DNA of 64,000 nucleotides from positions 1 to 64,000 of the forward strand of contig DASSJF010000077.1 in assembly GCA_035691305.1 (NCBI GenBank). Direction: 5' to 3'. This DNA comes from a bacterium. Its GTDB lineage: Bacteria > Sysuimicrobiota > Sysuimicrobiia > Sysuimicrobiales > Segetimicrobiaceae. Below the pieces are notes generated by a model. It did not search any database. It had not been told where the DNA came from and saw only the letters and a list, made by a program, of their open reading frames with translations. Of this stretch, positions 1 through 64,000 are shown one piece after another; positions within the stretch are counted from its first letter, which is position 1; each line of letters starts with the position of its first letter. Both the position numbers and the translations under genes were made by a program.

Positions 1-29
1 CGCCGTTTCTCGGGGTACGGGAGTTCTGA
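1..29 (+). CDS. 3' tail of upstream gene (partial), probably another hydrogenase subunit
   Basis: An open frame enters from the left edge and ends at a TGA at 27-29 that shares its A with the ATG of the hydrogenase delta subunit. The visible residues are PFLGVREF. The one-base overlap indicates an operon. In group 3b hydrogenases the delta gene usually follows the beta and gamma (FeS and FAD/NAD(P)) subunit genes, so gamma is the likely identity. That is inference from context; eight residues are too few for recognition. Confidence 0.3.
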
Positions 30-937
30 TGGCCGCGCGACGTCGTGCCCCGGCGAAACGCCGAGCCCGGGCCGCCCGGGCGCCGGCGGGCGCTCAGCGG
101 CCGCGCCGGCCGACACTCGCGGTCTGGAAGTTCGCGTCCTGCGACGGGTGCCAGCTCACCTTGCTGTCGTGTGAAGACGAACTGCTGACCCTCGCCGGCC
201 GGGTCGACATCGCGTACTTCTTGGAGGCGTCGCGGGGCACCGTCGGGGGGCCCTACGACGTCTCGCTCGTCGAGGGGTCGATCACCACGGCGCACGACGC
301 CGAGCGGATTCGGCAGGTCCGGCGCGCGTCGCGCTTCCTCGTCACGATCGGCGCGTGCGCAACCGCGGGCGGGATCCAGACGCTCCGGAACTTTCAGGAC
401 GTCGACGAGTTCACCCGCGCCGTCTACGCGCGGCCCGACTACATCAAGACGCTCGCAACCTCGACCCCGATCTCGGCGCACGTCAAGGTCGACTTCGAGC
501 TCCAGGGCTGCCCCATCAACAAGGCGCAGCTGCTGGAGGTGCTGGGCGCCCATCTCCAGGGGCGCGCGCCCCAGGTCCGCAACCACAGCGTCTGCGTCGA
601 GTGCAAGCGGCGCGGGACCGTGTGCGTGATGGTCGCGCGCGGCACGCCCTGCCTCGGCCCGGTGACGCACGCCGGATGCGGCGCCATCTGTCCCGCCTAC
701 GACCGGGGCTGCTACGGGTGCTACGGGCCGATGGAGAGCCCCAACACGGCCTCGCTCACGGGCTGGTGGCGTCACCTCGGCGTGCCGGACGCCGCGATCG
801 CGCGCGCCTATCGCGGCATCAACGGCCACCGGGAGCCGTTCCGGAAGGCGGCCGAGGCGCTTGGGACCCCGCCGGAAGTGCCCGCCGGCGGCGGCGTGTC
901 CGACGACGCGACGGCCGGTGACACCGATGCCCGCTAA
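29..937 (+). CDS. hydD: [NiFe] hydrogenase small (delta) subunit, group 3b/sulfhydrogenase type
   Basis: 302 aa electron-transfer subunit that carries Fe-S clusters from the NiFe centre to the diaphorase subunits of a cytoplasmic NAD(P)-linked hydrogenase. The proximal-cluster motif CDGCQ is at residues 38-42 and a further Cys lies in [11 protein letters not shown] Cys-rich C-terminal half has [29 protein letters not shown] and RGCYGCYGP, the pattern of HydD in sulfhydrogenases. A basic Arg/Ala-rich N-terminal stretch of about 28 residues precedes the conserved core and is not a Tat signal, so the protein should be cytoplasmic. The ATG overlaps the upstream stop by one base. The next gene starts inside this one. 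The group 3b assignment rests on the Cys pattern and is fairly secure; the FeS and NAD(P) subunits lie outside the window. Confidence 0.9.
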
Positions 938-2237
938 GCGCCGCACGATCAAGGTCGACGCCCTCGCCCGGGTCGAGGGCGAGGGCGCGCTGTACGTGCG
1001 CACCGAGGGCGCTCGGGTGGCCGAAGTGCGCCTCGATATCTACGAGCCGCCGCGGTTCTTCGAGGCCTTCCTGCGCGGCCGCGCCTTCACCGAAGCGCCC
1101 GACATCACGGCACGCATCTGCGGCATCTGCCCGGTCGCCTACCAGATGAGCGCGTGTCGCGCGCTGGAAGATGCCTGCGGCGTGCGCGTGGACGGCCAGA
1201 TCCGGGCGCTGCGGCGCCTGCTCTACTGCGGCGAGTGGATCGAGAGCCACGCCCTGCACATCTACATGCTGCACGCGCCGGACTTCCTCGGCTACGCAAG
1301 CATCGTCGAGATGGCGCGCGATCATCCGAAGATCGCGGAGCGCGGGCTCGCGCTGAAGAAGGCCGGCAACGAGCTGATGCGCCTCGTGGGCGGCCGGGAA
1401 ATCCATCCCATCAACGTGCGCGTCGGCGGATTCTACCGCGCCCCCTCGCGGGCGGAGCTGGACGGCATGGCCGACCGCCTCCGGCGGGCCCGCGACGACG
1501 CCGTGGCGACCGCGCGGTGGGTCGGCGGTTTCGAGTTTCCGGACTTCGAGCAGCCGTACGACTTCGTCGCGTTGCGGCCGTCCGGCGTGCCGGCCCCAGA
1601 GTACCCGATCGACGACGGCCGCATCGTAAGCAGCGGCGGGCTCGACCTCGCGGTCGCGGAGTACCTCGAGCACTTCGTGGAAGAGCACGTCGAACGCTCC
1701 AACGCGCTGCATTCGCGCCTTCGCACCGGAAGCTCGTATCTCGTCGGCCCGCTCGCGCGCTACAACCTGAACTTCGACGCGCTCTCCGGGCCCGCGAAGA
1801 CCGCCGCGCGCGACGCGGGCCTCGGGCCGGCGTGCCGGAACCCGTTCCGGAGCATCATCGTCCGCGCGGTCGAGCTCGTCTACGCCTGCGACGAGGCGCT
1901 GCGCCTGATCGCCGGCTACGAACCCCCGCCGCGGCCGTTCGCCGACGCGCGGCCGGCGCCCGGGGCGACGGGGCACGGGTGCACCGAGGCGCCGCGGGGG
2001 ATTCTGTACCACCGCTACGCGATCGACGAGCACGGCCTCATTCAGGACGCGCGCATCGTGCCGCCCACGTCACAGAACCAGGCGCAGATCGAGGCGGACC
2101 TCCGCGAGATCGTGCAGCGGTCGCTCGCGCTGCCGGACGACCGCCTCACGCTCCGCTGCGAGCAGGCCGTCCGCAACTACGATCCGTGCATCTCCTGCGC
2201 CACGCACTTCCTGCGTCTCCACGTCGACCGTGGGTGA
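927..2237 (+). CDS. hydA: [NiFe] hydrogenase large (alpha) subunit
   Basis: 436 aa catalytic subunit binding the NiFe(CN)2CO centre. The N-terminal L1 motif is [15 protein letters not shown] and the C-terminal L2 motif is DPCISCATH, so all four Ni-ligating Cys are present and encoded by TGC or TGT, not TGA. Nine residues follow the final His of L2. This is the peptide removed by the endopeptidase encoded next, so the enzyme should be made as a precursor. I chose the ATG at 927, which overlaps the delta gene by 11 bases and gives [21 protein letters not shown] longer in-frame start at 861 would add a low-complexity stretch lying within the upstream gene. VEGEGALYV is the usual N-terminal conserved box. 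Confidence 0.92.
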
Positions 2238-2808
2238 CGAACCGGCTGTGATTTCGTCGTGGTCGGCTTCGATTTCACGGCTGCCGGTCCCGGAGTCGGC
2301 CGGCGGTCCGCCGGCCGACCTCCGCGTGCGCGTCGTGGGCGTGGGGAACCGGTTCCGCGGGGACGACGGCGCCGGCCTCGCCGCCGCGCAGCGGCTCGGC
2401 GAGGCCGCGAACGTCCCGGTCACGCTGCTCGACGCGATCGGCGACGGGACGGCGCTCCTCGAAGTCTGGCGGGAGGTCGACACCGTCATCGTGCTCGACG
2501 CGATGCGGTCCGGCGCGGCGCCCGGCACGGTGCGCCGCCTCGGCGGCGCCGGGGGCACGCCGGCGGCGGTCGCGGCGGCCCTGGGCGCCGGCCGGCGCAC
2601 CGGATCGACGCACGGCCTCGGTGTCGCGGAGGCGATTGCGCTCGGCGAGGCGCTGGGGCGGCTGCCGCGGCGCCTCGTCGTCATCGCGATCGAGGGCGCG
2701 CGTTTCGACACCGGCGGGATCCTGTCGCCCGAGGTCGAGCGCGCCCTCGACCGCGCGGTGGGCCTCGGCCTCGAGGAGGTCGCGCATGTGCATCGCGCTG
2801 CCCGGTAA
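2230..2808 (+). CDS. hydrogenase maturation endopeptidase (HycI/HyaD family)
   Basis: 192 aa protease that cleaves the C-terminal peptide of the large subunit after Ni insertion. The conserved Ni-sensing acidic residues are in [13 protein letters not shown] (about residues 36-48) and [10 protein letters not shown] (about 86-95). The family's C-terminal [10 protein letters not shown] box is present. A GTG start overlaps the large-subunit stop by eight bases, which implies translational coupling. The first 30 residues do not resemble the family and correspond to a short GC-rich repeat element (separate entry). An alternative is initiation just before RVRVVGVGN, but no good start codon is visible there. 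Confidence 0.88.
2242..2320 (+). repeat. dispersed GC-rich repeat, copy A, inside the start of a coding region
   Basis: One of four related sequences in the window. The first half matches copy B (about 23 of 26 bases, starting CCGGCTGTGATTTCGTCGTG). A second GATTTC unit at 2270-2287 matches copy D (about 21 of 24 bases). It ends in a near-perfect palindrome, GGCCGGCGG-T-CCGCCGGCC, at about 2299-2317. It lies in the 5' end of the hydrogenase endopeptidase gene and is read in frame. Similarity was judged by eye. Confidence 0.55.
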
Positions 2809-3049
2809 GATCCTGGAGATCGTCGACGGCGCCGCGCGCACGGCCCGCGTCGACGTCCGCGGCATCCCGCGGACGGTCCGCCTCGGCCTCCTCGACGCGC
2901 GGCCGGGCGACTGGGTGCTGGTGAGCCTCGGGCTCGCGCTGGAGCGGATCAGCGAGGCCGACGCCGCCGAGACCCTGCGCCTGCTCGACGAGCTGGAGGA
3001 CGGGGCGCTCGCGCAGGTCGACGCCGGAAGCCCGGAGGCCCGGCCGTAG
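2786..3049 (+). CDS. hypC: hydrogenase assembly chaperone HypC/HupF
   Basis: 87 aa. HypC carries the Fe(CN)2CO unit with HypD and delivers it to the apo large subunit through its N-terminal Cys. The signature [10 protein letters not shown] is at the very N-terminus, which fixes the ATG at 2786. A GAGGAGG ribosome-binding site sits 6-7 bases upstream inside the previous gene, and the two genes overlap by 23 bases. The length is typical. Its usual partners hypD, hypE and hypF are not in this window. Confidence 0.93.
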   Translation: MCIALPGKILEIVDGAARTARVDVRGIPRTVRLGLLDARPGDWVLVSLGLALERISEADAAETLRLLDELEDGALAQVDAGSPEARP

Positions 3050-3070
3050 GCCGCGCAGGAGGGAGCGGCC

Positions 3071-3433
3071 GTGCACGAACTGTCGATCGCCGTGGACCTG
3101 GTCGAGCTGGCCGCGGAGCGGGCCGGGGAGATCGGCGGCCGGCGCGTTGAAGCCGTCCACGTCCGCCTCGGGGCGCTCGCCGGCGTCGTCGAGGAATCCC
3201 TGCGGTTCTCGTTCGACCTCGCGGCCGGCGGGACGCCGGTCGACGGCGCGCGGCTCGTCGTCGAGCGCGTACCGGTCACCGTCTTCTGCGCCGCCTGCGG
3301 GGCCGAGCGGATCCTCGAAGAGCCGCTCCGGTTCCGCTGCCCGGTGTGTGGCGCGCCCGCGGGCGACGTCGTACGCGGACGGGAAATCGTGCTGACGGCC
3401 CTGGAGGTGGACGACGATGCCCCGGATCGTTGA
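3071..3433 (+). CDS. hypA: hydrogenase nickel-insertion protein HypA
   Basis: 120 aa nickel metallochaperone working with HypB. The N-terminal MHELSIA supplies the Ni-binding His2. The zinc site is two CxxC pairs, CAAC and CPVC, at about residues 77-97. It uses a GTG start at 3071 with an AGGAGGGAG ribosome-binding site about 6 bases upstream. The 3' end overlaps hypB by 17 bases. Confidence 0.93.
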   Translation: MHELSIAVDLVELAAERAGEIGGRRVEAVHVRLGALAGVVEESLRFSFDLAAGGTPVDGARLVVERVPVTVFCAACGAERILEEPLRFRCPVCGAPAGDVVRGREIVLTALEVDDDAPDR

Positions 3434-4091
3434 TGTCCGCCGGAACGTGCTGGCGAAAAACGACGCCCTCGCCGCCGGGCTGCGCGCGAGGTTCGCGGAC
3501 GCCGGCGTCTGCGTGGTGACGCTCGTGTCGAGCCCCGGCGCGGGCAAGACCGCGCTGCTCGCCGAGACGCTCAGGCGGCTCGGGACCCGCGTCCGCGTCG
3601 CCGCCCTGGTCGGCGACCTCGCGACCGACCATGACGCCGTGCGCCTGCGGGCCGCCGGCGCACCGGTGCGGCAGATCACGACCGGGACCGTGTGCCATCT
3701 GGATGCCTCGATGGTGGAGCGCGCGCTCGAGGGCTGGGATCTCCGCTCGCTCGACCTGCTCTTCATCGAAAACGTCGGCAACCTGGTCTGTCCCGCGTCT
3801 TACGATCTCGGCGAAGACCTGCGCGCCGTCCTGCTCTCCGTGACCGAAGGAGAAGACAAGCCGGTGAAATATCCCGTGATCTTCCACGGCGCCGACCTGG
3901 CCGTGATCACGAAGGTCGATCTCGCGGAGGCGGCCGGTTACGACGAAGCGCTGGCGCGCGGCTACCTCGAGGCGGTGCGCCCGGGACTCGAGGGGCTGCG
4001 CGTCTCCGTGAAAACCGGCGAGGGCCTGACGGCCTGGCTGTCGCGTCTCGACGCCGGGCTCGCCGCAAAGCGCGCCGGCGCGCCCGCGTGA
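3417..4091 (+). CDS. hypB: hydrogenase nickel-incorporation GTPase HypB
   Basis: 224 aa SIMIBI-class GTPase that powers Ni transfer from HypA to the hydrogenase large subunit. The P-loop is SSPGAGKTALL at about residues 39-49, followed by GDLATDHDAVRLRAAGAPVRQITTG with the switch/metal residues and a NVGNLVCPA box. The NKxD-type base-recognition segment reads VITKVDLAEA. It lacks the N-terminal CxxCGC Ni site of E. coli HypB and any His-rich stretch, so it is the minimal form without Ni storage. It overlaps hypA upstream and shares a GTGA overlap with the following transporter gene. Confidence 0.92.
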   Translation: MPRIVDVRRNVLAKNDALAAGLRARFADAGVCVVTLVSSPGAGKTALLAETLRRLGTRVRVAALVGDLATDHDAVRLRAAGAPVRQITTGTVCHLDASMVERALEGWDLRSLDLLFIENVGNLVCPASYDLGEDLRAVLLSVTEGEDKPVKYPVIFHGADLAVITKVDLAEAAGYDEALARGYLEAVRPGLEGLRVSVKTGEGLTAWLSRLDAGLAAKRAGAPA

Positions 4092-5116
4092 CGGCCGGGG
4101 CGGCGCGGACCGCGGAGACCGGCCGCGACCCGCGGCTGGGGTATCAGTTCGCGGCGCTCAACGCGGTGATCAGCGGCTTCGCCGTCTACGTCAACAACGT
4201 CGGCGTGCGGATGTTTGCGGACTCCACGCTGTACACCGCGCTCAAGAACGGCGTGGTCGCCGTCGCGGTGGTGCTGCCGTTTCTCGTCAGCCGCTCCCGG
4301 CGCGCGGAGCTGGCGCGGCTCAACGGCGCGCAGTGGAGCCTGCTCGTGCTCATCGCCCTCGTCGCGGGCAGCCTCGCCTACGGCGTGGACTTCCGCGGGC
4401 GTCAGATCAGCACGGCGACGACGGCCGCGGTGATCGGCCACGCGCAGTTTCTGCTGGTCGCGGCGCTGGCGGCCGCCTTCCTCGGCGAGCGGTTCCCGCG
4501 GACGGTCCCCGTAGCGCTCGCCGTGCTGGCGGCGGGGTTGACGCTCGGCGTCCGGGTTCACGACGTGCGCCTCGACGCCGGGGTGCCGCTGCTCGCGGCG
4601 GGCACGGTGCTCTTCGCCGTGGGCGCCGTGTTGATCAAGGTGGCGCTCCGCACCGTCTCGGTCGCGACGGTGGTCGCGGTCAAAATGGCGCTCGGCGCCG
4701 CGCTGCTCTTCGCCTATCTTGCGGCCACCGGCGGCCTCGCCGCCGCGGCCCACCTCTCCCGGTTGCAATGGGGATTTGTCCTCGTCACCGGGCTCATCTT
4801 GCTCGCGTTTACGCTCACCGCGGTCGCCGGCCTGCGCCACGCCTCGGCCACGGGGGTGGCGGCGATCTCGGCCGGGGCGCCGATTGTGACCGCCGCGCTC
4901 GTCGCGACAACACGCCGCCTGCCGATTCACGCAGAGCAGCTGCTCGGGTTCGGCCTTGTGCTGGCCGCCCTCCTCACCGTGTACGGTGTCGGAGCCGCCG
5001 AGGAAGGCCGGACGCTCACGCCAGCCGGGCGAACGCCTCCGCGATTTGGTCCAGCGCCTTCCCGGCGGTCGCGTCCCCGGCCATCTCGCGGGTCAGACAC
5101 TGCCGCATATTCGTGA
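4088..5116 (+). CDS. DMT-superfamily (EamA) transporter
   Basis: 342 aa membrane protein with about ten hydrophobic helices in two EamA-like halves, for example VVAVAVVLPFLVS, FLLVAALAAAFLGERF and TVYGVGAA. The ERFP motif ending the first half is typical of the drug/metabolite transporter family. The substrate cannot be read from sequence. The GTG start overlaps the hypB stop (GTGA), so it is probably co-transcribed with the hydrogenase genes, and Ni or cofactor supply is one speculative role. The last 35 residues are Arg/Pro/Ser-rich and overlap the convergent repressor gene by 101 bases, so the biological end may be loosely constrained. Confidence 0.75.
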   Translation: MTAGAARTAETGRDPRLGYQFAALNAVISGFAVYVNNVGVRMFADSTLYTALKNGVVAVAVVLPFLVSRSRRAELARLNGAQWSLLVLIALVAGSLAYGVDFRGRQISTATTAAVIGHAQFLLVAALAAAFLGERFPRTVPVALAVLAAGLTLGVRVHDVRLDAGVPLLAAGTVLFAVGAVLIKVALRTVSVATVVAVKMALGAALLFAYLAATGGLAAAAHLSRLQWGFVLVTGLILLAFTLTAVAGLRHASATGVAAISAGAPIVTAALVATTRRLPIHAEQLLGFGLVLAALLTVYGVGAAEEGRTLTPAGRTPPRFGPAPSRRSRPRPSRGSDTAAYS

Positions 5117-5321
5117 CGAGGAGGCGAACCGCGACCTTCTCCAGCGCCGATTTCGCGGCAAAGAGCTGCTGAGCCACGACTTCGCAAGACGCGCCTTCCT
5201 CGAGCAGCCGCTGGAGGCCGCGAATCTGCCCCTCGACGCGGCGCAACCGGGCCAGCAGGGCCGCGTGCTCCGGCGTCGCCGCCCGCTTCCTCCGTTCCAG
5301 GGGGGTTATGCCTGCCGCCAT
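5016..5321 (-). CDS. cstR: CsoR/RcnR-family repressor, CstR (persulfide-sensor)-like
   Basis: 101 aa all-helical DNA-binding protein. The core is LARLRRVEGQIRGLQRLLEE, then Cys46, Asn71 and Cys75. In copper-sensing CsoR the ligands are Cys, His and Cys with 29 residues between the two Cys and His four before the second. Here the spacing is identical but the His is Asn. Loss of the His with retention of both Cys is what distinguishes CstR, which senses persulfides and polysulfides. It is the last gene of a sulfide-oxidation operon, and a CsoR/CstR-type palindrome lies upstream of that operon. The ATG at 5321 gives the family's normal length. The sensing role is inference from residues and context. 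Confidence 0.82.
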   Translation of the reverse strand: MAAGITPLERRKRAATPEHAALLARLRRVEGQIRGLQRLLEEGASCEVVAQQLFAAKSALEKVAVRLLVTNMRQCLTREMAGDATAGKALDQIAEAFARLA

Positions 5322-5443
5322 GCGTCCCTCGCCGGCGCGACGAGGACGAACCCTGAGCGGTGCTTCCGTCGCAAGAAGATCCCCCCTCGATCGTGCCCCG
5401 CGCGCTCGGATCTCTCCCGCGGCACTCGCGCGCGCGGAGCCGG

Positions 5444-6652
5444 TCACGCCGCCGGCCGCGCCTGCCGCGGCGGGGGCGCGGTCCGGCCGCGCCGGTCGGG
5501 ATCCGTGCGAGCGAAGTACCAATCGAACATCGGCTCCAGCCATCCGCGCAGGCTGAGCCAGTAGATGTGGGCCATCATCATCTTCATCATGTGGCTGATG
5601 CGGCTCGGCTCGATGTGCTGGACCGGCGCCGTGTACGAGCCGACGACAAACGTGCCCTTCCCGTACGCGAGGTCGACGGCGCAGTGCGTGCGGCCGTTGA
5701 ACCGCGCCCGCGCGCCGTCAAGGATCTCCGCGACCACTTTGGCCTCGAGATGCGCCCCGACGCCGGCTTTGGACGTGGGCAGATTCGTCGCGTCGCCGAT
5801 CGCAAAGGCGTCGTCGAAGCCCTTGATGCGCAGCGTCTCCTTGTCGGCCACGACGAACCGGTTGGCGTCCAGCGCCTCCGCGGGCTCGTAGGCGATGTCC
5901 GCGCCCACGAACGGCGGAATGAGAATCGGCAGGTCGTACTGCACCTCTTCGCCTTCGATCGAGTAGATCGTGCGGGCCGCCGGGTCGATTCGGTCGACGT
6001 CGAAGAACGGCATGATCTCGATGCCCCGGTCGCGCATGATCGGCTCGACGATGGCGTTCATCGGTTCCGCCGGGTAGGCGCGCGGGTACGGCGAGATGAA
6101 CACGAGCCGCGTGCGCCGGCGCAGCCCCCGGCGGCGCACCAACTCCTCGGCCAGGAGCATGCCCTCCACGGGCGACGGCGGGCACTTGATCACCGGCGAG
6201 GTCTGTCCCAGCACAATCGTGCCGCCGCGGAACGCGTCCAGGCCGGCCCAGACCTTCTGCGCCCACGCGACGCTGCTGTGATAGTTGCCGAACTGCTCGT
6301 TGACCTCCTCGAGACCCGGGATCTGCGACGGGTCGGTCCGTACGCCCGTGGCCACGACGAGGGCGTCGTAGTCGTACCGGGCGCCCCCCTCCGTGGCGAC
6401 GGTGCGTCCCGCCAGGTCGATCCGGCTCACCGGTTCCTGAACAAACCGCACGCGGCGGTCCAGGAGGCGGCGTTCGTCGCGCAGGATGTTCGGGCCGGCA
6501 TTCTTGAAGGCGACGTAGAGGAGCGCCGGCTGAAACATGTGCTGCGGCGACTTGCTGAGCACGGTGACCTCGAAGCGCCGCCGGCGCTGTGCGAGCATGT
6601 TGGCCAGCATCGTGGCGCCCGAGCCGCCTCCGACGATCACCACGCGCTTCAT
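5444..6652 (-). CDS. sqr: sulfide:quinone oxidoreductase-like FAD protein
   Basis: 402 aa. The N-terminal Rossmann FAD motif VVIVGGGSGATML, the middle box VVATGVRTDPSQIPG and the C-terminal FAD box AFAIGDATNLPTSKAG mark the SQR/NDH-2 group of pyridine-nucleotide-disulfide oxidoreductases. Cys157 (VIKCPPSPVEG) and Cys324 (RTHCAVDLAYG) fit two of the SQR redox cysteines; the first of the classical three is absent. The C-terminal HMMKMMMAHIYWLSLRGWL is an amphipathic membrane-contact helix. It should oxidise sulfide at the membrane and pass electrons to quinone. ATG 6652 is preferred over GTG 6661 because a GAGGTGA ribosome-binding site lies about 6 bases upstream of it. Neighbours tusA, dsrE and cstR support sulfur metabolism. 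Confidence 0.85.
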   Translation of the reverse strand: MKRVVIVGGGSGATMLANMLAQRRRRFEVTVLSKSPQHMFQPALLYVAFKNAGPNILRDERRLLDRRVRFVQEPVSRIDLAGRTVATEGGARYDYDALVVATGVRTDPSQIPGLEEVNEQFGNYHSSVAWAQKVWAGLDAFRGGTIVLGQTSPVIKCPPSPVEGMLLAEELVRRRGLRRRTRLVFISPYPRAYPAEPMNAIVEPIMRDRGIEIMPFFDVDRIDPAARTIYSIEGEEVQYDLPILIPPFVGADIAYEPAEALDANRFVVADKETLRIKGFDDAFAIGDATNLPTSKAGVGAHLEAKVVAEILDGARARFNGRTHCAVDLAYGKGTFVVGSYTAPVQHIEPSRISHMMKMMMAHIYWLSLRGWLEPMFDWYFARTDPDRRGRTAPPPRQARPAA

Positions 6653-6662
6653 CGGAGTCACC

Positions 6663-6908
6663 TCACCGCCGCAGGATCTTGAGAATCGTGACGATCTTGT
6701 CCGGCTGGTCCTCGATCGAGACGATCTCGTTCTTCGTCTTGGCGGCCCACGCGCGCACGTCGGGTTTCACCCCGGGGTCGGTGGCCCACAGTTCGATCGT
6801 GTCGCCGACCTTGGAGCGCCGGTAGGCCATCGCCAGGTCGGTGATCGGTCCCGGGCAGGACGAACCCCGGGAATCTACCAGGGTGCGGGGCGCCGTTGTA
6901 CCGTCCAT
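6663..6908 (-). CDS. TusA-family sulfurtransferase
   Basis: 81 aa small sulfur carrier. The active-site motif SSCPGPITDL at about residues 16-25 holds the persulfide-carrying Cys in the CPxP context of TusA/SirA. The C-terminus (PDKIVTILKILRR) has the usual beta-strand. It lies between the DsrE-like and SQR genes on the same strand with gaps of 8 and 10 bases, so it is part of one operon. The likely role is transfer of sulfane sulfur made by SQR to downstream enzymes, paired with the DsrE-like protein. Confidence 0.88.
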   Translation of the reverse strand: MDGTTAPRTLVDSRGSSCPGPITDLAMAYRRSKVGDTIELWATDPGVKPDVRAWAAKTKNEIVSIEDQPDKIVTILKILRR

Positions 6909-6916
6909 GGTCCACC

Positions 6917-7369
6917 TCAGATGAAAAGCGTCTGGCCGTTTTCAGCCGCTTCGAGGAAGGTCGCGGCGCCGACGACGTCGTCGATGAGGTCGCCGAAGTC
7001 GTCCCGCTTGAGCCCCATCACCTCGGCCATCATGGAACACGCGTAGACCTTGGCGCCCAACTCCTTGGCCTGCCGGAGCATCGCGTCCCAGGGCTGGACG
7101 TTGGCGGCCTTCATGCCCTGGGCAAGCGCCGGGGCCATCGCGGCAAATTCCGCCGGAAACGGCAGGGCGTGGGGCTTCTTAGTGAACGCGAGCAGGCTGA
7201 ACCCCGTCACGAAGATGTTGACCTGCATCTCCATCGCCGCGGCGCCCTGCGCGAGCACGCCGAGCGGAATGAACTTGTCCGCGGTCCCGCTGAACATGAT
7301 GATCGAGAGCTTGCCGGTCGCGACGTTCCCGGCGTTCGCCTTCGCCGGCGCCTCCATCGTCTTACTCAT
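6917..7369 (-). CDS. DsrE/DsrF-family (DsrE2-like) sulfur-relay protein
   Basis: 150 aa. The first gene of the sulfur operon. A hydrophobic SIIMFSGTADKFIPLGVLAQ strand-helix opens the fold. The conserved Cys is in GAKVYACSMMAEVMGL, a motif typical of DsrE2/peroxiredoxin-like DsrE proteins that carry sulfur as a persulfide. A hydrophobic segment VNIFVTGFSLLAFTKK may associate with the membrane. The start ATG at 7369 follows an AGAGGAGG ribosome-binding site. Together with TusA it forms a typical rhodanese-free sulfur relay. The sulfur acceptor is not evident here. Confidence 0.83.
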   Translation of the reverse strand: MSKTMEAPAKANAGNVATGKLSIIMFSGTADKFIPLGVLAQGAAAMEMQVNIFVTGFSLLAFTKKPHALPFPAEFAAMAPALAQGMKAANVQPWDAMLRQAKELGAKVYACSMMAEVMGLKRDDFGDLIDDVVGAATFLEAAENGQTLFI

Positions 7370-7420
7370 CGCAGATGCCTCCTCTCACGGTCACAGCGAT
7401 CTCACACTTCGAAAGGTACG

Positions 7421-7436
7421 ATACTCCCGGGGGTAT
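7421..7436 (-). promoter_or_regulatory. CsoR/CstR-type operator palindrome upstream of the sulfur operon
   Basis: ATACTCCCGGGGGTAT is a 16-bp inverted repeat with one mismatched pair, built as ATAC-(C/G tract)-GTAT. This is the architecture of CsoR-family operators. It lies 52 bases upstream of the first gene of an operon whose last gene encodes a CstR-like repressor, so autoregulation is the simplest reading. The match was made by eye; binding is inferred. Confidence 0.65.
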
Positions 7437-7514
7437 AACCATCGGGCGGCCGTCGTATCGAGGGTACGGCGTCGGGCCGAATCGCAAACACGACTATCTG
7501 GAGCGACAATGCGA

Positions 7515-7543
7515 GGGCCCGGCGGTCTGCGACCGCCGGGCCC
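7515..7543 (-). terminator. GC hairpin downstream of formate-THF ligase
   Basis: A perfect 13-bp stem (GGGCCCGGCGGTC and its complement) with a TGC loop, 18 bases past the ligase stop on the minus strand and before the sulfur-operon promoter region. No real U-tract follows, only GCATTGTCG. It is placed like an intrinsic terminator. It could equally be a processing or mRNA 3'-end stabilising structure. Confidence 0.55.
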
Positions 7544-7560
7544 GGGTGCCGTCCACCTCG

Positions 7561-9261
7561 CTACACGAGTCCGGTGACGCGCCCGTCTCCGTCCACGTCG
7601 ATCTGCGCCGCGCGCGGGTGGCTCGGCATTCCCGGCATCGTCAGAATGTCCCCCGCGAGCGCGTACAGATACCCCGCGCCGGCCGCGAGACGCACACCCC
7701 GGATCGGGAAGGTGTAACCGTGCGGCGCGCCCTTGAGCGCCGGATCGTGCGAGAGCGACAGGTGCGTCTTCGCGACGCAGACCGGCAGCCCGCCGTACCC
7801 CGCCTTCACATACCGCTCCAGGTCCCGGCGGGCGTCGGGCGTGAACGAGACGTCCGCCGCGCCGTAGAGACGGACGGCGAGGGTCCTGATCTTGGCCTCG
7901 GGACTGTCCTCCAGGCGGTAGAGCGGCTCGACCTGCGCCCCCAGGGCGCAGGCCTCCTCCACCGCGTTGGCCAGCCCGACGCAGCCGGCGCCGCCCTGCG
8001 TAAACCCCCAGTGCTCGGCGACGGCCACGGCGCCCGCGCCGGCCGCGAGCGACCGGATCGCTCGGAGTTCCGCCGGCGCGTCCGTCTCGTAGCGGTTGAT
8101 CGCGACCACGACCGGCACGCCGAAGGCGCGGAGGTTGCGGATCTGCGCGGTCAGGTTGGTGGCGCCGGCCTCGAGGTCCGGCACGTTCTCCCGCCACAGA
8201 TCCGCCGGCACGGGCCGGCCTTCGACGAGCCGGTAGCGCCCGGAGTGACTCTTGATGCCCGGGACCGTGGCGACGAGCACGGCGGCGTCGGGAGCGAGGC
8301 CCGAGGCGCGGCACTTGATGTCGAAGAACTTCTCCGCCCCCATGTCCGCGCCGAACCCCGCCTCGGTGACGAGGTACTCCACCCGCGGCAGGGCGACCAG
8401 GTCGGCGATGATCGACGAGTTGCCGTGCGCGATGTTGCCGAACGGCCCGGCGTGGATGAACGCCGGCGTGCCTTCCACGGTCTGCATCAGATTCGGCTGG
8501 ATCGCCTCGCGCAGCAGCGCCGCCATCGCGCCGGCGCCGCGCAGCTGCTCGGCCGTGACCGGGCGCTCCCCGTCAAAGCCCGCCACGATCCGGCCCAGAC
8601 GCGCGCGCAGATCCCGTCCGTCGCGGCTGAGCGCGAGGATGGCCATGACTTCGCTTGCGGCCGTGATGTCGAACCCGGTCTCCCGCGGCACGCCGTTGGC
8701 GTGCCCGCCGAGACCGGTCACGATGCGGCGCAGGGCCCGGTCGGAGATGTCGACGACCCGACGCCACTGCACCGTCGACGGATCGATCGGGATCGCCCGA
8801 CGCATCAGCGCGTCATCGATCAACGCCGCGAGCAGGTTGTTCGCATTCGCGACGGCGTGCGCGTCGCCCAGCCCCAGCAGGCATTCGTCGAGCGGCACGA
8901 TGTGCGCCGCTCCTCCTCCCGCCCCGCCGCCCTTCACGCCGAGCGTCGGGCCGAGCGTAGACTCGCGGATCGCCACGGCCGCGGTGTGCCCTCTCCGCCA
9001 GAAGCCCATCGAGAGGCCGATCGCGGTCACGGTCTTCCCCTCGCCGAGCGGCGTCGGGGTGATCGCCGAGACCAGCACGTATTTGCCGCGCCGGCCGGAG
9101 GGGGCGGCGCACGCCGCGTCGACGGTGTCGCGCGCGATCTTCGCGCGGTACCGTCCGTGCAGATCGAGGTCGGCCTCGAGCAGGCCGATCGAGGCGGCGA
9201 CTTCCCGAACGTCGCGAAGCCCCTGGGTGGGATTGGGCCGCAGAGCCACGTCGTGCAGCAT
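7561..9261 (-). CDS. fhs: formate--tetrahydrofolate ligase
   Basis: 566 aa, close to the family's usual 555-560. It makes 10-formyl-THF from formate, THF and ATP for C1 metabolism or the Wood-Ljungdahl methyl branch. The nucleotide loop TPTPLGEGKT and the family signature PTLGVKGGGAGGG are both intact, as are GGHANGVPRETGFDITAASEV and TPDARRDLERYVKAGYGGLPVC-type boxes read in sequence. The ATG at 9261 gives MLHDVALRPNPTQGLRDV. A longer upstream frame is not conserved in character. The gene stands alone, and no other Wood-Ljungdahl genes are in the window. Confidence 0.95.
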   Translation of the reverse strand: MLHDVALRPNPTQGLRDVREVAASIGLLEADLDLHGRYRAKIARDTVDAACAAPSGRRGKYVLVSAITPTPLGEGKTVTAIGLSMGFWRRGHTAAVAIRESTLGPTLGVKGGGAGGGAAHIVPLDECLLGLGDAHAVANANNLLAALIDDALMRRAIPIDPSTVQWRRVVDISDRALRRIVTGLGGHANGVPRETGFDITAASEVMAILALSRDGRDLRARLGRIVAGFDGERPVTAEQLRGAGAMAALLREAIQPNLMQTVEGTPAFIHAGPFGNIAHGNSSIIADLVALPRVEYLVTEAGFGADMGAEKFFDIKCRASGLAPDAAVLVATVPGIKSHSGRYRLVEGRPVPADLWRENVPDLEAGATNLTAQIRNLRAFGVPVVVAINRYETDAPAELRAIRSLAAGAGAVAVAEHWGFTQGGAGCVGLANAVEEACALGAQVEPLYRLEDSPEAKIRTLAVRLYGAADVSFTPDARRDLERYVKAGYGGLPVCVAKTHLSLSHDPALKGAPHGYTFPIRGVRLAAGAGYLYALAGDILTMPGMPSHPRAAQIDVDGDGRVTGLV

Positions 9262-9386
9262 ACCACGCCTCCGGACGCCGAGCGGCGGGGCCGGGCGCGG
9301 CCGTCCGCTCCTATGAAACGCAGGTTCGGTCCGCGATTTCATCGGGCCGAAGTCGGATTTTGGGCTGCGGCGGGGACCCGTTCCGA

Positions 9387-9845
9387 TCAGGCCTGACCGG
9401 GCGCCGCGAGATCGGCGGTCGCCGCGACGGCGAGTGCCGTGATGACGACCGCGGAGATCAGGCACCACGTACAGTACGCGTGGAGGACAAATGCTTCGAT
9501 CGCGGTCAGGTAGAGCGCGAACGCCGTCCCTCCCGCGGCCAGCGCGTACGTGGCATACCGGGCGGGTCCGCGTGCGGACGGCGGTCCCCACCGCCGCGCG
9601 GCGAGCGCTGCCGCAATAAGCAAATAGCCGGCCACCCCGATCACTGAGACCGGAACGCCGCCGAGCGAGGCGAAGCGGCTGCCGTTGACGGCCTCGCAGC
9701 CGTGGACGGCGAAGCAGGCGCGGACCGCGGGATCGTAATGGTACCATGTCAGGTACAGCGAATCGGCGAGGCCGGCCAGCGCCAGCGCCGTCATCAGCAC
9801 CCAACGGCCGGAGACGTCCGCGTTCACCGCGGGCCGGTTCCGCAT
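9387..9845 (-). CDS. vitamin K epoxide reductase (VKOR)-family membrane protein
   Basis: 152 aa with four or five transmembrane helices. The loop Cys pair is in RACFAVHGCEAVNGS and the active-site CxxC is HAYCTWCLIS near the end of helix 4. The Ser/Thr in NGSRFA is also typical. Bacterial VKOR replaces DsbB: it reoxidises a DsbA-like partner and passes electrons to quinone. The divergent neighbour encodes exactly such a thioredoxin-fold protein. I took the ATG at 9845 (MRNRPAVNADVSGRW); an in-frame ATG 14 codons upstream would run through the shared promoter. Confidence 0.88.
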   Translation of the reverse strand: MRNRPAVNADVSGRWVLMTALALAGLADSLYLTWYHYDPAVRACFAVHGCEAVNGSRFASLGGVPVSVIGVAGYLLIAAALAARRWGPPSARGPARYATYALAAGGTAFALYLTAIEAFVLHAYCTWCLISAVVITALAVAATADLAAPGQA

Positions 9846-9853
9846 CGAAGTGC

Positions 9854-9859
9854 TATACT
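9854..9859 (+). promoter_or_regulatory. candidate -10 element shared by a divergent pair
   Basis: TATACT lies in the 24-bp gap between the VKOR start (9845, minus) and the DsbA start (9870, plus). The complementary strand reads TATAGC at nearly the same place. Transcription starting about 7 bases past TATACT would begin 3-5 bases before the ATG, giving an almost leaderless message. I see no confident -35 box. Confidence 0.4.
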
Positions 9860-9869
9860 CCCCCTCGGC

Positions 9870-10607
9870 ATGAGTCCCGCACCGCACCCGAGCCGTCCAT
9901 CTTCACCCCGCGCCGGCAGGCCGTCGGTGCCGCGGCGCCGCCCGCGAACGTGGCTCTGGATCGCGGGCACCGCCGCTGCGGTGGTCGTCGCGGCGGCCGT
10001 CATCTTCGTCACAGTCAACCGCCAAGGCGGTCAGACGGCTCCGGAGATCGTTCCCCCGGGCGTTCCCCAGGGCGCAAGCGCGAGCGGTGAGCCGATGCTC
10101 GGCTCGGCGAAGGCTCCGGTCACCATCGACGAGTTCGGCGATTTTCAGTGCCCCTACTGCGGCGAGTTCGTCCGGCAGACCGAACCCGCGATCGTCGCCA
10201 AGTACGCGGCGACGGGCAAAGCGAAGATCGTTTGGCACACCCTCGCGTTTGTCGGGCCGGAATCGCTGCTCGCGGGACGCGCCGCCTGGTGCGCCCAACA
10301 GCGGGGCAAGTTCTGGCAGTACTTCGCGGTGCTTTACGAGCACCAAGGCGGCGAGAACACGGGCACCTACAACACGGCGCGCCTCGAGCGATGGGCCGGC
10401 GACCTCGGGATGGACCGCTCGGCGTTCGGCGACTGCCTCGCCGCCACGCAGTCGCTCCAAGGCGTGGAAGCGGCCCGGAAGGCGGCGCAGCAGGCGGGCG
10501 TCACCGCGACGCCCACGTTCCTGGTGAACGGTCAGAAGGCGACCGGCGCCCTCAGCGTCGAGCAGCTGTCGATGATGGTCGAGAAAGGGCTCGCCGGGTC
10601 CCGGTAG
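9870..10607 (+). CDS. DsbA-family thiol:disulfide oxidoreductase, membrane-anchored
   Basis: 245 aa. A Pro/Arg-rich cytoplasmic N-terminus is followed by one transmembrane anchor (about residues 31-50, WLWIAGTAAAVVVAAAVIFV) and an extracytoplasmic thioredoxin-fold domain. The active site is FQCPYCGEF (CPYC) at about residues 93-101 and the cis-Pro is in GVTATPTFLVNG. It oxidises or isomerises cysteines in exported proteins and is presumably recycled by the divergently encoded VKOR protein. The ATG at 9870 was chosen because it lies just past the -10 element. The 3' end overlaps a small convergent gene by 56 bases. Confidence 0.88.
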   Translation: MSPAPHPSRPSSPRAGRPSVPRRRPRTWLWIAGTAAAVVVAAAVIFVTVNRQGGQTAPEIVPPGVPQGASASGEPMLGSAKAPVTIDEFGDFQCPYCGEFVRQTEPAIVAKYAATGKAKIVWHTLAFVGPESLLAGRAAWCAQQRGKFWQYFAVLYEHQGGENTGTYNTARLERWAGDLGMDRSAFGDCLAATQSLQGVEAARKAAQQAGVTATPTFLVNGQKATGALSVEQLSMMVEKGLAGSR

Positions 10608-10800
10608 CGGTCTCCTCCTCGGCCAGCGCGAGCTCCTCCGCTTCCTTCAAGAGCATGCCTTTGGGCCCGCGCAGGTCCTTGAAATCCTTGGGCCGCGATC
10701 CTTTCGCCCGGGCGCCGTAGAAAGGCTTCCGGCCGCGCCGCAGCGCCTGCACCACCCGCTCCGCGGCCGCCTTCCGCGCGGTTATCAGCGCGCGCTTCAT
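10552..10800 (-). CDS. small basic protein of unknown function
   Basis: 82 aa, not recognised. It is highly charged with no membrane segment: a Lys/Arg-rich N-terminal half (MKRALITARKAAAERVVQAL) followed by RPKDFKDLRGPKGMLLKEAEELALAEEE, which suggests a helical acidic patch. It is the last gene of a compact minus-strand operon, 2 bases after the glycogen-binding-domain gene. The operon position is the main evidence that it is real. Its 3' end overlaps the dsbA-like gene by 56 bases. Confidence 0.5.
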   Translation of the reverse strand: MKRALITARKAAAERVVQALRRGRKPFYGARAKGSRPKDFKDLRGPKGMLLKEAEELALAEEETATGTRRALSRPSSTAARR

Positions 10801-10802
10801 CG

Positions 10803-11090
10803 TCAGACCACCACCCGCAACGAATAATGCCCGCCCCACGGGTTCGCCATGCGCCCGTCGTCGTTCGGGTCGTTCCACGGCGTTCCGTCGACCAGGAACA
10901 AGTACTCGTGCTCGCCGGGCCGCAGCGACAGTTCGAGCGTCCACCAGCCGTCTGTTCCGAGATCGAGCGGCTGCGCGGACCAATCGTTGAACGAGCCGAC
11001 GAGCTCGACCGCGCGGGCCAGAGGCGCCAGCCTCCCCTCGAACCGGAAGAGCACCTCGCGCAGCGGCCGTTCGAGTACCGGCGTCGGCAT
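10803..11090 (-). CDS. stand-alone glycogen-binding (CBM48/AMPK-beta-like) domain protein
   Basis: 95 aa. The sequence AVELVGSFNDWSAQPLDL, then DGWWTLELSLRPGEHEYLFLVDGTPWNDP, matches the early-set carbohydrate-binding fold found in isoamylase N-termini and AMPK beta. The aromatic residues of FNDW, GWW and PWNDP are the sugar-stacking positions. No catalytic domain is attached. It sits in an operon with UspA and CBS proteins, which suggests a link to energy or glycogen status. That link is inference. Confidence 0.8.
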   Translation of the reverse strand: MPTPVLERPLREVLFRFEGRLAPLARAVELVGSFNDWSAQPLDLGTDGWWTLELSLRPGEHEYLFLVDGTPWNDPNDDGRMANPWGGHYSLRVVV

Positions 11091-11096
11091 CCGCGC

Positions 11097-11534
11097 CTAC
11101 CGCACGATCATCACGGGGATCCGCGCCCCGTGCAGCACCCGCTCGCTCACGCTGCCGAGGATCAGGCCGCCGATCTGGCCGAGCCCGCGACTGCCCATCA
11201 CGATCATGTCGGCCTTCGCTTCCGTCGCGGCCGACAGGATCTCGTGCGACGGTTCGCCCCGCCGGTACTGCTGCTTCACCGGCGCGTCGAGGCCGTGGAA
11301 GACCGTTTCCGTCTGCGCGAGAATCGCGTGGCCGGCCTTTTCGAAGCCCTCCTCCAGCACGCTGTAGTCGACCATCATGTCGGCGCCCGGCCCGCCGAGC
11401 GCGATGGCGGGAATGTGCCCCACGTTGACGAGCACGACTTCCGGCGCCCGGAGCTCGCGCGCCAGGCGTGCCGCCAGCTCCGCCGCGCGCTTCGCGTGCG
11501 GCGATCCGTCCGTTGCCACTAGGATGCGCATCAT
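11097..11534 (-). CDS. universal stress protein (UspA family)
   Basis: 145 aa single Usp domain with the ATP-binding signature GSRGLGQIGGLILGSVSERVL (G-2x-G-9x-G-S) and a C-terminal PVMIVR strand. The N-terminal ILVATDGSPHAKRA carries the first nucleotide-contact Asp. The start ATG overlaps the stop of the upstream CBS gene (ATGA), so translation is probably coupled. Family members bind ATP and modulate stress or dormancy responses; the specific target is unknown. Confidence 0.9.
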   Translation of the reverse strand: MMRILVATDGSPHAKRAAELAARLARELRAPEVVLVNVGHIPAIALGGPGADMMVDYSVLEEGFEKAGHAILAQTETVFHGLDAPVKQQYRRGEPSHEILSAATEAKADMIVMGSRGLGQIGGLILGSVSERVLHGARIPVMIVR

Positions 11535-12019
11535 CGAACGGCCCTCCTCTGCGCCACGCGTCCCCGCTTCACCCGGGGTCGGGCGGTCTCCACGGCCCGC
11601 CGCGCCGCGAGGCCCGGCGGCTCCGCTCCCGCCGCGGGCCCGCGCGGCCCGCCTTCGTGCAGGTTCAGAAACACCTGAATGATGTCGCTCGCGCTGACGA
11701 TCCCGGTGACCCGCCCGCCGCTTACGACGGGGACCCGGCGCACCATCTGGTCGAGCATCAGCGCCGCGATCTCGTCGACCGGCGTGTCCTCGGAGACGGA
11801 AACCGCATCCGCGGTCATCACGTCCCGGATCGTCCCCCCGCGGCGGGCGGAGAGATCGGTGAAGCTGATCATCCCGATCAACTGCTCGGACGCATCGACG
11901 ACCGGCGCGCCGTGAATGCGGTAGTGCAGCAGCGCGTCAGCCGCGTCGGCGATCGACATCCCCGGCGACAGCGAAACCACATCCTTGCTCATGATGTCGC
12001 GGGCGACCAGCTGCGCCAT
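11531..12019 (-). CDS. CBS-domain pair protein
   Basis: 162 aa with two CBS motifs: residues about 8-60 (RDIMSKDVVSLSPG ... LIGMISFTDLS) and about 65-120 (IRDVMTADAVSVSEDTPV ... VTGIVSASDIIQVF). Such Bateman modules bind adenine nucleotides and act as energy sensors. The C-terminal 40 residues are Pro/Ala/Arg-rich and probably disordered. It is the first gene of a four-gene minus-strand operon with uspA, the glycogen-binding protein and the small basic protein. The ATG at 12019 was chosen as the first that includes the whole CBS1 strand. Confidence 0.85.
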   Translation of the reverse strand: MAQLVARDIMSKDVVSLSPGMSIADAADALLHYRIHGAPVVDASEQLIGMISFTDLSARRGGTIRDVMTADAVSVSEDTPVDEIAALMLDQMVRRVPVVSGGRVTGIVSASDIIQVFLNLHEGGPRGPAAGAEPPGLAARRAVETARPRVKRGRVAQRRAVR

Positions 12020-12211
12020 CTCCACCACCTCGAAGGATTTCGGCCGGCCGTATTGTTTTTCGCGCCGGCCCTCGGCATCACGGTAGCACCAGCAACTCGA
12101 ACGAACGATCCGACTTGGACCTGATTCTCCTTTCAGGCGGGCCGCCGATTGTCGCGGCCGGCGGCCGGGCAGACGATAAAGCCGGGCGTGTGCGCAAGGC
12201 GGAGGGATGCG

Positions 12212-13336
12212 ATGAAGCGCTGGATGGTGATCGCCGGGGGCGCGGTTCTGACGATCGCGGTGTTCGGAACGTGGGCGGCGGACCGGTGGGGTCGCCCCGC
12301 CGCGCCGGCGGACACCATCGCGGCGAGCGGCCGCATCGAAGGCGACGACGTCGCGGTCGGCTCGAAGATCGGCGGGCGGCTCGAGCGGCTGCTCGTCGTC
12401 GAGGGCGACCGCGTCGCGCGGGGCCAGCTGATTGCGGTGCTGAGCGCCACCGACCTCGCCGCCGCGGTCCGCCAAGCGGAGGCGCAGGTCGAGGCGGCCG
12501 CCGCTCAGGTCCTTCAGGCCCGCAGCAATGTGAGCGTTCTTGAGGCGCAGATCAACCAGGCGGAGACCTCGATCGCGCTCGTCGACGCACAGACGCGGGC
12601 GCAGGAACAGCAGGCCCGGGCCGCGCTGGTTCAGGCGCTGGCTGCCGAGGCGCAGGCGCGCCGCGATCTCACCAGGGCGGAATCGCTCGAGCGGTCGGGT
12701 GCTATCGCCCGCGCGGACGTCGAGATCGCCGGGACGCGCCTGGAGTCGGCGTCCGCCCAGGTGGCGTCCGCGCGCGGCCAGGTGGCGATGGCGCGAACCG
12801 GCGCGCTCGACGTGGCGCGCCTCGGGCACCAGCGCGAGACCGTCGGGCGGCAGCTTGACGCCGCGCGGAAGGCGCTCGCCGCGGCGCAATCGCAGTATCA
12901 GGCCGCGGCCGCGGCGCGCGACGTCCAGCGCGCGCGGTTTGGCGAAACACGCGTCTACGCACCGCTTTCCGGGGTGGTGGTGACGAAAGTCGCCAATCCC
13001 GGCGAGGTGGTGCAGGCGGGCAGTCCGATCGCGGTGCTCGTTGACTTCCAAGCACTTTGGCTCAAAGTCTACATCCCGGAACCGCTGGTCGGGAAGATCC
13101 GGTTGGGCGACCGGGCCCGCGTGTATGTGGACGCGTTCCCGGGGCGGCCGTTTCCGGCCAAGGTCCGGGAGGTCCATAACCAGGCGGAGTTCACGCCCAA
13201 AGACGTCCAGACGCGGGAAGAGCGTGTCAAGCTGGTGTTCGCCGTAAAGCTGGCCGTCGAAAACCCCGGCGGCCTGCTCAAGCCGGGGATGCCGGCGGAC
13301 GGCACGATCCTGCTCGGGAGCGAGCCGGGCCTGTGA
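12212..13336 (+). CDS. HlyD-family membrane fusion protein of an ABC exporter
   Basis: 374 aa. An N-terminal signal/anchor ([21 protein letters not shown]) is followed by a lipoyl-like half ([20 protein letters not shown]), an Ala/Gln-rich coiled-coil hairpin at about residues 95-235, and the second lipoyl and beta-barrel part ([20 protein letters not shown]). It is the periplasmic or extracytoplasmic adaptor of a YbhGFSR-like transporter. GGAGGG lies 5-6 bases before the ATG. Its stop overlaps the GTG of the ATPase gene (GTGA). Confidence 0.9.
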
Positions 13337-15147
13337 CCGATGCCCGACCGGTCGTCGAGATCCGCGGACTCTACAAGCGCTATCGCCGTGCGCCGGCCGT
13401 TGACGATGTCTCGCTGACGATCGCGCCGGGTGAGATTTTCGGGCTCCTGGGCCCCGACGGCGCCGGCAAAAGCACCACGTTGCAGATCGCCGCCGGCGTC
13501 CTGCTCGCGGACCGGGGACAGGTGTTCGTCGACGGCATTGACGTGCGACGCAATCCCGAGGGTGTGAAGCGCCGCATCGGCTACATGCCGCAGGGATTGG
13601 GACTCAATCTGTACGACGACCTGACTGTGGACGAACACCTCCGGTTCTTCGCGGACCTGCGGGGCGTCCCCGAGGAACAGTTCCGTGAGCATCGCGCGAC
13701 CCTGCTCGAGATCATGCGCCTGGCACCCGCCGCCGGCCGTCTCGCGCGGCATCTCTCGGGAGGCATGCGGCAGAAACTTGGATTGGCGTCGGCCTTGATC
13801 CACCTTCCGGACGTGCTGCTGCTGGACGAGCCGACGACCGGCGTCGACCCGCTGTCGCGTCGGGATTTCTGGCAGATTATCGACCGACTCTCGCGGTCGC
13901 GGGGGATCACGGTACTCCTCACCACACCGTATCTCGACGAGGCTGAACGCTGCCACCGCATCGCGCTGATGCACCGAGGTCGGATCCTGGCCGCGGGGAC
14001 CCCCGATGAGTTGAAGGCCGCCGCCGGCGCCGCGGCGCCCGACGGTGTCAAGATGGAAGATGTCTTCGTCGCCTTGATGTCGCCGGAGACACGCGTCGGC
14101 GCGTTCACGCGGCCGCCGGCCGCCCCGCCGGCTCCCCGGTCCGCGGCCGGAATACCTCCGGAGCCGGCGATCCGGGTCGAGGCCATCACCAGGCGGTTCG
14201 GCGGGCTGACCGCCGTCAACGAGGTCACCTTCGAGGTGCTGCCCGGCGAGATCTTCGGGTTCCTCGGGCCGAACGGCGCGGGCAAGACAACGACGATGAA
14301 GATGCTCGCCGGCCTGCTTCGGCCGACGGGCGGTCGGGGCTGGGTGGCCGGACACGACGTCAGCCGGCAGGTCGACGCGATCAAGCACGCGGTGGGGTAC
14401 ATGTCGCAACGGTTCTCGCTCTACGGCGATCTGACGGTGCAGGAGAATCTTCGGTTCTCGGCGCGGATCTACGGCCTCGGCCGCCGCCGAGCGATCGAGC
14501 GCGAGCGGGCGACCGTCGATGCGGTCGGGCTCGGCGACTGGCGCCACGTGCTCGCCCGCGATCTTCCGTTGGGCATCCGGCAGCGCCTCGCGCTCGCGGC
14601 GGCGGTCATGCACGAGCCCAGCGTCCTCTTCCTCGACGAACCCACCGCGGGCGTGGACCCGCGGGCGCGGCGTCAGTTCTGGGAATTGATCGGCGCCCTC
14701 TCGCGCGTCCAGCGCGTCACCGTCCTGGTCAGCACACATTACCTGGACGAAGCCGAACACTGCGACCGGCTCCTCTTCATGCATGACGGCCACATCGTCA
14801 GCGTCGGCCGGCCGGACGAGCTCCGTCGGCGCGCCGTGGCCGTCCGGGGGACGGTCCTCGAGGTGCTGTCTCCCCGTTTTCGCGAGGCCGCGGCCGCCCT
14901 CGAGCCGATCTATCCCGACTTGATGCTGCTCGGACGGCGGATCCACGTATTCAGCCGCAACCCCGACGAAGACCGGCGGCGGATCGCCGCGGCGATCGGC
15001 GGCGCCGAGGGCGGCGCGATTCGGGAGATCCGGATGTCCATGGACGACGTCTTCGCAACGCTCATCGAGCGGCACACCGATCCCGCGCCCGCCGGCGTTT
15101 CGGCCCGGGCGCGCGTCGCCCCGGCCGCCGCCGGCGCGGGAGGCTAG
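13333..15147 (+). CDS. ABC transporter ATPase, two fused nucleotide-binding domains (YbhF-like)
   Basis: 604 aa. Domain 1 (about 5-225) has Walker [10 protein letters not shown], signature LSGGMRQK and Walker [13 protein letters not shown]. Domain 2 (about 275-500) has Walker [11 protein letters not shown], a degenerate signature LPLGIRQR and Walker [13 protein letters not shown]. The Asp in the first Walker A is normal for YbhF-type proteins. Both domains have the D-loop and H-loop. It energises the two ABC-2 permeases encoded next, presumably for export of a drug or lipid. The GTG start is coupled to the adaptor gene. Confidence 0.92.
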
Positions 15148-15150
15148 CGA

Positions 15151-16290
15151 ATGGGCGCGCTGCGCCGTGTCCGCGCCGTGATGCAGAAGGAGCTCGCCGT
15201 CCTCCGGCGCGACCGATTCTACCTGTTGATGGCGGTCGGCTTCCCCTTGGTCACGATGCTGCTGATGGGCTACGGCATGAACTATGACGTCCGGAACGTG
15301 CCCCTCGGGATCGCAGACCTCGACGGAACGGCCGAGAGCCGCGCACTCACGGCGGCATTCACCGCCTCCGGCTATTTTCGTCTCGTCACGGCGACCCGCA
15401 ATCCGCGGACGTTGGACGACGAAATGGCGGCCGGACGGATCCGCGCCGCGATGGAGATTCCCTCCGGTCTCGGCAGGGCACTCGCCGCCGGACGCGCCGC
15501 CGCGGTACTGCTGGCGGTCGACGGGTCGTTGCCGCTGCGCGCCGACATCTCACGAGGCTACGCGGCGGCCATCGTGGCCCGGTTTAATCAGGACCGGCTG
15601 GCCGCGGCGGCCCTCCGCCTTCCGGCGGCAGCCGCCGTTCCCTCGCTCACGGTGGAGAGCCGGATCTGGTTCAATCCGACGCTGGACAGCAACAACTTCA
15701 TGGTGCCGGGGCTGCTCGTGATCAACCTGCTGATGTGGCCGCCGATCCTGACCAGCCTCACGGTCACGCGGGAGAAGGAGTCGGGCGCCATCCTCAACGT
15801 CCAGACCGCGCCGATCGCGGGATGGGAGTACGTACTCGGCAAGCTCGTGCCCTATGCCGGTATCTCGTACCTTACGTACTGGCTGCTGCTGGCCTGCGCG
15901 GTCTGGCTGTTCCACGTGCGCATGCTCGGCAGCCTCGTCGCGCTCAGCCTCGGGGCGCTCCTCTTCGTGATCGCGACGGCCGCGATCGGACTCGTAGTCT
16001 CCGTCCTGGTTCGCACGCAGGTAGCGGCGCTGGTGGCCACGGTGGTCGTCGTCATGGTGCCCGGTATGGAATACTCCGGCTTCTCGGAGCCGATCGGCAC
16101 GCTGGATGCGAGCGGACGTGTGATGAGCCACCTCTTCCCGGTCGCGGATTTCATGTTCCTGGTCCGGGGGGTCTTTCTCAAGGGCTTCGGCCTCGCGGCC
16201 GGGGCGGACAGCCTCCTGCGGCTGGCCGGGTACGCCGGCGCGGCCGTCCTGGTCGCGACCCTGGCGTTTCCCAAACGGCGGAAGCGGTGA
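15151..16290 (+). CDS. ABC-2 type permease (YbhS-like)
   Basis: 379 aa. One N-terminal helix (FYLLMAVGFPLVTMLLMGYG), a large extracytoplasmic domain of about 150 residues (DLDGTAESRALTAAFTASGYF and following), then five C-terminal helices starting at MVPGLLVINLLMWP. TREKESGAILNVQTAPI is the conserved coupling helix region of ABC-2 exporters. It starts three bases after the ATPase stop and pairs with the following permease. Confidence 0.9.
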   Translation: MGALRRVRAVMQKELAVLRRDRFYLLMAVGFPLVTMLLMGYGMNYDVRNVPLGIADLDGTAESRALTAAFTASGYFRLVTATRNPRTLDDEMAAGRIRAAMEIPSGLGRALAAGRAAAVLLAVDGSLPLRADISRGYAAAIVARFNQDRLAAAALRLPAAAAVPSLTVESRIWFNPTLDSNNFMVPGLLVINLLMWPPILTSLTVTREKESGAILNVQTAPIAGWEYVLGKLVPYAGISYLTYWLLLACAVWLFHVRMLGSLVALSLGALLFVIATAAIGLVVSVLVRTQVAALVATVVVVMVPGMEYSGFSEPIGTLDASGRVMSHLFPVADFMFLVRGVFLKGFGLAAGADSLLRLAGYAGAAVLVATLAFPKRRKR

Positions 16291-16296
16291 ACGCGC

Positions 16297-17403
16297 GTGC
16301 GGCTCCTCGCGCTGATTGAAAAGGAACTGCGGACGTTCTTCCGCGAGCCGGTGCTCGTGTTTGTCGTCGCCTACGCCCTCCTCTGGGCCCCGTACCAGGC
16401 GGCGTCGCAGTTCACGTTCGAGCTCAACCGCTACCCGGTGGCCGTCTACGACCTCGACCGGAGTGCGCAGAGCCGCGCGCTCATCGACCGGCTGCGGCCG
16501 CCGTACCTCAACGTGGGGCGGATCATCACGCGGGAGCGGGAGATCGACACAGTGCTCGAGCGCGACGAGGCGTCGGCGGTGGTCGTGATCCCGGAAGACT
16601 TCAGCCGGCGGCTCGCGGCCGGCGGCCGGGCGTCGGTGCAGATCATCAGCGACGGCACCTATACGCCGACCGCCCAGCTCGCGGGCGCGTACGTAGCCGG
16701 CATCGCGCAGCGGTTCCTGCAGGCACAGCAGCCGACGAGCCCGGCGGGGGCCGGCGCCGGGCTCGTCGACGCGCGCGTTCGGGTCCGCTACAACGAGGCC
16801 CTTATTCCCGAATGGTATCGGGGGCTCGAAGAACTGTTCGGGACGATCATGATCATCGCGATGATGCTCCCCGCCGCGTTCATGGTCCGCGAGAAGGAAC
16901 AGGGCACGGTCGAGCAACTGCTGGTGAGCCCTGTCCGACCGTGGGAGATCATGGCGGCCAAGGTCTTGCCGATGGCCCTCGTGACCGTGCTCGGGACGCT
17001 CGGGAGTCTCGGCGTTCTTTCGCACGCGTTCGACATGCCGATCCGCGGCAGTCTGGCGCTCTTTACCGTCGCGACGACGCTGGTGGTGATCGCGACCGGC
17101 GGCCTCGGGCTTGTCATCGCGACGACCGCCCGGACGATGCCGACCGCGCTCATCATGGCGTTCGTCCTGCATATTCCGATTTCGTTTCTCTCGGGCACGA
17201 TCACGCCGATCGAAGCGATGCCGCCCGCGCAGTACTACCTGACGTTACTGTCGCCGTACCGGTATTACCTGGAAATCGGCTACGGCGTGGTGTTGAAGGG
17301 CGCCCCGCTCTCGGTGCTGTGGCCGGACGTTGCCGGGCTCACCGTCCTCAGCGCCGCGATGTTTGCCGTGGGCGCCCGGCGGTTTCTCCGACAGTTCGAG
17401 TAG
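16297..17403 (+). CDS. ABC-2 type permease (YbhR-like)
   Basis: 368 aa with the same topology as its neighbour: helix 1 at the N-terminus, a long outer domain containing YPVAVYDLDRSAQSRALID, and five C-terminal helices. MVREKEQGTVEQLLVSPVRPWE is the coupling segment. It has a GTG start six bases after the preceding permease. The two permeases are paralogous and presumably form a heterodimer. The last gene of the exporter operon; the convergent ZIP gene follows after 23 bases. Confidence 0.9.
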   Translation: MRLLALIEKELRTFFREPVLVFVVAYALLWAPYQAASQFTFELNRYPVAVYDLDRSAQSRALIDRLRPPYLNVGRIITREREIDTVLERDEASAVVVIPEDFSRRLAAGGRASVQIISDGTYTPTAQLAGAYVAGIAQRFLQAQQPTSPAGAGAGLVDARVRVRYNEALIPEWYRGLEELFGTIMIIAMMLPAAFMVREKEQGTVEQLLVSPVRPWEIMAAKVLPMALVTVLGTLGSLGVLSHAFDMPIRGSLALFTVATTLVVIATGGLGLVIATTARTMPTALIMAFVLHIPISFLSGTITPIEAMPPAQYYLTLLSPYRYYLEIGYGVVLKGAPLSVLWPDVAGLTVLSAAMFAVGARRFLRQFE

Positions 17404-17426
17404 CCGCGGGCGGGCCCGACGCGACG

Positions 17427-18212
17427 CTACGCGCCCCCGATGGTCAAAATCAAGTCCGTCGCGTACGCCGCGAGAAACCCGATGAGGATGCCCCACGCGG
17501 CGGCCGGGGGCTGATGGAAGCGGCGGCCGACGGCGAACATCTCGCCGATCACATAGAACAGCGCACCCGAGGCCAGCGCCAGGAAGAGCACAAACGCCTG
17601 CGGCGAGTTGACGCGGTAGCCGATCACCGTGCCGAGAAACGTCGGACCGCCGCCGATGAGCCCGGCGAGGCCGAGGAACGACCACGAAGGCACCTCGCCC
17701 GCCGCGGCCACGGGCGCGGCGACCGCGAACCCCTCCGTGACGTTGTGCAGCCCGAAGCCGATGATAAGGATGATGGCGAACCCGATCGCGCCGGTCGCGG
17801 CCGCCTGGCCGATCGCGAGGCCCTCCGAAAAATTATGGAGTCCGAGCCCGGCGGCGACCAACAGCGTCAACTGCTGCGCGGCCGGGATTCGAGCCGCCGA
17901 CCGCCGGCGCGCGGTGTCGGCGAACATGACCAATCCGACGAGACCCAGGAGCAGGCCCAGCACCAGCATGATCACGAGAGAGACGAAGACGTTCCAGTGG
18001 CCCGATTTCATGGCGCCCTTGAGGGCTTCGTCGATCGGCTCCTGCGCCTTCGACAAGATGTCCCAGATGAGAAAGAGCAGCACGCCGATCGCGAGCGCGT
18101 TGAGAAAATTCTGAAGGCCTCGCGTCCTTGTCCCGAGCCGCGCGACCGGAAGCCCCAGGTAGATGGTGAACCCGGCCAGCGCTCCGAGCGCGGTCGTCTG
18201 CCAGATTGACAT
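17427..18212 (-). CDS. ZIP-family metal permease (ZupT-like)
   Basis: 261 aa with about eight transmembrane helices. The metal-binding motifs are GLHNFSEGLAIGQAAATG and GLHNVTEGFAVAAP, the paired H-N-x-x-E-G helices 4 and 5 of ZIP importers for Zn2+ and other divalent metals. AGGAGG lies just upstream of the ATG. It is divergent from a Fur-family regulator, which suggests metal-dependent control of import. Confidence 0.9.
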   Translation of the reverse strand: MSIWQTTALGALAGFTIYLGLPVARLGTRTRGLQNFLNALAIGVLLFLIWDILSKAQEPIDEALKGAMKSGHWNVFVSLVIMLVLGLLLGLVGLVMFADTARRRSAARIPAAQQLTLLVAAGLGLHNFSEGLAIGQAAATGAIGFAIILIIGFGLHNVTEGFAVAAPVAAAGEVPSWSFLGLAGLIGGGPTFLGTVIGYRVNSPQAFVLFLALASGALFYVIGEMFAVGRRFHQPPAAAWGILIGFLAAYATDLILTIGGA

Positions 18213-18416
18213 GCCTCCTACCCTCCGACGGAACCCGGATTACGCCGCGTCGACCGTACGCGGCGCGCCGGCCCGCGGCCCGGTGCGTCCACGCGCGGCA
18301 GACGCGAACAGACTTGCGCAGGCGGATTCTAGAGTGCTATGGTCAACAATGGCCGTCAAGGGTCGGATGGGCCGGCTGGCGCCAGCCCTTGCGGTACATG
18401 GTCCCGCGCCGATCGT

Positions 18417-18422
18417 TACAAT
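18417..18422 (+). promoter_or_regulatory. candidate -10 box before the Fur-family gene
   Basis: TACAAT lies 17 bases before the GTG at 18440, so a transcript would start about 10 bases before the codon. No -35 at standard spacing is clear. A second possible promoter upstream is TTGCGC, an 18-base spacer and TATGGT at about 18313-18342. Confidence 0.3.
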
Positions 18423-18439
18423 CTGGCGCCGGTAAAAAG

Positions 18440-18883
18440 GTGGCAATTTCTCCGGTGGGACGGTTTTCCACAACCCAGGCGGTGGCCGCGTTCCGGGCAC
18501 ACGGCCGCAACATCACCGCGCAGCGTATGGCGGTCTTCCGGGCGCTGGAGCGCGCCGACGGTCATCCGACCGCCGAGGGCCTGCACGGACGAATCCGCCG
18601 CGCCGTCCCGAGCATTGCGCTCAAGACGGTGTATGCGATTCTGCACGAACTGGCTCGCCTTCGCTTGGCGGCCCCGCTGCCGCTCCCTGGAGGAGCGGTC
18701 CACTGGGAGCAGAACACCACTCCGCATGGCCACCTCGTGTGCGACACGTGCCGGCGCGTCGTGGATTTGCCGGTGGATCCGACCGTGCTGATGCCGCTGG
18801 TTCGAAACGCCGCCCGCGGCTTCGACGTGCACGGCGCATCCTTGATCGTGCACGGACGCTGCGGCGCCTGCGCAAAAGGATGA
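18440..18883 (+). CDS. Fur-family metal-responsive transcriptional repressor
   Basis: 147 aa. The winged-helix DNA-binding domain includes HGRNITAQRMAVFRALE and ALKTVYAILHELARLRL. Metal/structural residues are HWEQNTTPHGHLVCDTC and the C-terminal CGAC, giving the two CxxC structural Zn pairs. Whether it senses Fe, Zn, Mn or peroxide cannot be told from sequence. The divergent ZIP permease makes Zn or Mn likely. GTG 18440 gives a normal-length protein; the ATG at 18398 would lie upstream of the candidate -10. Confidence 0.85.
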   Translation: MAISPVGRFSTTQAVAAFRAHGRNITAQRMAVFRALERADGHPTAEGLHGRIRRAVPSIALKTVYAILHELARLRLAAPLPLPGGAVHWEQNTTPHGHLVCDTCRRVVDLPVDPTVLMPLVRNAARGFDVHGASLIVHGRCGACAKG

Positions 18884-18896
18884 CCACCGCTCTGCG

Positions 18897-20093
18897 TTGA
18901 CACGGGCTCCCGTAGACCGTCTCATCGCGCTCGCAGCAGCGCTCGCCTGCACGGTAGGACTGGCCGCCGCGCTGGCGCGCGCGCAGAGTCCCGGCGTGAC
19001 CACGGTCCCCGGCATGCCGCCCGTCGTCGATCCGCACAACATCTTCAGCGAGACGGCGAGCGGCAAAATCGCTCCGGCGGTCGCGAAGGACCCGCCGCGC
19101 GTCTACGTGCCCGACCTCCGGTCGGACGATGTGTATGTAATCGATCCGTCCACCCTCACGGTGGTGGACCGGTTCCCGGTCGGCCGCAGCCCCCAGCACG
19201 TCGTGCCCTCGTGGGATCTCCGGACCTTGTGGGTGACCAATAACGCCGAAGGGCGCACCGACGGCAGCCTGACGCCGATCGATCCGCGCACCGGGAAGCC
19301 CGGACGCGCCCTGCGGGTGGACGATCCGTACAATTTGTACTTCACTCCCGACGGCAAGTCCGCGATCGTCGTGGCGGAGGCGCACCGGCGGCTCGACTTC
19401 CGCGACCCACACACGATGGCGCTGCAGGGGTCGCTGAGCGTTCCACAATGCGCCGGCATCAACCACGCCGACTACTCGATCGACGGCCGCTACGCGATCT
19501 TCACCTGCGAGTTCAACGGCCGCATCGCCAAGGTCGACACGATGCACCGCCGGGTCCTCGGTTATCTGGCGCTGCCGCTCGAACGGCCGGCCAACGGCAT
19601 TCCCGGAATGCCGCAGGACGTGCGCGCGGGGCCCGACGGACGCACTTTCTACGTCGCCGATATGCGCGCGGACGGCGTCTTTGTGATCAACGGCGACGCC
19701 TTCAAGCAGATCGGCTTCATCCACACCGGCGTCGGCACCCACGGCCTCTATCCCAGCCGGGACGGCACGAAGCTCTATGTCGCGAACCGGGGTTCGAATC
19801 AGATCCACGGGCCGCGCAACAGCAAGGACGGGAGCGTGTCGGTGATCGATTTCGCAACCCGGAAGGTCGTCGCGCGGTGGCCGATCCCCGGCGGGGGCAG
19901 CCCGGACATGGGCAACGTCAGCGCGGACGGACGGTATCTCTGGCTGTCCGGCCGCTTCGACGACGTGGTCTACGCGATCAACACGGCGAACGGTGACGTG
20001 CGCAAGATCGCCGTCGGAGCCGAACCGCATGGCCTGGCGGTCTGGCCGCAGCCCGGCCGGTTCTGTCTCGGCCACACCGGCATTCTCCGTTGA
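18897..20093 (+). CDS. secreted YVTN-type beta-propeller protein
   Basis: 398 aa. The TTG start gives a signal peptide (LIALAAALACTVGLAAALARAQS). The rest is a series of propeller blades with the motif VYVPDLRSDDVYVID, LWVTNNAEGRTDGSLTPID, FYVADMRADGVFVIN, LYVANRGSNQIHG and LWLSGRFDDVVYAIN. The function is unknown; such proteins are often surface-exposed, or associated with c-type cytochromes or copper enzymes, and no such gene is adjacent. It begins 13 bases after the Fur stop and may be co-transcribed. Confidence 0.8.
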   Translation: MTRAPVDRLIALAAALACTVGLAAALARAQSPGVTTVPGMPPVVDPHNIFSETASGKIAPAVAKDPPRVYVPDLRSDDVYVIDPSTLTVVDRFPVGRSPQHVVPSWDLRTLWVTNNAEGRTDGSLTPIDPRTGKPGRALRVDDPYNLYFTPDGKSAIVVAEAHRRLDFRDPHTMALQGSLSVPQCAGINHADYSIDGRYAIFTCEFNGRIAKVDTMHRRVLGYLALPLERPANGIPGMPQDVRAGPDGRTFYVADMRADGVFVINGDAFKQIGFIHTGVGTHGLYPSRDGTKLYVANRGSNQIHGPRNSKDGSVSVIDFATRKVVARWPIPGGGSPDMGNVSADGRYLWLSGRFDDVVYAINTANGDVRKIAVGAEPHGLAVWPQPGRFCLGHTGILR

Positions 20094-20131
20094 TTTCCCG
20101 GATCTGACCCCCCGCGGCGGCGGCCCGGGCG

Positions 20132-20875
20132 CTACGGGGCGATGATAAACTGCGTGACCGGAACGATCTCGACCCCGGCCTGATCGAACTCCGGCAGGAG
20201 ACGCCGGACGACCTGCGGCGTTCCGGTGACGATGTGCCCCACCCCCACCGCCCATCCCCGCCGCTTGGCCGTGGCGATCAACACCCTGAGCTTACCGGCG
20301 ATGCCGGCCGGCGGGTCGTCGAGGGGCGTGGTCTCCGGGATCGTCCGGAGGCCCATCTGGCGCGCGACGATCGTCGCGATAGAGCGCGGGGTCTCCCGGT
20401 TCTCCTCGAACCAGAGGCCGCGAGCCTTGATGACCGCGAGCGTTGCGTGCATCACGCGCGGATCCGTGGTGGCCCGCGAACCGCCGTGGTTGTCGACGCC
20501 CACGACGCCGCGGACGCCGGCCAGGTCGCCTTCGACGACCCGGGTAATCTCCGCGTCGCTCATGCGTACCCAGACGATGCCGGTCACCGGGCCAAGATCC
20601 GCCGGATTGTTCGACTCCAGAGGCAGATGGAGCATCGGCACGAGGCCGTGCAACGCCGCTTCGCGCGCGATCTGTGCGGAGTACCGCATGTGCGGGTAGA
20701 TGCCGAGCGAGAACGGCCGGTGCATCGCGTAGATCGGCTGCAGGTCCGCCAGGCTGGCGCCCGCGTGCTCGAAGACGATCGCGACCCGGGGATGAGGGGG
20801 CGCGGCGGCGGCGCCCCCGAGCGCCGTCCACACCGACAAAAGCAACACGACCGCGCAGAGCCGACGCCTTCTCAC
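20132..20875 (-). CDS. divergent polysaccharide deacetylase (YibQ/DUF610 family)
   Basis: 247 aa with a signal peptide (LCAVVLLLSVWTALGGAAAA). The NodB-like fold is recognised from VAIVFEHAGASLADLQPIYAMHRPFSLGIYP, HLPLESNNPADLGP and GVVGVDNHGGSRATTDP. YibQ-family proteins are extracytoplasmic and often linked with cell division or envelope peptidases. Here it stands alone, convergent with the propeller gene. Confidence 0.82.
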   Translation of the reverse strand: MRRRRLCAVVLLLSVWTALGGAAAAPPHPRVAIVFEHAGASLADLQPIYAMHRPFSLGIYPHMRYSAQIAREAALHGLVPMLHLPLESNNPADLGPVTGIVWVRMSDAEITRVVEGDLAGVRGVVGVDNHGGSRATTDPRVMHATLAVIKARGLWFEENRETPRSIATIVARQMGLRTIPETTPLDDPPAGIAGKLRVLIATAKRRGWAVGVGHIVTGTPQVVRRLLPEFDQAGVEIVPVTQFIIAP

Positions 20876-21152
20876 GTGCGTATTATGCCATACTCCGCCC
20901 GCCGCTCAAACCGCGCGACACGCTCCCGCCCGGGCGATCGGTCGGCCGCCCGATCTTCAATCGGCCCGCGGCCCGATAACCCGCTTCCCTCGAGCCGCCT
21001 AGAGTCATACCCAAGGGAGTAGCGCCGAAGGTCGTCAGCGACGAGACCCGGGATTCGAGGGTGTCCTCCCGGAGGCCGCCTTCCTGCAACACGTGCCGTC
21101 CGCCGCGGCGGACGCCTCCGGCCGGCCGTATCCGCAGAGACGAGGTGAGATC

Positions 21153-21590
21153 ATGCGAATCGAAGCACGGTGGGCGTCCGGCATGCGGTTCGAAGCCGTC
21201 ACTCCGGACGCCCTCGGAATCGTCATGGACGCGCCGCACGGTGGGACGGCGGGCGGCCCTACGCCGATGGAGGCGCTGCTGATGGCGCTCGCCGGCTGCA
21301 CCGGGATGGACGTCATCCCGATCCTCCAAAAGATGCGCGCGCCCGTGGACCGGTTCACGATCGACGTCACGGCGGAGCGGGCCGATACACATCCCAAGGT
21401 GTTGACGGCGATCCACCTGCGCTATGCCGCCGCGGGGCCCGGTCTCCGCCGCGAGCAGGTCGAGAAAGCGGTCGCGCTCTCGCAGGAAAAATATTGTTCC
21501 GTTTCGGCGATGCTGCGCAAGGCGGTGCCCATCACGTATCAGACGGACGTCATCGACACCGGCGTCGCGCCGCTACCCGCGGTCAGTTGA
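21153..21590 (+). CDS. OsmC-family peroxiredoxin-like protein (Cys form)
   Basis: 145 aa. The first catalytic Cys is in MALAGCTGMDVIPILQKM (about residue 50) and the second in QEKYCSVSAMLRKAVPI (about 115). These give the OsmC/Ohr dithiol used to reduce organic hydroperoxides or persulfides. GAGGTGA precedes the ATG. It is a useful Cys-containing comparison for the second OsmC homologue at about 40.5 kb, which has TGA at the first Cys position. The 275-base stretch upstream (20876-21152) has no gene and contains a GC palindrome at about 21107. Confidence 0.9.
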   Translation: MRIEARWASGMRFEAVTPDALGIVMDAPHGGTAGGPTPMEALLMALAGCTGMDVIPILQKMRAPVDRFTIDVTAERADTHPKVLTAIHLRYAAAGPGLRREQVEKAVALSQEKYCSVSAMLRKAVPITYQTDVIDTGVAPLPAVS

Positions 21591-21711
21591 TGAGAACACT
21601 CATGATGCCATGGCAAAGTCCGATACGGAGCCTATGCCGAATCGAGCGTAGGGCGGATAGGCCCCGCCCCCTTCCCCCGGTACGCTGGTCTGGGATTGTT
21701 GGGAGGGATGC

Positions 21712-22230
21712 ATGATGACGACGCCGCTGACCGGACCCGTAGTGCTCGTACCGACCGACTTCTCGCAGGCCTCCGTCGGGGCCGCGCGGTTCGCCGCGGA
21801 CCTCGCGCGCCGGCTGGATGCCACCCTCGTCCTGCTCCGGGTGATCCTGCCGCGGGAAGTCGAGGAGGGCCTGGACCAGGGTAAGTTTGTGGACCAGCAG
21901 ATGGACGAAGGGCGCGTGTACCTGCGCTGGTGGTTTACGACGTTCGTACCGGCGGAGGCGCGCCGGACCGTACGGCTGCACGAGTTCGTCGCCGTCGGGC
22001 ACCCCGAGGAGGAGATCGCCGCCGTGGCCGAGTCGCTGCAGGCGACGATGATCGTCATGGCCACGCACGCCCGGACCGGCGTCAGGCGGGCCGTTCTCGG
22101 CAGCGTTGCCGAGGCGGTCGTGCGGCACGCGTCGTGCCCCGTGATGATGGTGCGCGGCCCGGCGAAGATGTGGACCGCCGCGACGCCGGAGACGGCCCGC
22201 GAGCTCACCGCCGCCGCCAAGGCATCGTAG
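21712..22230 (+). CDS. universal stress protein (UspA family)
   Basis: 172 aa. The core VVLVPTDFSQASVGAARFAADLARRLDA and the ATP motif ATHARTGVRRAVLGSVAEAVVRHASCPVMMV (G-2x-R-9x-GS type) mark a Usp domain. Residues 55-90 contain an insertion (KFVDQQMDEGRVYLRWWFTTF) longer than in the minus-strand UspA of this window. GGAGGG lies four bases before the first ATG; a second ATG follows at 21715. It is probably in an operon with the CBS-BON gene 19 bases downstream. Confidence 0.87.
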   Translation: MMTTPLTGPVVLVPTDFSQASVGAARFAADLARRLDATLVLLRVILPREVEEGLDQGKFVDQQMDEGRVYLRWWFTTFVPAEARRTVRLHEFVAVGHPEEEIAAVAESLQATMIVMATHARTGVRRAVLGSVAEAVVRHASCPVMMVRGPAKMWTAATPETARELTAAAKAS

Positions 22231-22249
22231 ATCGAGAGGAGGCCGTCCC

Positions 22250-22939
22250 ATGCGCGCGCGCGAGCTGATGAGTACCCCGGTCGTCACCATCCACCCCGAA
22301 GCGCCGCTCAAGGACTTGGCGGAACTTATGGTCGCGCACCGCGTCAGCGGGGTGCCGGTCGTGGACCGCGGCGGCATGCTGATAGGCGTGGTGTCGGAAT
22401 CCGACGTGATGGAAAAGATCGACGGCGCCGCCGGCGCGGACGCGGAGGGCGGGCTGCCCCGGCTGCTGACCGCGCTGTCAAAGGCGCTGGACGGGTCGTC
22501 CAAGCCGACGGCGCGTGCGGTGGCCGATCTCATGACCACCCGCGTCGTGACCGCGGGCCCGGACGCGACCGTGCAGGAGCTCGTGCACCTCATGATCGCC
22601 TACGACATCAACCGCGTCCCGGTCGTCGAGACCGGGCGGCTGGTCGGCATCGTGACCCGCGCGGACATTCTCCGCACCGTGGTCCGGCCGGACGCGGCGA
22701 TTGAGACGGATCTGCGCTGGCGGATCGCGCACGAGCTGTGGATCGATCCGGAGGCGCTGCAAATCTCGTGCCGGAACGGCATCGTGACCCTCGCCGGCAC
22801 GGTGGACACCCACGCCGACGCCGAGCTCGTGCGGCGGTGGGCCGCGAAGACCGAAGGCGTTGTCGACGTCGAAGACCGGGGTCTCCGGTACTCGATCGAT
22901 GAGCGCCGCATTCCGGTGAGGACCGAGAGCCTGCGCTAG
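22250..22939 (+). CDS. CBS-pair plus BON domain protein, copy 1
   Basis: 229 aa. CBS1 is about residues 3-60 (ARELMSTPVVTIHPEAPLK), CBS2 about 85-145 (VADLMTTRVVTAGPDATV) and the C-terminal BON about 152-220 (DLRWRIAHELWIDPEALQIS ... VTLAGTVDTHADAELV). CBS domains sense adenylates; BON domains are thought to bind phospholipid surfaces. It is a clear paralogue of the gene at 23861, which shares the layout. It is followed by a strong hairpin. Confidence 0.88.
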   Translation: MRARELMSTPVVTIHPEAPLKDLAELMVAHRVSGVPVVDRGGMLIGVVSESDVMEKIDGAAGADAEGGLPRLLTALSKALDGSSKPTARAVADLMTTRVVTAGPDATVQELVHLMIAYDINRVPVVETGRLVGIVTRADILRTVVRPDAAIETDLRWRIAHELWIDPEALQISCRNGIVTLAGTVDTHADAELVRRWAAKTEGVVDVEDRGLRYSIDERRIPVRTESLR

Positions 22940-22960
22940 ACCGGGTCGAGAATCGAGGCC

Positions 22961-22995
22961 CAATCAGGCGTTCGCCCGATGCGAACGCCTGATTG
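22961..22995 (+). terminator. perfect 15-bp hairpin after CBS-BON copy 1
   Basis: CAATCAGGCGTTCGC, a five-base loop CCGAT, then the exact complement. It lies 22 bases past the CBS-BON stop and 48 bases before the -10 of the response regulator. It is followed by CGTTGG with no U-tract. Probably a terminator or transcript 3'-end structure separating the two units. Confidence 0.6.
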
Positions 22996-23042
22996 CGTTG
23001 GTAGCCTGGGCCAAATACGCTGGAGGGATCGCGCGGGCATGA

Positions 23043-23048
23043 TACAAT
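23043..23048 (+). promoter_or_regulatory. candidate -10 box of the response-regulator gene
   Basis: TACAAT within GATACAATCGG, 36 bases before the chosen GTG start. A transcript beginning near 23055 would include the GGAGGAGG ribosome-binding site at about 23070-23078. The -35 region has no clear match. Confidence 0.4.
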
Positions 23049-23083
23049 CGGACAGACACGCGAACGATGGGGAGGAGGCTCCG

Positions 23084-23752
23084 GTGCCGGCACCGGCCCG
23101 TGCGAAAATTCGGGTGCTCCTGGCCGACGATCATGCGATCGTCCGCCAGGGCGTCAAGATGATCCTCACCAACGAGCCCGACATCGAGGTCGTCGGCGAG
23201 GCCGAGGACGGCCTGCAGGCGGTCGAGATGGCCAAGAAGCTCAAGCCCGACGTCGCGGTGCTCGACATCAGCATGCCGGGCATCAACGGCATCGAGGCGA
23301 CGCGCCAGATCAAGGCGGCCCTGCCGAACGTGCACACGCTCGCGCTCACGATGCACGCCGACGATACCTACGTCTTTCAGTTGCTGAAGGCCGGGGGTTC
23401 CGGGTACGTCCTTAAGCGCGCCGCGGCCACCGATCTCGTGCAGGCCATTCACGCCGCACGGCGCGGGGAGGCGTTCCTCTACCCGTCCATCGCGAAGGCG
23501 GTGGTGGCGGACTATCTGAAGCGCCTGGAGACCGGCGAAGGCCGCGAGAGTTACGACGGCCTCACCGAGCGAGAACGCGAAATCCTCACGCTGGTGGCGG
23601 AGGGCGCGACCAACCAGGAGATCTCCCAGAAGCTGTACATCAGCGTCAAGACCGTCCAGACGCACCGCACCCACATCATGGAGAAGCTCAACCTGCACGA
23701 CCGCACGATGCTCGTCCGGTACGCGATCCGCAAGGGCCTCATCGAGCCCTAA
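23084..23752 (+). CDS. NarL/FixJ-family response regulator
   Basis: 222 aa. Receiver domain at about residues 8-125 with acidic pocket LLADDHAIVRQG, phospho-acceptor Asp in VAVLDISMPGINGIEA and Lys in GYVLKRAAATDL. The C-terminal LuxR-type HTH is LTEREREILTLVAEGATNQEISQKLYISVKT. I chose the GTG at 23084 because GGAGGAGG lies about six bases upstream. An ATG at 23039 would precede the candidate -10 box. No histidine kinase is adjacent, so it is an orphan here. The flanking CBS-BON genes may be targets. Confidence 0.9.
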   Translation: MPAPARAKIRVLLADDHAIVRQGVKMILTNEPDIEVVGEAEDGLQAVEMAKKLKPDVAVLDISMPGINGIEATRQIKAALPNVHTLALTMHADDTYVFQLLKAGGSGYVLKRAAATDLVQAIHAARRGEAFLYPSIAKAVVADYLKRLETGEGRESYDGLTEREREILTLVAEGATNQEISQKLYISVKTVQTHRTHIMEKLNLHDRTMLVRYAIRKGLIEP

Positions 23753-23860
23753 CCTCCTCCGTTCACGGCCCGACCGCGCTTTCATGCCCCGGCCCGATGG
23801 GCCGGACGCCCGGCGCATGCGATACTCCGTTCAGAAGGCCGGTTCCGAGGAGGGCTCGCT

Positions 23861-24550
23861 ATGCGGCACGTGACGGCTCGTGAGATCATGTCGAGTCCCG
23901 TCGTTACGGTGGGCGCGGATACTCCCGTGCGCCGGATTGTGGAGACGATGCTGCGGTCCCGGATCAGCGGCCTGCCGGTCGTGGACGAGGACGAACGCGT
24001 CCTCGGCGTCGTGACCGAAGCCGACCTCCTCGAAAAGGAGGATCGCCCAATTCCGGAACCGCCGATCCTCACCTGGCACGGCCGGTCGCTCCGGCTCGAG
24101 CGCATGCTCGGGCGGTACCGCAAGGCGACCGGCACTGTCGCGCGCGACGTCATGACGGAGAACATCATCACGGCCGCCGAGGACACCAACGTCCAGGAGC
24201 TCGCGCACCTGATGCTCCGGCACGACATCAACCGCATCTTGATCCTGCGCGAGGGCCGCCTCGCCGGCATCGTGACGCGCGCGGACGTCTTGAAGGTCTT
24301 TCTGCGCAGCGACGAGAGCATTCTGCAGACGGTCCGGGAGACGCTCGCGCGGGAGCTCTACATCGATCCCGCGGCCCTCACGCTCTCGTGCGCGAACGGC
24401 GTCGTCACCGCGACCGGCACGGTGGACCGGCACAGCGATTGGGCGCTGCTCGTGAAGTGGATCCGCTCGGTCGACGGCGTGGTGGCCGTACACGCCGACC
24501 ACCTCGCCTACCGCCGCGACGACCTCGCCCTCGGCCGGGTCGCGTTCTAA
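23861..24550 (+). CDS. CBS-pair plus BON domain protein, copy 2
   Basis: 229 aa, the same length and layout as the gene at 22250: CBS1 (AREIMSSPVVTVGADTPVRR), CBS2 (ARDVMTENIITAAEDTNVQE) and BON (RETLARELYIDPAALTLS ... VTATGTVDRHSDWALLV). The linker between CBS domains (PEPPILTWHGRSLRLERMLGRY) differs from copy 1. It ends one base before the ATG of the GNAT/acyl-CoA synthetase gene, which points to co-expression with acyl-CoA/acetylation metabolism. Confidence 0.88.
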   Translation: MRHVTAREIMSSPVVTVGADTPVRRIVETMLRSRISGLPVVDEDERVLGVVTEADLLEKEDRPIPEPPILTWHGRSLRLERMLGRYRKATGTVARDVMTENIITAAEDTNVQELAHLMLRHDINRILILREGRLAGIVTRADVLKVFLRSDESILQTVRETLARELYIDPAALTLSCANGVVTATGTVDRHSDWALLVKWIRSVDGVVAVHADHLAYRRDDLALGRVAF

Positions 24551-24551
24551 G

Positions 24552-27332
24552 ATGGACACGGGTGCGGTGCCCGCGACCGTCGCGTACCCTGCCTCGCGCG
24601 AGACAGACGTCGTGCTGCGCGACGGCTCCACACTCCACGTGCGTCCCATCCGTCCCGACGACGAATCGAGGCTGCTGGCGTTCTACGCGGCCCTGTCCGA
24701 GGACGCGCGGCTCATGCGCTTCTTCTCTCCGCTGTCGGACGCGGCGCTCGTCCAGCAGGTGCGGCGCGACGTGGCCGCGGACCACGTGCGGCGGGTCAGT
24801 CTCGTCGGAACCCACGGCCCGCACGACGAAATCGTGGCGGAGGCATCCTACAGCACCGTCGACGGCGACCACGCCGAGGTGGCGTTCGCCGTCGCGGACG
24901 CCTACCAGGGCCGCGGCATCGCCACCATCCTGCTCGGCCAGCTCGCGCAGATCGCCGCGGGGCGCGAGATTCATACGTTCCAGGCGCTCGTGCTGCCGGA
25001 CAATTTGAGGATGATCGAAGTGTTCCGGGAGGCGGGCTTCCCGGTCGACGTTCACTACAGCGGCTGGGAGCTGATGGTCACATTTCCAACGTCGCTGACC
25101 GAGGAGGCGCTCTCCCGGTTCGAGCGGCGGGACCAGATCGCGGCGCAGAACGCGCTGCGCGCCTTCTTCGCGCCGCGCGCGGTCGCGGTGATCGGCGCGT
25201 CGCGGCGGCGGGGGACCATCGGCGGAGAGGTCTTCCACAATCTCCTGCGCGATGGGTTCGAAGGCCCCGTCTACCCCGTCAATCCGTCGGCGCCCGTCGT
25301 GCAGAGCGTGCCGGCCTATCGCACCGTCGGCGACATCCCCGGTCCCGTAGACCTCGCGGTGGTCACGGTCCCGGCGGCCTACGTCTGCGACGTGGCCGCG
25401 CAGTGCGCGGAGAAAGGTGTCCGCGCGCTGGTCGTCATCTCCGCGGGGTTCGGCGAGGGCGGCGCCGAGGGCCGGGCGCGCCAGGCCGAGCTGCTCCGCA
25501 TCTGCCGGACGAACGGCATGCGGTTGGTCGGCCCGAACTGCATGGGACTCCTCAACACCGACCCCGCGGTGCGGCTCAACGCGACCTTCGCGCCGCAGAT
25601 GCCGCCGGCGGGGCGGGTGGCGTTCTCGACGCAGAGCGGCGCGCTCGGGCTCGCGATCATCGACTACGCCGCGTCGCTCGGCCTCGGGCTCTCGACGTTC
25701 GTGTCCGTCGGCAACAAGGCCGACATCTCCGGCAACGATCTGCTCAACTACTGGGAGACGGATCCGGGCACGGACGTCATCCTGCTGTACCTCGAGTCGT
25801 TCGGCAATCCGCGCCGGTTTGCCCGGATCGCGCGACGGGTGGGGCGGACGAAGCCGATCGTCGCCGTGAAGAGTGGGCGGTCGCCCGCGGGGACGCGCGC
25901 GACCTCGTCGCACACCGGCGCGCTCGTCGCCTCCGACGTAACGGTCGACGCGCTGTTCCGGCAGGCCGGCGTCATCCGCACCGATACGCTCGAGGAGTTG
26001 TTCGACGTCGCCTCGCTCCTCGCGAACCAGCCGGTGCCGGCGGGCAACCGGGTCGCCGTCATCACCAACGGCGGGGGCGCCGGCGTGCTCTGCGCCGACA
26101 ACTGCGAGGCCGAGGGTCTGGTGCTGCCGGCCTTCGGCGAGGAGACTCAGGCGCGGCTGCGCGCGGTACTGCCGGCCGAGGCGAGCGTCGAAAACCCGGT
26201 CGACATGATCGCCGCCGCCACCGCGGACCAGTACCACAAGGCGATCGCGATCGTCGCCGCCGACCCCAACGTGGACGCCCTGATCGTCATCTTCGTGCCA
26301 CCGCTTGTCACCGAGGCCGCCGACGTCGCCCGCGCCCTCGTCGAGGCGGCGCGCGAGATCGCCGGTGCGAAGCCGATCATCCCGGTCTTCATGTCGGCGC
26401 ACGGCGTACCCGACGCGTTGAGGGCGCCCGACGTGCGCCTGCCGTCGTTCGTCTTCCCGGAAACGGCGGGGATCGCGCTCGCGCGGGTGGCGCGCTACGG
26501 CGTGTGGCGGTCGCGTCCGCCGGCGCCCCTGCCCGTGCTCGCGGACGTCCGGCGCCGGGACGCGGCGGCCGTCGTCGCCTCGGCTCTGAACCGCGGCGCC
26601 GGCTGGCTCACCGCCGGCGAGAGCGAGGCGCTGCTGGGCGCCTACGGAGTGTCGCTGGTCCCGCAGCGGGTCGCGGCGACGCCGGACGAAGCCGTCGCGG
26701 CCGCGGAGGCGTTGATGCGGGAGACGGGAGCGCGCGCCGTGGCGCTCAAAGCGACCGGCCCCGACCTCCTCCACAAGACCGACGCCGGCGCGGTACGGCT
26801 CGGTCTCGCGAACGCCGACGCGGTACGGGCGGCCGCCGCGGAGATGGGCCGCGCCGTGACCGCGGCGGGCCTCCACGCGACCGGGTGGGTCGCGCAGTCG
26901 ATGGCCGCGCCGGGGATCGAGATGATCGTGGGCGTCGTGCACGACCCGCGCTTCGGGCCCGTCGTGGCCTGCGGCGCCGGCGGGACGCTGGTGGAGGTTC
27001 TGCGGGACGTCTCCGTGCGGCTCACGCCGCTCACCGAACGCGACGCGCACGAGATGATCGCCGATCTCAAGATTGCGCCGGCGCTGGCCGGGGTGCGGGG
27101 ACGGCCGCCGGCCGACGTGGACGCCCTGGCGGACCTGCTGGTCCGGATCGGCGCGATGGTGGACGATCTCCCGCAGATCGCCGAACTGGACTGCAACCCG
27201 GTGATCGTCCACGACCGGGGCGCCACCATCGTGGACGTCCGGGTGCGCGTCGAGCGGGTGGAGGCGATACCGCTCCTCGGCCGGACGCCGCCGGCGAACG
27301 GCCGGGGCGGCGCTCCCGTGACCCGGTCCTAG
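24552..27332 (+). CDS. GNAT acetyltransferase fused to ADP-forming acyl-CoA synthetase domains (Pat-like)
   Basis: 926 aa. An N-terminal GNAT domain (about 20-185; VAFAVADAYQGRGIATILLGQLAQIA is the acetyl-CoA site) is followed by a CoA-binding Rossmann domain (about 200-330), succinyl-CoA-ligase flavodoxin domains (about 345-690) and an ATP-grasp domain (about 700-905; VALKATGPDLLHKTDAGAVRLGL). The ADP-forming synthetase phospho-His is retained at about residue 454 (SSHTGALVAS). In many Pat-type lysine acetyltransferases that module is thought to be regulatory only, so this protein may both synthesise acyl-CoA and acetylate proteins. It has its GNAT domain at the N-terminus, unlike E. coli PatZ. 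The stop shares CTAG with the convergent gene. Confidence 0.88.
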   Translation: MDTGAVPATVAYPASRETDVVLRDGSTLHVRPIRPDDESRLLAFYAALSEDARLMRFFSPLSDAALVQQVRRDVAADHVRRVSLVGTHGPHDEIVAEASYSTVDGDHAEVAFAVADAYQGRGIATILLGQLAQIAAGREIHTFQALVLPDNLRMIEVFREAGFPVDVHYSGWELMVTFPTSLTEEALSRFERRDQIAAQNALRAFFAPRAVAVIGASRRRGTIGGEVFHNLLRDGFEGPVYPVNPSAPVVQSVPAYRTVGDIPGPVDLAVVTVPAAYVCDVAAQCAEKGVRALVVISAGFGEGGAEGRARQAELLRICRTNGMRLVGPNCMGLLNTDPAVRLNATFAPQMPPAGRVAFSTQSGALGLAIIDYAASLGLGLSTFVSVGNKADISGNDLLNYWETDPGTDVILLYLESFGNPRRFARIARRVGRTKPIVAVKSGRSPAGTRATSSHTGALVASDVTVDALFRQAGVIRTDTLEELFDVASLLANQPVPAGNRVAVITNGGGAGVLCADNCEAEGLVLPAFGEETQARLRAVLPAEASVENPVDMIAAATADQYHKAIAIVAADPNVDALIVIFVPPLVTEAADVARALVEAAREIAGAKPIIPVFMSAHGVPDALRAPDVRLPSFVFPETAGIALARVARYGVWRSRPPAPLPVLADVRRRDAAAVVASALNRGAGWLTAGESEALLGAYGVSLVPQRVAATPDEAVAAAEALMRETGARAVALKATGPDLLHKTDAGAVRLGLANADAVRAAAAEMGRAVTAAGLHATGWVAQSMAAPGIEMIVGVVHDPRFGPVVACGAGGTLVEVLRDVSVRLTPLTERDAHEMIADLKIAPALAGVRGRPPADVDALADLLVRIGAMVDDLPQIAELDCNPVIVHDRGATIVDVRVRVERVEAIPLLGRTPPANGRGGAPVTRS

Positions 27333-27583
27333 CGCTCAAGAGGCTTCGACGCATGCGGGCGGCCTCTGCGGCCCCGGACCTTCTTCAGCGCCGTGCCCTT
27401 GTGGATCGCGACGTGGTCGGTCTTGTCACTCTTGATGAGGTACTGGGGCTCCTCGCGCGACGCGTGGCGCCGGTAGCCTTTGAACACAATCGGTGACGTG
27501 ATCTTTTGGACGATCCGGCCCCGAACCCGGCCGGCCTCCGAGTTCCACTCCACGTGATCTCCGGCACGAAACGGTCGGATCAC
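27329..27583 (-). CDS. DUF2945 (HVA1/Tudor-like) small protein
   Basis: 84 aa. FRAGDHVEWNSEAGRVRGRIVQKITSPI and PQYLIKSDKTDHVAIHKGTALKKV match the short beta-barrel DUF2945 family, named for a fungal hypervirulence-associated protein; the bacterial role is unknown. The C-terminus is basic. The GTG start overlaps the stop of the upstream amidohydrolase (GTGA), so the pair are probably translated together. Confidence 0.82.
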   Translation of the reverse strand: MIRPFRAGDHVEWNSEAGRVRGRIVQKITSPIVFKGYRRHASREEPQYLIKSDKTDHVAIHKGTALKKVRGRRGRPHASKPLER

Positions 27584-28956
27584 GCCGGCGCGCTCCCGGC
27601 CGGCCGACGGGCCACAAAACGCCCGCCGCCGCGGCGGCGCAGGACGCCGTCCTCCACCAGCACGTCGCCGCGCCGCAGCACCGCCGTGAGCCGGCCGCGC
27701 ACACGGCGGCCTTCGTACAGCGTATAGCCGGCACGGCCGATCTGGTCGGCGCTGCGGAGTTCCGTCTCAGCGTCCGGATCGACGATCACGAGATCGGCGT
27801 CGAACCCGGGGGCGATCGCCCCCTTGCGGTCGAGCCCGAATATGCGCGCCGGCTCCTCACTCATCACCCGGGCCAGCAACGGCAGCGGAAGCCCCCGGCG
27901 CCGGAAGGCGTCCCACATCACGGGCAGCAGCGTCTGCACGCCCGGCGCGCCGTACCACGCGTCGAAGATGTCGCGATAGCCGGGAGCCTTGGTCTCACGC
28001 GAGTGAGGCGAGTGGTCCGAGCCCACCGCATCGATGCGTCCCGCGGCGAGATGGCGCCAGAGCCCCTCGTTCGCCGCCGCGTCGCGCAGCGGCGGGCTGA
28101 TCTTGGCGAGCGGGCCCCACGACGCCAACAGCTCGTCGGTGAGCTCGAGGTACTGCACGCAGGTCTCGGACCACACCCGCTGCCCGGCCCGCCGCGCGTC
28201 TTCGATGAGGTCAACCCCGCGCGGCGTACTGACGTGCACGACATACAGCGGGCACCCCGTCGCGCGGGCGTAGCCGAGGGTCTTGGCGACCGCCACCCAT
28301 TCCGCCTCGTCCGGATGGGTCCAGAGGTAGTCCGCGGCGCCCACCCGGCCGCGCGCACGCTGGGCGGCGATGCGGAAGTCGATGATGTCCCCGTCCTCCG
28401 CGTGCACCAGCAGCATCCCGCCCTGCCGGGCGATCGCGTCCATCGCCCGCACGAGAAACGGGTCCGAGGCCATTCGCCCGATCGACTTGTACGCGCAAAA
28501 CAACTTGAACGACGGGAGGCCCGCGGCAAGAAGTTCGGGAATCTGCTCGAGCGTGCCCGGCCGCTCGGGCAGCCAGGCATGAAACGAGAAATCGATCGGC
28601 GCCTCGCGCCTTCCCAGGTCCCGAAACTCTTGGAGCAGATCGAGCGGCGTCGCCGCCACCGTGGCCGCCGGCAGCAGATGGACAAGCGCCGTGGTCACGC
28701 CTCCGGCCGCCGCGGCCTCCAGCACGGTGGGCAGGTCGTCGACGTGGTGGCTGTGGATCCGGCAATGCACGTGCGGGTCGATCACGCCGGGCAGCACCAC
28801 CCCGCCCGCGGCGTCGATGACGCGGTCCGCGTCGCCGAAAGTCCCCGGGACGCCGAGCGCCGCGACACGGCCGCCGCGCACGGCGATGTCCAACCGCCGG
28901 ACCGCCGCCGGCGTGACGACGTCGGCGCCGGTAACGAGGAGGTCGTACTCAGCCAC
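27580..28956 (-). CDS. dihydropyrimidinase/hydantoinase/allantoinase-family amidohydrolase
   Basis: 458 aa zinc amidohydrolase opening cyclic ureides or imides. Metal ligands: HVH in GVIDPHVHCR, the carboxylatable Lys in PSFKLFCAYK, His in LLVHAEDGD and VVHVSTPRG, and Asp in GSDHSPHSRETKAPG. The final beta domain (VVDPDAETELRSADQ) is typical. The precise substrate (hydantoin, allantoin, dihydroorotate) cannot be assigned. The GTG at 28956 has GGAGAGG upstream and begins VAEYDLLVTGADVVTP. It overlaps the end of a permease-like remnant by eight bases, so its original operon may have included a transporter. Confidence 0.88.
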   Translation of the reverse strand: MAEYDLLVTGADVVTPAAVRRLDIAVRGGRVAALGVPGTFGDADRVIDAAGGVVLPGVIDPHVHCRIHSHHVDDLPTVLEAAAAGGVTTALVHLLPAATVAATPLDLLQEFRDLGRREAPIDFSFHAWLPERPGTLEQIPELLAAGLPSFKLFCAYKSIGRMASDPFLVRAMDAIARQGGMLLVHAEDGDIIDFRIAAQRARGRVGAADYLWTHPDEAEWVAVAKTLGYARATGCPLYVVHVSTPRGVDLIEDARRAGQRVWSETCVQYLELTDELLASWGPLAKISPPLRDAAANEGLWRHLAAGRIDAVGSDHSPHSRETKAPGYRDIFDAWYGAPGVQTLLPVMWDAFRRRGLPLPLLARVMSEEPARIFGLDRKGAIAPGFDADLVIVDPDAETELRSADQIGRAGYTLYEGRRVRGRLTAVLRRGDVLVEDGVLRRRGGGRFVARRPAGSAPA

Positions 28957-29167
28957 GCGCCTCTCCGCCCCCGGCGCCGGGAGCGATTCTCGGGTCGATG
29001 AGCGCATGACTGAGGTCGGTCAGCAGGTTGATCCCGACGACGGCCGCGGCGACGACGATCGTGATCCCCATAATGCGCGGATAGTCGTGCGAGTCGGCCG
29101 CCGCTTGGGGCGGCCGCCCCAGCCGCACCGCCCCCGACTCGCCGTCTTCCGCGCGGTGATCCTTCAT
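28949..29167 (-). pseudogene. C-terminal remnant of a DppB/OppB-type ABC permease
   Basis: The last 40 codons (from about 29074 to the stop) read IMGITIVVAAAVVGINLLTD followed by LSHALIDPRI, the terminal transmembrane helix and DPRI box of peptide/nickel ABC permeases. The preceding residues (SGAVRLGRPPQAAADSHDYP) are not permease-like, and no further permease sequence is visible up to the divergent nifJ promoter region. The stop overlaps the amidohydrolase GTG by eight bases, as expected for a former operon. I read it as a deletion scar; an unrelated 72-residue membrane peptide is the alternative. Confidence 0.55.
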
Positions 29168-29423
29168 TTGCCGTCCGTGCCCGGGTGGATCGGCACACCG
29201 CGGAGGTCCGTCAGCGGGAGAGCCGACTCCTGCCGCCGGCCGGCGGCCTCATCGGGACGGGAGCGGATGGAGGATCAATTTGGGGTCCGATGGTGGACGC
29301 CGCCGCCCCACGCCTATCATGAGCCCGAGACAGCCTTTGCGCTCGTCTTGCTTCATGAACCTACGAGGAGTTCCACCGCGAGCGCGTACAGGCGCGCGAC
29401 GCAACCGAGAAAGGAAAAGTCCG

Positions 29424-32400
29424 ATGTTGGTGAGCCCCGCCACCGGGCGCGCCGTCCGCACGTCCGCTCGCCCGGTCTCCACGATCGACGGCAACGAGGC
29501 GATCGCATCCGTCGCCTACCGCCTGAACGAAGTCATCGCGATCTATCCGATCACCCCTGCCTCGCCGATGGGTGAGTTGGCCGACGAGTGGGCGGCTCAG
29601 GGCCGAACGAACCTCTGGACGGCCGTCCCCCAGGTGGTGGAAATGCAGGCGGAGGGCGGCGCCGCCGGCGCCGTCCACGGCGCGCTGCAGGCCGGCGCGC
29701 TCACGACCACCTTCACCGCCTCTCAGGGCCTGCTGCTCATGCTCCCCAACCTGTACAAGATCGCGGGCGAGCTCACGGCGTTCACGATGCACGTGGCCGC
29801 CCGGACCGTCGCCACCCACGCGCTGTCCATCTTCGCCGATCACTCCGACGTGATGGCCTGCCGGCAGACCGGGTTTGCCATGCTCGCCTCCGGGTCGGTG
29901 CAGGAGGCGCACGATCTCGCCTGCATCGCCCACAGCGCCGCGTTCCGGGCCCGGGTGCCGTTCCTCCACTTCTGTGACGGCTTCCGGACGTCGCACGAGA
30001 TCGCGAAGGTCGAGCTCCTCACCGACGACGATCTGCGGACGATGATACCGGAAGACCTCATCGAGGCGCATCGGGCCCGCGCGCTGACCCCGGATCGCCC
30101 CGTGCTGCGCGGAACGACCCAGAATCCGGACGTGTTCTTCCAGGCACGCGAGGCGGCGAATCCCTTCTACCTCACCTGCCCCCAGCGTGTGCAGGAGACG
30201 ATGGACGCGTTCGCGCGGCTCACCGGCCGCGCGTACCATCTGTTCGACTACGCCGGGGATCCCGCGGCCGAGCGGGTGCTGGTGATCATGGGCTCCGGGG
30301 CGGAGACCGCCGTCGGGACGGCGGAGCGGCTGCGCGAACGCGGCGAGAAGGTCGGCGTGGTTACGGTGCGCCTCTACCGGCCGTTCTCGGTGGCCGACTT
30401 TATCGCAACGCTGCCTCGCACCGTGCGCGCCGTCGCGGTCCTCGACCGGACCAAGGAACCCGGCGCCGTGGGCGAGCCGCTCTACCTCGACGTCGTCACC
30501 GCGCTGCACGAAGCGCCGGACGGCGCCGCGCCGGCGGGAGTCCGGGTCGTGATCGGCGGCCGGTACGGCCTCTCCTCCAAGGAGTTCACGCCGGCGATGG
30601 TCCGGGCAGTGTTCGAGGAACTGGCGAAGCCGCACCCCAAGCGCCACTTCACGGTCGGAATCACCGACGACGTCACCGGCTTCTCGCTGCCCTTCGATCC
30701 CGAGTGGGACATCGAGCCGGACGATGTGACCCGCGCGGTGTTCTTCGGGCTCGGCGCCGACGGGACGGTAGGTGCGAACAAGAACTCGATCAAGATCATC
30801 GGCGAGCACACGGCCAATTACGCGCAGGGCTACTTCGTCTACGACTCCAAGAAGTCGGGGGCGATGACCGTGTCGCACCTGCGGTTCGGTCCGCGCCCCA
30901 TCCGGTCGCCGTATCTGATCCGCCGCGCCAACTTCGTCGCCTGCCACCAGTTCCATTTCACGGAGCGCCGGGACGTCCTGCGGTACGCCGCTCCCGGCGC
31001 GGTCTTCCTGTTGAACGCGCCGTACGGGCCGGACGCGGTCTGGGATCACCTCCCCCGCGAAGTGCAGAGCGAGATCGTCGGCAGGCGCCTGCGGTTCTTC
31101 GTGATCGACGCGCTCGACGTCGCGCGCCGGACGGGAATGGGCGGCCGGATCAACACAATCATGCAGACCTGCTTCTTCGCCATCTCCGGGGTGCTGCCGC
31201 GCGACGAGGCGATCGCAAAGATCAAAGACGCGATCCGGGAATCCTACGGCTCCGGCGGCGACGAGGTGGTGCGCCGGAACTGGCAGGCGGTCGACGAGAC
31301 GCTCGCGCACTTGCATCAGGTCGCGGTCCCGTCACAGGTCACGGCCGCCCGGGGACGGCCGTCGCTGCTGCCGGATGCCGCGCCCGACTTCGTCCGGCGC
31401 GTGACCGGACTGATGCTGGCCGATCAGGGCGATCTCCTGCCCGTCAGCGCGTTTCCACCGGACGGCACGTGGCCGGTCGGAACGAGCCGGTGGGAAAAAC
31501 GCAACATCGCGCAGGAAATCCCGGTGTGGGATCCGGCGATCTGCATCCAGTGCAACAAGTGCGCCTTCGTCTGCCCGCATGCGGTCATCCGGGCCCAACT
31601 GTACGAGCCGGCTCACCTCGACGGGGCCCCGGCGTCGTTCAAGTCGACCGACTACAGGGGACTCGACTTCACGGGCTACCGGTACACGCTGCAGGTGGCG
31701 CCGGAGGACTGCACGGGATGCGGCCTGTGCGTCGCGGTCTGCCCGGTGAAGGACAAGACCAACCCCCGGCACAAGGCGATCGACATGGCGCCGCAGCCGC
31801 CGCTGCGCGAGACCGAGCGGGAGAACTGGGAGTTCTTCCTGACGCTGCCGGCGCCCGACCCCGCGCGCCTCAAGCACGATGTCAAGGAGTCGCAGTTTCG
31901 GACGCCGCTCTTCGAGTTCTCCGGCGCCTGCGCGGGCTGCGGTGAGACGCCGTATCTCAAGCTGCTGACCCAGCTCGTCGGCGACCGCGTCCTCATCGCC
32001 AACGCGACCGGCTGCTCGTCCATCTACGGCGCGAACCTCCCGACGACTCCGTACACCGTCAACCGCGACGGCCGCGGCCCGGCCTGGGCCAACTCGCTCT
32101 TCGAGGACAACGCGGAGTTCGGGCTCGGCTTCCGGCTGGCCGTAGACCGGCTCACCGCGCGGGCGCGCCGGCTGCTGGGACGGCTTGCGCCGGCCCTCGG
32201 CACCGACCTGACCCGTGACTTGCTCGCCGCCGATCAGACAACCGACGCCGGCATCGCGGCGCAACGGACGCGGGTAGCGCTGCTGCGGCGGCGCTGCGCG
32301 GACCTGGCCGCGCCGGACGCGCGCCGGCTCGAGCGCGTCGCGGACTACCTGGTGTACAAGAGCGTGTGGATCGTCGGCGGCGACGGGTGGGCCTACGACA

Positions 32401-33062
32401 TCGGCTACGGCGGCCTGGACCACGTGCTGGCCTCGGGACGCGACGTCAACATCCTGGTCCTCGACACGGAAGTGTACTCCAACACCGGCGGCCAGCAGTC
32501 CAAAGCGACGCCCCGCGGCGCCGCCGCCAAGTTCGCCGCCGCCGGCAAGGCGACGCCCAAGAAGGATCTGGCGCTCCTGGCGATGACTTACCGGAACGTC
32601 TACGTGGCGCAGGTGGCGTTTGGGGCCAAGGACACGCAGACCGTGCACGCGCTGCTCGAGGCGGACGCCTACCCCGGCCCGTCGCTGATCGTCGCCTACA
32701 GCCCGTGCATTGCGCACGGGTACGATCTGGTGCACGGCGCCGAGCAGCAGAAACTCGCCGTGGAGACCGGCTACTGGCCCCTCTTCCGGTACGATCCCCG
32801 CCGCGGGGCGGAGGGCAAGAACCCGCTCATCCTCGACTCCGCTCCGCCGAAAGGAGACCTGGAACGGTTCCTCTACAACGAGACCCGGTTCCGCATGGTC
32901 GAGAGCGCGGACCCGGAGCGGGCGCGCCGGCTGCTGGAAGAGATCCGGCACGACGTACAGGTGAAGTACCGGCTCTACGAGCAACTGGCTCATCTCAACG
33001 CCGTCCCGGCCGCGGGGACCGGCGGCGACGCCGCCGCGCCCTCGGCGACGGCGGCCGACTAG
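29424..33062 (+). CDS. nifJ: pyruvate:ferredoxin (flavodoxin) oxidoreductase, single-chain NifJ type
   Basis: 1212 aa, full length for the homodimeric enzyme that converts pyruvate, CoA and oxidised ferredoxin to acetyl-CoA, CO2 and reduced ferredoxin. In order: N-terminal domain with YPITPASPMGE, domain II/III gamma part (VGANKNSIKIIGEHTANYAQG), two 4Fe-4S motifs (CIQCNKCAFVCPHAV and CTGCGLCVAVCPVKD), third-cluster Cys in GACAGCGETPY, ATGCSS and AYSPCIAHG, and the TPP domain (GGDGWAYDIGYGGLDHVL ... VYSNTGGQQSKAT). AAAGGA precedes the ATG at 29424. A DHOD-like protein follows nine bases later. Confidence 0.96.
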   Translation: MLVSPATGRAVRTSARPVSTIDGNEAIASVAYRLNEVIAIYPITPASPMGELADEWAAQGRTNLWTAVPQVVEMQAEGGAAGAVHGALQAGALTTTFTASQGLLLMLPNLYKIAGELTAFTMHVAARTVATHALSIFADHSDVMACRQTGFAMLASGSVQEAHDLACIAHSAAFRARVPFLHFCDGFRTSHEIAKVELLTDDDLRTMIPEDLIEAHRARALTPDRPVLRGTTQNPDVFFQAREAANPFYLTCPQRVQETMDAFARLTGRAYHLFDYAGDPAAERVLVIMGSGAETAVGTAERLRERGEKVGVVTVRLYRPFSVADFIATLPRTVRAVAVLDRTKEPGAVGEPLYLDVVTALHEAPDGAAPAGVRVVIGGRYGLSSKEFTPAMVRAVFEELAKPHPKRHFTVGITDDVTGFSLPFDPEWDIEPDDVTRAVFFGLGADGTVGANKNSIKIIGEHTANYAQGYFVYDSKKSGAMTVSHLRFGPRPIRSPYLIRRANFVACHQFHFTERRDVLRYAAPGAVFLLNAPYGPDAVWDHLPREVQSEIVGRRLRFFVIDALDVARRTGMGGRINTIMQTCFFAISGVLPRDEAIAKIKDAIRESYGSGGDEVVRRNWQAVDETLAHLHQVAVPSQVTAARGRPSLLPDAAPDFVRRVTGLMLADQGDLLPVSAFPPDGTWPVGTSRWEKRNIAQEIPVWDPAICIQCNKCAFVCPHAVIRAQLYEPAHLDGAPASFKSTDYRGLDFTGYRYTLQVAPEDCTGCGLCVAVCPVKDKTNPRHKAIDMAPQPPLRETERENWEFFLTLPAPDPARLKHDVKESQFRTPLFEFSGACAGCGETPYLKLLTQLVGDRVLIANATGCSSIYGANLPTTPYTVNRDGRGPAWANSLFEDNAEFGLGFRLAVDRLTARARRLLGRLAPALGTDLTRDLLAADQTTDAGIAAQRTRVALLRRRCADLAAPDARRLERVADYLVYKSVWIVGGDGWAYDIGYGGLDHVLASGRDVNILVLDTEVYSNTGGQQSKATPRGAAAKFAAAGKATPKKDLALLAMTYRNVYVAQVAFGAKDTQTVHALLEADAYPGPSLIVAYSPCIAHGYDLVHGAEQQKLAVETGYWPLFRYDPRRGAEGKNPLILDSAPPKGDLERFLYNETRFRMVESADPERARRLLEEIRHDVQVKYRLYEQLAHLNAVPAAGTGGDAAAPSATAAD

Positions 33063-33071
33063 GAGGCGCTC

Positions 33072-34094
33072 ATGGCGGACCTTTCCACGACGTATCTCGG
33101 CCTCCGCCTGCGCAGTCCGCTGATGCCGGGCGCCTCGCCGATGGTGGACAATCTCGACACCGTCAGGCGCCTGGCCGACGCCGGCGCGGCGGCGATCGTC
33201 ATGCACTCGCTGTTCGAGGAGCAGTTCGTCCGCGAGCAGCTTGCCACGGTCCACCATCTCGAGGCGCACGCCGACTCGTTTGCGGAGGCCCTCTCCTATC
33301 TGCCGCGGCCGAGCGACTTTGCGCTCGGCCCCGAGCAGTACCTCGCGCAGATCGCGCGCATCAAAGCCGCCGTCGGCCTGCCGGTGATCGCGTCGCTGAA
33401 CGGCACCTCCGCCGGCGGGTGGCTCGGCTACGCGCGCCGCATCGAGGAGGCCGGGGCCGACGCGCTCGAGCTCAACGTCTACCACATCTCCACCGACCCG
33501 CGGGAGACGGCGGGCGCCGTCGAGCGCCGCCTGCTCACGCTGCTGCGCGCAGTCAAAGCCGAAGTGAAGATCCCCGTGGCCGTGAAGCTGTCGCCGTTTT
33601 TCTCCGCGATGGCGCACTTCGCGTCGGAAATCGACGCCGCGGGGGCCGACGGGCTCGTCCTGTTCAACCGCTTTTACGAGCCGGACATCGACCCGGAATC
33701 GCTCAACGTGGCGCCGCGGCTTGCGCTCTCCACCGGCACGGAACTGCCGCTGCGGCTCCACTGGCTGGCGATTCTGTCGGGCCGCCTGCGCGCCTCGCTG
33801 GCCGTCACGGGGGGCGTGCACACCGCGCTGGACGCGATCAGGGCGGTGATGGCCGGCGCCGACGCCGTCCAGCTCGTCTCGGCGCTGCTGCTGCGCGGCC
33901 CGCAGTACCTCGGCGTCGTCCGCCGGGAGATGGAAGCCTGGATGGACGCGCACGAATACGTCTCGCTGCGGCAGATGCGGGGGAGCCTGAACCTCGAGCG
34001 CTGTCCCGATCCGGCCGCCTTCGAGCGCGCCAACTACGTCCGCGTGCTGCAGGCCTGGAACGCGACGCCGTCGCTCCGGCTCGTCGGGCGCTAG
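33072..34094 (+). CDS. dihydroorotate dehydrogenase-like FMN protein (PFOR-associated)
   Basis: 340 aa TIM barrel. MADLSTTYLGLRLRSPLMPGASPMVDN opens like PyrD/PreA flavoproteins. PVIASLNGTSAGGWLGYARR, ADALELNVYHIS and PVAVKLSPFFS supply substrate/FMN contacts, and AVTGGVHTALDAIRAVMAGADAVQLVSALL is the FMN phosphate site. It has GGAGG before the ATG and is nine bases after nifJ, so a function coupled to ferredoxin or pyruvate metabolism is likelier than pyrimidine synthesis. No substrate can be assigned. Confidence 0.82.
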   Translation: MADLSTTYLGLRLRSPLMPGASPMVDNLDTVRRLADAGAAAIVMHSLFEEQFVREQLATVHHLEAHADSFAEALSYLPRPSDFALGPEQYLAQIARIKAAVGLPVIASLNGTSAGGWLGYARRIEEAGADALELNVYHISTDPRETAGAVERRLLTLLRAVKAEVKIPVAVKLSPFFSAMAHFASEIDAAGADGLVLFNRFYEPDIDPESLNVAPRLALSTGTELPLRLHWLAILSGRLRASLAVTGGVHTALDAIRAVMAGADAVQLVSALLLRGPQYLGVVRREMEAWMDAHEYVSLRQMRGSLNLERCPDPAAFERANYVRVLQAWNATPSLRLVGR

Positions 34095-34193
34095 TTCAAA
34101 CGAAGTCCGATACGCGGCTCGCACCCTAACCCGACGGCCCGGCTTCCGAAGCCGGAAGGTGCGGGCCACGTCGCATCTTGAAGAGCGGGCGGC

Positions 34194-34883
34194 ATGAAAA
34201 ACGAGATGACGCGGCCGCCGACCCGGCTTCGTCGCAGGGCCGCGGCGGTCGACCGGGTCCTCCGGCGGGGCTACCGGCTGCGGCCGTGGCGGAAGCGCGA
34301 TCCGCTCGGGGCGCTCATCGGCACGATCCTCTCGCAGCACACCAGCGACGTGAACAGCGGCCGGGCCTACGCACAGCTGCGCCGGCGATATCCGACCTGG
34401 GAGGCGGTCCGCGCGGCGTCCACGGCGGGCATCGCGGCGGCGATCCGGCCCGCGGGGCTGGCGTCCCTCAAGGCGCCGCGGATCCACGCGGTGCTGCGCC
34501 GCCTGGCGGCGGAGCGCGGCCGGCTCTCGCTGGCGTTCCTCCGCCGGTGGCCGCGCGAGCAGGCGCGCGCGTGGCTGCGCAGCGTGCCGGGCGTGGGGCC
34601 GAAGACCGCAGCGATCGTCATGCAGTTCGCGCTCGCCAAGCCCGCCTTCGCCGTCGACACCCACGTCGACCGCGTCGGCCGGCGGCTCGGGCTGATTCCG
34701 CCGCGCATGTCGACTGAAGACGCGCACGCCTGGATGGAAGCGCTGATCCCGCCGGCGCGCTACGGGCCGCTGCACCGCTTCCTGGTGCGGCACGGCCGCG
34801 AGGTCTGCACGGCGCGGCGGCCGCGTTGCGAAGTGTGTCCGATCCGGCGGTGGTGCGACTACACCGCTACGCGGCGGCGGTGA
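34194..34883 (+). CDS. nth: endonuclease III (DNA glycosylase/AP lyase)
   Basis: 229 aa. Helix-hairpin-helix RSVPGVGPKTAAIVMQFALA with the catalytic Lys, then AVDTHVDRVGRRLGL with the catalytic Asp. The 4Fe-4S loop is CTARRPRCEVCPIRRWC (C-x6-C-x2-C-x5-C). It excises oxidised pyrimidines. The C-terminus overlaps the convergent enolase-superfamily gene by 17 bases. The 99-base gap upstream holds GC hairpin sequence (about 34136-34167) that could end the DHOD-like transcript. Confidence 0.93.
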   Translation: MKNEMTRPPTRLRRRAAAVDRVLRRGYRLRPWRKRDPLGALIGTILSQHTSDVNSGRAYAQLRRRYPTWEAVRAASTAGIAAAIRPAGLASLKAPRIHAVLRRLAAERGRLSLAFLRRWPREQARAWLRSVPGVGPKTAAIVMQFALAKPAFAVDTHVDRVGRRLGLIPPRMSTEDAHAWMEALIPPARYGPLHRFLVRHGREVCTARRPRCEVCPIRRWCDYTATRRR

Positions 34884-35976
34884 AGAGCGGCGCGCCGAGC
34901 AGCGAGCGGTCCACGCGCACCCCGAGGCCCGGACCCGACGGCGCGGCGCCGACGCCCTGCCGCGAGCGCGGCTCGTAGCCGCAGAGGTGCTCGTTCACCC
35001 AGTCGTTCATGAAGGACACGGTGAAGAGCGTGCGGGCCCGCGTGCTCGCCGCGAGGTGGCTGACGGCGGCGGTCACGAGATCGCCGCCCCACGTGTCCTC
35101 GATCGTGACGCGCAGCCCCAGTGAGTCGGCGAGGTCACGCAGGAGCCGCGCCGTCGTGAGGCCGCCGACTTTGCTGATCTTGAGGTTGAACGCTTCGAGG
35201 CCGCCGGCCGCGTGGGCGCGCAGCAGCGACGGCACGTCGGTGATGACCTCGTCGAGCACCATCGGCAGCGTGGTGTGCCGGCGCACGGCGAGGCACTCCT
35301 CGAGCGTCCGGCACGGCTGCTCGAGGTAGACGCGGGGCAGCGCGTCGAGCAGGCGCGCCGCCACGATCGCGTCTTGAAGCTGCCAGCCGCCGTTCGCGTC
35401 GGCGACGACGACGTCGTCGTCGCCCGTGGCCTCGAGCACGCGCTGCACGCGGGCGACGTCGTCGTGCGGCCGGCCGCCGACCTTGAGCTGAAACCGATGG
35501 ATGCCTTCCGCGCGCCGCGCGGCGGCGTAGGCGGCCATCTCGGCCGGTGCGCCGAGGGGCACCGCGAAGTACAGCGGATACCGGTCCTGCCGCCGGCCGC
35601 CGAGCAGCGACGCGAGGGGCACGCCCGCCGCCTGACCGAGGAGGTCCCAGCACGCCACGTCGATCGGGCTCTTCGCGTAGGCGTGCCCGGCGAGCGCCCG
35701 GTCGAGCAGGTCCCGCACGGGGCCCAGCTGCCGCGGATCCGCGCCGAGAATCGCGGGGGCCATCTCGCGGATCGCGGCGCGCGCGCCCTCCGCGAAGCCC
35801 GGCAAATACGTGGTCCCGAGGGGGCAGACCTCCCCCCACCCCTCCGCGCCCTCGTCGGCGATCACCCGAACGACGGTGCTCGGCAGCGCGGTGATTTCGC
35901 GCCCGCCCGACATCACGTACGTCCCGTGGATGTAGTGGAGGTCGTGGCCGTAGACCTCGACGCGGACGATCTTCAT
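34867..35976 (-). CDS. enolase-superfamily enzyme (mandelate racemase/muconate-lactonizing group)
   Basis: 369 aa. N-terminal capping domain (MKIVRVEVYGHDLHYIHGTY) and barrel with metal ligands in VVADANGGWQ (Asp), VYLEQPC (Glu) and PMVLDEVITD (Asp), then catalytic Lys in NLKISKVGGLT. At the second-strand site the usual KxK reads QLK (HRFQLKVGG), so one base of that pair is missing. The substrate may be a carboxylate such as a hydroxyproline or amino-acid derivative; assignment by sequence alone is unsafe. Its ATG overlaps the stop of the FmdA gene (ATGA). It is the last gene of a six-gene minus-strand operon. Confidence 0.85.
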   Translation of the reverse strand: MKIVRVEVYGHDLHYIHGTYVMSGGREITALPSTVVRVIADEGAEGWGEVCPLGTTYLPGFAEGARAAIREMAPAILGADPRQLGPVRDLLDRALAGHAYAKSPIDVACWDLLGQAAGVPLASLLGGRRQDRYPLYFAVPLGAPAEMAAYAAARRAEGIHRFQLKVGGRPHDDVARVQRVLEATGDDDVVVADANGGWQLQDAIVAARLLDALPRVYLEQPCRTLEECLAVRRHTTLPMVLDEVITDVPSLLRAHAAGGLEAFNLKISKVGGLTTARLLRDLADSLGLRVTIEDTWGGDLVTAAVSHLAASTRARTLFTVSFMNDWVNEHLCGYEPRSRQGVGAAPSGPGLGVRVDRSLLGAPLFTAAA

Positions 35977-36896
35977 GCCGTCCGCGCGGCCGGCAGCAGC
36001 CGCTTCGAGAGGCGGCAGACCATCGTGTAAGCCGGATCGTAGACGTTGGCGAGGTCGTAGCGCGCCGCCTGGCCGAGGAGCAGATGCGCGCCGCGGGCGT
36101 CGAACCCGTATGCGTCGACGAGCCAGCGCACCATCTCGGTCGTCGCATGCTGCACGCACTGGTCGAGTGGTCTCGCGTTGCCGAGCGTGAAGATCTCGCC
36201 CGCGGTCTCGCCGCGCGGCCACGCGATCGACGCGCGCTTCACGAGCGTAAGCGTGAAGCGCACGTCGCACGAGATCTCGACGCCGGTCCCGACGATCTCC
36301 CCGTCGCCCTGGACCGCGTGGCCGTCGCCGATGTAGAAGAGCGCGCCGGGCGCGAACACCGGAAAGTGCGCGGTCACGCCTTCCACGAAGCCGCGGTAGT
36401 CCATGTTGCCGCCGTGGGTCGAGGAGGTCGCCGTCGAGATCGCCTGGCCGCCCGCCGGGGCGACGCCGAAGCACCCCACCATCGGCGCGATCGGCAGCGT
36501 GAGCCGGCCGAGGCGCGTCTCCGGCTCGAGCAGCGTCGCGGTACCCGCCTCCACGTCGACGTCCCAGCGTCCCAGGACCGGCTGCGGCGCTTCCGCGACG
36601 GCCTCGGGATCGAGGACGTTCGGGGCGATCGCCGTGGCGCTCCATCCCCAGCGCCGGTTGGGCCGCAGCACCTCGAGCCGCACGCTGAGGCGGTCTCCGG
36701 GTTCGGCCCCCTCGACGAAGAACGGACCGGTCTGCGGGTTCCCCCGCGCGGTCACCTGTTTCCCGGACGCATCCTGGCCGCGCGCGTCGACGGTGGTCGT
36801 GACGACGGTGTCGCCGGAAACGACCACCAGCGCCGCGTCGCGCGTCGCCATCGTGGTGTGGTACGTCTGCGGCGCAAACCGGTGAACGGCGGCCAC
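35973..36896 (-). CDS. acetamidase/formamidase (FmdA/AmdA family)
   Basis: 307 aa. The family core is PNPQTGPF-like (ARGNPQTGPFFVEGAEPGD), APNVLDPEAV, GCFGVAPAGG, STHGGNMDYRG (metal-binding His and surrounding Gly) and FYIGDGHAVQGDGEIVGTGVEIS. These zinc-containing amidases release ammonia from formamide, acetamide or related short amides. GTG start at 36896. It is translationally coupled to the enolase-superfamily gene and lies 11 bases after the ComE-like gene. Its exact amide is unknown. Confidence 0.88.
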   Translation of the reverse strand: MAAVHRFAPQTYHTTMATRDAALVVVSGDTVVTTTVDARGQDASGKQVTARGNPQTGPFFVEGAEPGDRLSVRLEVLRPNRRWGWSATAIAPNVLDPEAVAEAPQPVLGRWDVDVEAGTATLLEPETRLGRLTLPIAPMVGCFGVAPAGGQAISTATSSTHGGNMDYRGFVEGVTAHFPVFAPGALFYIGDGHAVQGDGEIVGTGVEISCDVRFTLTLVKRASIAWPRGETAGEIFTLGNARPLDQCVQHATTEMVRWLVDAYGFDARGAHLLLGQAARYDLANVYDPAYTMVCRLSKRLLPAARTA

Positions 36897-36907
36897 GTAA
36901 ACGCGCT

Positions 36908-37534
36908 CTAGGCGGGATTCGGCGGTTTCGCGCCGAGGCCGCGCATGAAGCGGTCCTTCACCAAGACCGGATCCCGTTCGGGCCGGCCGGCGCCGGGCTC
37001 TTGGTTCACAAGGGCGGCGATGAAGCGCGGCCCGCGCCCCGAAAGCGCCTCGCCGACGAGGCGCTCGAACTCCGCCTCGTCGCGCGCCCAGGCGCTCTGC
37101 ACGATGCCCGCCCCGCGCGCGACAACGGCGAGATCGGTCGCTTCCGCGGTCGCGGCCGCCTGCCCCCCGGTGATCTGGTAGGTCCCGTTGTCCCAGACGA
37201 TCACCGTAAGGTTCTGGGGCGCGACCATCGCCACGGTGGCGAGCGCGCCGAGGTTCATCAGCATGGACCCATCGCCCTCGATCGCGAAGACGCGCCGCGA
37301 GGGCTGCGCGAGCGCGACGCCGAGAGCGATGGGCACGGCGAGACTCATACTCCCGAGCATGTAGAAGTTCTCCGGCCGGTGGCCGGCGGCGAACAGATCG
37401 AAGTTGGCGTTGCCGATGCCGGCGACGACGGCCTCACCGCGGGTGAGGCGCCCGACGAGCCGTTTCGTGAGGTCGAACCGGCTCATCACCTTGCCGCCGG
37501 CTTTCGTGCGTGTGTCGGTGCCCGTGGCGTCCAT
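36908..37534 (-). CDS. TPP-dependent decarboxylase, TPP-binding subunit (ComE/sulfopyruvate or phosphonopyruvate type)
   Basis: 208 aa. The TPP/Mg site reads FAIEGDGSMLMNLGALATVA with the downstream Asn in VIVWDNGTYQITGG, the ThDP motif GDG-x(about 25)-N. The preceding LGSMSLAVPIALGVALAQP is the family's substrate-channel helix. It lacks the pyrimidine-binding domain, which is supplied by the separate gene next door, as in archaeal ComD/ComE sulfopyruvate decarboxylase. Related two-domain enzymes act on phosphonopyruvate. The substrate is a 2-oxo acid, not determined. Confidence 0.85.
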   Translation of the reverse strand: MDATGTDTRTKAGGKVMSRFDLTKRLVGRLTRGEAVVAGIGNANFDLFAAGHRPENFYMLGSMSLAVPIALGVALAQPSRRVFAIEGDGSMLMNLGALATVAMVAPQNLTVIVWDNGTYQITGGQAAATAEATDLAVVARGAGIVQSAWARDEAEFERLVGEALSGRGPRFIAALVNQEPGAGRPERDPVLVKDRFMRGLGAKPPNPA

Positions 37535-37543
37535 CCCGCGCCC

Positions 37544-38056
37544 CTACCCTTCCATCTTGCCGCCGGTCAGCCTCGGCGACAGGATCAGCGCCGCGGGCTG
37601 CTGCGTCCGGTGCGCCTGATGAACGCTGCGGGTCACGAGGAACGCCACCTCGTCGTCACGCTCGAGCGTGACGTGCGGAATCCCGAGCGCGTCCAGCGAC
37701 GGGCGGATCACGCGGGAGATCGGCACCTGCACCGCGTTGAACTCGCCGAGCACGCCGCGCTCGGAAATGACGAGCACGACCGGAAGCTGGTACGGGACGA
37801 GGAGCGAGGCGAGGGCGTTCGGGACGTTGCCGAACCCGCTGCTCTGCATCATCACCGCCGACGGCGTCCCCCCGAGCGACGCGCCGGCGGCGATGCCGAC
37901 GGCCTCCTCCTCCCGCGTCGCGGAGAACGCGGTGACGCCGGGATGCGACCGGAAGCCGTCGATCAGCGGGATCAGCACCTTGTCCGGCACGTACGTGACG
38001 AGCCCGATCCCCCGCTCCGTCAGGCATTTGATCATCGTGCCGGACCACTCGCTCAT
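37544..38056 (-). CDS. TPP-dependent decarboxylase, pyrimidine-binding subunit (ComD type)
   Basis: 170 aa. The catalytic Glu that activates TPP is in FSATREEEAVGIAAGASLGG. MQSSGFGNVPNALASLLVPYQLP and VVLVISERGVLGEFN are conserved in ComD and phosphonopyruvate decarboxylase N-terminal domains. GGAGGG precedes the ATG. The TPP-binding half follows nine bases downstream, so the two chains should form a heteromer. Confidence 0.86.
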   Translation of the reverse strand: MSEWSGTMIKCLTERGIGLVTYVPDKVLIPLIDGFRSHPGVTAFSATREEEAVGIAAGASLGGTPSAVMMQSSGFGNVPNALASLLVPYQLPVVLVISERGVLGEFNAVQVPISRVIRPSLDALGIPHVTLERDDEVAFLVTRSVHQAHRTQQPAALILSPRLTGGKMEG

Positions 38057-38125
38057 GCGCTCCCTCCGATCAAAGACGCCGGCAGATGTCCGGCGTCGGT
38101 GTTTCGCTTCGTGCCGCGGGGCCGG

Positions 38126-38701
38126 CTACCTTCCCAGCGCCTTCTCGATGCGGCGATCCGGGAGAAACCAGAGCACCGCGACCACCATGTACAGCGCGAA
38201 CGCCAGCGTGGCGTTCACGAACACCACGAGCAGAGCGGCCGCGTAGATGGCCAGAGACATCCGGCCCTTGACGTCCCTCCCCACGGCCCGCGCCAGCGTC
38301 GAGGCACCGCCGTGCAGCGCAATGAGCGCCCGGGTCAGAAGGTAGTACGCGCCCCCGGCCAGGAACTGCACGAGCCCGTAGATCGCCACCGGCCACGGGG
38401 CGAAGTTTGTGCGTCCCATCCAGGCCGTGGCAAACGGGATGAGCGACAGCCAGAACAACAGGTGCAGGTTGGCCCAGAGCACTCGGCCGTCCACGTGCTG
38501 CGCCGCCTGCAACAGGTGATGATGGTTGTTCCAGTAGATCGCGGCCAGGGTGAAGCTGAGCACGTAGCTCACCAGCGTCGGCAGCACGACCACGAGCGCG
38601 GTCAGGTCCGGCCCGCGCGGCGGCGTCAACTCGAGCACCATGATCGTGATGATGATGGCGAAGACGCCGTCGCTGAACGCTTCCAACCGGCCCTTGCTCA
38701 T
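38126..38701 (-). CDS. TMEM175-family (DUF1211) potassium channel-like membrane protein
   Basis: 191 aa with six transmembrane helices. The hallmark RLEAFSDGVFAIIITIMVLEL (RxxxFSDGxxAI) sits in helix 1. Bacterial single-repeat members assemble as tetrameric K+ channels. ATG at 38701 overlaps the stop of the dehydrogenase gene (ATGA). Its presence in a catabolic operon is unusual and the physiological link is unclear. Confidence 0.85.
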   Translation of the reverse strand: MSKGRLEAFSDGVFAIIITIMVLELTPPRGPDLTALVVVLPTLVSYVLSFTLAAIYWNNHHHLLQAAQHVDGRVLWANLHLLFWLSLIPFATAWMGRTNFAPWPVAIYGLVQFLAGGAYYLLTRALIALHGGASTLARAVGRDVKGRMSLAIYAAALLVVFVNATLAFALYMVVAVLWFLPDRRIEKALGR

Positions 38702-40050
38702 GTTCCGGGCGCCGGCACCAGCCGCTGCTGCTCTTCCCACAGACGGTAGAGCGCCGAGGAGGTGTCCAGGACCACGTCGTCGAGATGGACGAGGCCGTCC
38801 TCCGCGACGTCCCGCACCACCCGCGCCCCGTGCGAAAGGCCGATCGGCAGCAGGCGCTCCCGCGCGGCCGCGACGGCGTCGTCGGCCAGCCCGTAGACGG
38901 TGGATCCGCCCTCGCCGTCGAGCACATCGCCCGCTCGCAGGGCGTGTTTGGCCGCCGAGACCACCGCGGCGACCGGCACAAGCCGCGGCGCGCCTGTCGG
39001 CACGCCGTCCAGCACCGCGCGGGCCGCGCTGATCGGCAGTTCGAGGCCGACCAAGTGGTAGGGGCGGTAGAACGACGCGTACTTCCCCGTAGCGTCGACC
39101 GCCAGGCCGTAGTCCCGGAACGTCCCCCGGACGTAGGGGCGCGGCGACGTGAAGACGACGTACACCCCCCAGCGGAGGTCGTTCGGCACGGGCCGGCCCT
39201 CGCGGTCGATCGAGCTGACCACCTCCACGACGCCGGCGTGATGCAGGATGCCGCCGTCTTCGCGCGGTTTCAGCACCTCCGGTAGCCGGTCGGTGCCCGC
39301 GGCGGGAAAGTGCATCCCCCGGACGTCGGGCCGCAGGCCCGTCATGTTGGCCACCGCCGCCATCTCGATCGCCGACTTCGTGCCGTCCGTGAACGAGTTG
39401 TACATCTTGGGATTCAGGCCGGCGCCCGCGTGGCCGGGCATCCCGTAGCGCTCCCAAATGTCGTCGGGCGTAGCTTTCCGGTAGGCGGGCAGGTACTTCG
39501 TGCCTTTCCCGGCCGCCACGACGTCCAGCCCGAGCGCGGCCGCCCAGTCGTACAGCTCGTAGATCAGCGCCGGCTGATCGCCGTACGCCGCGGAGTACAC
39601 CACCCCCGCTTCGTCGGCGGCACGGCGGAGCACCGAGCCCACGAGCACGTCGGCCTCGACCGTGACCATCACGACGTGGCGGCCGCGGCGGATCGCCGCC
39701 TGGGCGGTGGCGGACGCGGCCTCGGGGCTGCCGGTGGCGTCCACAACGACGTCGAGGTCGCTTTCGACAAGCACCTTGGCGTCGGAGGTGACGACCGAGT
39801 CCCCGCGGGCGATCGCCGGGTTGGCGCGGTCGGCCCGCCCCGCGTCGACGATGCGATCGTCCGCGACGCCGGCGTGCCCGAGCGCCGTGCGTGCCCTCGC
39901 CGGATCGAGGTCGGCCACGACCGATGCGCGCATTCCCCGCATCGCCGCGAGCTGGCAGATGATCATCGTTCCGAACCGGCCGGCGCCGACGACGCCGACC
40001 CGGATCGGGCGGCCGTCGCGCTCGCGGGCGGCCAGGCGTTCATTCAGCAT
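38698..40050 (-). CDS. NAD(P)-dependent homoserine-dehydrogenase-like oxidoreductase with C-terminal SAF domain
   Basis: 450 aa. The Rossmann motif VGVVGAGRFGTMIICQLAAM is at about residues 18-37, then DVVVDATGSPEAA and GRHVVMVTVEADVLVG. The central catalytic part is related to homoserine dehydrogenase. The C-terminal SAF-like region contains KHALRAGDVLDGEGG and GLVHLDDVVLD. Members of this family often lie in carbohydrate or branched-acid catabolic clusters. The ATG at 40050 (MLNERLAARERDGRPIRV) was chosen over longer frames lacking conservation. It is the first gene of the minus-strand operon. Confidence 0.84.
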   Translation of the reverse strand: MLNERLAARERDGRPIRVGVVGAGRFGTMIICQLAAMRGMRASVVADLDPARARTALGHAGVADDRIVDAGRADRANPAIARGDSVVTSDAKVLVESDLDVVVDATGSPEAASATAQAAIRRGRHVVMVTVEADVLVGSVLRRAADEAGVVYSAAYGDQPALIYELYDWAAALGLDVVAAGKGTKYLPAYRKATPDDIWERYGMPGHAGAGLNPKMYNSFTDGTKSAIEMAAVANMTGLRPDVRGMHFPAAGTDRLPEVLKPREDGGILHHAGVVEVVSSIDREGRPVPNDLRWGVYVVFTSPRPYVRGTFRDYGLAVDATGKYASFYRPYHLVGLELPISAARAVLDGVPTGAPRLVPVAAVVSAAKHALRAGDVLDGEGGSTVYGLADDAVAAARERLLPIGLSHGARVVRDVAEDGLVHLDDVVLDTSSALYRLWEEQQRLVPAPGT

Positions 40051-40095
40051 GGGGGCCTCATGAGCGTCTCCGGGGTGTGGACGACAGTAGACATC

Positions 40096-40127
40096 GCGGC
40101 CGGGCCGGCTAACGCCGGCCCGGCCGC
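40096..40127 (-). terminator. perfect 14-bp GC hairpin between fmdB and the dehydrogenase operon
   Basis: GCGGCCGGGCCGGC, loop TAAC, exact complement. It lies 32 bases past the fmdB stop and 46 bases before the dehydrogenase start, both on the minus strand, and has no U-tract. Position suggests transcription termination or mRNA end protection for fmdB. Confidence 0.55.
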
Positions 40128-40158
40128 GCACGTTCTTACGACGTCGCGATCGGCTCCG

Positions 40159-40398
40159 CTAGTGCACGTGGCCGCAGCCGCACGCTCCGCCGCCGCAGCA
40201 GCCGCCGCCGCCGGAGGGCAGGTCGCCCGCGTCGGACCCGCGCGCGCCCGTCATCACCATTACCGGCGTGAACACACGCTTCGCGGCGGCCTTCCCGCAC
40301 TTGGGGCAGGCGGGCAAGCCCTGATTCTCGTACTCGGCGACCGTCGCGATGATCTCGAACTCGTGGCGGCAGGAAGCGCAGCGAAACACGTACGTCAT
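40159..40398 (-). CDS. FmdB-family zinc-ribbon protein
   Basis: 79 aa. MTYVFRCASCRHEFEI with CxxC and LPACPKCGKAA with a second CxxC make the FmdB zinc ribbon. The C-terminus (GGGGCCGGGACGCGHVH) is a Gly/Cys/His tail typical of the family and probably binds metal. FmdB was first found with formamidase (FmdA), and an FmdA homologue is encoded 3.3 kb downstream on the same strand. Its role there is regulatory in Methylophilus; here it is only inferred. Confidence 0.87.
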   Translation of the reverse strand: MTYVFRCASCRHEFEIIATVAEYENQGLPACPKCGKAAAKRVFTPVMVMTGARGSDAGDLPSGGGGCCGGGACGCGHVH

Positions 40399-40511
40399 GG
40401 GCGATCACTCCGTCTCCCGAATGTGCTATCCGATCGACCTGCGGTTCGTCCGCCGGCCGTCGTTCTCCTCCGCGGCCGCCGGCGTTGAGGCACACGACGC
40501 CCGCACCGTCT

Positions 40512-40973
40512 TCATTCCTCGGTGATCTCCCAGGCGTGGGAGATTTCGACGCAGCCCTTCAGCGTCTGCGCGACCGGGCAGCCGCGCTCGAAGACCGCGA
40601 GCGCGCGCTCAGCGTCGGCCCGCTTGCCCTTCGGGATCTTGAGATGGTATGTCACACGCATCGTCGTGAGCTTCATGACACGGTCCGGCGCCTCGATCGT
40701 GCCCTCCGCTTCGGTCCAGAGCTTGTTCGGGTAGCTTGGAATCCCGCGCGCCTCCAGCGCGCCCGCGAGGGTGCCGGTCAGTCAGCCGGCCGCGGCGCCC
40801 ACCAGGTGATCGAGCGTCGCCGGCAGCTCTTCCTCGGGCTCCATCTTGTAGAAGTCCTTGATGCCGCTGTTCACGCCGTACCGGACCGGCTCCGGAAAGT
40901 TGCCGAGGTACGCGCGCCGGTTGGGCCGTTTCTCCTGGTAGACGCGCGCCCGCGCGAGATGGACGACACTCAT
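40512..40973 (-). CDS. OsmC-family protein with in-frame UGA at the catalytic Cys position (probable selenoprotein)
   Basis: 153 codons if the TGA at 40782-40784 is read as selenocysteine (residue 64). Before it: MSVVHLARARVYQEKRPNRR to LDHLVGAAAG. After it the same frame continues with no other stop: LTGTLAGALEARGIPSYPNK through FERGCPVAQTLKGCVEISHA to a normal TGA at 40512-40514. AAAG-U-LTGTL aligns with MALAG-C-TGMDV of the OsmC gene at 21153, so the UGA replaces the peroxidatic Cys. The second catalytic Cys (about residue 132) is present. A perfect hairpin begins 20 bases after the UGA (separate entry). GGGAGG precedes the ATG. No selA/selB/selC is in the window. A nonsense mutation or sequencing error is possible but would have to hit exactly this codon. 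Confidence 0.82.
40746..40762 (-). promoter_or_regulatory. candidate bacterial SECIS hairpin
   Basis: On the mRNA strand GCGCGC-TGGAG-GCGCGC forms a perfect 6-bp stem with a five-base loop. The loop starts 26 bases after the UGA and carries G at its second and third positions. Bacterial SECIS elements lie directly downstream of the UGA inside the coding sequence with a G near the start of the apical loop. SelB binding is inferred. Confidence 0.65.
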
Positions 40974-41057
40974 GGCGTGCCTCCCTTCGTGGACGAGATA
41001 CGGGCCGAGGGTGGCCGAGTCGTGTACCCCTATGATAAAGCGACGGACGGCGGACGG

Positions 41058-41954
41058 TTAGCGGCCGGTCCAGCGCGGCGCGCGCTTGTCCAGGAACGCC
41101 GCGACGCCCTCCTGGAAATCGGCGCTGTTGTAGCACATGCCGATCAGATCGTGGCCGCGATTCTGCGGGAGCAGCTGATTGATGACGCGGCGCACCGCCT
41201 CCTTGCTGGCCCGTAGCGTGATCGGCGGGGCCGCAGCGATCGCCTCGGCGAGCTCACGGGTGCGCGCCTCGAGGACCTCCGGCGGCACGACCTCGTTCAC
41301 GAGGCCCCAGGCAAGCGACTCGCGCGCCTCGACAAAGCGCGCCGTGAAGATCATCTCCTTGGCGCGCGCCGGGCCGATGAGGGCGACCAGCCGGGCGTAG
41401 TTGTTCATCGACAGGCAGTTGCCGAGCCGGATGACCGGGACGGCGAACCGCGAATCCTCGGACGCGATACGAAGGTCGCACGTCATCGCGATCCCGAGCC
41501 CGCCGCCCACGCAGAACCCCCGGATCGACGCGATCGTCGGCTTCGCGACCGCCTCGAGCCGCCCCGTCACCTCGTCAATCCGCTCCTCGTAGTCGATGCC
41601 GGCCTGCGGGTTGCCGCGGAACGCGGGAAACTGCGAGATGTCTGTGCCGGAGACGAACGCGCGGCCGCCGGCGCCGGTCACCACGAGCACGCGGATGCGG
41701 TCGTCGCGATCCACCTCTTCGCTGATCTCGACGAGCTGCTGGTACATCGCCCACGTCATGGCGTTCCGCGCCTCGGGGCGGTTGACGGTCAGGCGCGCGA
41801 TGCCGCCGTCCACCTCGAACAACATGTGGGACACGGATGGTGCCCCCGCGACGGGGGCGGGAGGAGCCGGGTGTGATTTCATCGTGGCCGGCGAGTCCGC
41901 CGACAGGCGGTCCGCCGGCACGGCGTGCTTGTCTGGCGCCGGCGGCGTCGGCAC
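41058..41954 (-). CDS. enoyl-CoA hydratase/isomerase (crotonase) family protein
   Basis: The crotonase core runs from MLFEVDGGIARLTVNRPEAR (about residue 44 of the longest form) to DFQEGVAAFLDKRAPRW. The oxyanion-hole residues are in GRAFVSGTDISQF and GFCVGGGLGIAMTCDL, and the C-terminal helix is normal. The first catalytic Glu position (VIRLGNCLSMNN) is not a clear Glu, so dehydratase activity is uncertain; isomerase or hydrolase activity is possible. Start choice is unsettled: GTG 41954 abuts the S1 stop, ATG 41882 and ATG 41825 are alternatives. The 41867-41921 part is a dispersed repeat, so the true protein may start at 41825 (about 255 aa). It is downstream of rpsA. Confidence 0.8.
   Translation of the reverse strand: MPTPPAPDKHAVPADRLSADSPATMKSHPAPPAPVAGAPSVSHMLFEVDGGIARLTVNRPEARNAMTWAMYQQLVEISEEVDRDDRIRVLVVTGAGGRAFVSGTDISQFPAFRGNPQAGIDYEERIDEVTGRLEAVAKPTIASIRGFCVGGGLGIAMTCDLRIASEDSRFAVPVIRLGNCLSMNNYARLVALIGPARAKEMIFTARFVEARESLAWGLVNEVVPPEVLEARTRELAEAIAAAPPITLRASKEAVRRVINQLLPQNRGHDLIGMCYNSADFQEGVAAFLDKRAPRWTGR
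41867..41921 (+). repeat. dispersed GC-rich repeat, copy B, at a coding-region start
   Basis: CCGGGTGTGATTTCATCGTG GCCGGCGAGTCCGCC and the following GGCGGTCCGCCGG match the first half of copy A and most of copy C (about 24 of 27 bases across the GATTTC-to-GTCCGCC segment). It lies antisense to the enoyl-CoA hydratase gene at its 5' end. The element could be translated as part of the N-terminus or sit in the leader. A 7-bp hairpin GCCCCCG-CGA-CGGGGGC lies next to it at 41842-41858. Confidence 0.55.
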
Positions 41955-43262
41955 CTACCCTGCCTTGGTATCGGGCGGCACGGGGGTCGTGGCCGCCGGC
42001 TGGTCCGGCTCCGCACCGCGCTCCGGTGTGGTCACCGCCCGGCGCAGCAGGTCCCCGGCGATGTCGCCGATCGTCACGCGCCCGGACGGCTCCTGATTCG
42101 AGATGTAATCCTTGACCTGCTGGCGCTCCCGCACCCGCGCGAGCCGCTTCAGGCTGGCGATCATACGACGCTCCTCGGGACGCACTTCGGTGATGAGCGC
42201 GTCGACGCTCTGGCCCACGGTGAGCACGTCCTCGACCTTGCCGACGCGCTTGTCCGCAAGCTCCGAGATCGGAATGAACGCGTCCACCTCGCCGAGGCGC
42301 AAGAACGCGCCGGACGCGACGATCCGTACAACCTTGCCGGACACGGTCTGGCCGGACTTGTACGCGTCGCCGAGGTGCTGCCAGGGATCGGGCAAGATGT
42401 GCTTGAGCCCGAGCGAGATGCGCCCGGCCTCGCGGTCGACGCGGAGCACCGCCACCTTGAGCCGCTGGCCCCGCCGGACGACCTCCGACGGATGCTTGAT
42501 GTACGTCCAGGACATCTCGCTGATCGGCAGCAGCGCGTCGACGCCGCCGATATCGACGAACGCGCCGAAGTCGGTCAGCCGCCTGACCGTGCCCTCGCGA
42601 ATCTCGCCCTCTTCCAGCGACGTGAGGAGCTCGCCGCGACGCTTCGTCCGCTCTTCCGCCACGGCGGTCTTGTGCGACAGAATCACGCGGCCCTTGCCGC
42701 GGTCGACCTCGATGATCTTGAGCGGAATACTCTGCCCGACCAGCGCCTCGAACTGCCGCCCCTTCGCCTCCGAGAGGTCGACATGGCTGCCGGGCACGAA
42801 TCCGCGCAGCCCCAGGTCGACCACCAGGCCGCCCTTGACCTTGTCCACGACCATCGCGTGCAGCACGGTGCCGGCGCGGTGGGCCTCCTGTACTCGGTCC
42901 CACGCCCGGGCCATGTCCGCCCGCTTCTTGCTGAGCACGATGTTGCCTTCCTCGCCCTCGACCTTGAGCACGTAGACGTCGATCTTGTCGCCGACGGCGA
43001 CGCCCTCGACCGTGTCTCCGCGCGTGGAGAGCTCTTTCGGCGGAATGAAGCCTTCCGACTTCGCGCCCACGTCCACGAGGACGCCTTCGCTGTCCACGCG
43101 GACCACGGTGCCCTGTACGATCTGCCGCTCGCTGAGCGACGGCATGCTGGCGAGGTCGACTTCGTCGCCAGTGGTTTGCTGCGTTCTGTCGTCGATCATT
43201 GGAACGGCCACCTTTCCGTCTTCCCCGGCCACGGCCGGGATGTCATTGCTTCTCTGGGCCAC
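41955..43262 (-). CDS. rpsA: 30S ribosomal protein S1-like protein with four S1 domains
   Basis: 435 aa. S1 repeats begin at about residues 47 (VQGTVVRVDSEGVLVDVGAKSEGFIPP), 133 (LHAMVVDKVKGGLVVDLGLRGFVPGSHVD), 218 (REGTVRRLTDFGAFVDIGGVDALLPISEM) and 305 (VSGKVVRIVASGAFLRLGEVDAFIPISEL). S1 binds mRNA and promotes initiation. Four repeats is the form common in Gram-positive-like lineages, shorter than the six of E. coli. A GTG start with AGGAG upstream is inside the ybgC 3' end (20-base overlap); an ATG at 43199 is an alternative. Confidence 0.9.
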   Translation of the reverse strand: MAQRSNDIPAVAGEDGKVAVPMIDDRTQQTTGDEVDLASMPSLSERQIVQGTVVRVDSEGVLVDVGAKSEGFIPPKELSTRGDTVEGVAVGDKIDVYVLKVEGEEGNIVLSKKRADMARAWDRVQEAHRAGTVLHAMVVDKVKGGLVVDLGLRGFVPGSHVDLSEAKGRQFEALVGQSIPLKIIEVDRGKGRVILSHKTAVAEERTKRRGELLTSLEEGEIREGTVRRLTDFGAFVDIGGVDALLPISEMSWTYIKHPSEVVRRGQRLKVAVLRVDREAGRISLGLKHILPDPWQHLGDAYKSGQTVSGKVVRIVASGAFLRLGEVDAFIPISELADKRVGKVEDVLTVGQSVDALITEVRPEERRMIASLKRLARVRERQQVKDYISNQEPSGRVTIGDIAGDLLRRAVTTPERGAEPDQPAATTPVPPDTKAG

Positions 43263-43725
43263 TCATCGCTCCTGCCCTGTCTCGGCCGCCCTCCCGCGGG
43301 GCCTCCGGCGCATGCGCGTCTTCTGCCCGCTCCCCGAGCAGCCGCCGCAGCGATTCCGGCAGGCGCCGCGCGCGCCCGGTGCGATCGACCGCCGCGTGCT
43401 CCGTCCACCCGTCCGCGAGCACTACCCGGTCCGCTGCCCGCACCAGCTCATAGCCGAACGACAGACGCGCGGGGCCGAGCTCACGCAGCCGCGTGCGCAC
43501 GGTGAGGACATCGTCGTACCGGGCCGGCTGCCGGTACCGGCAGTGCGCCTCGATCACGACGAGGAGCCATCCGTCCTCCTCGAGTTGCGCGTACGACCGT
43601 CCGCACGCCCGGATGTACTCCGTGCGGCCGGCCTCGAACCAGACCAGGTAGCCGGCGTGATGAGCCACCCGCATCTGGTCGGTCTCCGCGTAGCGCACTC
43701 GAATTTCGAGTTCCGACACGAACAC
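43243..43725 (-). CDS. YbgC/4-hydroxybenzoyl-CoA thioesterase-family acyl-CoA thioesterase
   Basis: 160 aa hot-dog fold. RVRYAETDQMRVAHHAGYLVWFEAGRTEYIR carries the catalytic Asp and the His of the YbgC motif. The GTG start has GGAGG about nine bases upstream. The C-terminal 30 residues are charged and overlap the S1 start. Substrates are probably short acyl-CoAs. It is operonic with the S1 and enoyl-CoA hydratase genes downstream. Confidence 0.88.
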   Translation of the reverse strand: MFVSELEIRVRYAETDQMRVAHHAGYLVWFEAGRTEYIRACGRSYAQLEEDGWLLVVIEAHCRYRQPARYDDVLTVRTRLRELGPARLSFGYELVRAADRVVLADGWTEHAAVDRTGRARRLPESLRRLLGERAEDAHAPEAPREGGRDRAGAMSGPEKQ

Positions 43726-43879
43726 AGGGAACCTCCGGAAGAATGCGGCACCGCCACTGTTCGACGGCGGCGGCGGCGCGTCCCGCCGGCGGACCGACCC
43801 TGCCCGAAGCCCCGCCCAGTGTCATACGGACGGCCGGGCGCTCGGGTTCTAGATCGCGTTACCCGCGGGACAAAGAACG

Positions 43880-43933
43880 CGGCCCCATCCGGGTGCGGCG
43901 CGGGCGTCGGCATCGCGCCGCCGGATGGGGCCG
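43880..43933 (-). terminator. compound GC hairpin downstream of proC
   Basis: CGGCCCCATCCGG pairs exactly with CCGGATGGGGCCG 28 bases away, and the interval contains its own 7-bp stem (CGGCGCG/CGCGCCG). It begins 20 bases past the proC stop on the minus strand and is followed by CGTTCTTTGT. It is the best terminator candidate for the T-box/proC transcript. The rest of the 227-base proC-ybgC gap shows no gene. Confidence 0.6.
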
Positions 43934-43952
43934 GTGGAGGCTCGAGACTTTG

Positions 43953-44786
43953 TTAGCGAACGCGGACGGGCGGCAGAGCGCGCAGTTCGGCGGCCCGGCG
44001 GGTCGCCCGGGCGATCGCCCGGGCGACGGTTGCGAGGAATCCGTCCTCGGTGAACACCTCCATCGCGGCCATCGTGGTGCCGCCCGGAGACGTCACGCGC
44101 GCGCGGAGCACCGCGGGGTCGTCTCTGGTCTCGACCAGCATCCGGCCTGCGCCGAGCACGGTCTGCGACACCAACTCGATGGCTACTCCCCGCTCCAGGC
44201 CCTCACGCTGGGCGGCCTCGATCATCGCCTCGGCCAGGAGGTAGACGTAGGCGGGGCCGCTGCCCGAGACGCCGGTCACGGCGTCGAAAAATCGCTCCGG
44301 CACCTCGACGACGCGCCCGACCGCCTCGAAAATCGCGCGCGCCACGCGCATGTGCGCCTCGCCGGCGTAGCCGCCGGCGCAGATCGCGGTCGCGGACTCG
44401 CCGACGGCGGTCGACGTATTGGGCATCGCGCGAACGACCGCGGCGCCGCCGAGCGCCGCCTCGATCGTCTCGATCTGAATTCCGGCCGCGATCGAGATCA
44501 CGAGGTGCCGCGGCTGCACGTGTCCCGCGATCTCGCTCAGCACCTCCGGCACCGCGGACGGCTTGACCGCGACGAGGACGACGTCGGCCTGATCAACGAG
44601 CCGCACCTTGTCCCGGGTCGTCACGACCGACCACTCGCGGGCCAGCCGCGCGAGGCGGGCGTCGTTGCTGCGGTTCGTCACGACGCAGCGCTGCGGGGGC
44701 ACGACGCCGCCGCGAACCAGGCCGCGCACGATCGCGTCCACCGCGTTGCCGGCGCCGATGAATCCGATCGTTCCCGTCCAACTCAT
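43953..44786 (-). CDS. proC: pyrroline-5-carboxylate reductase
   Basis: 277 aa, final step of proline synthesis. The NAD(P) motif is IGFIGAGNAVDAIVRGLVRG. The family signature TGVSGSGPAYVYLLAEAMIEAA and LVSQTVLGAGRMLVE, RVTSPGGTTMAAMEVF are all present. The ATG at 44786 (MSWTGTIGFIGAGN) fits the Rossmann start; a longer frame would run into the leader RNA. The leader is a T-box, so expression should rise when charged tRNA is scarce. Confidence 0.94.
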   Translation of the reverse strand: MSWTGTIGFIGAGNAVDAIVRGLVRGGVVPPQRCVVTNRSNDARLARLAREWSVVTTRDKVRLVDQADVVLVAVKPSAVPEVLSEIAGHVQPRHLVISIAAGIQIETIEAALGGAAVVRAMPNTSTAVGESATAICAGGYAGEAHMRVARAIFEAVGRVVEVPERFFDAVTGVSGSGPAYVYLLAEAMIEAAQREGLERGVAIELVSQTVLGAGRMLVETRDDPAVLRARVTSPGGTTMAAMEVFTEDGFLATVARAIARATRRAAELRALPPVRVR

Positions 44787-44803
44787 GGCCGTGTTCCCCC
44801 CGG

Positions 44804-45096
44804 AAAAACAAATCGCCCCTGTCGCCAAAGGGCGAAAGGGACGCTTCCGCGGTACCACCTTTGTTCTTCCACCGGACCGCCGGCAGCGGCCGGACGGCGC
44901 CGTTGGAAGCACTCATCGCTGTCACGGGCGGACCCGGCGTCCGTTTCGGCGAATCCCGCGCCAAGCGGAACCCGCACCTCGGACGCGGCGTCGGGGGGTG
45001 GGTTCGGACGAGCCCGCGGCGGCCCTTGCACCCGAGGAGCCGCTCTCTCGCACGCGGGCAGGACGTCCTACGTCCCCGTCACTGCCTTCGTATGTG
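44804..45096 (-). promoter_or_regulatory. T-box leader of proC, probably tRNA-Pro responsive
   Basis: On the minus strand the leader contains an AGTGA loop-E-like motif near its 5' end, an AGAGAG motif typical of Stem I, and the T-box sequence GGTGGTACCGCGGA (44846-44859), whose UGGU can pair with the ACCA end of an uncharged tRNA. An intrinsic terminator follows: TCGCCC (44830-44835) pairs with GGGCGA (44813-44818), then a run TTTGTTTTT (44804-44812). A candidate specifier is CCC (45000-45002) preceded by GAA and followed by A, i.e. a proline codon in the usual context. The leader ends 17 bases before proC. The specifier assignment is tentative; the T-box identity is strong. Confidence 0.88.
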
Positions 45097-45102
45097 CAGG
45101 CG

Positions 45103-45132
45103 ATTATAGCACCGCCGGGCCGAAAAAGGCAA
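45103..45132 (-). promoter_or_regulatory. sigma-70-type promoter of the T-box/proC unit
   Basis: On the minus strand TTGCCT (-35, at 45127-45132), an 18-base spacer and a consensus TATAAT (-10, at 45103-45108). Transcription would start near 45096, at the beginning of the T-box leader. This is the clearest promoter in the window. Confidence 0.75.
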
Positions 45133-45269
45133 GGCACGCGTGCGGCCCCGCCGAGCGGCAGCGGAGGAAACGCGGTGGCCCCGGCCTGAAGTAGATCGCC
45201 GGACAAAATCGAGGCGCGCGGCAGCCGCCGCGACCATCTTCGCCGCACGGCGGACCGAGGTGACGCAGG

Positions 45270-46157
45270 GTGAGCGAACGGATTGGGTTCATCGGATTGG
45301 GCATCATGGGCAAGCCGATGGCCGGACATCTCGTCAAGGCCGGTCACACGGTGACGGTCTGGAACCGAACGGCGTCCAAGGCCGCCGATCTTGTCAAGGC
45401 CGGCGCCAAGCAGGGCGCATCGCCGAAGGACGTCGCGGCACAGAGCGACATCACGATCATCATGGTCGCCGACACGCCCGACGTGCGGCAGGTCGTGATG
45501 GGTCCGAACGGCGTGCTGGAAGGCGTCCGTCGCGGCAGCGTGGTCATCGACATGAGCACCGTCTCGCCGGTCGCGACGCGCGAGATCGCCGACGCGCTGG
45601 CCGCGCGGGGCGTCGAGATGCTCGACGCGCCGGTCTCAGGCGGCGAAAAGGGCGCCGTCGAGGCGACCCTCTCCATCATGGTCGGCGGCAACCCGGAGAC
45701 GTTCGAGCGGGCCCTACCCGTCTTTCAGGTGATGGGCAAGAACATCGTCCACATCGGGGCGAACGGCGCGGGGCAGGTCACAAAGGCGTGCAACCAGCTC
45801 GTGCTTTCGCTCACGATCCTCGGCGTCGCCGAGGCGATCCACCTCGCCCGCAAGGCCGGGGTCGATCCCGCGAAGGTGCGGTCCGCGCTCCTCGGCGGCT
45901 TCGCGCAGAGCCGGGTGCTCGAACTGCACGGCCAGCGAATGTTGGACGAGAATTACACGCCGGGGTTCCGCACGCGCCTCTATCACAAGGACATGGGCAT
46001 CGTCACCGAGACCGGGCGCGCCCTCGGGATGCCGCTACTGGGCGGAGCGCTCGCCGCGCAACTCTACCAGATCGCGATGAACGAAGGGCTCGGCGAGATG
46101 GACTACTCGGTGCTGGCCAAGGTCATCGGCGAGTTCGGGGGCAGGACCGACCGATAG
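45270..46157 (+). CDS. 2-hydroxy-3-oxopropionate (tartronate semialdehyde) reductase-like beta-hydroxyacid dehydrogenase
   Basis: 295 aa. NAD(P) motif RIGFIGLGIMGKPMAGHLVKAG, substrate box MLDAPVSGGEKGAVEATLSIMVGG and catalytic Lys in GAGQVTKACNQLVLSL. The GarR/GlxR or 3-hydroxyisobutyrate dehydrogenase group; tartronate semialdehyde or 3-hydroxyisobutyrate are both possible substrates. GTG start with AGGTGACGCAGGG just upstream. No glyoxylate carboligase is adjacent. Confidence 0.87.
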   Translation: MSERIGFIGLGIMGKPMAGHLVKAGHTVTVWNRTASKAADLVKAGAKQGASPKDVAAQSDITIIMVADTPDVRQVVMGPNGVLEGVRRGSVVIDMSTVSPVATREIADALAARGVEMLDAPVSGGEKGAVEATLSIMVGGNPETFERALPVFQVMGKNIVHIGANGAGQVTKACNQLVLSLTILGVAEAIHLARKAGVDPAKVRSALLGGFAQSRVLELHGQRMLDENYTPGFRTRLYHKDMGIVTETGRALGMPLLGGALAAQLYQIAMNEGLGEMDYSVLAKVIGEFGGRTDR

Positions 46158-46192
46158 TGCCACCGCGTCTGCGCCGGCCGGCCGCCGTCTAA

Positions 46193-46906
46193 TTAAAGCC
46201 GCGCCGCGGGCGCCGCCGCGCCGGCGCCGGCCAACTCCCGCACGATCATCGCGACCGCTCCCGTTGCGAAGACAACCGGGACGCCCGCCGCGCGCGCGAC
46301 GGTCTGCTGCATCCGGCGTGTGTAGCCGATGCAGTCCATTACCACGAGCGATGCGCCCGCCTGCTTCAGGGTGTCGGCGGCGCCCGCGAGGGCCCGGGGA
46401 TCACCATAGGGCGACGCGGCCACCGCCGTCACCGCCGCGCGCGCACCCCACCGCGTCTGCGCGTGCGCCGTCTGCGCTTCGTCCGGAAGCATCACGCCGA
46501 GCCGGACCGGGGCGTCCGCCGGGAGGCCTTCCGCGACGGCCGCGACGACGTGCGGCAGCACGCGGTGCGGACGCAGGAGCACGCCCCCGAACACGAGCCG
46601 CGGGAACTCCCCGGTGCACAAGAGAACCGCCAGACGCACGCCTTCCTCCGCAAGCCGGTCGAGACAGACCTGGACGCGGCCGTCGACGTGCCGGTGCGCG
46701 AGCCGGACCTGGCGCCCTGTCCGCAGCCGGCTCACCAGCACCTCATCGCCGTCCGACGGGGCCAGCGCCGCGACCTCGATATCGGTCAGATCGTCGAGCG
46801 CACCCCGCTGCACCAGCGTCGCCCCGGGCAAGGCCCGCTCGAACTCTTCCATAATATCCACGCGAGGCGACTGCCCGATTGTGACAAAGCCCACGGCGCG
46901 CGTCAC
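46193..46906 (-). CDS. AroM family protein
   Basis: 237 aa. AVGFVTIGQSPRVDIMEEFERAL at the N-terminus, VLLCTGEFPRL and SLVVMDCIGYTRRM match AroM, a family of unknown biochemical function related to aspartate/glutamate racemase-like folds by its paired Cys (LLCTG and MDCIG). GTG at 46906 has GGAGGA six bases upstream. Stand-alone except for the dioxygenase-like gene upstream on the same strand (13-base gap). Confidence 0.83.
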   Translation of the reverse strand: MTRAVGFVTIGQSPRVDIMEEFERALPGATLVQRGALDDLTDIEVAALAPSDGDEVLVSRLRTGRQVRLAHRHVDGRVQVCLDRLAEEGVRLAVLLCTGEFPRLVFGGVLLRPHRVLPHVVAAVAEGLPADAPVRLGVMLPDEAQTAHAQTRWGARAAVTAVAASPYGDPRALAGAADTLKQAGASLVVMDCIGYTRRMQQTVARAAGVPVVFATGAVAMIVRELAGAGAAAPAARL

Positions 46907-46919
46907 GGCATCCTCCGGC

Positions 46920-47432
46920 CTAGACTTCCGGCTCCAGCACGATTTCGATTTCACCCGACTTCGAGCCGGGCTTCGGCAGAAACGCGGTCGCGGTCGTCTT
47001 GAACCCGCCGACGGCCACCCGGATGTGGATGTGCGGCTGGCCGAAGCCGGAGCCCGGAAAGTCCGTCTCGAACCGGAACCGTCCGTTCGCGTCGGTGACC
47101 ACCGTGCCGCGGTGCACGGAGTCGTAGGAGCCGTTCGGTCCGGCGTGCCAGATCTCCACGCGCACGCGCGTGAGCGGCGCGCAGTCGATGCCGGAGCGCA
47201 CGATGCCGGTGAGCACGAAGCCCCCGCCGCCGACGCGGGAGCGCACGGGCGGGTTCGGTGTGTAGTTGGGGTCCATGTAGCCGTTCGGCGTGATCGGACA
47301 TTTCGGCGCGGCCGCCCCCGCGGGCGGGCTCGACGCGCCCAGCATCACGATGGCGACCACGGCTGCGAATGCGGCGGCGGCAATTCGTCCGGCCGCGTTT
47401 CTACGGCCGGGCCGGCCGGCTTTGAAAGTCAT
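46920..47432 (-). CDS. secreted intradiol ring-cleavage dioxygenase-like protein
   Basis: 170 aa with a signal peptide (AAAAFAAVVAIVMLGASSPP). The fold is recognised from GGFVLTGIVRSGIDCAPLTR, VRVEIWHAGPNGSYD, VVTDANGRFRFETDFPGSG and the Fe-binding HxH in QPHIHIRVAVGGF. It is shorter than cytosolic protocatechuate dioxygenases and secreted, so the role (iron-dependent ring cleavage or a structural relative) is uncertain. It has a 13-base gap to the aroM-like gene. Confidence 0.8.
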   Translation of the reverse strand: MTFKAGRPGRRNAAGRIAAAAFAAVVAIVMLGASSPPAGAAAPKCPITPNGYMDPNYTPNPPVRSRVGGGGFVLTGIVRSGIDCAPLTRVRVEIWHAGPNGSYDSVHRGTVVTDANGRFRFETDFPGSGFGQPHIHIRVAVGGFKTTATAFLPKPGSKSGEIEIVLEPEV

Positions 47433-47485
47433 GCGGCTCACCTCACGATCCGCGATCCCCGGCGTCTCCGCGGCGGCGTCACGGT

Positions 47486-47683
47486 ATGATCTCGACTGTG
47501 CGAAGCATCTACACCACGACGGCCTGCTGGTCCTGGGTCGTCCTGTTCTTCGTCTGGCTCCCCGGCTACTTCCTGAGCAAGCCCGGCGTTCACACGGCGG
47601 ATCGCACTCGACAGCGCATCGCGGCCGTGTTGCCGGTCGGCGGGTACGCCCGCACGAAGGCGCTGATCCCGTTCGTGTGGTAA
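47486..47683 (+). CDS. small single-pass membrane peptide, unknown
   Basis: 65 aa, not recognised. One strong hydrophobic segment (TACWSWVVLFFVWLPGYFLS) followed by a basic segment and an aromatic C-terminus (TKALIPFVW). It lies divergent from the dioxygenase gene and 36 bases before the mutase operon. Codon usage is less GC3-biased than the neighbours, so it may be a leader peptide or a spurious frame. Confidence 0.35.
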   Translation: MISTVRSIYTTTACWSWVVLFFVWLPGYFLSKPGVHTADRTRQRIAAVLPVGGYARTKALIPFVW

Positions 47684-47719
47684 CAGGACACCGTAACGGC
47701 ACCCCGGAGGCACGCCGCC

Positions 47720-49447
47720 ATGGCGACGACCCGGAAACCGACGACCCCGATCGACACGCCGGACCAGGCGCCCGACTCGGCCCCGGCCGTCACGGATGCC
47801 CACGCCGAGTGGGAGGCGCGTGACGTACGGGACGCGACTGAGCGCGCGCCCGAGCGCCGCGCCCAGTTCGAGACGCTGTCCGGCCTGCCGGTCAAGCGGT
47901 TGTACGGCCCTGCGGACACCGCGCACCTCGACTACCTCGAGGAGTTGGGCTTTCCCGGGCGCTATCCGTACACCAGGGGCCCCTACCCCACCATGTACCG
48001 GTCGCGGCCGTGGACGATGCGGCAGATCGCCGGCTACGGGACCGGCCGCGACACCAACGCCCGCCTCAAGTACCTGATCGCCCAGGGCCAGACCGGCATC
48101 TCGGTCGACTTCGACATGCCGACCCTCATGGGCTACGACTCGGACGATCCGCGCGCCCGCGGCGAGGTCGGGCGCGAAGGCGTCGCCGTGGACACGATCG
48201 ACGACCTGGCCGACATCCTCGACGGGATCGACATCGGCGCGATCAGCGTCTCGATGACGATCAACCCGACCGCGTGGATCCTCTTCTCAATGTACATGGC
48301 GCTCGCGGAGCGGCTCGGGGTGCCGCCCGGATCGCTCTCCGGCACCGTGCAGGCCGACATCCTGAAGGAGTACATCGCGCAGAAGGAATGGATCTACCCG
48401 ATTCCCGCGGGGATGCGGATCGTGCGCGACCTCATCGTCCACAGCGTCGCGCACCTGCCCCGCTACAACCCGATCAACATCAGCGGCTACCACATCCGGG
48501 AGGCCGGCGCGACCGCGGTTCAGGAGGCGGCGTTCACGCTCGCCAACGGCATCGCGTACGTGGAAGCGGTCCGGCGGACCGGCCTCGCGGTCGACGCCTT
48601 CGCGCCGCGGCTCGCCTTCTACTTCATCGCCGAGCGCGATTTCTTCGAGGAGATCGCGAAGTTCCGCGCGGCGCGCCGCGTGTGGGCGAAGATCATGCGC
48701 GACCGGTTCGGCGCGCGCCGGCCGGAGTCGATGCGCCTGCGGTTCCACTGCCAGACCGCGGGGTCCAGCCTGACGGCCCGCGAACCGATCAACAACATCG
48801 CGCGGACGTCGCTGCAGGCGCTCTCCGCGGTGCTCGGCGGCGCGCAGAGCCTGCACGCGAACGGCATGGACGAGGCGCTGGCGATTCCGTCCGAGCTCGC
48901 GATGAAAGTCGCGCTGCGGACACAGCAAATCATCCTCGACGAGACGCGCGTGGCGAACACGATCGATCCGCTCGGCGGCGGATACTTCGTCGAGGCGCTG
49001 ACGGACCAGGTCGAAGCGGAGATCTGGACCTACCTGCGCCGGATCGACGAGCTGGGCGGGGCGGTCGCCGCGGCCGAGCAGAACTTCTTTCAGACGGAGA
49101 TCGCCGAGGCCGCCTACCGCTATCACCGGCAGAAGGAACGCGGCGAGCTGACGGTGGTCGGCGTCAACAAGTACGTCGACCCGTCCGGCGGCGACGTGCC
49201 GATCGCGCTGCACGAGGTCGACCCGGACGTCGAAGCGCGGCAGCGTGGGCGCCTGGCCGAGGTGAAGCGGCGGCGCGACGAGCGGGAGGTCGCGCGATGC
49301 CTCACCGCGCTCGCCGGAACCGCGCGCGGCGACGGCAACCTCATCCCACCGACGATCGAGGCCGTGCGGGCCCGCGCGACGCTCGGGGAGATCGTGCGGG
49401 CGCTGCGCGACGTCTTCGGCGCCTACGTCGAGCAACCGGTGTTCTGA
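47720..49447 (+). CDS. hcmA: 2-hydroxyisobutyryl-CoA mutase-type B12 acyl-CoA mutase, large subunit
   Basis: 575 aa catalytic TIM-barrel subunit. The region YTRGPYPTMYRSRPWTMRQI AGYG has the substrate-contact residue as Ile103; methylmalonyl-CoA mutases have Tyr here (TIRQY) and isobutyryl-CoA mutases Phe (TIRQF). The next box GISVDFDMPTLMGYDSDDP has Asp130 where the others have Ala. Ile90 and Asp117 at exactly this 27-residue spacing define 2-hydroxyisobutyryl-CoA mutase, which interconverts 2-hydroxyisobutyryl-CoA and 3-hydroxybutyryl-CoA. The B12 domain is on the separate small subunit, as in HcmAB. Further boxes INISGYHIREAGATAVQE and FHCQTAGSSLTAREPINN are intact. The first 45 residues are a variable linker. 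Confidence 0.88.
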   Translation: MATTRKPTTPIDTPDQAPDSAPAVTDAHAEWEARDVRDATERAPERRAQFETLSGLPVKRLYGPADTAHLDYLEELGFPGRYPYTRGPYPTMYRSRPWTMRQIAGYGTGRDTNARLKYLIAQGQTGISVDFDMPTLMGYDSDDPRARGEVGREGVAVDTIDDLADILDGIDIGAISVSMTINPTAWILFSMYMALAERLGVPPGSLSGTVQADILKEYIAQKEWIYPIPAGMRIVRDLIVHSVAHLPRYNPINISGYHIREAGATAVQEAAFTLANGIAYVEAVRRTGLAVDAFAPRLAFYFIAERDFFEEIAKFRAARRVWAKIMRDRFGARRPESMRLRFHCQTAGSSLTAREPINNIARTSLQALSAVLGGAQSLHANGMDEALAIPSELAMKVALRTQQIILDETRVANTIDPLGGGYFVEALTDQVEAEIWTYLRRIDELGGAVAAAEQNFFQTEIAEAAYRYHRQKERGELTVVGVNKYVDPSGGDVPIALHEVDPDVEARQRGRLAEVKRRRDEREVARCLTALAGTARGDGNLIPPTIEAVRARATLGEIVRALRDVFGAYVEQPVF

Positions 49448-49450
49448 GCG

Positions 49451-49873
49451 GTGCCGGCGGCCGGGCGCGTCCCGCAGAGAATCCGGGTCCTGATGGCGAA
49501 GGTCGGCCTCGACGGCCACGACCGCGGCGTGAAGGTCGTGGCGCGCGCGCTGCGCGACGCGGGGTTCGAGGTCGTCTACACCGGGCTGCACCGCACGCCG
49601 GAGGAGGTCGCCGTCGCGGCGGTACAGGAGGACGTCGACGTGATCGGCGTGAGCATTCTGTCCGGCGCGCACATGGCGCTCGTGCCTCCGCTCCTCGACG
49701 GCCTGCGCGCCAAGGACGCGGCGGACATCAAGGTCCTCGTCGGCGGCGTGATCCCGGAGGCGGACCGCGCCGCACTGTGCGAGCTCGGCGCCGCGGCCGT
49801 GTTCGATCAGGACGCGACGACCGACGCGATCGTGGAGTGGATCCGCGGGCACGCCGGGAGAGACGGCCGGTGA
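49451..49873 (+). CDS. hcmB: B12-binding small subunit of the acyl-CoA mutase
   Basis: 140 aa cobalamin-binding domain. The base-off His ligand motif is [20 protein letters not shown] (DxHxxG), followed by [16 protein letters not shown] and [19 protein letters not shown] start three bases after the large subunit. The length matches stand-alone HcmB/IcmB subunits. It overlaps the CoA ligase gene by four bases (GTGA). Confidence 0.9.
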
Positions 49874-51372
49874 CGGTCCGCGCGGGCGCCGCGGCCGCCC
49901 GGGATTCGTGGGCCGCGGGATGGCCGCCGGTCTACGACGACGGCTACCTTCCGCCGCCCGACCAGCCGTACTGGTTTCCGGAGCGCGAGACCATGCCGCC
50001 CCAGGCGCGCGAAGGGCTGATCCTCGAGCGCCTTCGCGCGACCGTCCGCTGGGCCTGGGACCGCTCGCCGTTCTACCGGGAGAAGTGGGACGCGGCCGGG
50101 GTGCACCCGGAGCACCTCCGGCGGCTGGAGGACCTGCACCGCTTCCCGGTCGTCACCAAGGCGGAGCTGCGCGCCGAGCAGGCGGCGCACCGGCCGGCCG
50201 GCCGGTATCTCTGCGTCGACCGCGCGGACGTCGCGCGGGTGCACGGCACGTCGGGGACGACCGGCAAGCCGACGATGTTTCTGATCGGGCGCGACGACTG
50301 GCGGCGGATCGCCAACGCCCACGCGCGCATCATGTGGGGCATGGGGCTCCGGCCGTCGGACACGATCTTCATCGCCTCGTTCTTCAGCCTGTACATCGGC
50401 AGCTGGGGCGCGCTCGCCGGCGGCGAACGGCTCCGCGCGACGTGCTTCCCCTTCGGCGCGGGGCAGCCCGGCCAGACCCTGATGGCGGTGCGCTGGCTGC
50501 GCGAGACCCGGCCGTCGGCGTTTTACGGGACGCCGTCCTACGCCCTGCACCTCGCGGAGGTCGCGGGGTCCGAAGGGGTCGACCCGCGCGAGTTCGGCCT
50601 GCGGGTGATGTTCTTCTCGGGCGAGCCGGGGGCCGGCATTCCCGCGACGCGGCGGCGGATCGAGGACCTCTTCGGGGCCGCGTGCGTCGACAGCGGGAGC
50701 ATGGCCGAGATGACGCCGTGGATGAGCAACGGCGAATGCGCCCACCGCGCGGGCATGCACCTCTGGCAGGACATCGTGTACTGCGAAGTGTGCGATCCGC
50801 GGACGCTGGCACCGGTGCCGTACGGCGCGGAGGGCACGCCGGTCTACACGCATCTCGAGCGCACGTCGCAGCCGATGATCCGCCTGCTCTCCGGCGACCT
50901 GACGCGGTGGACCGACGAGCCGTGCCCGTGCGGCCGCACGTATCCGCGCCTGCCGCGGGGCATCTACGGCCGCATCGACGACATGGTCATCATCCGCGGC
51001 GCGAACGTCTATCCGAGCGCGATCGAGGACACGCTGCGGGCCATCGAGGGCTTCGGCGGCGAGTTCCAGATGGTGGTCAGCCGCGAGCGCGCGATGGACG
51101 AGCTGGTCGTCCGCGCGGAGTGCAGCGCGGAGGTCGCGGCGCGCGCGGGCTCGTCGCCCGGCGTGCTCAACTCGCTGCGCGACCGGATGGCGGCGCGCCT
51201 CGCGGCGGTGCTCGGCATCCGGCCGGTCGTACGCTGCGAGCCGCCGGGGACCCTGCCGCGCACGGAGTTCAAGGCGCGGCGCGTGATCGACAACCGCAAG
51301 CTGTACGAAGAGACGCTGGCCGGCGGCGCATCACCGGCCGGCGAGACGCCGCTGAGCCCGGACCGCCGGTGA
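49870..51372 (+). CDS. phenylacetate-CoA-ligase-family acyl-CoA ligase (likely 2-hydroxyacid-CoA ligase)
   Basis: 500 aa AMP-forming adenylate enzyme of the PaaK group. The P-loop-like [20 protein letters not shown] at about residues 127-146, [26 protein letters not shown], and the C-terminal [20 protein letters not shown] hinge are typical. It is inserted in the mutase operon between small subunit and chaperone genes, so it probably activates the mutase substrate acid, for example 2-hydroxyisobutyrate, to its CoA ester. Substrate is inferred only from this context. Confidence 0.86.
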
Positions 51373-52391
51373 CGGGCGATTCGTCCGACGCTCCGGCGCC
51401 CGCTCCCGGAGCGATCGACCCCGGCAATCCGCGCACGCTCGGGCGGCTGATCACCCGGATCGAGAACGACCCGGGGGCCGCGGCGTCGATCGTGGCGAGC
51501 CTGTGGGGCCGGACGGGCCGCGCCCGCCGCATCGGGCTCACCGGCCCGCCGGGCGTCGGCAAGAGCACGCTCGCCGACCATCTCATCGCGTCCGCGCGGC
51601 ACGACGGCCTCCGGGTCGCGGTGATCGGCGTCGACCCGTCGAGCCCGTTTTCGGGCGGCGCGATCCTCGGCGACCGGGTGCGCATGCTGCGGCACAGCGG
51701 CGACGGCGGCGTCTACATCCGCAGCATGGCGGCGCGCGCGCATCTCGGCGGCCTCGCCGCGGCGACGCGCGACGTCGCCTACGTGTTGGAGGCGTTCGCC
51801 TTCGATCTGGTACTCGTGGAAACCGTGGGCGTCGGGCAGAGCGAGGTCGACATCATGGGCCTCGCCGACACGGTCGTCGTCGTGACGGCCCCCGGGCTCG
51901 GCGACGCCGTCCAAACGCTCAAGGCCGGCATCTTGGAAATCGCGGACGTCCTCGTCGTGAACAAGGCGGACCGTCCCGGCGCGCGGGACACCGCGATGCA
52001 GCTGCGGGAGATGCAGCGCCTCGTCCCCCGCCACGAGGCCTGGGACGTGCCGATCGTGGAAACCGCCGCGTCCACCGGCGCGGGCACGGCCGAGTTGTGG
52101 GATGCGATCCGCCGCCACGGCGAACACTTGAATCGATCCGGCGAGCTCGACGCCCGACGCGGCCGGCGCGCCGAGCGCGAGGTGCTCGATCTCGTTGAGA
52201 CCGGGCTCGCGGCGCACGTACGCGCGACCCTCCAGAATCAGGGCGAGCCGGCCGAGATCCTGGCCGAGGCCAAGCGGCGCCACACCGATCCGCACACGGC
52301 GGCGAAGGCGATCCTGGACCGGCTCGTGCCGACGGTTCCGGCGGCCGACCGGCGGCCGGCAACCACGAAATCGAAGCCGGAGCCTCCATGA
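51369..52391 (+). CDS. meaB: MeaB/ArgK-type GTPase chaperone for the B12 mutase
   Basis: 340 aa G3E-type GTPase. P-loop LTGPPGVGKSTLADHLI, then VIGVDPSSPFSGGAILGDRVRM and LVETVGVGQSEVDIMGLAD, and base recognition VVNKADRPGARD. MeaB proteins load and protect adenosylcobalamin in acyl-CoA mutases; the version accompanying 2-hydroxyisobutyryl-CoA mutases is called MeaH. GTG overlaps the ligase stop (GTGA). The last 16 codons overlap dispersed repeat copy D. Confidence 0.92.
   Translation: MTGDSSDAPAPAPGAIDPGNPRTLGRLITRIENDPGAAASIVASLWGRTGRARRIGLTGPPGVGKSTLADHLIASARHDGLRVAVIGVDPSSPFSGGAILGDRVRMLRHSGDGGVYIRSMAARAHLGGLAAATRDVAYVLEAFAFDLVLVETVGVGQSEVDIMGLADTVVVVTAPGLGDAVQTLKAGILEIADVLVVNKADRPGARDTAMQLREMQRLVPRHEAWDVPIVETAASTGAGTAELWDAIRRHGEHLNRSGELDARRGRRAEREVLDLVETGLAAHVRATLQNQGEPAEILAEAKRRHTDPHTAAKAILDRLVPTVPAADRRPATTKSKPEPP
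52338..52384 (-). repeat. dispersed GC-rich repeat, copy D, at a coding-region end
   Basis: On the minus strand CGGCTTCGATTTCGTGGTTG is followed by CCGG and two GGCCGCCGG-type units. The first 24 bases match copy A's second half (about 21 of 24). It lies antisense within the last 16 codons of the meaB gene and changes the tail to VPAADRRPATTKSKPEPP. Confidence 0.5.
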
Positions 52392-53323
52392 CCGGCCCGT
52401 ACCCTGCGGTGGCGCCCGACATCACCGAGGTGGACCTGCTGGAGCGGGGTACCCCGGGAATCACCGCGGGCTACTTCATCGCCGCGCCGCACCCCGCGAT
52501 CATGGATACGGGCGGCGCGCGGAGCGTTCCGGTGTGGCTCGACGCGCTCGCCGCGCTCGGCGTGCGGGCGGCCGACGTCGCCTACCTCATCGCCACCCAC
52601 ATTCATCTCGACCATTCCGGCGGCTTCGGCCAGATGCTGCGGCACACGCCCGACGCGCGCGTCGTCGTCCACCCGCGGGGCGCGCGCCACCTGGCGGACC
52701 CAAGCCGGCTCCTCGCCGGCGCGCGGGCGGTGTTCGGGGACAATCTGGAGGCCTACTTCGGACTGCCCGAGTCCGTCCCGGAATCGCGCCTCCTCGTGGT
52801 CGAAGACGCGGCGACGCTAGATCTCGGCGCCGGCCATGTCTTGCGCTTCATCGACGCGCCGGGACACGCACGACACCAGCACATGATCTTCGACGCCGGG
52901 GCGCGGGCGCTGTTTACCGCGGACGAGCTGGGCGAACATCTCCCCGAAATCGCGGATGACTACGTCATGCTCGATACCGCCCCGAACCAGTTCGATCCGG
53001 AGGCCATGCTGCGCTCGGCCCGGCGACTCCTCGACCTGCGGCCCGCGGCGATCCTTTTCTCGCATTTCGGCCACTATCCGGGGGCCTACGAAACATTGTA
53101 TGCGCGGGTGTCGCACGAGGTGCCGGTCGTCGCGGCGCTCGGGAGGATCGACGGGCGGCTCGCGACGCCGGATGAGGTCACGGCCGCGCTGGTCGCGCAC
53201 GTCCGCGAGGACCTCGCGGAGCGCGGCATCACCTGGACGCCGCGCATCGCGGCGATTCTGCACGACCGCCTCGCCGTCTCCGCGCAGGGCATCGCCGACT
53301 ACGCCCGTCGCAGCGTCGGCTAA
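52388..53323 (+). CDS. metallo-beta-lactamase-fold hydrolase
   Basis: 311 aa. The metal motif LIATHIHLDHSGGFGQML (HxHxDH), FIDAPGHARHQHMIFDAG (third His) and ILFSHFGHYPGAYE complete the binuclear site. The last gene of the mutase operon, with an ATGA overlap onto meaB. Family members include acyl-CoA or lactone hydrolases, so a thioesterase or lactonase step in the same pathway is plausible but unproven. Confidence 0.87.
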   Translation: MTGPYPAVAPDITEVDLLERGTPGITAGYFIAAPHPAIMDTGGARSVPVWLDALAALGVRAADVAYLIATHIHLDHSGGFGQMLRHTPDARVVVHPRGARHLADPSRLLAGARAVFGDNLEAYFGLPESVPESRLLVVEDAATLDLGAGHVLRFIDAPGHARHQHMIFDAGARALFTADELGEHLPEIADDYVMLDTAPNQFDPEAMLRSARRLLDLRPAAILFSHFGHYPGAYETLYARVSHEVPVVAALGRIDGRLATPDEVTAALVAHVREDLAERGITWTPRIAAILHDRLAVSAQGIADYARRSVG

Positions 53324-53387
53324 CGTCGATCGGAACACCGTACCCGTCGACGCGTTTACCGGGCCCCCGGGGGGCGGCGACGCGGAT

Positions 53388-54404
53388 CTAACCGGCTGAA
53401 TCGCCGGCCATCAGCGCCTCGGCGCTCGAAAAGAGCGCCGGCTGACCCCCGGTGTGCCAGAAGACGACGGTCTGATCGCGGCTCCAGCGTCGGCGCCGGA
53501 TCAGGTCGGCCAGGCCGGCCATCGCCTTCCCGGTGTAGACCGGATCGAGCAGGATCCCCTCGCTGCGCGCCGCGGTCTTGATTGCCTTGGTGCCCTCGGC
53601 CGTCGGCTCGCCGTAGGTGCCGCCGTATTCGTCGAGGACGATGACGTCGTTGGGCGCGACGTGCACATCGACGTCGAATCGCTCCGCGAACTCCGCCACG
53701 AGGCCGCTCACCTTCGGCGCGAGGTCTTCCCGCCGGGCCCCGTCGCCGATCCCCACGATCTCCACGCCGCTCTGCGAGAGCGCCGCGCCGATCGCGAGCC
53801 CCGCGTGCGTGCCGCCCGACCCGCTGCAGAACACGACCGAATCGACCGCGATGCCCTGCGCCGTCGTCTGGCCCAGCATCTCGACGAACGCCTGCGCGTA
53901 GGCCGCCGCGCCGAGCGGCGTGGAGGCCCCGCTCGGAATGAAATACGGACGGCGCCCTTTGGTCCGCAGCGCCGCCATCTCTTCCTCGATCACGGCCTCC
54001 GCCGACGCGCGGTCGGTGCCGGGCGTGATCCGGATCCGCGCGCCGAAGAGGTGATCGAGCAGAAAATTGCCCTGCATCATCTCCGGCTCGACGGGCCGCA
54101 GGGCGAGCACGCAGTCCATGCCGCCGACCCGCGCGGCCGCCGCCGTGACGCGGCAGTGGTTCGACTGAATCGCACCCGTGGTCACGAGCGTGTCGAAGCC
54201 GCCCGCGAGCGCCTCGCCGAGATGGTACTCGATCTTGCGCACCTTGTTGCCGCCGAGCGCGAACCCGGTGAGGTCGTCGCGTTTGATGAGCAGGCGAGGC
54301 CCTTCGCCTTCGCCCGCGAGCGCGCGCTCGAGGCGCGGCGCCTCGTGGAGGGGCGTCGGCAGCGCGGCGAGCCGGACTCTGGGAAGACGCGCCACCTGCA
54401 GCAT
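53388..54404 (-). CDS. PLP enzyme, D-cysteine desulfhydrase/ACC deaminase family
   Basis: 338 aa fold-type II PLP enzyme. The PLP Lys is in ALGGNKVRKIEYHLGEAL, and TTGAIQSNHCRVTAAAARVGG and FCSGSGGTHAGLAIG are the family's phosphate and substrate loops. It may release H2S, pyruvate and ammonia from D-cysteine, or deaminate 1-aminocyclopropane-carboxylate; residues alone do not separate these. AGGAGG lies seven bases before the ATG at 54404. Convergent with the mutase operon. Confidence 0.86.
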   Translation of the reverse strand: MLQVARLPRVRLAALPTPLHEAPRLERALAGEGEGPRLLIKRDDLTGFALGGNKVRKIEYHLGEALAGGFDTLVTTGAIQSNHCRVTAAAARVGGMDCVLALRPVEPEMMQGNFLLDHLFGARIRITPGTDRASAEAVIEEEMAALRTKGRRPYFIPSGASTPLGAAAYAQAFVEMLGQTTAQGIAVDSVVFCSGSGGTHAGLAIGAALSQSGVEIVGIGDGARREDLAPKVSGLVAEFAERFDVDVHVAPNDVIVLDEYGGTYGEPTAEGTKAIKTAARSEGILLDPVYTGKAMAGLADLIRRRRWSRDQTVVFWHTGGQPALFSSAEALMAGDSAG

Positions 54405-54457
54405 CTCAGCCTCCTGTGCGGTGCGGCTGCGGCCGCCTGCGGCGGCCTCGAAATGCT

Positions 54458-55501
54458 TCAGATCGGCCAGTACATGCCGGCGATTCGCCGGACCTCGCGC
54501 GCCCGCTCCCGCGCGACCGAGAAGGGCGCCTCGCGCAGCGTCTCCACCGGCTCGCGAAGGCCGGAGGCCACGCCGGTCAATCCCTCGAGCGCGGCGGCCA
54601 CCGAGTAGGAGAGGCCGTCGAGATCGTAGCCGCCTTCGAGGACGGCGGCGACCGGCACCGGGCCGGCCGCCTCGCGCACCATCGCGGCCAGACGCCGGAA
54701 TCCGTCCGCGGTCAGAAGCATGCCGCCGAGCGGATCCGCGTGATGCGCGTCGAAGCCGGCCGAGATCAGCACGAGCCCGGGCGCCACCGCGCGCAGGAGC
54801 GGCAGCACGACTTCCTCCCACAGGTACTCGTAGCCGCCGTCACCGATCCCCGCCGGCAGCGGGATGTTGACCGTGGCGCCCTCCCCCGGGCCTTCGCCCG
54901 TCTCGGTCATCGCGCCCGTCCCGGGGTACCAGTTCTCCTGATGCACCGAGCAGAACACCACGCGCGGGTCGTGGTGGAACGCCTCCTCCGTCCCGTTACC
55001 GTGGTGGACGTCCCAATCGAGAATGAAGACGCGCTCGATGCCCCGCTCTTCGATCGCATACCGGGCGGCGAGCGCGACGTTGTTGAAGAGACAGAAGCCC
55101 ATCCCCGCGCCCGGCCGCGCGTGATGTCCGGGCGGACGCACCAGCGCCATCGCGGCCGGCGCGTCGCCGGCGAGCACCGCGTCGACGGCGCCGAGGGCAC
55201 CGCCGGCCGCCAGCCGGGCGATGCCGTCGGAGGCCGGGCCGACCGCGGTGTCCGGATCGAGGGCGCCGCCGCCGGAGGCGGCAAGACTTCTCACGCGCTC
55301 CACGTACGCGCGGGTATGCACCGACGTGAGCACGTCGTCGCCGATCGGCTCCGGTGTGCGGTGCGGCAGCGCCTCCCACAGCGGCGTCCGGGAGAGCCGC
55401 GCTTCGATCGCCTCAAGGCGCGCGGGGCGCTCCGGGTGGCCGGCCGGTGTAATGTGGCGGCGGTAGTCGGGGTGGACGAGGAGAACGCCGGCGGCGCTCA
55501 C
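54458..55501 (-). CDS. histone deacetylase-like amidohydrolase (class II HDAC/AcuC/HDAH)
   Basis: 347 aa Zn deacetylase. Catalytic RPPGHHARPGAGMGFCLFNN, metal ligands ILDWDVHHGNGTEEAF and SAGFDAHHADPLGG, and the terminal LEGGYDLDGLS are intact. Bacterial members deacetylate polyamines or lysines, including acetyl-CoA synthetase in the AcuC system; a GNAT/acyl-CoA synthetase fusion is encoded 28 kb away. GTG start overlaps the rpe stop (GTGA). Confidence 0.9.
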   Translation of the reverse strand: MSAAGVLLVHPDYRRHITPAGHPERPARLEAIEARLSRTPLWEALPHRTPEPIGDDVLTSVHTRAYVERVRSLAASGGGALDPDTAVGPASDGIARLAAGGALGAVDAVLAGDAPAAMALVRPPGHHARPGAGMGFCLFNNVALAARYAIEERGIERVFILDWDVHHGNGTEEAFHHDPRVVFCSVHQENWYPGTGAMTETGEGPGEGATVNIPLPAGIGDGGYEYLWEEVVLPLLRAVAPGLVLISAGFDAHHADPLGGMLLTADGFRRLAAMVREAAGPVPVAAVLEGGYDLDGLSYSVAAALEGLTGVASGLREPVETLREAPFSVARERAREVRRIAGMYWPI

Positions 55502-56202
55502 GAGCGCCGCGTGGAGCCCGGCGCCGGACGCGACGCCGCGTCGCGGAGCTTCGCGATCGCGGCGGCGACGCCGCCCGGCGCGCCGAACACCGCGGTGCCG
55601 GCGACGAGCACGGTCGCGCCGGCATCGACCACGCGGCCCGCGGTCTCCGGCGTGATGCCGCCGTCGACGGCGATCTCGAACTCGAGGCCGCGCTCGCGGC
55701 GCCACCCCGCGAGCGCGGCCACCTTGGCCGTCATCTCCGGAATGAACGGCTGTCCGCCCGCCCCCGGCTCCACCGTCATGACGAGCACCGAGGATACTTG
55801 GGTCAGCGCCCAGGCGATCTGCTCCGGCGGCGTCGCCGGATTCAGCGCGACCCCCGGACGCATCCCGAGTCCCGCGATCCGCCGCAGCGTGTCGTAGAGA
55901 TGCACCGCGGCCTCGACGTGCACCGTGAGGCTCGCCGCCCCGGCGCGCGCGAACGCCTCGAGGTGGCGCTCCGGCTCCACGACCATGAGGTGCACGTCGG
56001 CCGGCACATCCGCGGCCTTCCGGACCGCGCGCACCGCCGCCGCCCCCATCGAGATCTCCGGCACGAACCGGCCGTCCATCACGTCCACGTGCAGCATCTC
56101 GGCGCCGGCCTGCGCCGCGGCGCGCGCCTCCTCGGCCAGCCGTCCGAAGTCGGCGGCCAGAATCGAGGGGGCGATTTTGACGGCGCCGCGGGAATCGCTC
56201 AG
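55498..56202 (-). CDS. rpe: ribulose-phosphate 3-epimerase
   Basis: 234 aa TIM barrel: VKIAPSILAADFGRLAEEAR, MLHVDVMDGRFVPEISMG, DVHLMVVEPERH, VLVMTVEPGAGGQPFIPEM and AVDGGITPETAGRVVDAGA carry the metal and substrate residues. No in-frame ATG, GTG or TTG lies near the conserved N-terminus. The likely start is CTG at 56202, which overlaps the upstream kinase stop as CTGA and has AGGAGA eight bases upstream, the same geometry as the surrounding GTGA overlaps. Interconverts ribulose-5-P and xylulose-5-P. Confidence 0.9.
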   Translation of the reverse strand: MSDSRGAVKIAPSILAADFGRLAEEARAAAQAGAEMLHVDVMDGRFVPEISMGAAAVRAVRKAADVPADVHLMVVEPERHLEAFARAGAASLTVHVEAAVHLYDTLRRIAGLGMRPGVALNPATPPEQIAWALTQVSSVLVMTVEPGAGGQPFIPEMTAKVAALAGWRRERGLEFEIAVDGGITPETAGRVVDAGATVLVAGTAVFGAPGGVAAAIAKLRDAASRPAPGSTRRS

Positions 56203-58100
56203 GGTCGGATCTCCTGGATCAGCCGGCTGTCGATGTAGACCTGCACGATGGTGTAGCCCACCCCGACGACTTGGCGGTCCACGTTCTCGCCGGGATGATG
56301 CATCCCCTCGTAGGCGGTGTGCACGCCCCGCTGGTCGATCACGACGATCTTGATAAGCTGCTGCGAGGCGCCCTCCGGAATGATGATGTGTAGGTTCGTC
56401 ACCCGCCGGTCGCTCGAGGCGGGCTGCGACGTCGCCGGGCCGCCGGTGACGATCGGCTGCGGCGGCGCGCCGCCGCCTTCCGCCGGACGCACCGCGATCG
56501 TGACGCCGACCGCATCGCCGTGCGCGATCTTCGTCCCGCCCGGCGGCGTCATCCCGATTACCTGGCCCGCCGGCACGTCGTCCCGCGGGGTCTCCGTCAC
56601 GTCGCGGAGCGTCACCCCGAGATCTTGAAGGACGCGCCGCGCGTCGTCCAGCGACTTGCCGACGAGGTCCGGCAGCACGATCGCCTGCTGGCCTTTGCTC
56701 ACCGTGACGTTGACCGGGGTGCCGCGCGCGACCGAGGCGCCCGGCGCCGGGTCCTGGATGATGATAAAGCCCGACGGAACCGTGTCGTCGTACGTCTCGC
56801 GGATCTCCCCGACCGTGAGGCGTGCCTGCTCGATCGAAAAGCGCGTGTCCTCGAGCGAACGCCGGCGCACGTCGGGGACGGTGACCATCTCCGGTCCGAG
56901 GCTCGTCACGAGGCCGACGGCGCGGTTCACCTTCACCGAGGTGCCGGGCGCGGGGTCCTGGCTCACCACCGATCCGGTCGGCAGGGTGGCGTGGTGCACC
57001 TGCTGCACCACCTGGACGTTCAGCCGGCGCTGCCGCGCGATCGACTCCGCCTCCACGAGGCTGCGACCGACGAGGTCCGGCACCGCGACCTCCGGGACAT
57101 TGAGGTAGGCGTTGAGCGCCTGCCAACCCCAGGCCATCCCGCCGAACGTCGCCAGCAGCACGACGGCGGCGATCATCAACGGCACCGAGCGCGGGACGGC
57201 GCGTCGGTCCCGCGCGGCCTTCCGCCGGCCGGCGTTTCGGGTCCGCACGATCGCCGTCGACTCGAGCGCCGAGGTGGCGCGCCAGTGCGCCGTGCGGCCC
57301 CGCAGATCGTCCGCCATGTCCTGCGCCGAGCGGTACCGATGCTCGGGGTCCTTCGCGAGCGCCTTGAGAATGATGCCCTCGAGGTCGCGCCCGAGCCTGG
57401 CGCCGTCGCGGCGCGGCAGCGGCGGCGGCTCGTGCATGTGCCGCAGGGCGATCGCGATCGCCGTATCGGCGTCGAACGGCAGGGTGCCCGTCGCCGCCTC
57501 GTAGAGCACGACGCCGAGCGAGTACAGGTCCGCGCGCCACCCCACGCCGAGTCCGCGCGCCTGCTCCGGCGAGATGTACTGCACCGATCCGAGCACGGTG
57601 CCGGTCTCGGTGATCCCCGTCGCGGCCAGCGCGCGCGCGATGCCGAAATCGGTGACCTTCACGCCGCCGTCGGGCGTCAGGAGGATGTTCTGCGGCTTGA
57701 TGTCGCGGTGAACGATGCCCGTCTTGTGCGCGTACTCGAGGACTTCGCACACGGCGGCGCCGATGGCGCGGACGCGCGCCTCGTCGAGCGGCCCCGCCCG
57801 CCGCAGATGGGTCTTGAGGTCTTCGCCGTCGACGTACTCCATGACGATGAAGTGGACGTCACCGTCCCGGCCGTGATCGAAGATCCGGACGATGTCCGGG
57901 TGCGACAGCCCGGCCGCGGCCTCCGCCTCGCGCTCGAAGCGCGCGACGAACTCGGCGTTGTGCGCGTACTGGTCGCGCAGGATCTTGATCGCGACGAGCG
58001 TACCGTCGTCGAGGCGGCGCCCGCGGTAGACGTGGGCCATGCCGCCTTCGGCGATCAGCCCGAGGACTTCGTACCGGCCGCCCAGCCGGCGCTCCGTCAC
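56199..58100 (-). CDS. Ser/Thr protein kinase with PASTA domains (PknB/PrkC type)
   Basis: 633 aa. Cytoplasmic kinase domain (about 8-270): GGRYEVLGLIAEGGMAHVYRGR, VAIKIL, HRDIKPQNILL, KVTDFGIA, GSVQYISPEQARG. A juxtamembrane basic linker, one transmembrane helix (VPLMIAAVVLLATFGGMAW, about 330-348) and three PASTA repeats starting at VPDLVGRSLVEAES, VPDVRRRSLEDTR and LPDLVGKSLDDAR. The PASTA domains sense peptidoglycan. GTG overlaps the PBP stop (GTGA), and the cognate PP2C phosphatase is three genes upstream. Confidence 0.94.
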   Translation of the reverse strand: MTERRLGGRYEVLGLIAEGGMAHVYRGRRLDDGTLVAIKILRDQYAHNAEFVARFEREAEAAAGLSHPDIVRIFDHGRDGDVHFIVMEYVDGEDLKTHLRRAGPLDEARVRAIGAAVCEVLEYAHKTGIVHRDIKPQNILLTPDGGVKVTDFGIARALAATGITETGTVLGSVQYISPEQARGLGVGWRADLYSLGVVLYEAATGTLPFDADTAIAIALRHMHEPPPLPRRDGARLGRDLEGIILKALAKDPEHRYRSAQDMADDLRGRTAHWRATSALESTAIVRTRNAGRRKAARDRRAVPRSVPLMIAAVVLLATFGGMAWGWQALNAYLNVPEVAVPDLVGRSLVEAESIARQRRLNVQVVQQVHHATLPTGSVVSQDPAPGTSVKVNRAVGLVTSLGPEMVTVPDVRRRSLEDTRFSIEQARLTVGEIRETYDDTVPSGFIIIQDPAPGASVARGTPVNVTVSKGQQAIVLPDLVGKSLDDARRVLQDLGVTLRDVTETPRDDVPAGQVIGMTPPGGTKIAHGDAVGVTIAVRPAEGGGAPPQPIVTGGPATSQPASSDRRVTNLHIIIPEGASQQLIKIVVIDQRGVHTAYEGMHHPGENVDRQVVGVGYTIVQVYIDSRLIQEIRP

Positions 58101-59512
58101 GGCCGCGCCCCCACCGCGCTCTGCGCCTGGAGCGCGGCGGCCAGGACCTGCCGCGCGATCGGCGCCGCCACCTGGCCGCCGACGCCGCCGTTCTCGACGA
58201 TGACGGAGAGCGCGACCACGGGCCGGTCCGCGGGCGCAAACGCGATGAACCACGCGTGCGTGTTGCCGTGCGGATTTTCGGCCGTGCCCGTCTTGCCCGC
58301 GACGACGACCCCGGGCAACTGCGCGGCGGCGCCGGTGCCGGTCTGCACCGCCTGGATCATGGCCTGCGCGACTTCGCCGGCGAGCGCGGCCGGCATCACT
58401 TCGCGGCTGCCGCGCTGCGTAAACGTTTGTCGGATTCGGCCGTCCGGCGTGCGGATCTGCGAGACGAGAAACGGACTCATCATGATGCCGCCGTTGCCGA
58501 TCGCCGCCGCGGCGAGCGCCATCTGCAGCGGCGTGACGAGCAGACTGCCCTGCCCAAAAGAGATCTGAGCGAGACCGCGCGCGCCGAGGTCGCGCAGCGG
58601 CGGCAGGTACCCGCTCGAGGTCGGCAGGTCGAACCGCACCGCCTGGCCGAGCCCGAACGCCCGTGCCGCGGCGACGATCGGCGAGGCGCCGGTGCGCTGC
58701 CCGATCTGCACGAACGCGGTGTTGCAGGACGCCACGAACGCCTGCAGGACCGAGATCTGTCCGAACTGCTCGTGCTCGAAGTTGTGGATCAGGGCGCCGC
58801 CGACGTCGATCGCGCCGGGGCAGTTGACGGCATCGGTGAGACGGACGCGACGGCTCCCGAGCGCGGCCGTCAGTATCACCGTCTTGAACGACGACCCGGG
58901 CGGGTACTGGCCCTGCGTCGCCCGGTCGTACAACGGCGCCGATGGATCCCGCGACAGGGCGCGCCACTGCGCATCGACGGCGCTCGGGTCGAAGCCCGGA
59001 CGGCTCACGAGCGCGAGCACCGCGCCGTTCCGCGGATCGAGCACGACCACCGCCCCCCGGACACCGCCGAGGGCCCGCACCGCCGCCTGCTGTACCGCGG
59101 CGTCGAGCGTGAGCACCACGTCGTTGCCCTCCGGAGTCCGGCCGACCGCTTCCTGCAGCGCCTCCCACGGATCGGTGATCGGCAGCCCCAGCAGCGCGAG
59201 TTCCTCGCGCCGCTCGATCCCGGTGAGCCCGAAGCGGCGGCTGCGATAGCCGAGCACGTGCGCGAACGCGGCGCCCTGCGGATACCGGCGCACTTGCGAC
59301 GGACCGGTCCCCACGGAGTCGGCGAGCACGGTCAGCCGGCGGTCGAGGATCCGGCCCCAGTGGATGCGCTCGGCCGCGAGCGCCAGCCGCGGGTTGAGCG
59401 GCGAGGCCGCGAGCTGCGGGCCCCAGACCACCTGCACGAGGGCGAGATACACCAGCAGCACGACGAAGAGGCCCGCCAGCAGGCGGCCGACGTTGCGGGT
59501 GCGGCTAACCAT
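58097..59512 (-). CDS. class B penicillin-binding protein (PbpA/FtsI type)
   Basis: 471 aa. N-terminal anchor (LLAGLFVVLLVYLALVQVVW) and transpeptidase domain with active-site YPPGSSFKTVILTAAL (SxxK), FVASCNTAF (SxN) and VVAGKTGTAE (KTG). It crosslinks peptidoglycan and should pair with the SEDS glycosyltransferase encoded just upstream. Its ATG at 59512 overlaps the FtsW/RodA stop by eight bases. The protein is short, with a reduced pedestal, like actinobacterial PbpA. Confidence 0.93.
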   Translation of the reverse strand: MVSRTRNVGRLLAGLFVVLLVYLALVQVVWGPQLAASPLNPRLALAAERIHWGRILDRRLTVLADSVGTGPSQVRRYPQGAAFAHVLGYRSRRFGLTGIERREELALLGLPITDPWEALQEAVGRTPEGNDVVLTLDAAVQQAAVRALGGVRGAVVVLDPRNGAVLALVSRPGFDPSAVDAQWRALSRDPSAPLYDRATQGQYPPGSSFKTVILTAALGSRRVRLTDAVNCPGAIDVGGALIHNFEHEQFGQISVLQAFVASCNTAFVQIGQRTGASPIVAAARAFGLGQAVRFDLPTSSGYLPPLRDLGARGLAQISFGQGSLLVTPLQMALAAAAIGNGGIMMSPFLVSQIRTPDGRIRQTFTQRGSREVMPAALAGEVAQAMIQAVQTGTGAAAQLPGVVVAGKTGTAENPHGNTHAWFIAFAPADRPVVALSVIVENGGVGGQVAAPIARQVLAAALQAQSAVGARP

Positions 59513-60830
59513 CGCGCGCCTCCGCGGCGGCGCGCGCGCCGCGGTCGGAGATCGCCAACAGCAGCGCCACGGCGATGAAGTTGCTCACCGCCGCGCTCCC
59601 GCCGTACGTCAAGAAGGGTGCGGGGATGCCGGTCAAAGGAATCAGCCGCGTGCTGCCGGCGAGAATGACGAACGTCTGGATGCCGATCGCGGCGCCGAGC
59701 CCGGCGCCGACGAGCCGATCGAGCGGGCCGTCCGCCCGCACCGCGGCGCGGAAGATCCGCCCGAGCAGCAGCAGGTATAGCGCGACCACCATGAAGGTGC
59801 CGACCGCGCCGAGCTCCTCGCCGATCGCCGGAAAAATCATGTCGGTGTAGGAGGCCGGCAGCAGCTCGGGGTGCCCGAGGCCGAGACCGGCGCCTGTGAC
59901 GCCGCCGCTGGCGAGCGCGAAGAGGCCCTGCACGATCTGGTAGCCCCGCCCCGCCGCGTCCGCCCACGGATTCAGCCAGACGTCGACGCGCGTGCGGACG
60001 TGCGCGAAGAGGTGGTAGCAGATCGTCGCGCCGCCGGCGAACGCGACGAGCCCGGCCAGGATGTAGGCGACACGTCCGAGCGCGACGTAGAGCATCGCGA
60101 GAAAGACGCCGTAGTAGAGCATCGCGAGCCCGAGGTCGCGCTGGAACACGAGCAGCAGCAGCGAGCCGAGGCAGACGAGGAGCAGCGGCCCGAGCCGGCC
60201 GAGCTCGGCGCGCCAGCGGCGAGGCCCGGGCAGCGTCAGCAGCGGCCGCGTCTCCACCAGCACGCCCGCGAAGAAGGCGACGAGCAGCAGCTTCACGATC
60301 TCCCCCGGCTCGAGCGTGAAACTGCCGATCACGAGCCACTGCCGCGCCCCGTTGCGTTCAACGCCGACCAGCACCGTGAGCACCAGCAGCGCGATGCCGG
60401 TGAGCGCGCACAGGTACGCGTACCGGCGCACCCAGCGCAGGTCGGTGAGCGTGCCGAGAGCGATCAGCAGCGAGGTGAGCCCGAGCGAGATCCAGGCGGC
60501 CTGCCGCACCGCGTAGTCGGGACGCAGCCGGTAGATCATCACCAGCCCGACGGCCGACAGCGCCGCGGCGACCGGCAGCAGGATCTCGTCGCCCCGATTG
60601 TCGGCGAGGACGAGCGCGGCGTGCACCACGAGGAAGCCGCCGAGGGCCACCGCGCCGGCGATCACGGGATCCCAGGACTCCGCGGGGTACATCGCGGCGT
60701 GGACCACGACCAGCCCGAGTGCCCCGAGCACGCCCGCGGCGACAAGGAGCCCGCGCTCCGACGCGCGCCGGGCGACCCACGGGACCGGCGGGGACACGGC
60801 GGACGGTGCGGGCCGGACGGTCATCGTCAC
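59505..60830 (-). CDS. SEDS-family peptidoglycan glycosyltransferase (FtsW/RodA/SpoVE)
   Basis: 441 aa with about ten to twelve transmembrane helices. The SEDS boxes are GARQWLVIGSFTLEPGEIVKLLLV, FQRDLGLAMLYYGVFLAML, NPWADAAGRGYQIVQGLFALASGGVTG and DMIFPAIGEELGAVGTF, followed by TGIPAPFLTYGGSAAVSN. It polymerises lipid II together with the PBP. GTG 60830 overlaps the PP2C stop (GTGA), matching the pattern of its neighbours; ATG 60824 is an alternative two codons on. Confidence 0.93.
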   Translation of the reverse strand: MTMTVRPAPSAVSPPVPWVARRASERGLLVAAGVLGALGLVVVHAAMYPAESWDPVIAGAVALGGFLVVHAALVLADNRGDEILLPVAAALSAVGLVMIYRLRPDYAVRQAAWISLGLTSLLIALGTLTDLRWVRRYAYLCALTGIALLVLTVLVGVERNGARQWLVIGSFTLEPGEIVKLLLVAFFAGVLVETRPLLTLPGPRRWRAELGRLGPLLLVCLGSLLLLVFQRDLGLAMLYYGVFLAMLYVALGRVAYILAGLVAFAGGATICYHLFAHVRTRVDVWLNPWADAAGRGYQIVQGLFALASGGVTGAGLGLGHPELLPASYTDMIFPAIGEELGAVGTFMVVALYLLLLGRIFRAAVRADGPLDRLVGAGLGAAIGIQTFVILAGSTRLIPLTGIPAPFLTYGGSAAVSNFIAVALLLAISDRGARAAAEARDG

Positions 60831-61873
60831 GGACGATGCAGCAAATCTTGTAAGAGGGCGTCCGCGTCTGCGGGATCGCGCGCGGGGATGCCGTGAAGGA
60901 GCTGCGGACGGTACGCGGGCGCGATCCTCGACACCGGTACCTCGGTGACGCGGTCGACGGAGAAGAACGGCACCCCGAGCACGCGCAGCGGAACGCCGTG
61001 CATCACCGCGACATGACCGCCGCGCACGCCGAGAAAGTAGGCGTGCTCGAGACGGTACACGCCCACGGCGGCGGCGATAAACGCGGCCAGGGCGGCCGCG
61101 GTCGCCGCGCGGCCCGCGCGTTCGAGCCACTTCGGCCGCACGCGGATGAGGACGATCGAGGCGTTGTCGGTGCCGCCGCGCGCGTTGGCCAAACCCACCA
61201 CCATGCGACAGGCCTCGGTGCCGTCGCGCGACGTGCGGATGATGTCGGCCATCTCCTCCGGACTGACGGCGCTGTGCACGCCGTCGCTGACGAGCAGCAG
61301 CGCGTCGCGGGCGCGCAGCGGCACGGAGAGCACGTCGACCTGGACCTCCGGCGCCGTGCCCAGCGCGCGCGTCAGCACGTGGCGCTGGGTGTGCATCTCG
61401 GCCGCCGCGGCGGGCAGGGTGCCGTGGCGCACCATCTCCGCCACAACGGAATGATCCACCGTGAGCTGACGGATCTCGGCGCCGCGCATCAGGTAGGCGC
61501 GGCTGTCGCCCACGTGCGCTACGACGACCGCCTGCCCCGCGACCAGCGCCGCGGTGCACGTCGTCGCCATCCCCGCCTGCTCGGGCCCGATCGCCTGTGC
61601 GTTGATCTCCGCGTTCGCGCGCCGGACGGCGAGCGCGAGCGCCTCCGCCGGGGTGAGGCCGCGCTCGAGCAGCGCCGGGACCTCGCGCACGAGGATCTCC
61701 ACGGCGAGCGTGCTCGCGACGGAACCGCCGGCGTGGCCTCCCAGCCCGTCGGCGACCGCGTACAGCGCGGCGCCGCGGACGAGGCGGTCCCGCAGCAGAA
61801 TGCGGTCCTGGTTGCTCTCGCGCACTCGGCCGATCTCGCTGACGCCGGTCCCGCGCGCCGTGAACCCGCTCAT
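60827..61873 (-). CDS. PP2C-family Ser/Thr phosphatase (PstP/PrpC) with membrane anchor
   Basis: 348 aa. Phosphatase domain (about 1-250): VSEIGRVRESNQDRILL, YAVADGLGGHAGGSVAS, VVAHVGDSRAYLMRG, LLVSDGVHSAVSPEE and GGTDNASIVLIRV, giving the metal-binding Asp residues. A transmembrane helix (TAAALAAFIAAAVGVYRLEH, about 255-280) and a short extracytoplasmic tail follow. It reverses the PASTA kinase. ATG at 61873 overlaps the FHA gene stop (ATGA). Confidence 0.93.
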   Translation of the reverse strand: MSGFTARGTGVSEIGRVRESNQDRILLRDRLVRGAALYAVADGLGGHAGGSVASTLAVEILVREVPALLERGLTPAEALALAVRRANAEINAQAIGPEQAGMATTCTAALVAGQAVVVAHVGDSRAYLMRGAEIRQLTVDHSVVAEMVRHGTLPAAAAEMHTQRHVLTRALGTAPEVQVDVLSVPLRARDALLLVSDGVHSAVSPEEMADIIRTSRDGTEACRMVVGLANARGGTDNASIVLIRVRPKWLERAGRAATAAALAAFIAAAVGVYRLEHAYFLGVRGGHVAVMHGVPLRVLGVPFFSVDRVTEVPVSRIAPAYRPQLLHGIPARDPADADALLQDLLHRP

Positions 61874-62355
61874 CCGCGGCCTCCGTCGCCGGCGGGCCAG
61901 GAGCCGGTCCCGTCCGCCGCGGGTTCCGGCGCGGCCTCGAGCCTGAGGCCGAGGACGACGTCGCCGATCCTGAGCCGGTCGCCGGAGCGCATCGCGACCG
62001 CCCGCCGGACCCGGCGTCCGTTGAGCAACGTGCCGTTGGTGCTGCCGAGATCCTCCACCCAGACGCGCCCGTCGCGCTCGAAGAGCCGGGCGTGGTGCGC
62101 CGACACGTAGTCGCCGCTGAGCACGATGGCGCAGCCGGGCGCACGGCCGACCGTCGCCTCTCCGGCGACGAGGAACTCCCGGCCCCGCGACATCTCCGGC
62201 GCCTCGACGACGAGCACCGCCCGCGATGCGGGCCCCGCCGTCCGTGCCTCCAGATCGGCCAGCACGACGCGCAGGACCCGCGCCACAAACAGCACGAGCG
62301 CGAGCAGAAACGCGTAGCGCAGAACCACGATGAAGAGCACCGGGGTCTCGGTCAT
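61870..62355 (-). CDS. membrane-anchored FHA domain protein (FhaB-like)
   Basis: 161 aa. N-terminal transmembrane helix (VLRYAFLLALVLFVARVLRV) then an FHA domain: ATVGRAPGCAIVLSGDYVSAHHARL, VWVEDLGSTNGTLLNG. FHA domains bind phosphothreonine; in actinobacteria FhaB sits in this same operon and binds the kinase. ATGA overlap with FhaA. Confidence 0.9.
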   Translation of the reverse strand: MTETPVLFIVVLRYAFLLALVLFVARVLRVVLADLEARTAGPASRAVLVVEAPEMSRGREFLVAGEATVGRAPGCAIVLSGDYVSAHHARLFERDGRVWVEDLGSTNGTLLNGRRVRRAVAMRSGDRLRIGDVVLGLRLEAAPEPAADGTGSWPAGDGGRG

Positions 62356-63128
62356 GTTCCTTTCCGATACTGCAAGAGCGCGTTGCCGACCTGGATGCGG
62401 TCGCCGTCGTGCACGGGCACCCGCTCGCGGCCGACGGGCCGGCCGTTGAGGGCCGTGCCGTTGGTGCTACCGAGATCTTCGACGGCGGCCTCCCCGCCCG
62501 TCACGTGAATGCGCGCGTGCGCGCGGCTGACGCTCGGATCGTCGATGACGATGTCCTGATCGGTCCGGCGGCCGATCGTCAGCACCGGCCGATCGAGCAG
62601 AAAGTCGCGACCGGCGGTGCCGGCGGGTCCCGCGAGCACGCGCAGCCGGGCGCCCGCCGACGGACGCCGGTGCCGGTAGATACGCGTATCCGACGCCGGC
62701 ACCGGCGTGCCCGGGCTCGCATCGCCGGCCGCGGGCGCGGCGGGCGCGGACGGCTCCGCCTGCGGCGCAAGGCGCGCTTCGACGTAGATCTCGCCGGAAG
62801 CGATCGCCTCGCGCGGCTCGACGCTCACACGGACCGGGCCGGCGAGGCGGCCGCCGAGCTCGGCGGCGCGGTTGCCGAGCAGGTCGCCCAGCTCGCCGAC
62901 GAGCGCCGGCGCGAACGATTGGTACGGCGCGAAGTCCTTCGGATTGAGGAAAACGCGGTAGTCGTTCGGCAGGAGCGCACCGTGCAGGCCGGCCATCGCG
63001 CCGCCTTCCATCTCGCGCAGCAGACGGCGACCGATCTCCACCGGATGCACCCGGTCGCGCGACCACCGCGTGAACAGGCCTTCGACGATCGCCTCGATGC
63101 GGCGCTCGAATCGAAGCAAGACGCTCAC
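62352..63128 (-). CDS. FhaA-like protein: DUF3662 domain plus FHA domain
   Basis: 258 aa. The N-terminal DUF3662 segment (LLRFERRIEAIVEGLFTRWS, HPVEIGRRLLREMEG, NDYRVFLNPKDFAPYQSF) is followed by a linker and C-terminal FHA domain (LTIGRRTDQDIVIDDPSVSRAHARI, AAVEDLGSTNGTALNG). In actinobacteria FhaA recruits phosphorylated MviN and PASTA kinase partners. GTG 63128 overlaps the rlmN stop (GTGA). Confidence 0.92.
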   Translation of the reverse strand: MSVLLRFERRIEAIVEGLFTRWSRDRVHPVEIGRRLLREMEGGAMAGLHGALLPNDYRVFLNPKDFAPYQSFAPALVGELGDLLGNRAAELGGRLAGPVRVSVEPREAIASGEIYVEARLAPQAEPSAPAAPAAGDASPGTPVPASDTRIYRHRRPSAGARLRVLAGPAGTAGRDFLLDRPVLTIGRRTDQDIVIDDPSVSRAHARIHVTGGEAAVEDLGSTNGTALNGRPVGRERVPVHDGDRIQVGNALLQYRKGT

Positions 63129-64000
63129 GCCCCGACCTCCGCCGGCGGACCGGCGGACCGCGGACTCGCCGGCGACGATGACATCGACGCCGGCGTCCAG
63201 CGCGAAGCGTGCCCGCTGCCGTCGGCCAGACGCAGCTGACCGCAGGCCGCTTGGATCTCCGTGCCCCGCTCGATGCGCACGGTGATCGGGATGCCCGCGT
63301 CCCGCACCACGCGCGCGAAGGCGCGGATCCGCTCGACCGGCGGGCGCCGCAGCGAAATCCCGGGCACCGGATTGAGCGGGATCACGTTCACGTGGCAGAG
63401 CAGACCGCGCAGAAGGCGCCCGAGCTCGCGGGCCTGCGCATCGCCGTCGTTTACCCCGTCGATGAGGACGTATTCGAAGGTCAGCCGGCGGCCGGTCGCG
63501 GCGAGGTAGTCCCGGCATGCGGCGATAAGATGTGCGATCGGGTACCGCTCTGTGACCGGCACGAGCCGCCGGCGGAGCGCGTCGGTCGGCGCGTGCAGCG
63601 AGACCGCGAGCGTGATCTGCAGCCTCTCCGCCGCGAGCCGGCGGATCTGCGGCACGAGCCCGACGGTTGAGATCGTGAGGTGGCGCACGCCGATGCCGAG
63701 CCCCCACGGCGCGGTCATGATGCGCGCCGCGCGGACCGTCGCATCGTAGTTCGCGAGCGGTTCGCCCATCCCCATGAACACGACGTTGCTGAGCCGGCGG
63801 TCCGCGCGCGCGCGGATCGCGAGCGCCTGGCCGACGACCTCCGCCGCGGTCAGGTTGCGGGCGAAGCCGCCGAGCCCGGTGGCGCAGAATGCGCAGCCCA
63901 TCGCGCAGCCCGCCTGGGTGCTGACGCACGCGCTTCGGCGGCCGTCGTCGAACCGCATCAGGACGCACTCCACCGTCTGGCCGTCTCCGCAGGCGGCCAG
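63125..64000 (-). CDS. rlmN: 23S rRNA/tRNA (adenine-C2) methyltransferase RlmN, 5' end outside window
   Basis: Partial: the frame is open to the window edge (codons reading LAACGDGQTVECVLMRF). The radical-SAM motif is GCAMGCAFCATGLGGF (CxxxCxxC). VVFMGMGEPLANYD, VSLHAPTDALRRRLVPV, FEYVLIDGVNDGDAQA and RIERGTEIQAACGQL with the methyl-carrying Cys follow. It modifies A2503 of 23S rRNA and some tRNAs. The last 22 codons after QLRLADGSGHASRW come from dispersed repeat copy C and are unrelated to the family. An internal GTG at 63973 is not the true start. Confidence 0.92.
   Translation of the reverse strand: MAACGDGQTVECVLMRFDDGRRSACVSTQAGCAMGCAFCATGLGGFARNLTAAEVVGQALAIRARADRRLSNVVFMGMGEPLANYDATVRAARIMTAPWGLGIGVRHLTISTVGLVPQIRRLAAERLQITLAVSLHAPTDALRRRLVPVTERYPIAHLIAACRDYLAATGRRLTFEYVLIDGVNDGDAQARELGRLLRGLLCHVNVIPLNPVPGISLRRPPVERIRAFARVVRDAGIPITVRIERGTEIQAACGQLRLADGSGHASRWTPASMSSSPASPRSAGPPAEVGA
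63139..63193 (-). repeat. dispersed GC-rich repeat, copy C, at a coding-region end
   Basis: On the minus strand CGCCGGCGTCGATGTCATCG then TCGCCGGCGAGTCCGC and CCGCCGGTCCGCCGGCGGAG. The segment from GATGTC to GTCCGC matches copy B at about 24 of 27 positions. It occupies the last 20 or so codons of rlmN. The following fhaA gene starts 11 bases beyond it. Confidence 0.55.

Follow-up and report, generated by a model that had tools for sequence, protein, structure and literature searches.

OsmC-like selenoproteins were reported in 2005, when a survey of the Sargasso Sea yielded three sequences with the motif UxxT (PMC1088965). An OsmC-like selenoprotein was found again in GOS (PMC2398784), and the UxxT form is included in reviews of 2022 (PMC9312934) and 2026 (PMC13188914). 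In Ohr, the first cysteine attacks the hydroperoxide and forms a disulfide with the second, with a lipoylated protein as the reductant. Catalysis is assisted by an arginine and by a glutamate 10 residues N-terminal of the cysteine, the glutamate at -10 being a feature of the Ohr/OsmC peroxidases and not of the whole fold family (PMC5962072).

Here we describe a predicted OsmC-family selenoprotein gene found in a 64-kb stretch of DNA (hereafter the window) from the genome of a soil bacterium of the phylum Sysuimicrobiota. Like the UxxT proteins and NCBIfam family NF041052 (OsmC_like_Se), its product belongs to PF02566, is predicted to carry selenocysteine (Sec) at a catalytic position and has a predicted bacterial SECIS element past the UGA. 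It differs from the UxxT type in its motif, U-[LM]-T-G-T, with glycine rather than threonine at +3 in all 21 orthologues, and its N-terminal half is unlike that of the UxxT and NF041052 proteins. With NF041052 the window protein reaches 15.3 bits (cut-off 95), and the best E-value among 16 orthologues is no better than 1.6e-6. Because OsmC-like selenoproteins were already reported in 2005, the novelty implied by a preliminary description of this DNA is reduced. Given that the subfamily falls outside NF041052 and has its own motif, we count it as a variant within a known kind; within the open-licence literature, the U-[LM]-T-G-T branch appears not to have been described before.

A conserved UGA within an OsmC reading frame

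The gene occupies positions 40512-40973 of the minus strand, including the stop codon, and encodes a predicted protein of 153 amino acids. A single frame runs for 63 codons from the ATG (40973-40971) to an in-frame TGA (40784-40782) and continues for 89 codons to the true terminal TGA (40514-40512). The preliminary description was exact in its 63-residue fragment, 89 downstream codons and 153-residue product, and in giving the TGA as the sole interruption before an ordinary stop, although it did not state the strand. A likely ribosome-binding site, GGGAGG, judged from the sequence, precedes the ATG (40980-40985, minus strand), and most orthologues have a G-rich element in the same place. Elsewhere in the window, the only TGA with a coding signature on either side is at 16288 (plus strand), between two long frames. 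It looks like a normal gene end followed by the start of the next gene in one frame, and was rejected as a selenoprotein codon.

We searched for orthologues in 43 genomes of the order, which are all 43 returned for the phylum Sysuimicrobiota, and found the subfamily in 21. In every orthologue the frame is broken just once, by a TGA at the equivalent codon, and is open on both sides; in the alignment of homologues that the preliminary description had proposed for this position, codon 64 is UGA in 21/21 and cysteine in 0/21 orthologues from the 43 genomes. Identity to the window protein ranges from 51 to 93% (15 orthologues aligned with it), and the relatives with proteins 81-85% identical include ‘Terrabacteria group bacterium ANGP1’, which NCBI places in Candidatus Sysuimicrobiota. 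Purifying selection is similar on both sides of the UGA: pN/pS after versus before it is 0.12 versus 0.08 for the nearest relative and 0.12 versus 0.13 for the next. Relatives of the cysteine form were absent from the plasmids, phages and viral contigs searched, and the classical Cys/Sec pair is available only against remote paralogues of about 30% identity. A UGA thus lies in frame at a catalytic Cys/Sec position that is conserved, and homology continues on both sides of it.

If the UGA were a real stop, the locus would be a pseudogene, a sequencing error or the gene of a 63-residue peptide. Automatic annotation would indeed call a 63-amino-acid open reading frame, and SECIS-like hairpins are not rare by chance in the window. 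Nevertheless, the same UGA recurs in 21 separate assemblies from several families, selection and open frames extend to either side of it, the second catalytic cysteine is invariant, and a 63-residue fragment would be without most of the OsmC domain. We therefore consider a real stop very improbable; sequencing error and pseudogene in particular are excluded, because UGA stands at codon 64 in every orthologue throughout the phylum.

Upstream of the gene lie an enoyl-CoA hydratase family gene (298 amino acids) and a gene resembling an S1-type RNA-binding protein, and downstream are a small gene for a zinc-ribbon protein and one resembling a dehydrogenase gene; the S1-like and downstream assignments were judged by eye. 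Several genomes belonging to the same family keep parts of this gene order, and the neighbourhood gives no clear pointer to function.

The hairpin and the selenium machinery

A predicted bacterial SECIS hairpin (40746-40762, minus strand) starts at base 20 after the UGA. It has a 7-bp stem (GCGCGCU/GGCGCGC) and a GGA loop, and the distance from the UGA to the apical loop is 26 nt. The 6-bp hairpin with a G-bearing loop noted earlier at this spacing is present, as GCGCGC(U)-GGA-(G)GCGCGC. In loop size, loop G and spacing it agrees with the bacterial SECIS model, which has a loop of 3-9 nt with a G among its first two bases, placed 16-37 nt past the UGA (PMC13188914). By itself, the hairpin is weak evidence, since an equally good one follows 185 of the 1233 TGAs in the window (15%), and we rejected it as stand-alone proof of Sec in so GC-rich a window; equally good hairpins also occur in 21% of arbitrary GC-rich 72-mers. 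In unconstrained single-sequence folding, the SECIS-like hairpin is not always the minimum-energy structure, the window's own sequence included, and an Rfam scan of the 64-kb window gave no match over the cut-off.

What raises the hairpin above chance is the UGA in 21/21 orthologues together with the near-absence of synonymous change at the hairpin codons. The 20 close orthologues invariably use GGC for Gly+7, GCG for Ala+8, CTG for Leu+9 and GCG for Ala+11 (20/20 each). Arg+12 is CGC or CGT, which gives a G-C or G-U pair, and variation between GAG and GAA at Glu+10 turns the closing U-G into U-A; within codons +7 to +13 there is also GGG/GGA variation at a glycine. The codons flanking the hairpin vary synonymously, unlike those within it; when synonymous entropy was scored in 136 windows of eight codons, the four lowest values belonged to windows that begin at codons +4 to +7 and cover the hairpin. 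At synonymous sites, no other part of the gene is as constrained as the hairpin codons. Most stem pairs are invariant, so the support comes from frozen codons and not from compensatory changes. The stem has the same position in 20/21 orthologues; the most distant one (L043) has another sequence at this site, in which a 7-bp hairpin is still possible in the allowed range.

The source assembly (3.58 Mb, 96% complete) contains the full set of genes for Sec insertion. Contig C69 clusters selA (552 bits) and selB (336 bits) with a nearby tRNA-Sec (68.7 bits, anticodon UCA), and selD (393 bits) lies on contig C40 (C40:8198-9118, L053). The absence of selB or selC, which the preliminary description had named as grounds for giving up its reading, accordingly does not apply. 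selD is itself a putative selenoprotein gene, with an in-frame UGA near the N-terminus (MVACAGUASK) at what we take to be the Sec/Cys position of SelD. Among the 21 genomes with an orthologue, selB is over the cut-off in 18 and tRNA-Sec exceeds 60 bits in 17; one or the other is over the cut-off in 19/21, the remaining two genomes being incomplete bins (68% and 87% completeness).

Read-through in several genes of the genome (the window OsmC, selD and a second OsmC) might also be expected if UGA had been reassigned genome-wide, for example to tryptophan or glycine, in which case the residue would not be Sec. UGA is still a stop in this genome, however, because the OsmC gene itself terminates in TGA, as do several orthologues (the complete ones end with TGA or TAG). 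Moreover, the read-through UGAs found in the genome sit at catalytic Cys/Sec positions, the Sec machinery is complete, tRNA-Sec(UCA) included, and the 64-kb window shows no further in-frame UGA of this sort. Reassignment is accordingly the least credible reading of the codon, with almost no probability left to it. We infer, with high confidence, that Sec is inserted at UGA codon 64 of an OsmC-fold redox protein.

Fold, catalytic positions and predicted chemistry

The read-through protein matches the Pfam OsmC profile (PF02566) over residues 53-145, spanning the UGA, with an E-value of 5e-13 and 49.7 bits (cut-off 27.5). Its AF2 model has a pLDDT of 84.9, and the best PDB matches of the model are E. 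coli and Thermus OsmC, with a probability of 1.00; both the profile match over the curated cut-off and the fold place the protein in the OsmC/Ohr superfamily. When a profile of 16 orthologues was compared with solved OsmC structures, residue 64 (codon 40782-40784) fell in the column of the catalytic, peroxidatic cysteine (AGCFSM in Thermus OsmC) and Cys132 (codon 40578-40580, minus strand, invariant) in that of the second, resolving cysteine (GCPVS). Alignment with E. coli OsmC and the paralogues likewise puts Sec64 and Cys132 in the two catalytic columns, one of which may hold Sec in this superfamily. The earlier placement of the UGA at the first catalytic cysteine, with the second retained, is thus borne out by structures and paralogues alike. 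With the 21/21 conservation of the codon and the Sec machinery, these alignments support the main reading of the preliminary description, an OsmC-family selenoprotein with UGA at the peroxidatic cysteine.

The window protein shares the fold and both catalytic positions with E. coli and Thermus OsmC (PDB 1QWI, 1NYE and 1UKK), at about 19-24% identity by structural alignment, and differs from them in having predicted Sec for the peroxidatic cysteine and Leu-Asp for the glutamate pair at -10/-9. The Ohr/OsmC catalytic glutamate at -10 is hence replaced by leucine, followed by an invariant aspartate at -9, and two N-terminal arginines are invariant among the orthologues. The same genome encodes another PF02566 protein, at 21153 in the window, with cysteine at both positions. 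The preliminary description had used it as the cysteine form for comparison. Its Pfam match confirms a real Cys-type OsmC paralogue, but the tree assigns it to a different subfamily (a YhfA-like group), and we rejected it as the direct cysteine counterpart of the window selenoprotein.

We propose that SelB, bound to the hairpin about 20 nt past the UGA, would deliver Sec-tRNA(Sec) at codon 64, and that the selenoprotein would take up the OsmC fold, which usually forms a domain-swapped dimer. From the central helix, the Sec64 selenol may then attack a hydroperoxide or a sulfane/persulfide substrate; the resulting selenenic acid would be resolved by Cys132 as a selenenylsulfide, which an intracellular dithiol of the lipoyl or thioredoxin type could reduce. 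Such a two-residue Sec/Cys redox cycle is very likely, and the protein is most likely a Sec-based hydroperoxide or persulfide reductase, which may, as the preliminary description suggested, owe greater speed to its selenium. An organic hydroperoxide is the predicted main substrate, a choice that we favour with some reserve. These gradings reflect a predicted Sec as the attacking residue, the invariance of Cys132 and of the two arginines, and the replacement of the glutamate. Substrate and rate are not transferable from Ohr, because the catalytic glutamate is not kept, with the invariant aspartate at -9 in its stead.

Alternatively, Sec may be inserted into a protein other than an organic hydroperoxidase, either one whose target is a persulfide, a disulfide or some other electrophile, or a selenol-based thiol oxidoreductase. 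This would fit the loss of the Ohr glutamate, an N-terminal part that differs strongly from OsmC, and neighbours (enoyl-CoA hydratase and zinc-ribbon/dehydrogenase genes) that are not peroxide-stress genes. It sits less well with the fold, both catalytic positions and the nearest profile (OsmC family peroxiredoxin TIGR03562), all of which are OsmC. We regard it as a substantial possibility, albeit somewhat unlikely.

Predicted selenocysteine in other OsmC groups of Sysuimicrobiota

Scanning the phylum with the Pfam OsmC profile revealed five further groups in which UGA encodes a catalytic position. Two of them exceed the NF041052 cut-off and so are of the known kind: group E, whose motif FUILTQ conforms to UxxT, with 164 bits, and group B (FUEEVQ) with 128 bits. 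Groups C and D fall below the cut-off. Loci L080-L088, L098 and L103 make up the UGA-bearing groups FUEEVQ, AUINVS, TUTAVT and FUILTQ. In the FUEEVQ group, the hairpin is weak, with 5 bp or absent by our criteria. A TGA inside a further OsmC gene (L079; genome G042, contig C19) lies away from the catalytic columns and lacks a hairpin; it was rejected as a Sec codon and is probably an ordinary mutation, an error or a pseudogene.

Group F has cysteine in the first catalytic column and UGA, the predicted Sec, in the second, with a motif close to RUPLYRTVAVAT. It comprises 13 genes (L089-L094, L095, L096, L097 and L099-L102), one of which is in the source genome (G000, contig C79:17032-17304, L095). 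Past the UGA there is a hairpin of 6 or 7 bp, in most cases with a GGUC loop, at which synonymous codons are frozen. The group is not recognised by NF041052 and, within the open-licence literature, appears to be an unrecognised one.

A tree of 112 OsmC proteins requires a minimum of six changes of the Sec label. Well-supported branches force four of these; long branches make some of the deep joins uncertain. One fold with Sec on either side of the redox pair would imply two different catalytic logics. On balance, we lean towards an unrecognised radiation of OsmC selenoproteins in Sysuimicrobiota, consisting of the Sec-only window group outside NF041052 and the group with Sec at the second position.

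Ordinary annotation would truncate or miss the OsmC selenoprotein gene wherever it occurs in the phylum. The findings extend the list of OsmC selenoproteins past the single UxxT type of the reviews. Group F is at least as interesting as the window subfamily, and the two form a natural pair for comparing the benefit of Sec at the attacking position with its benefit at the resolving position.
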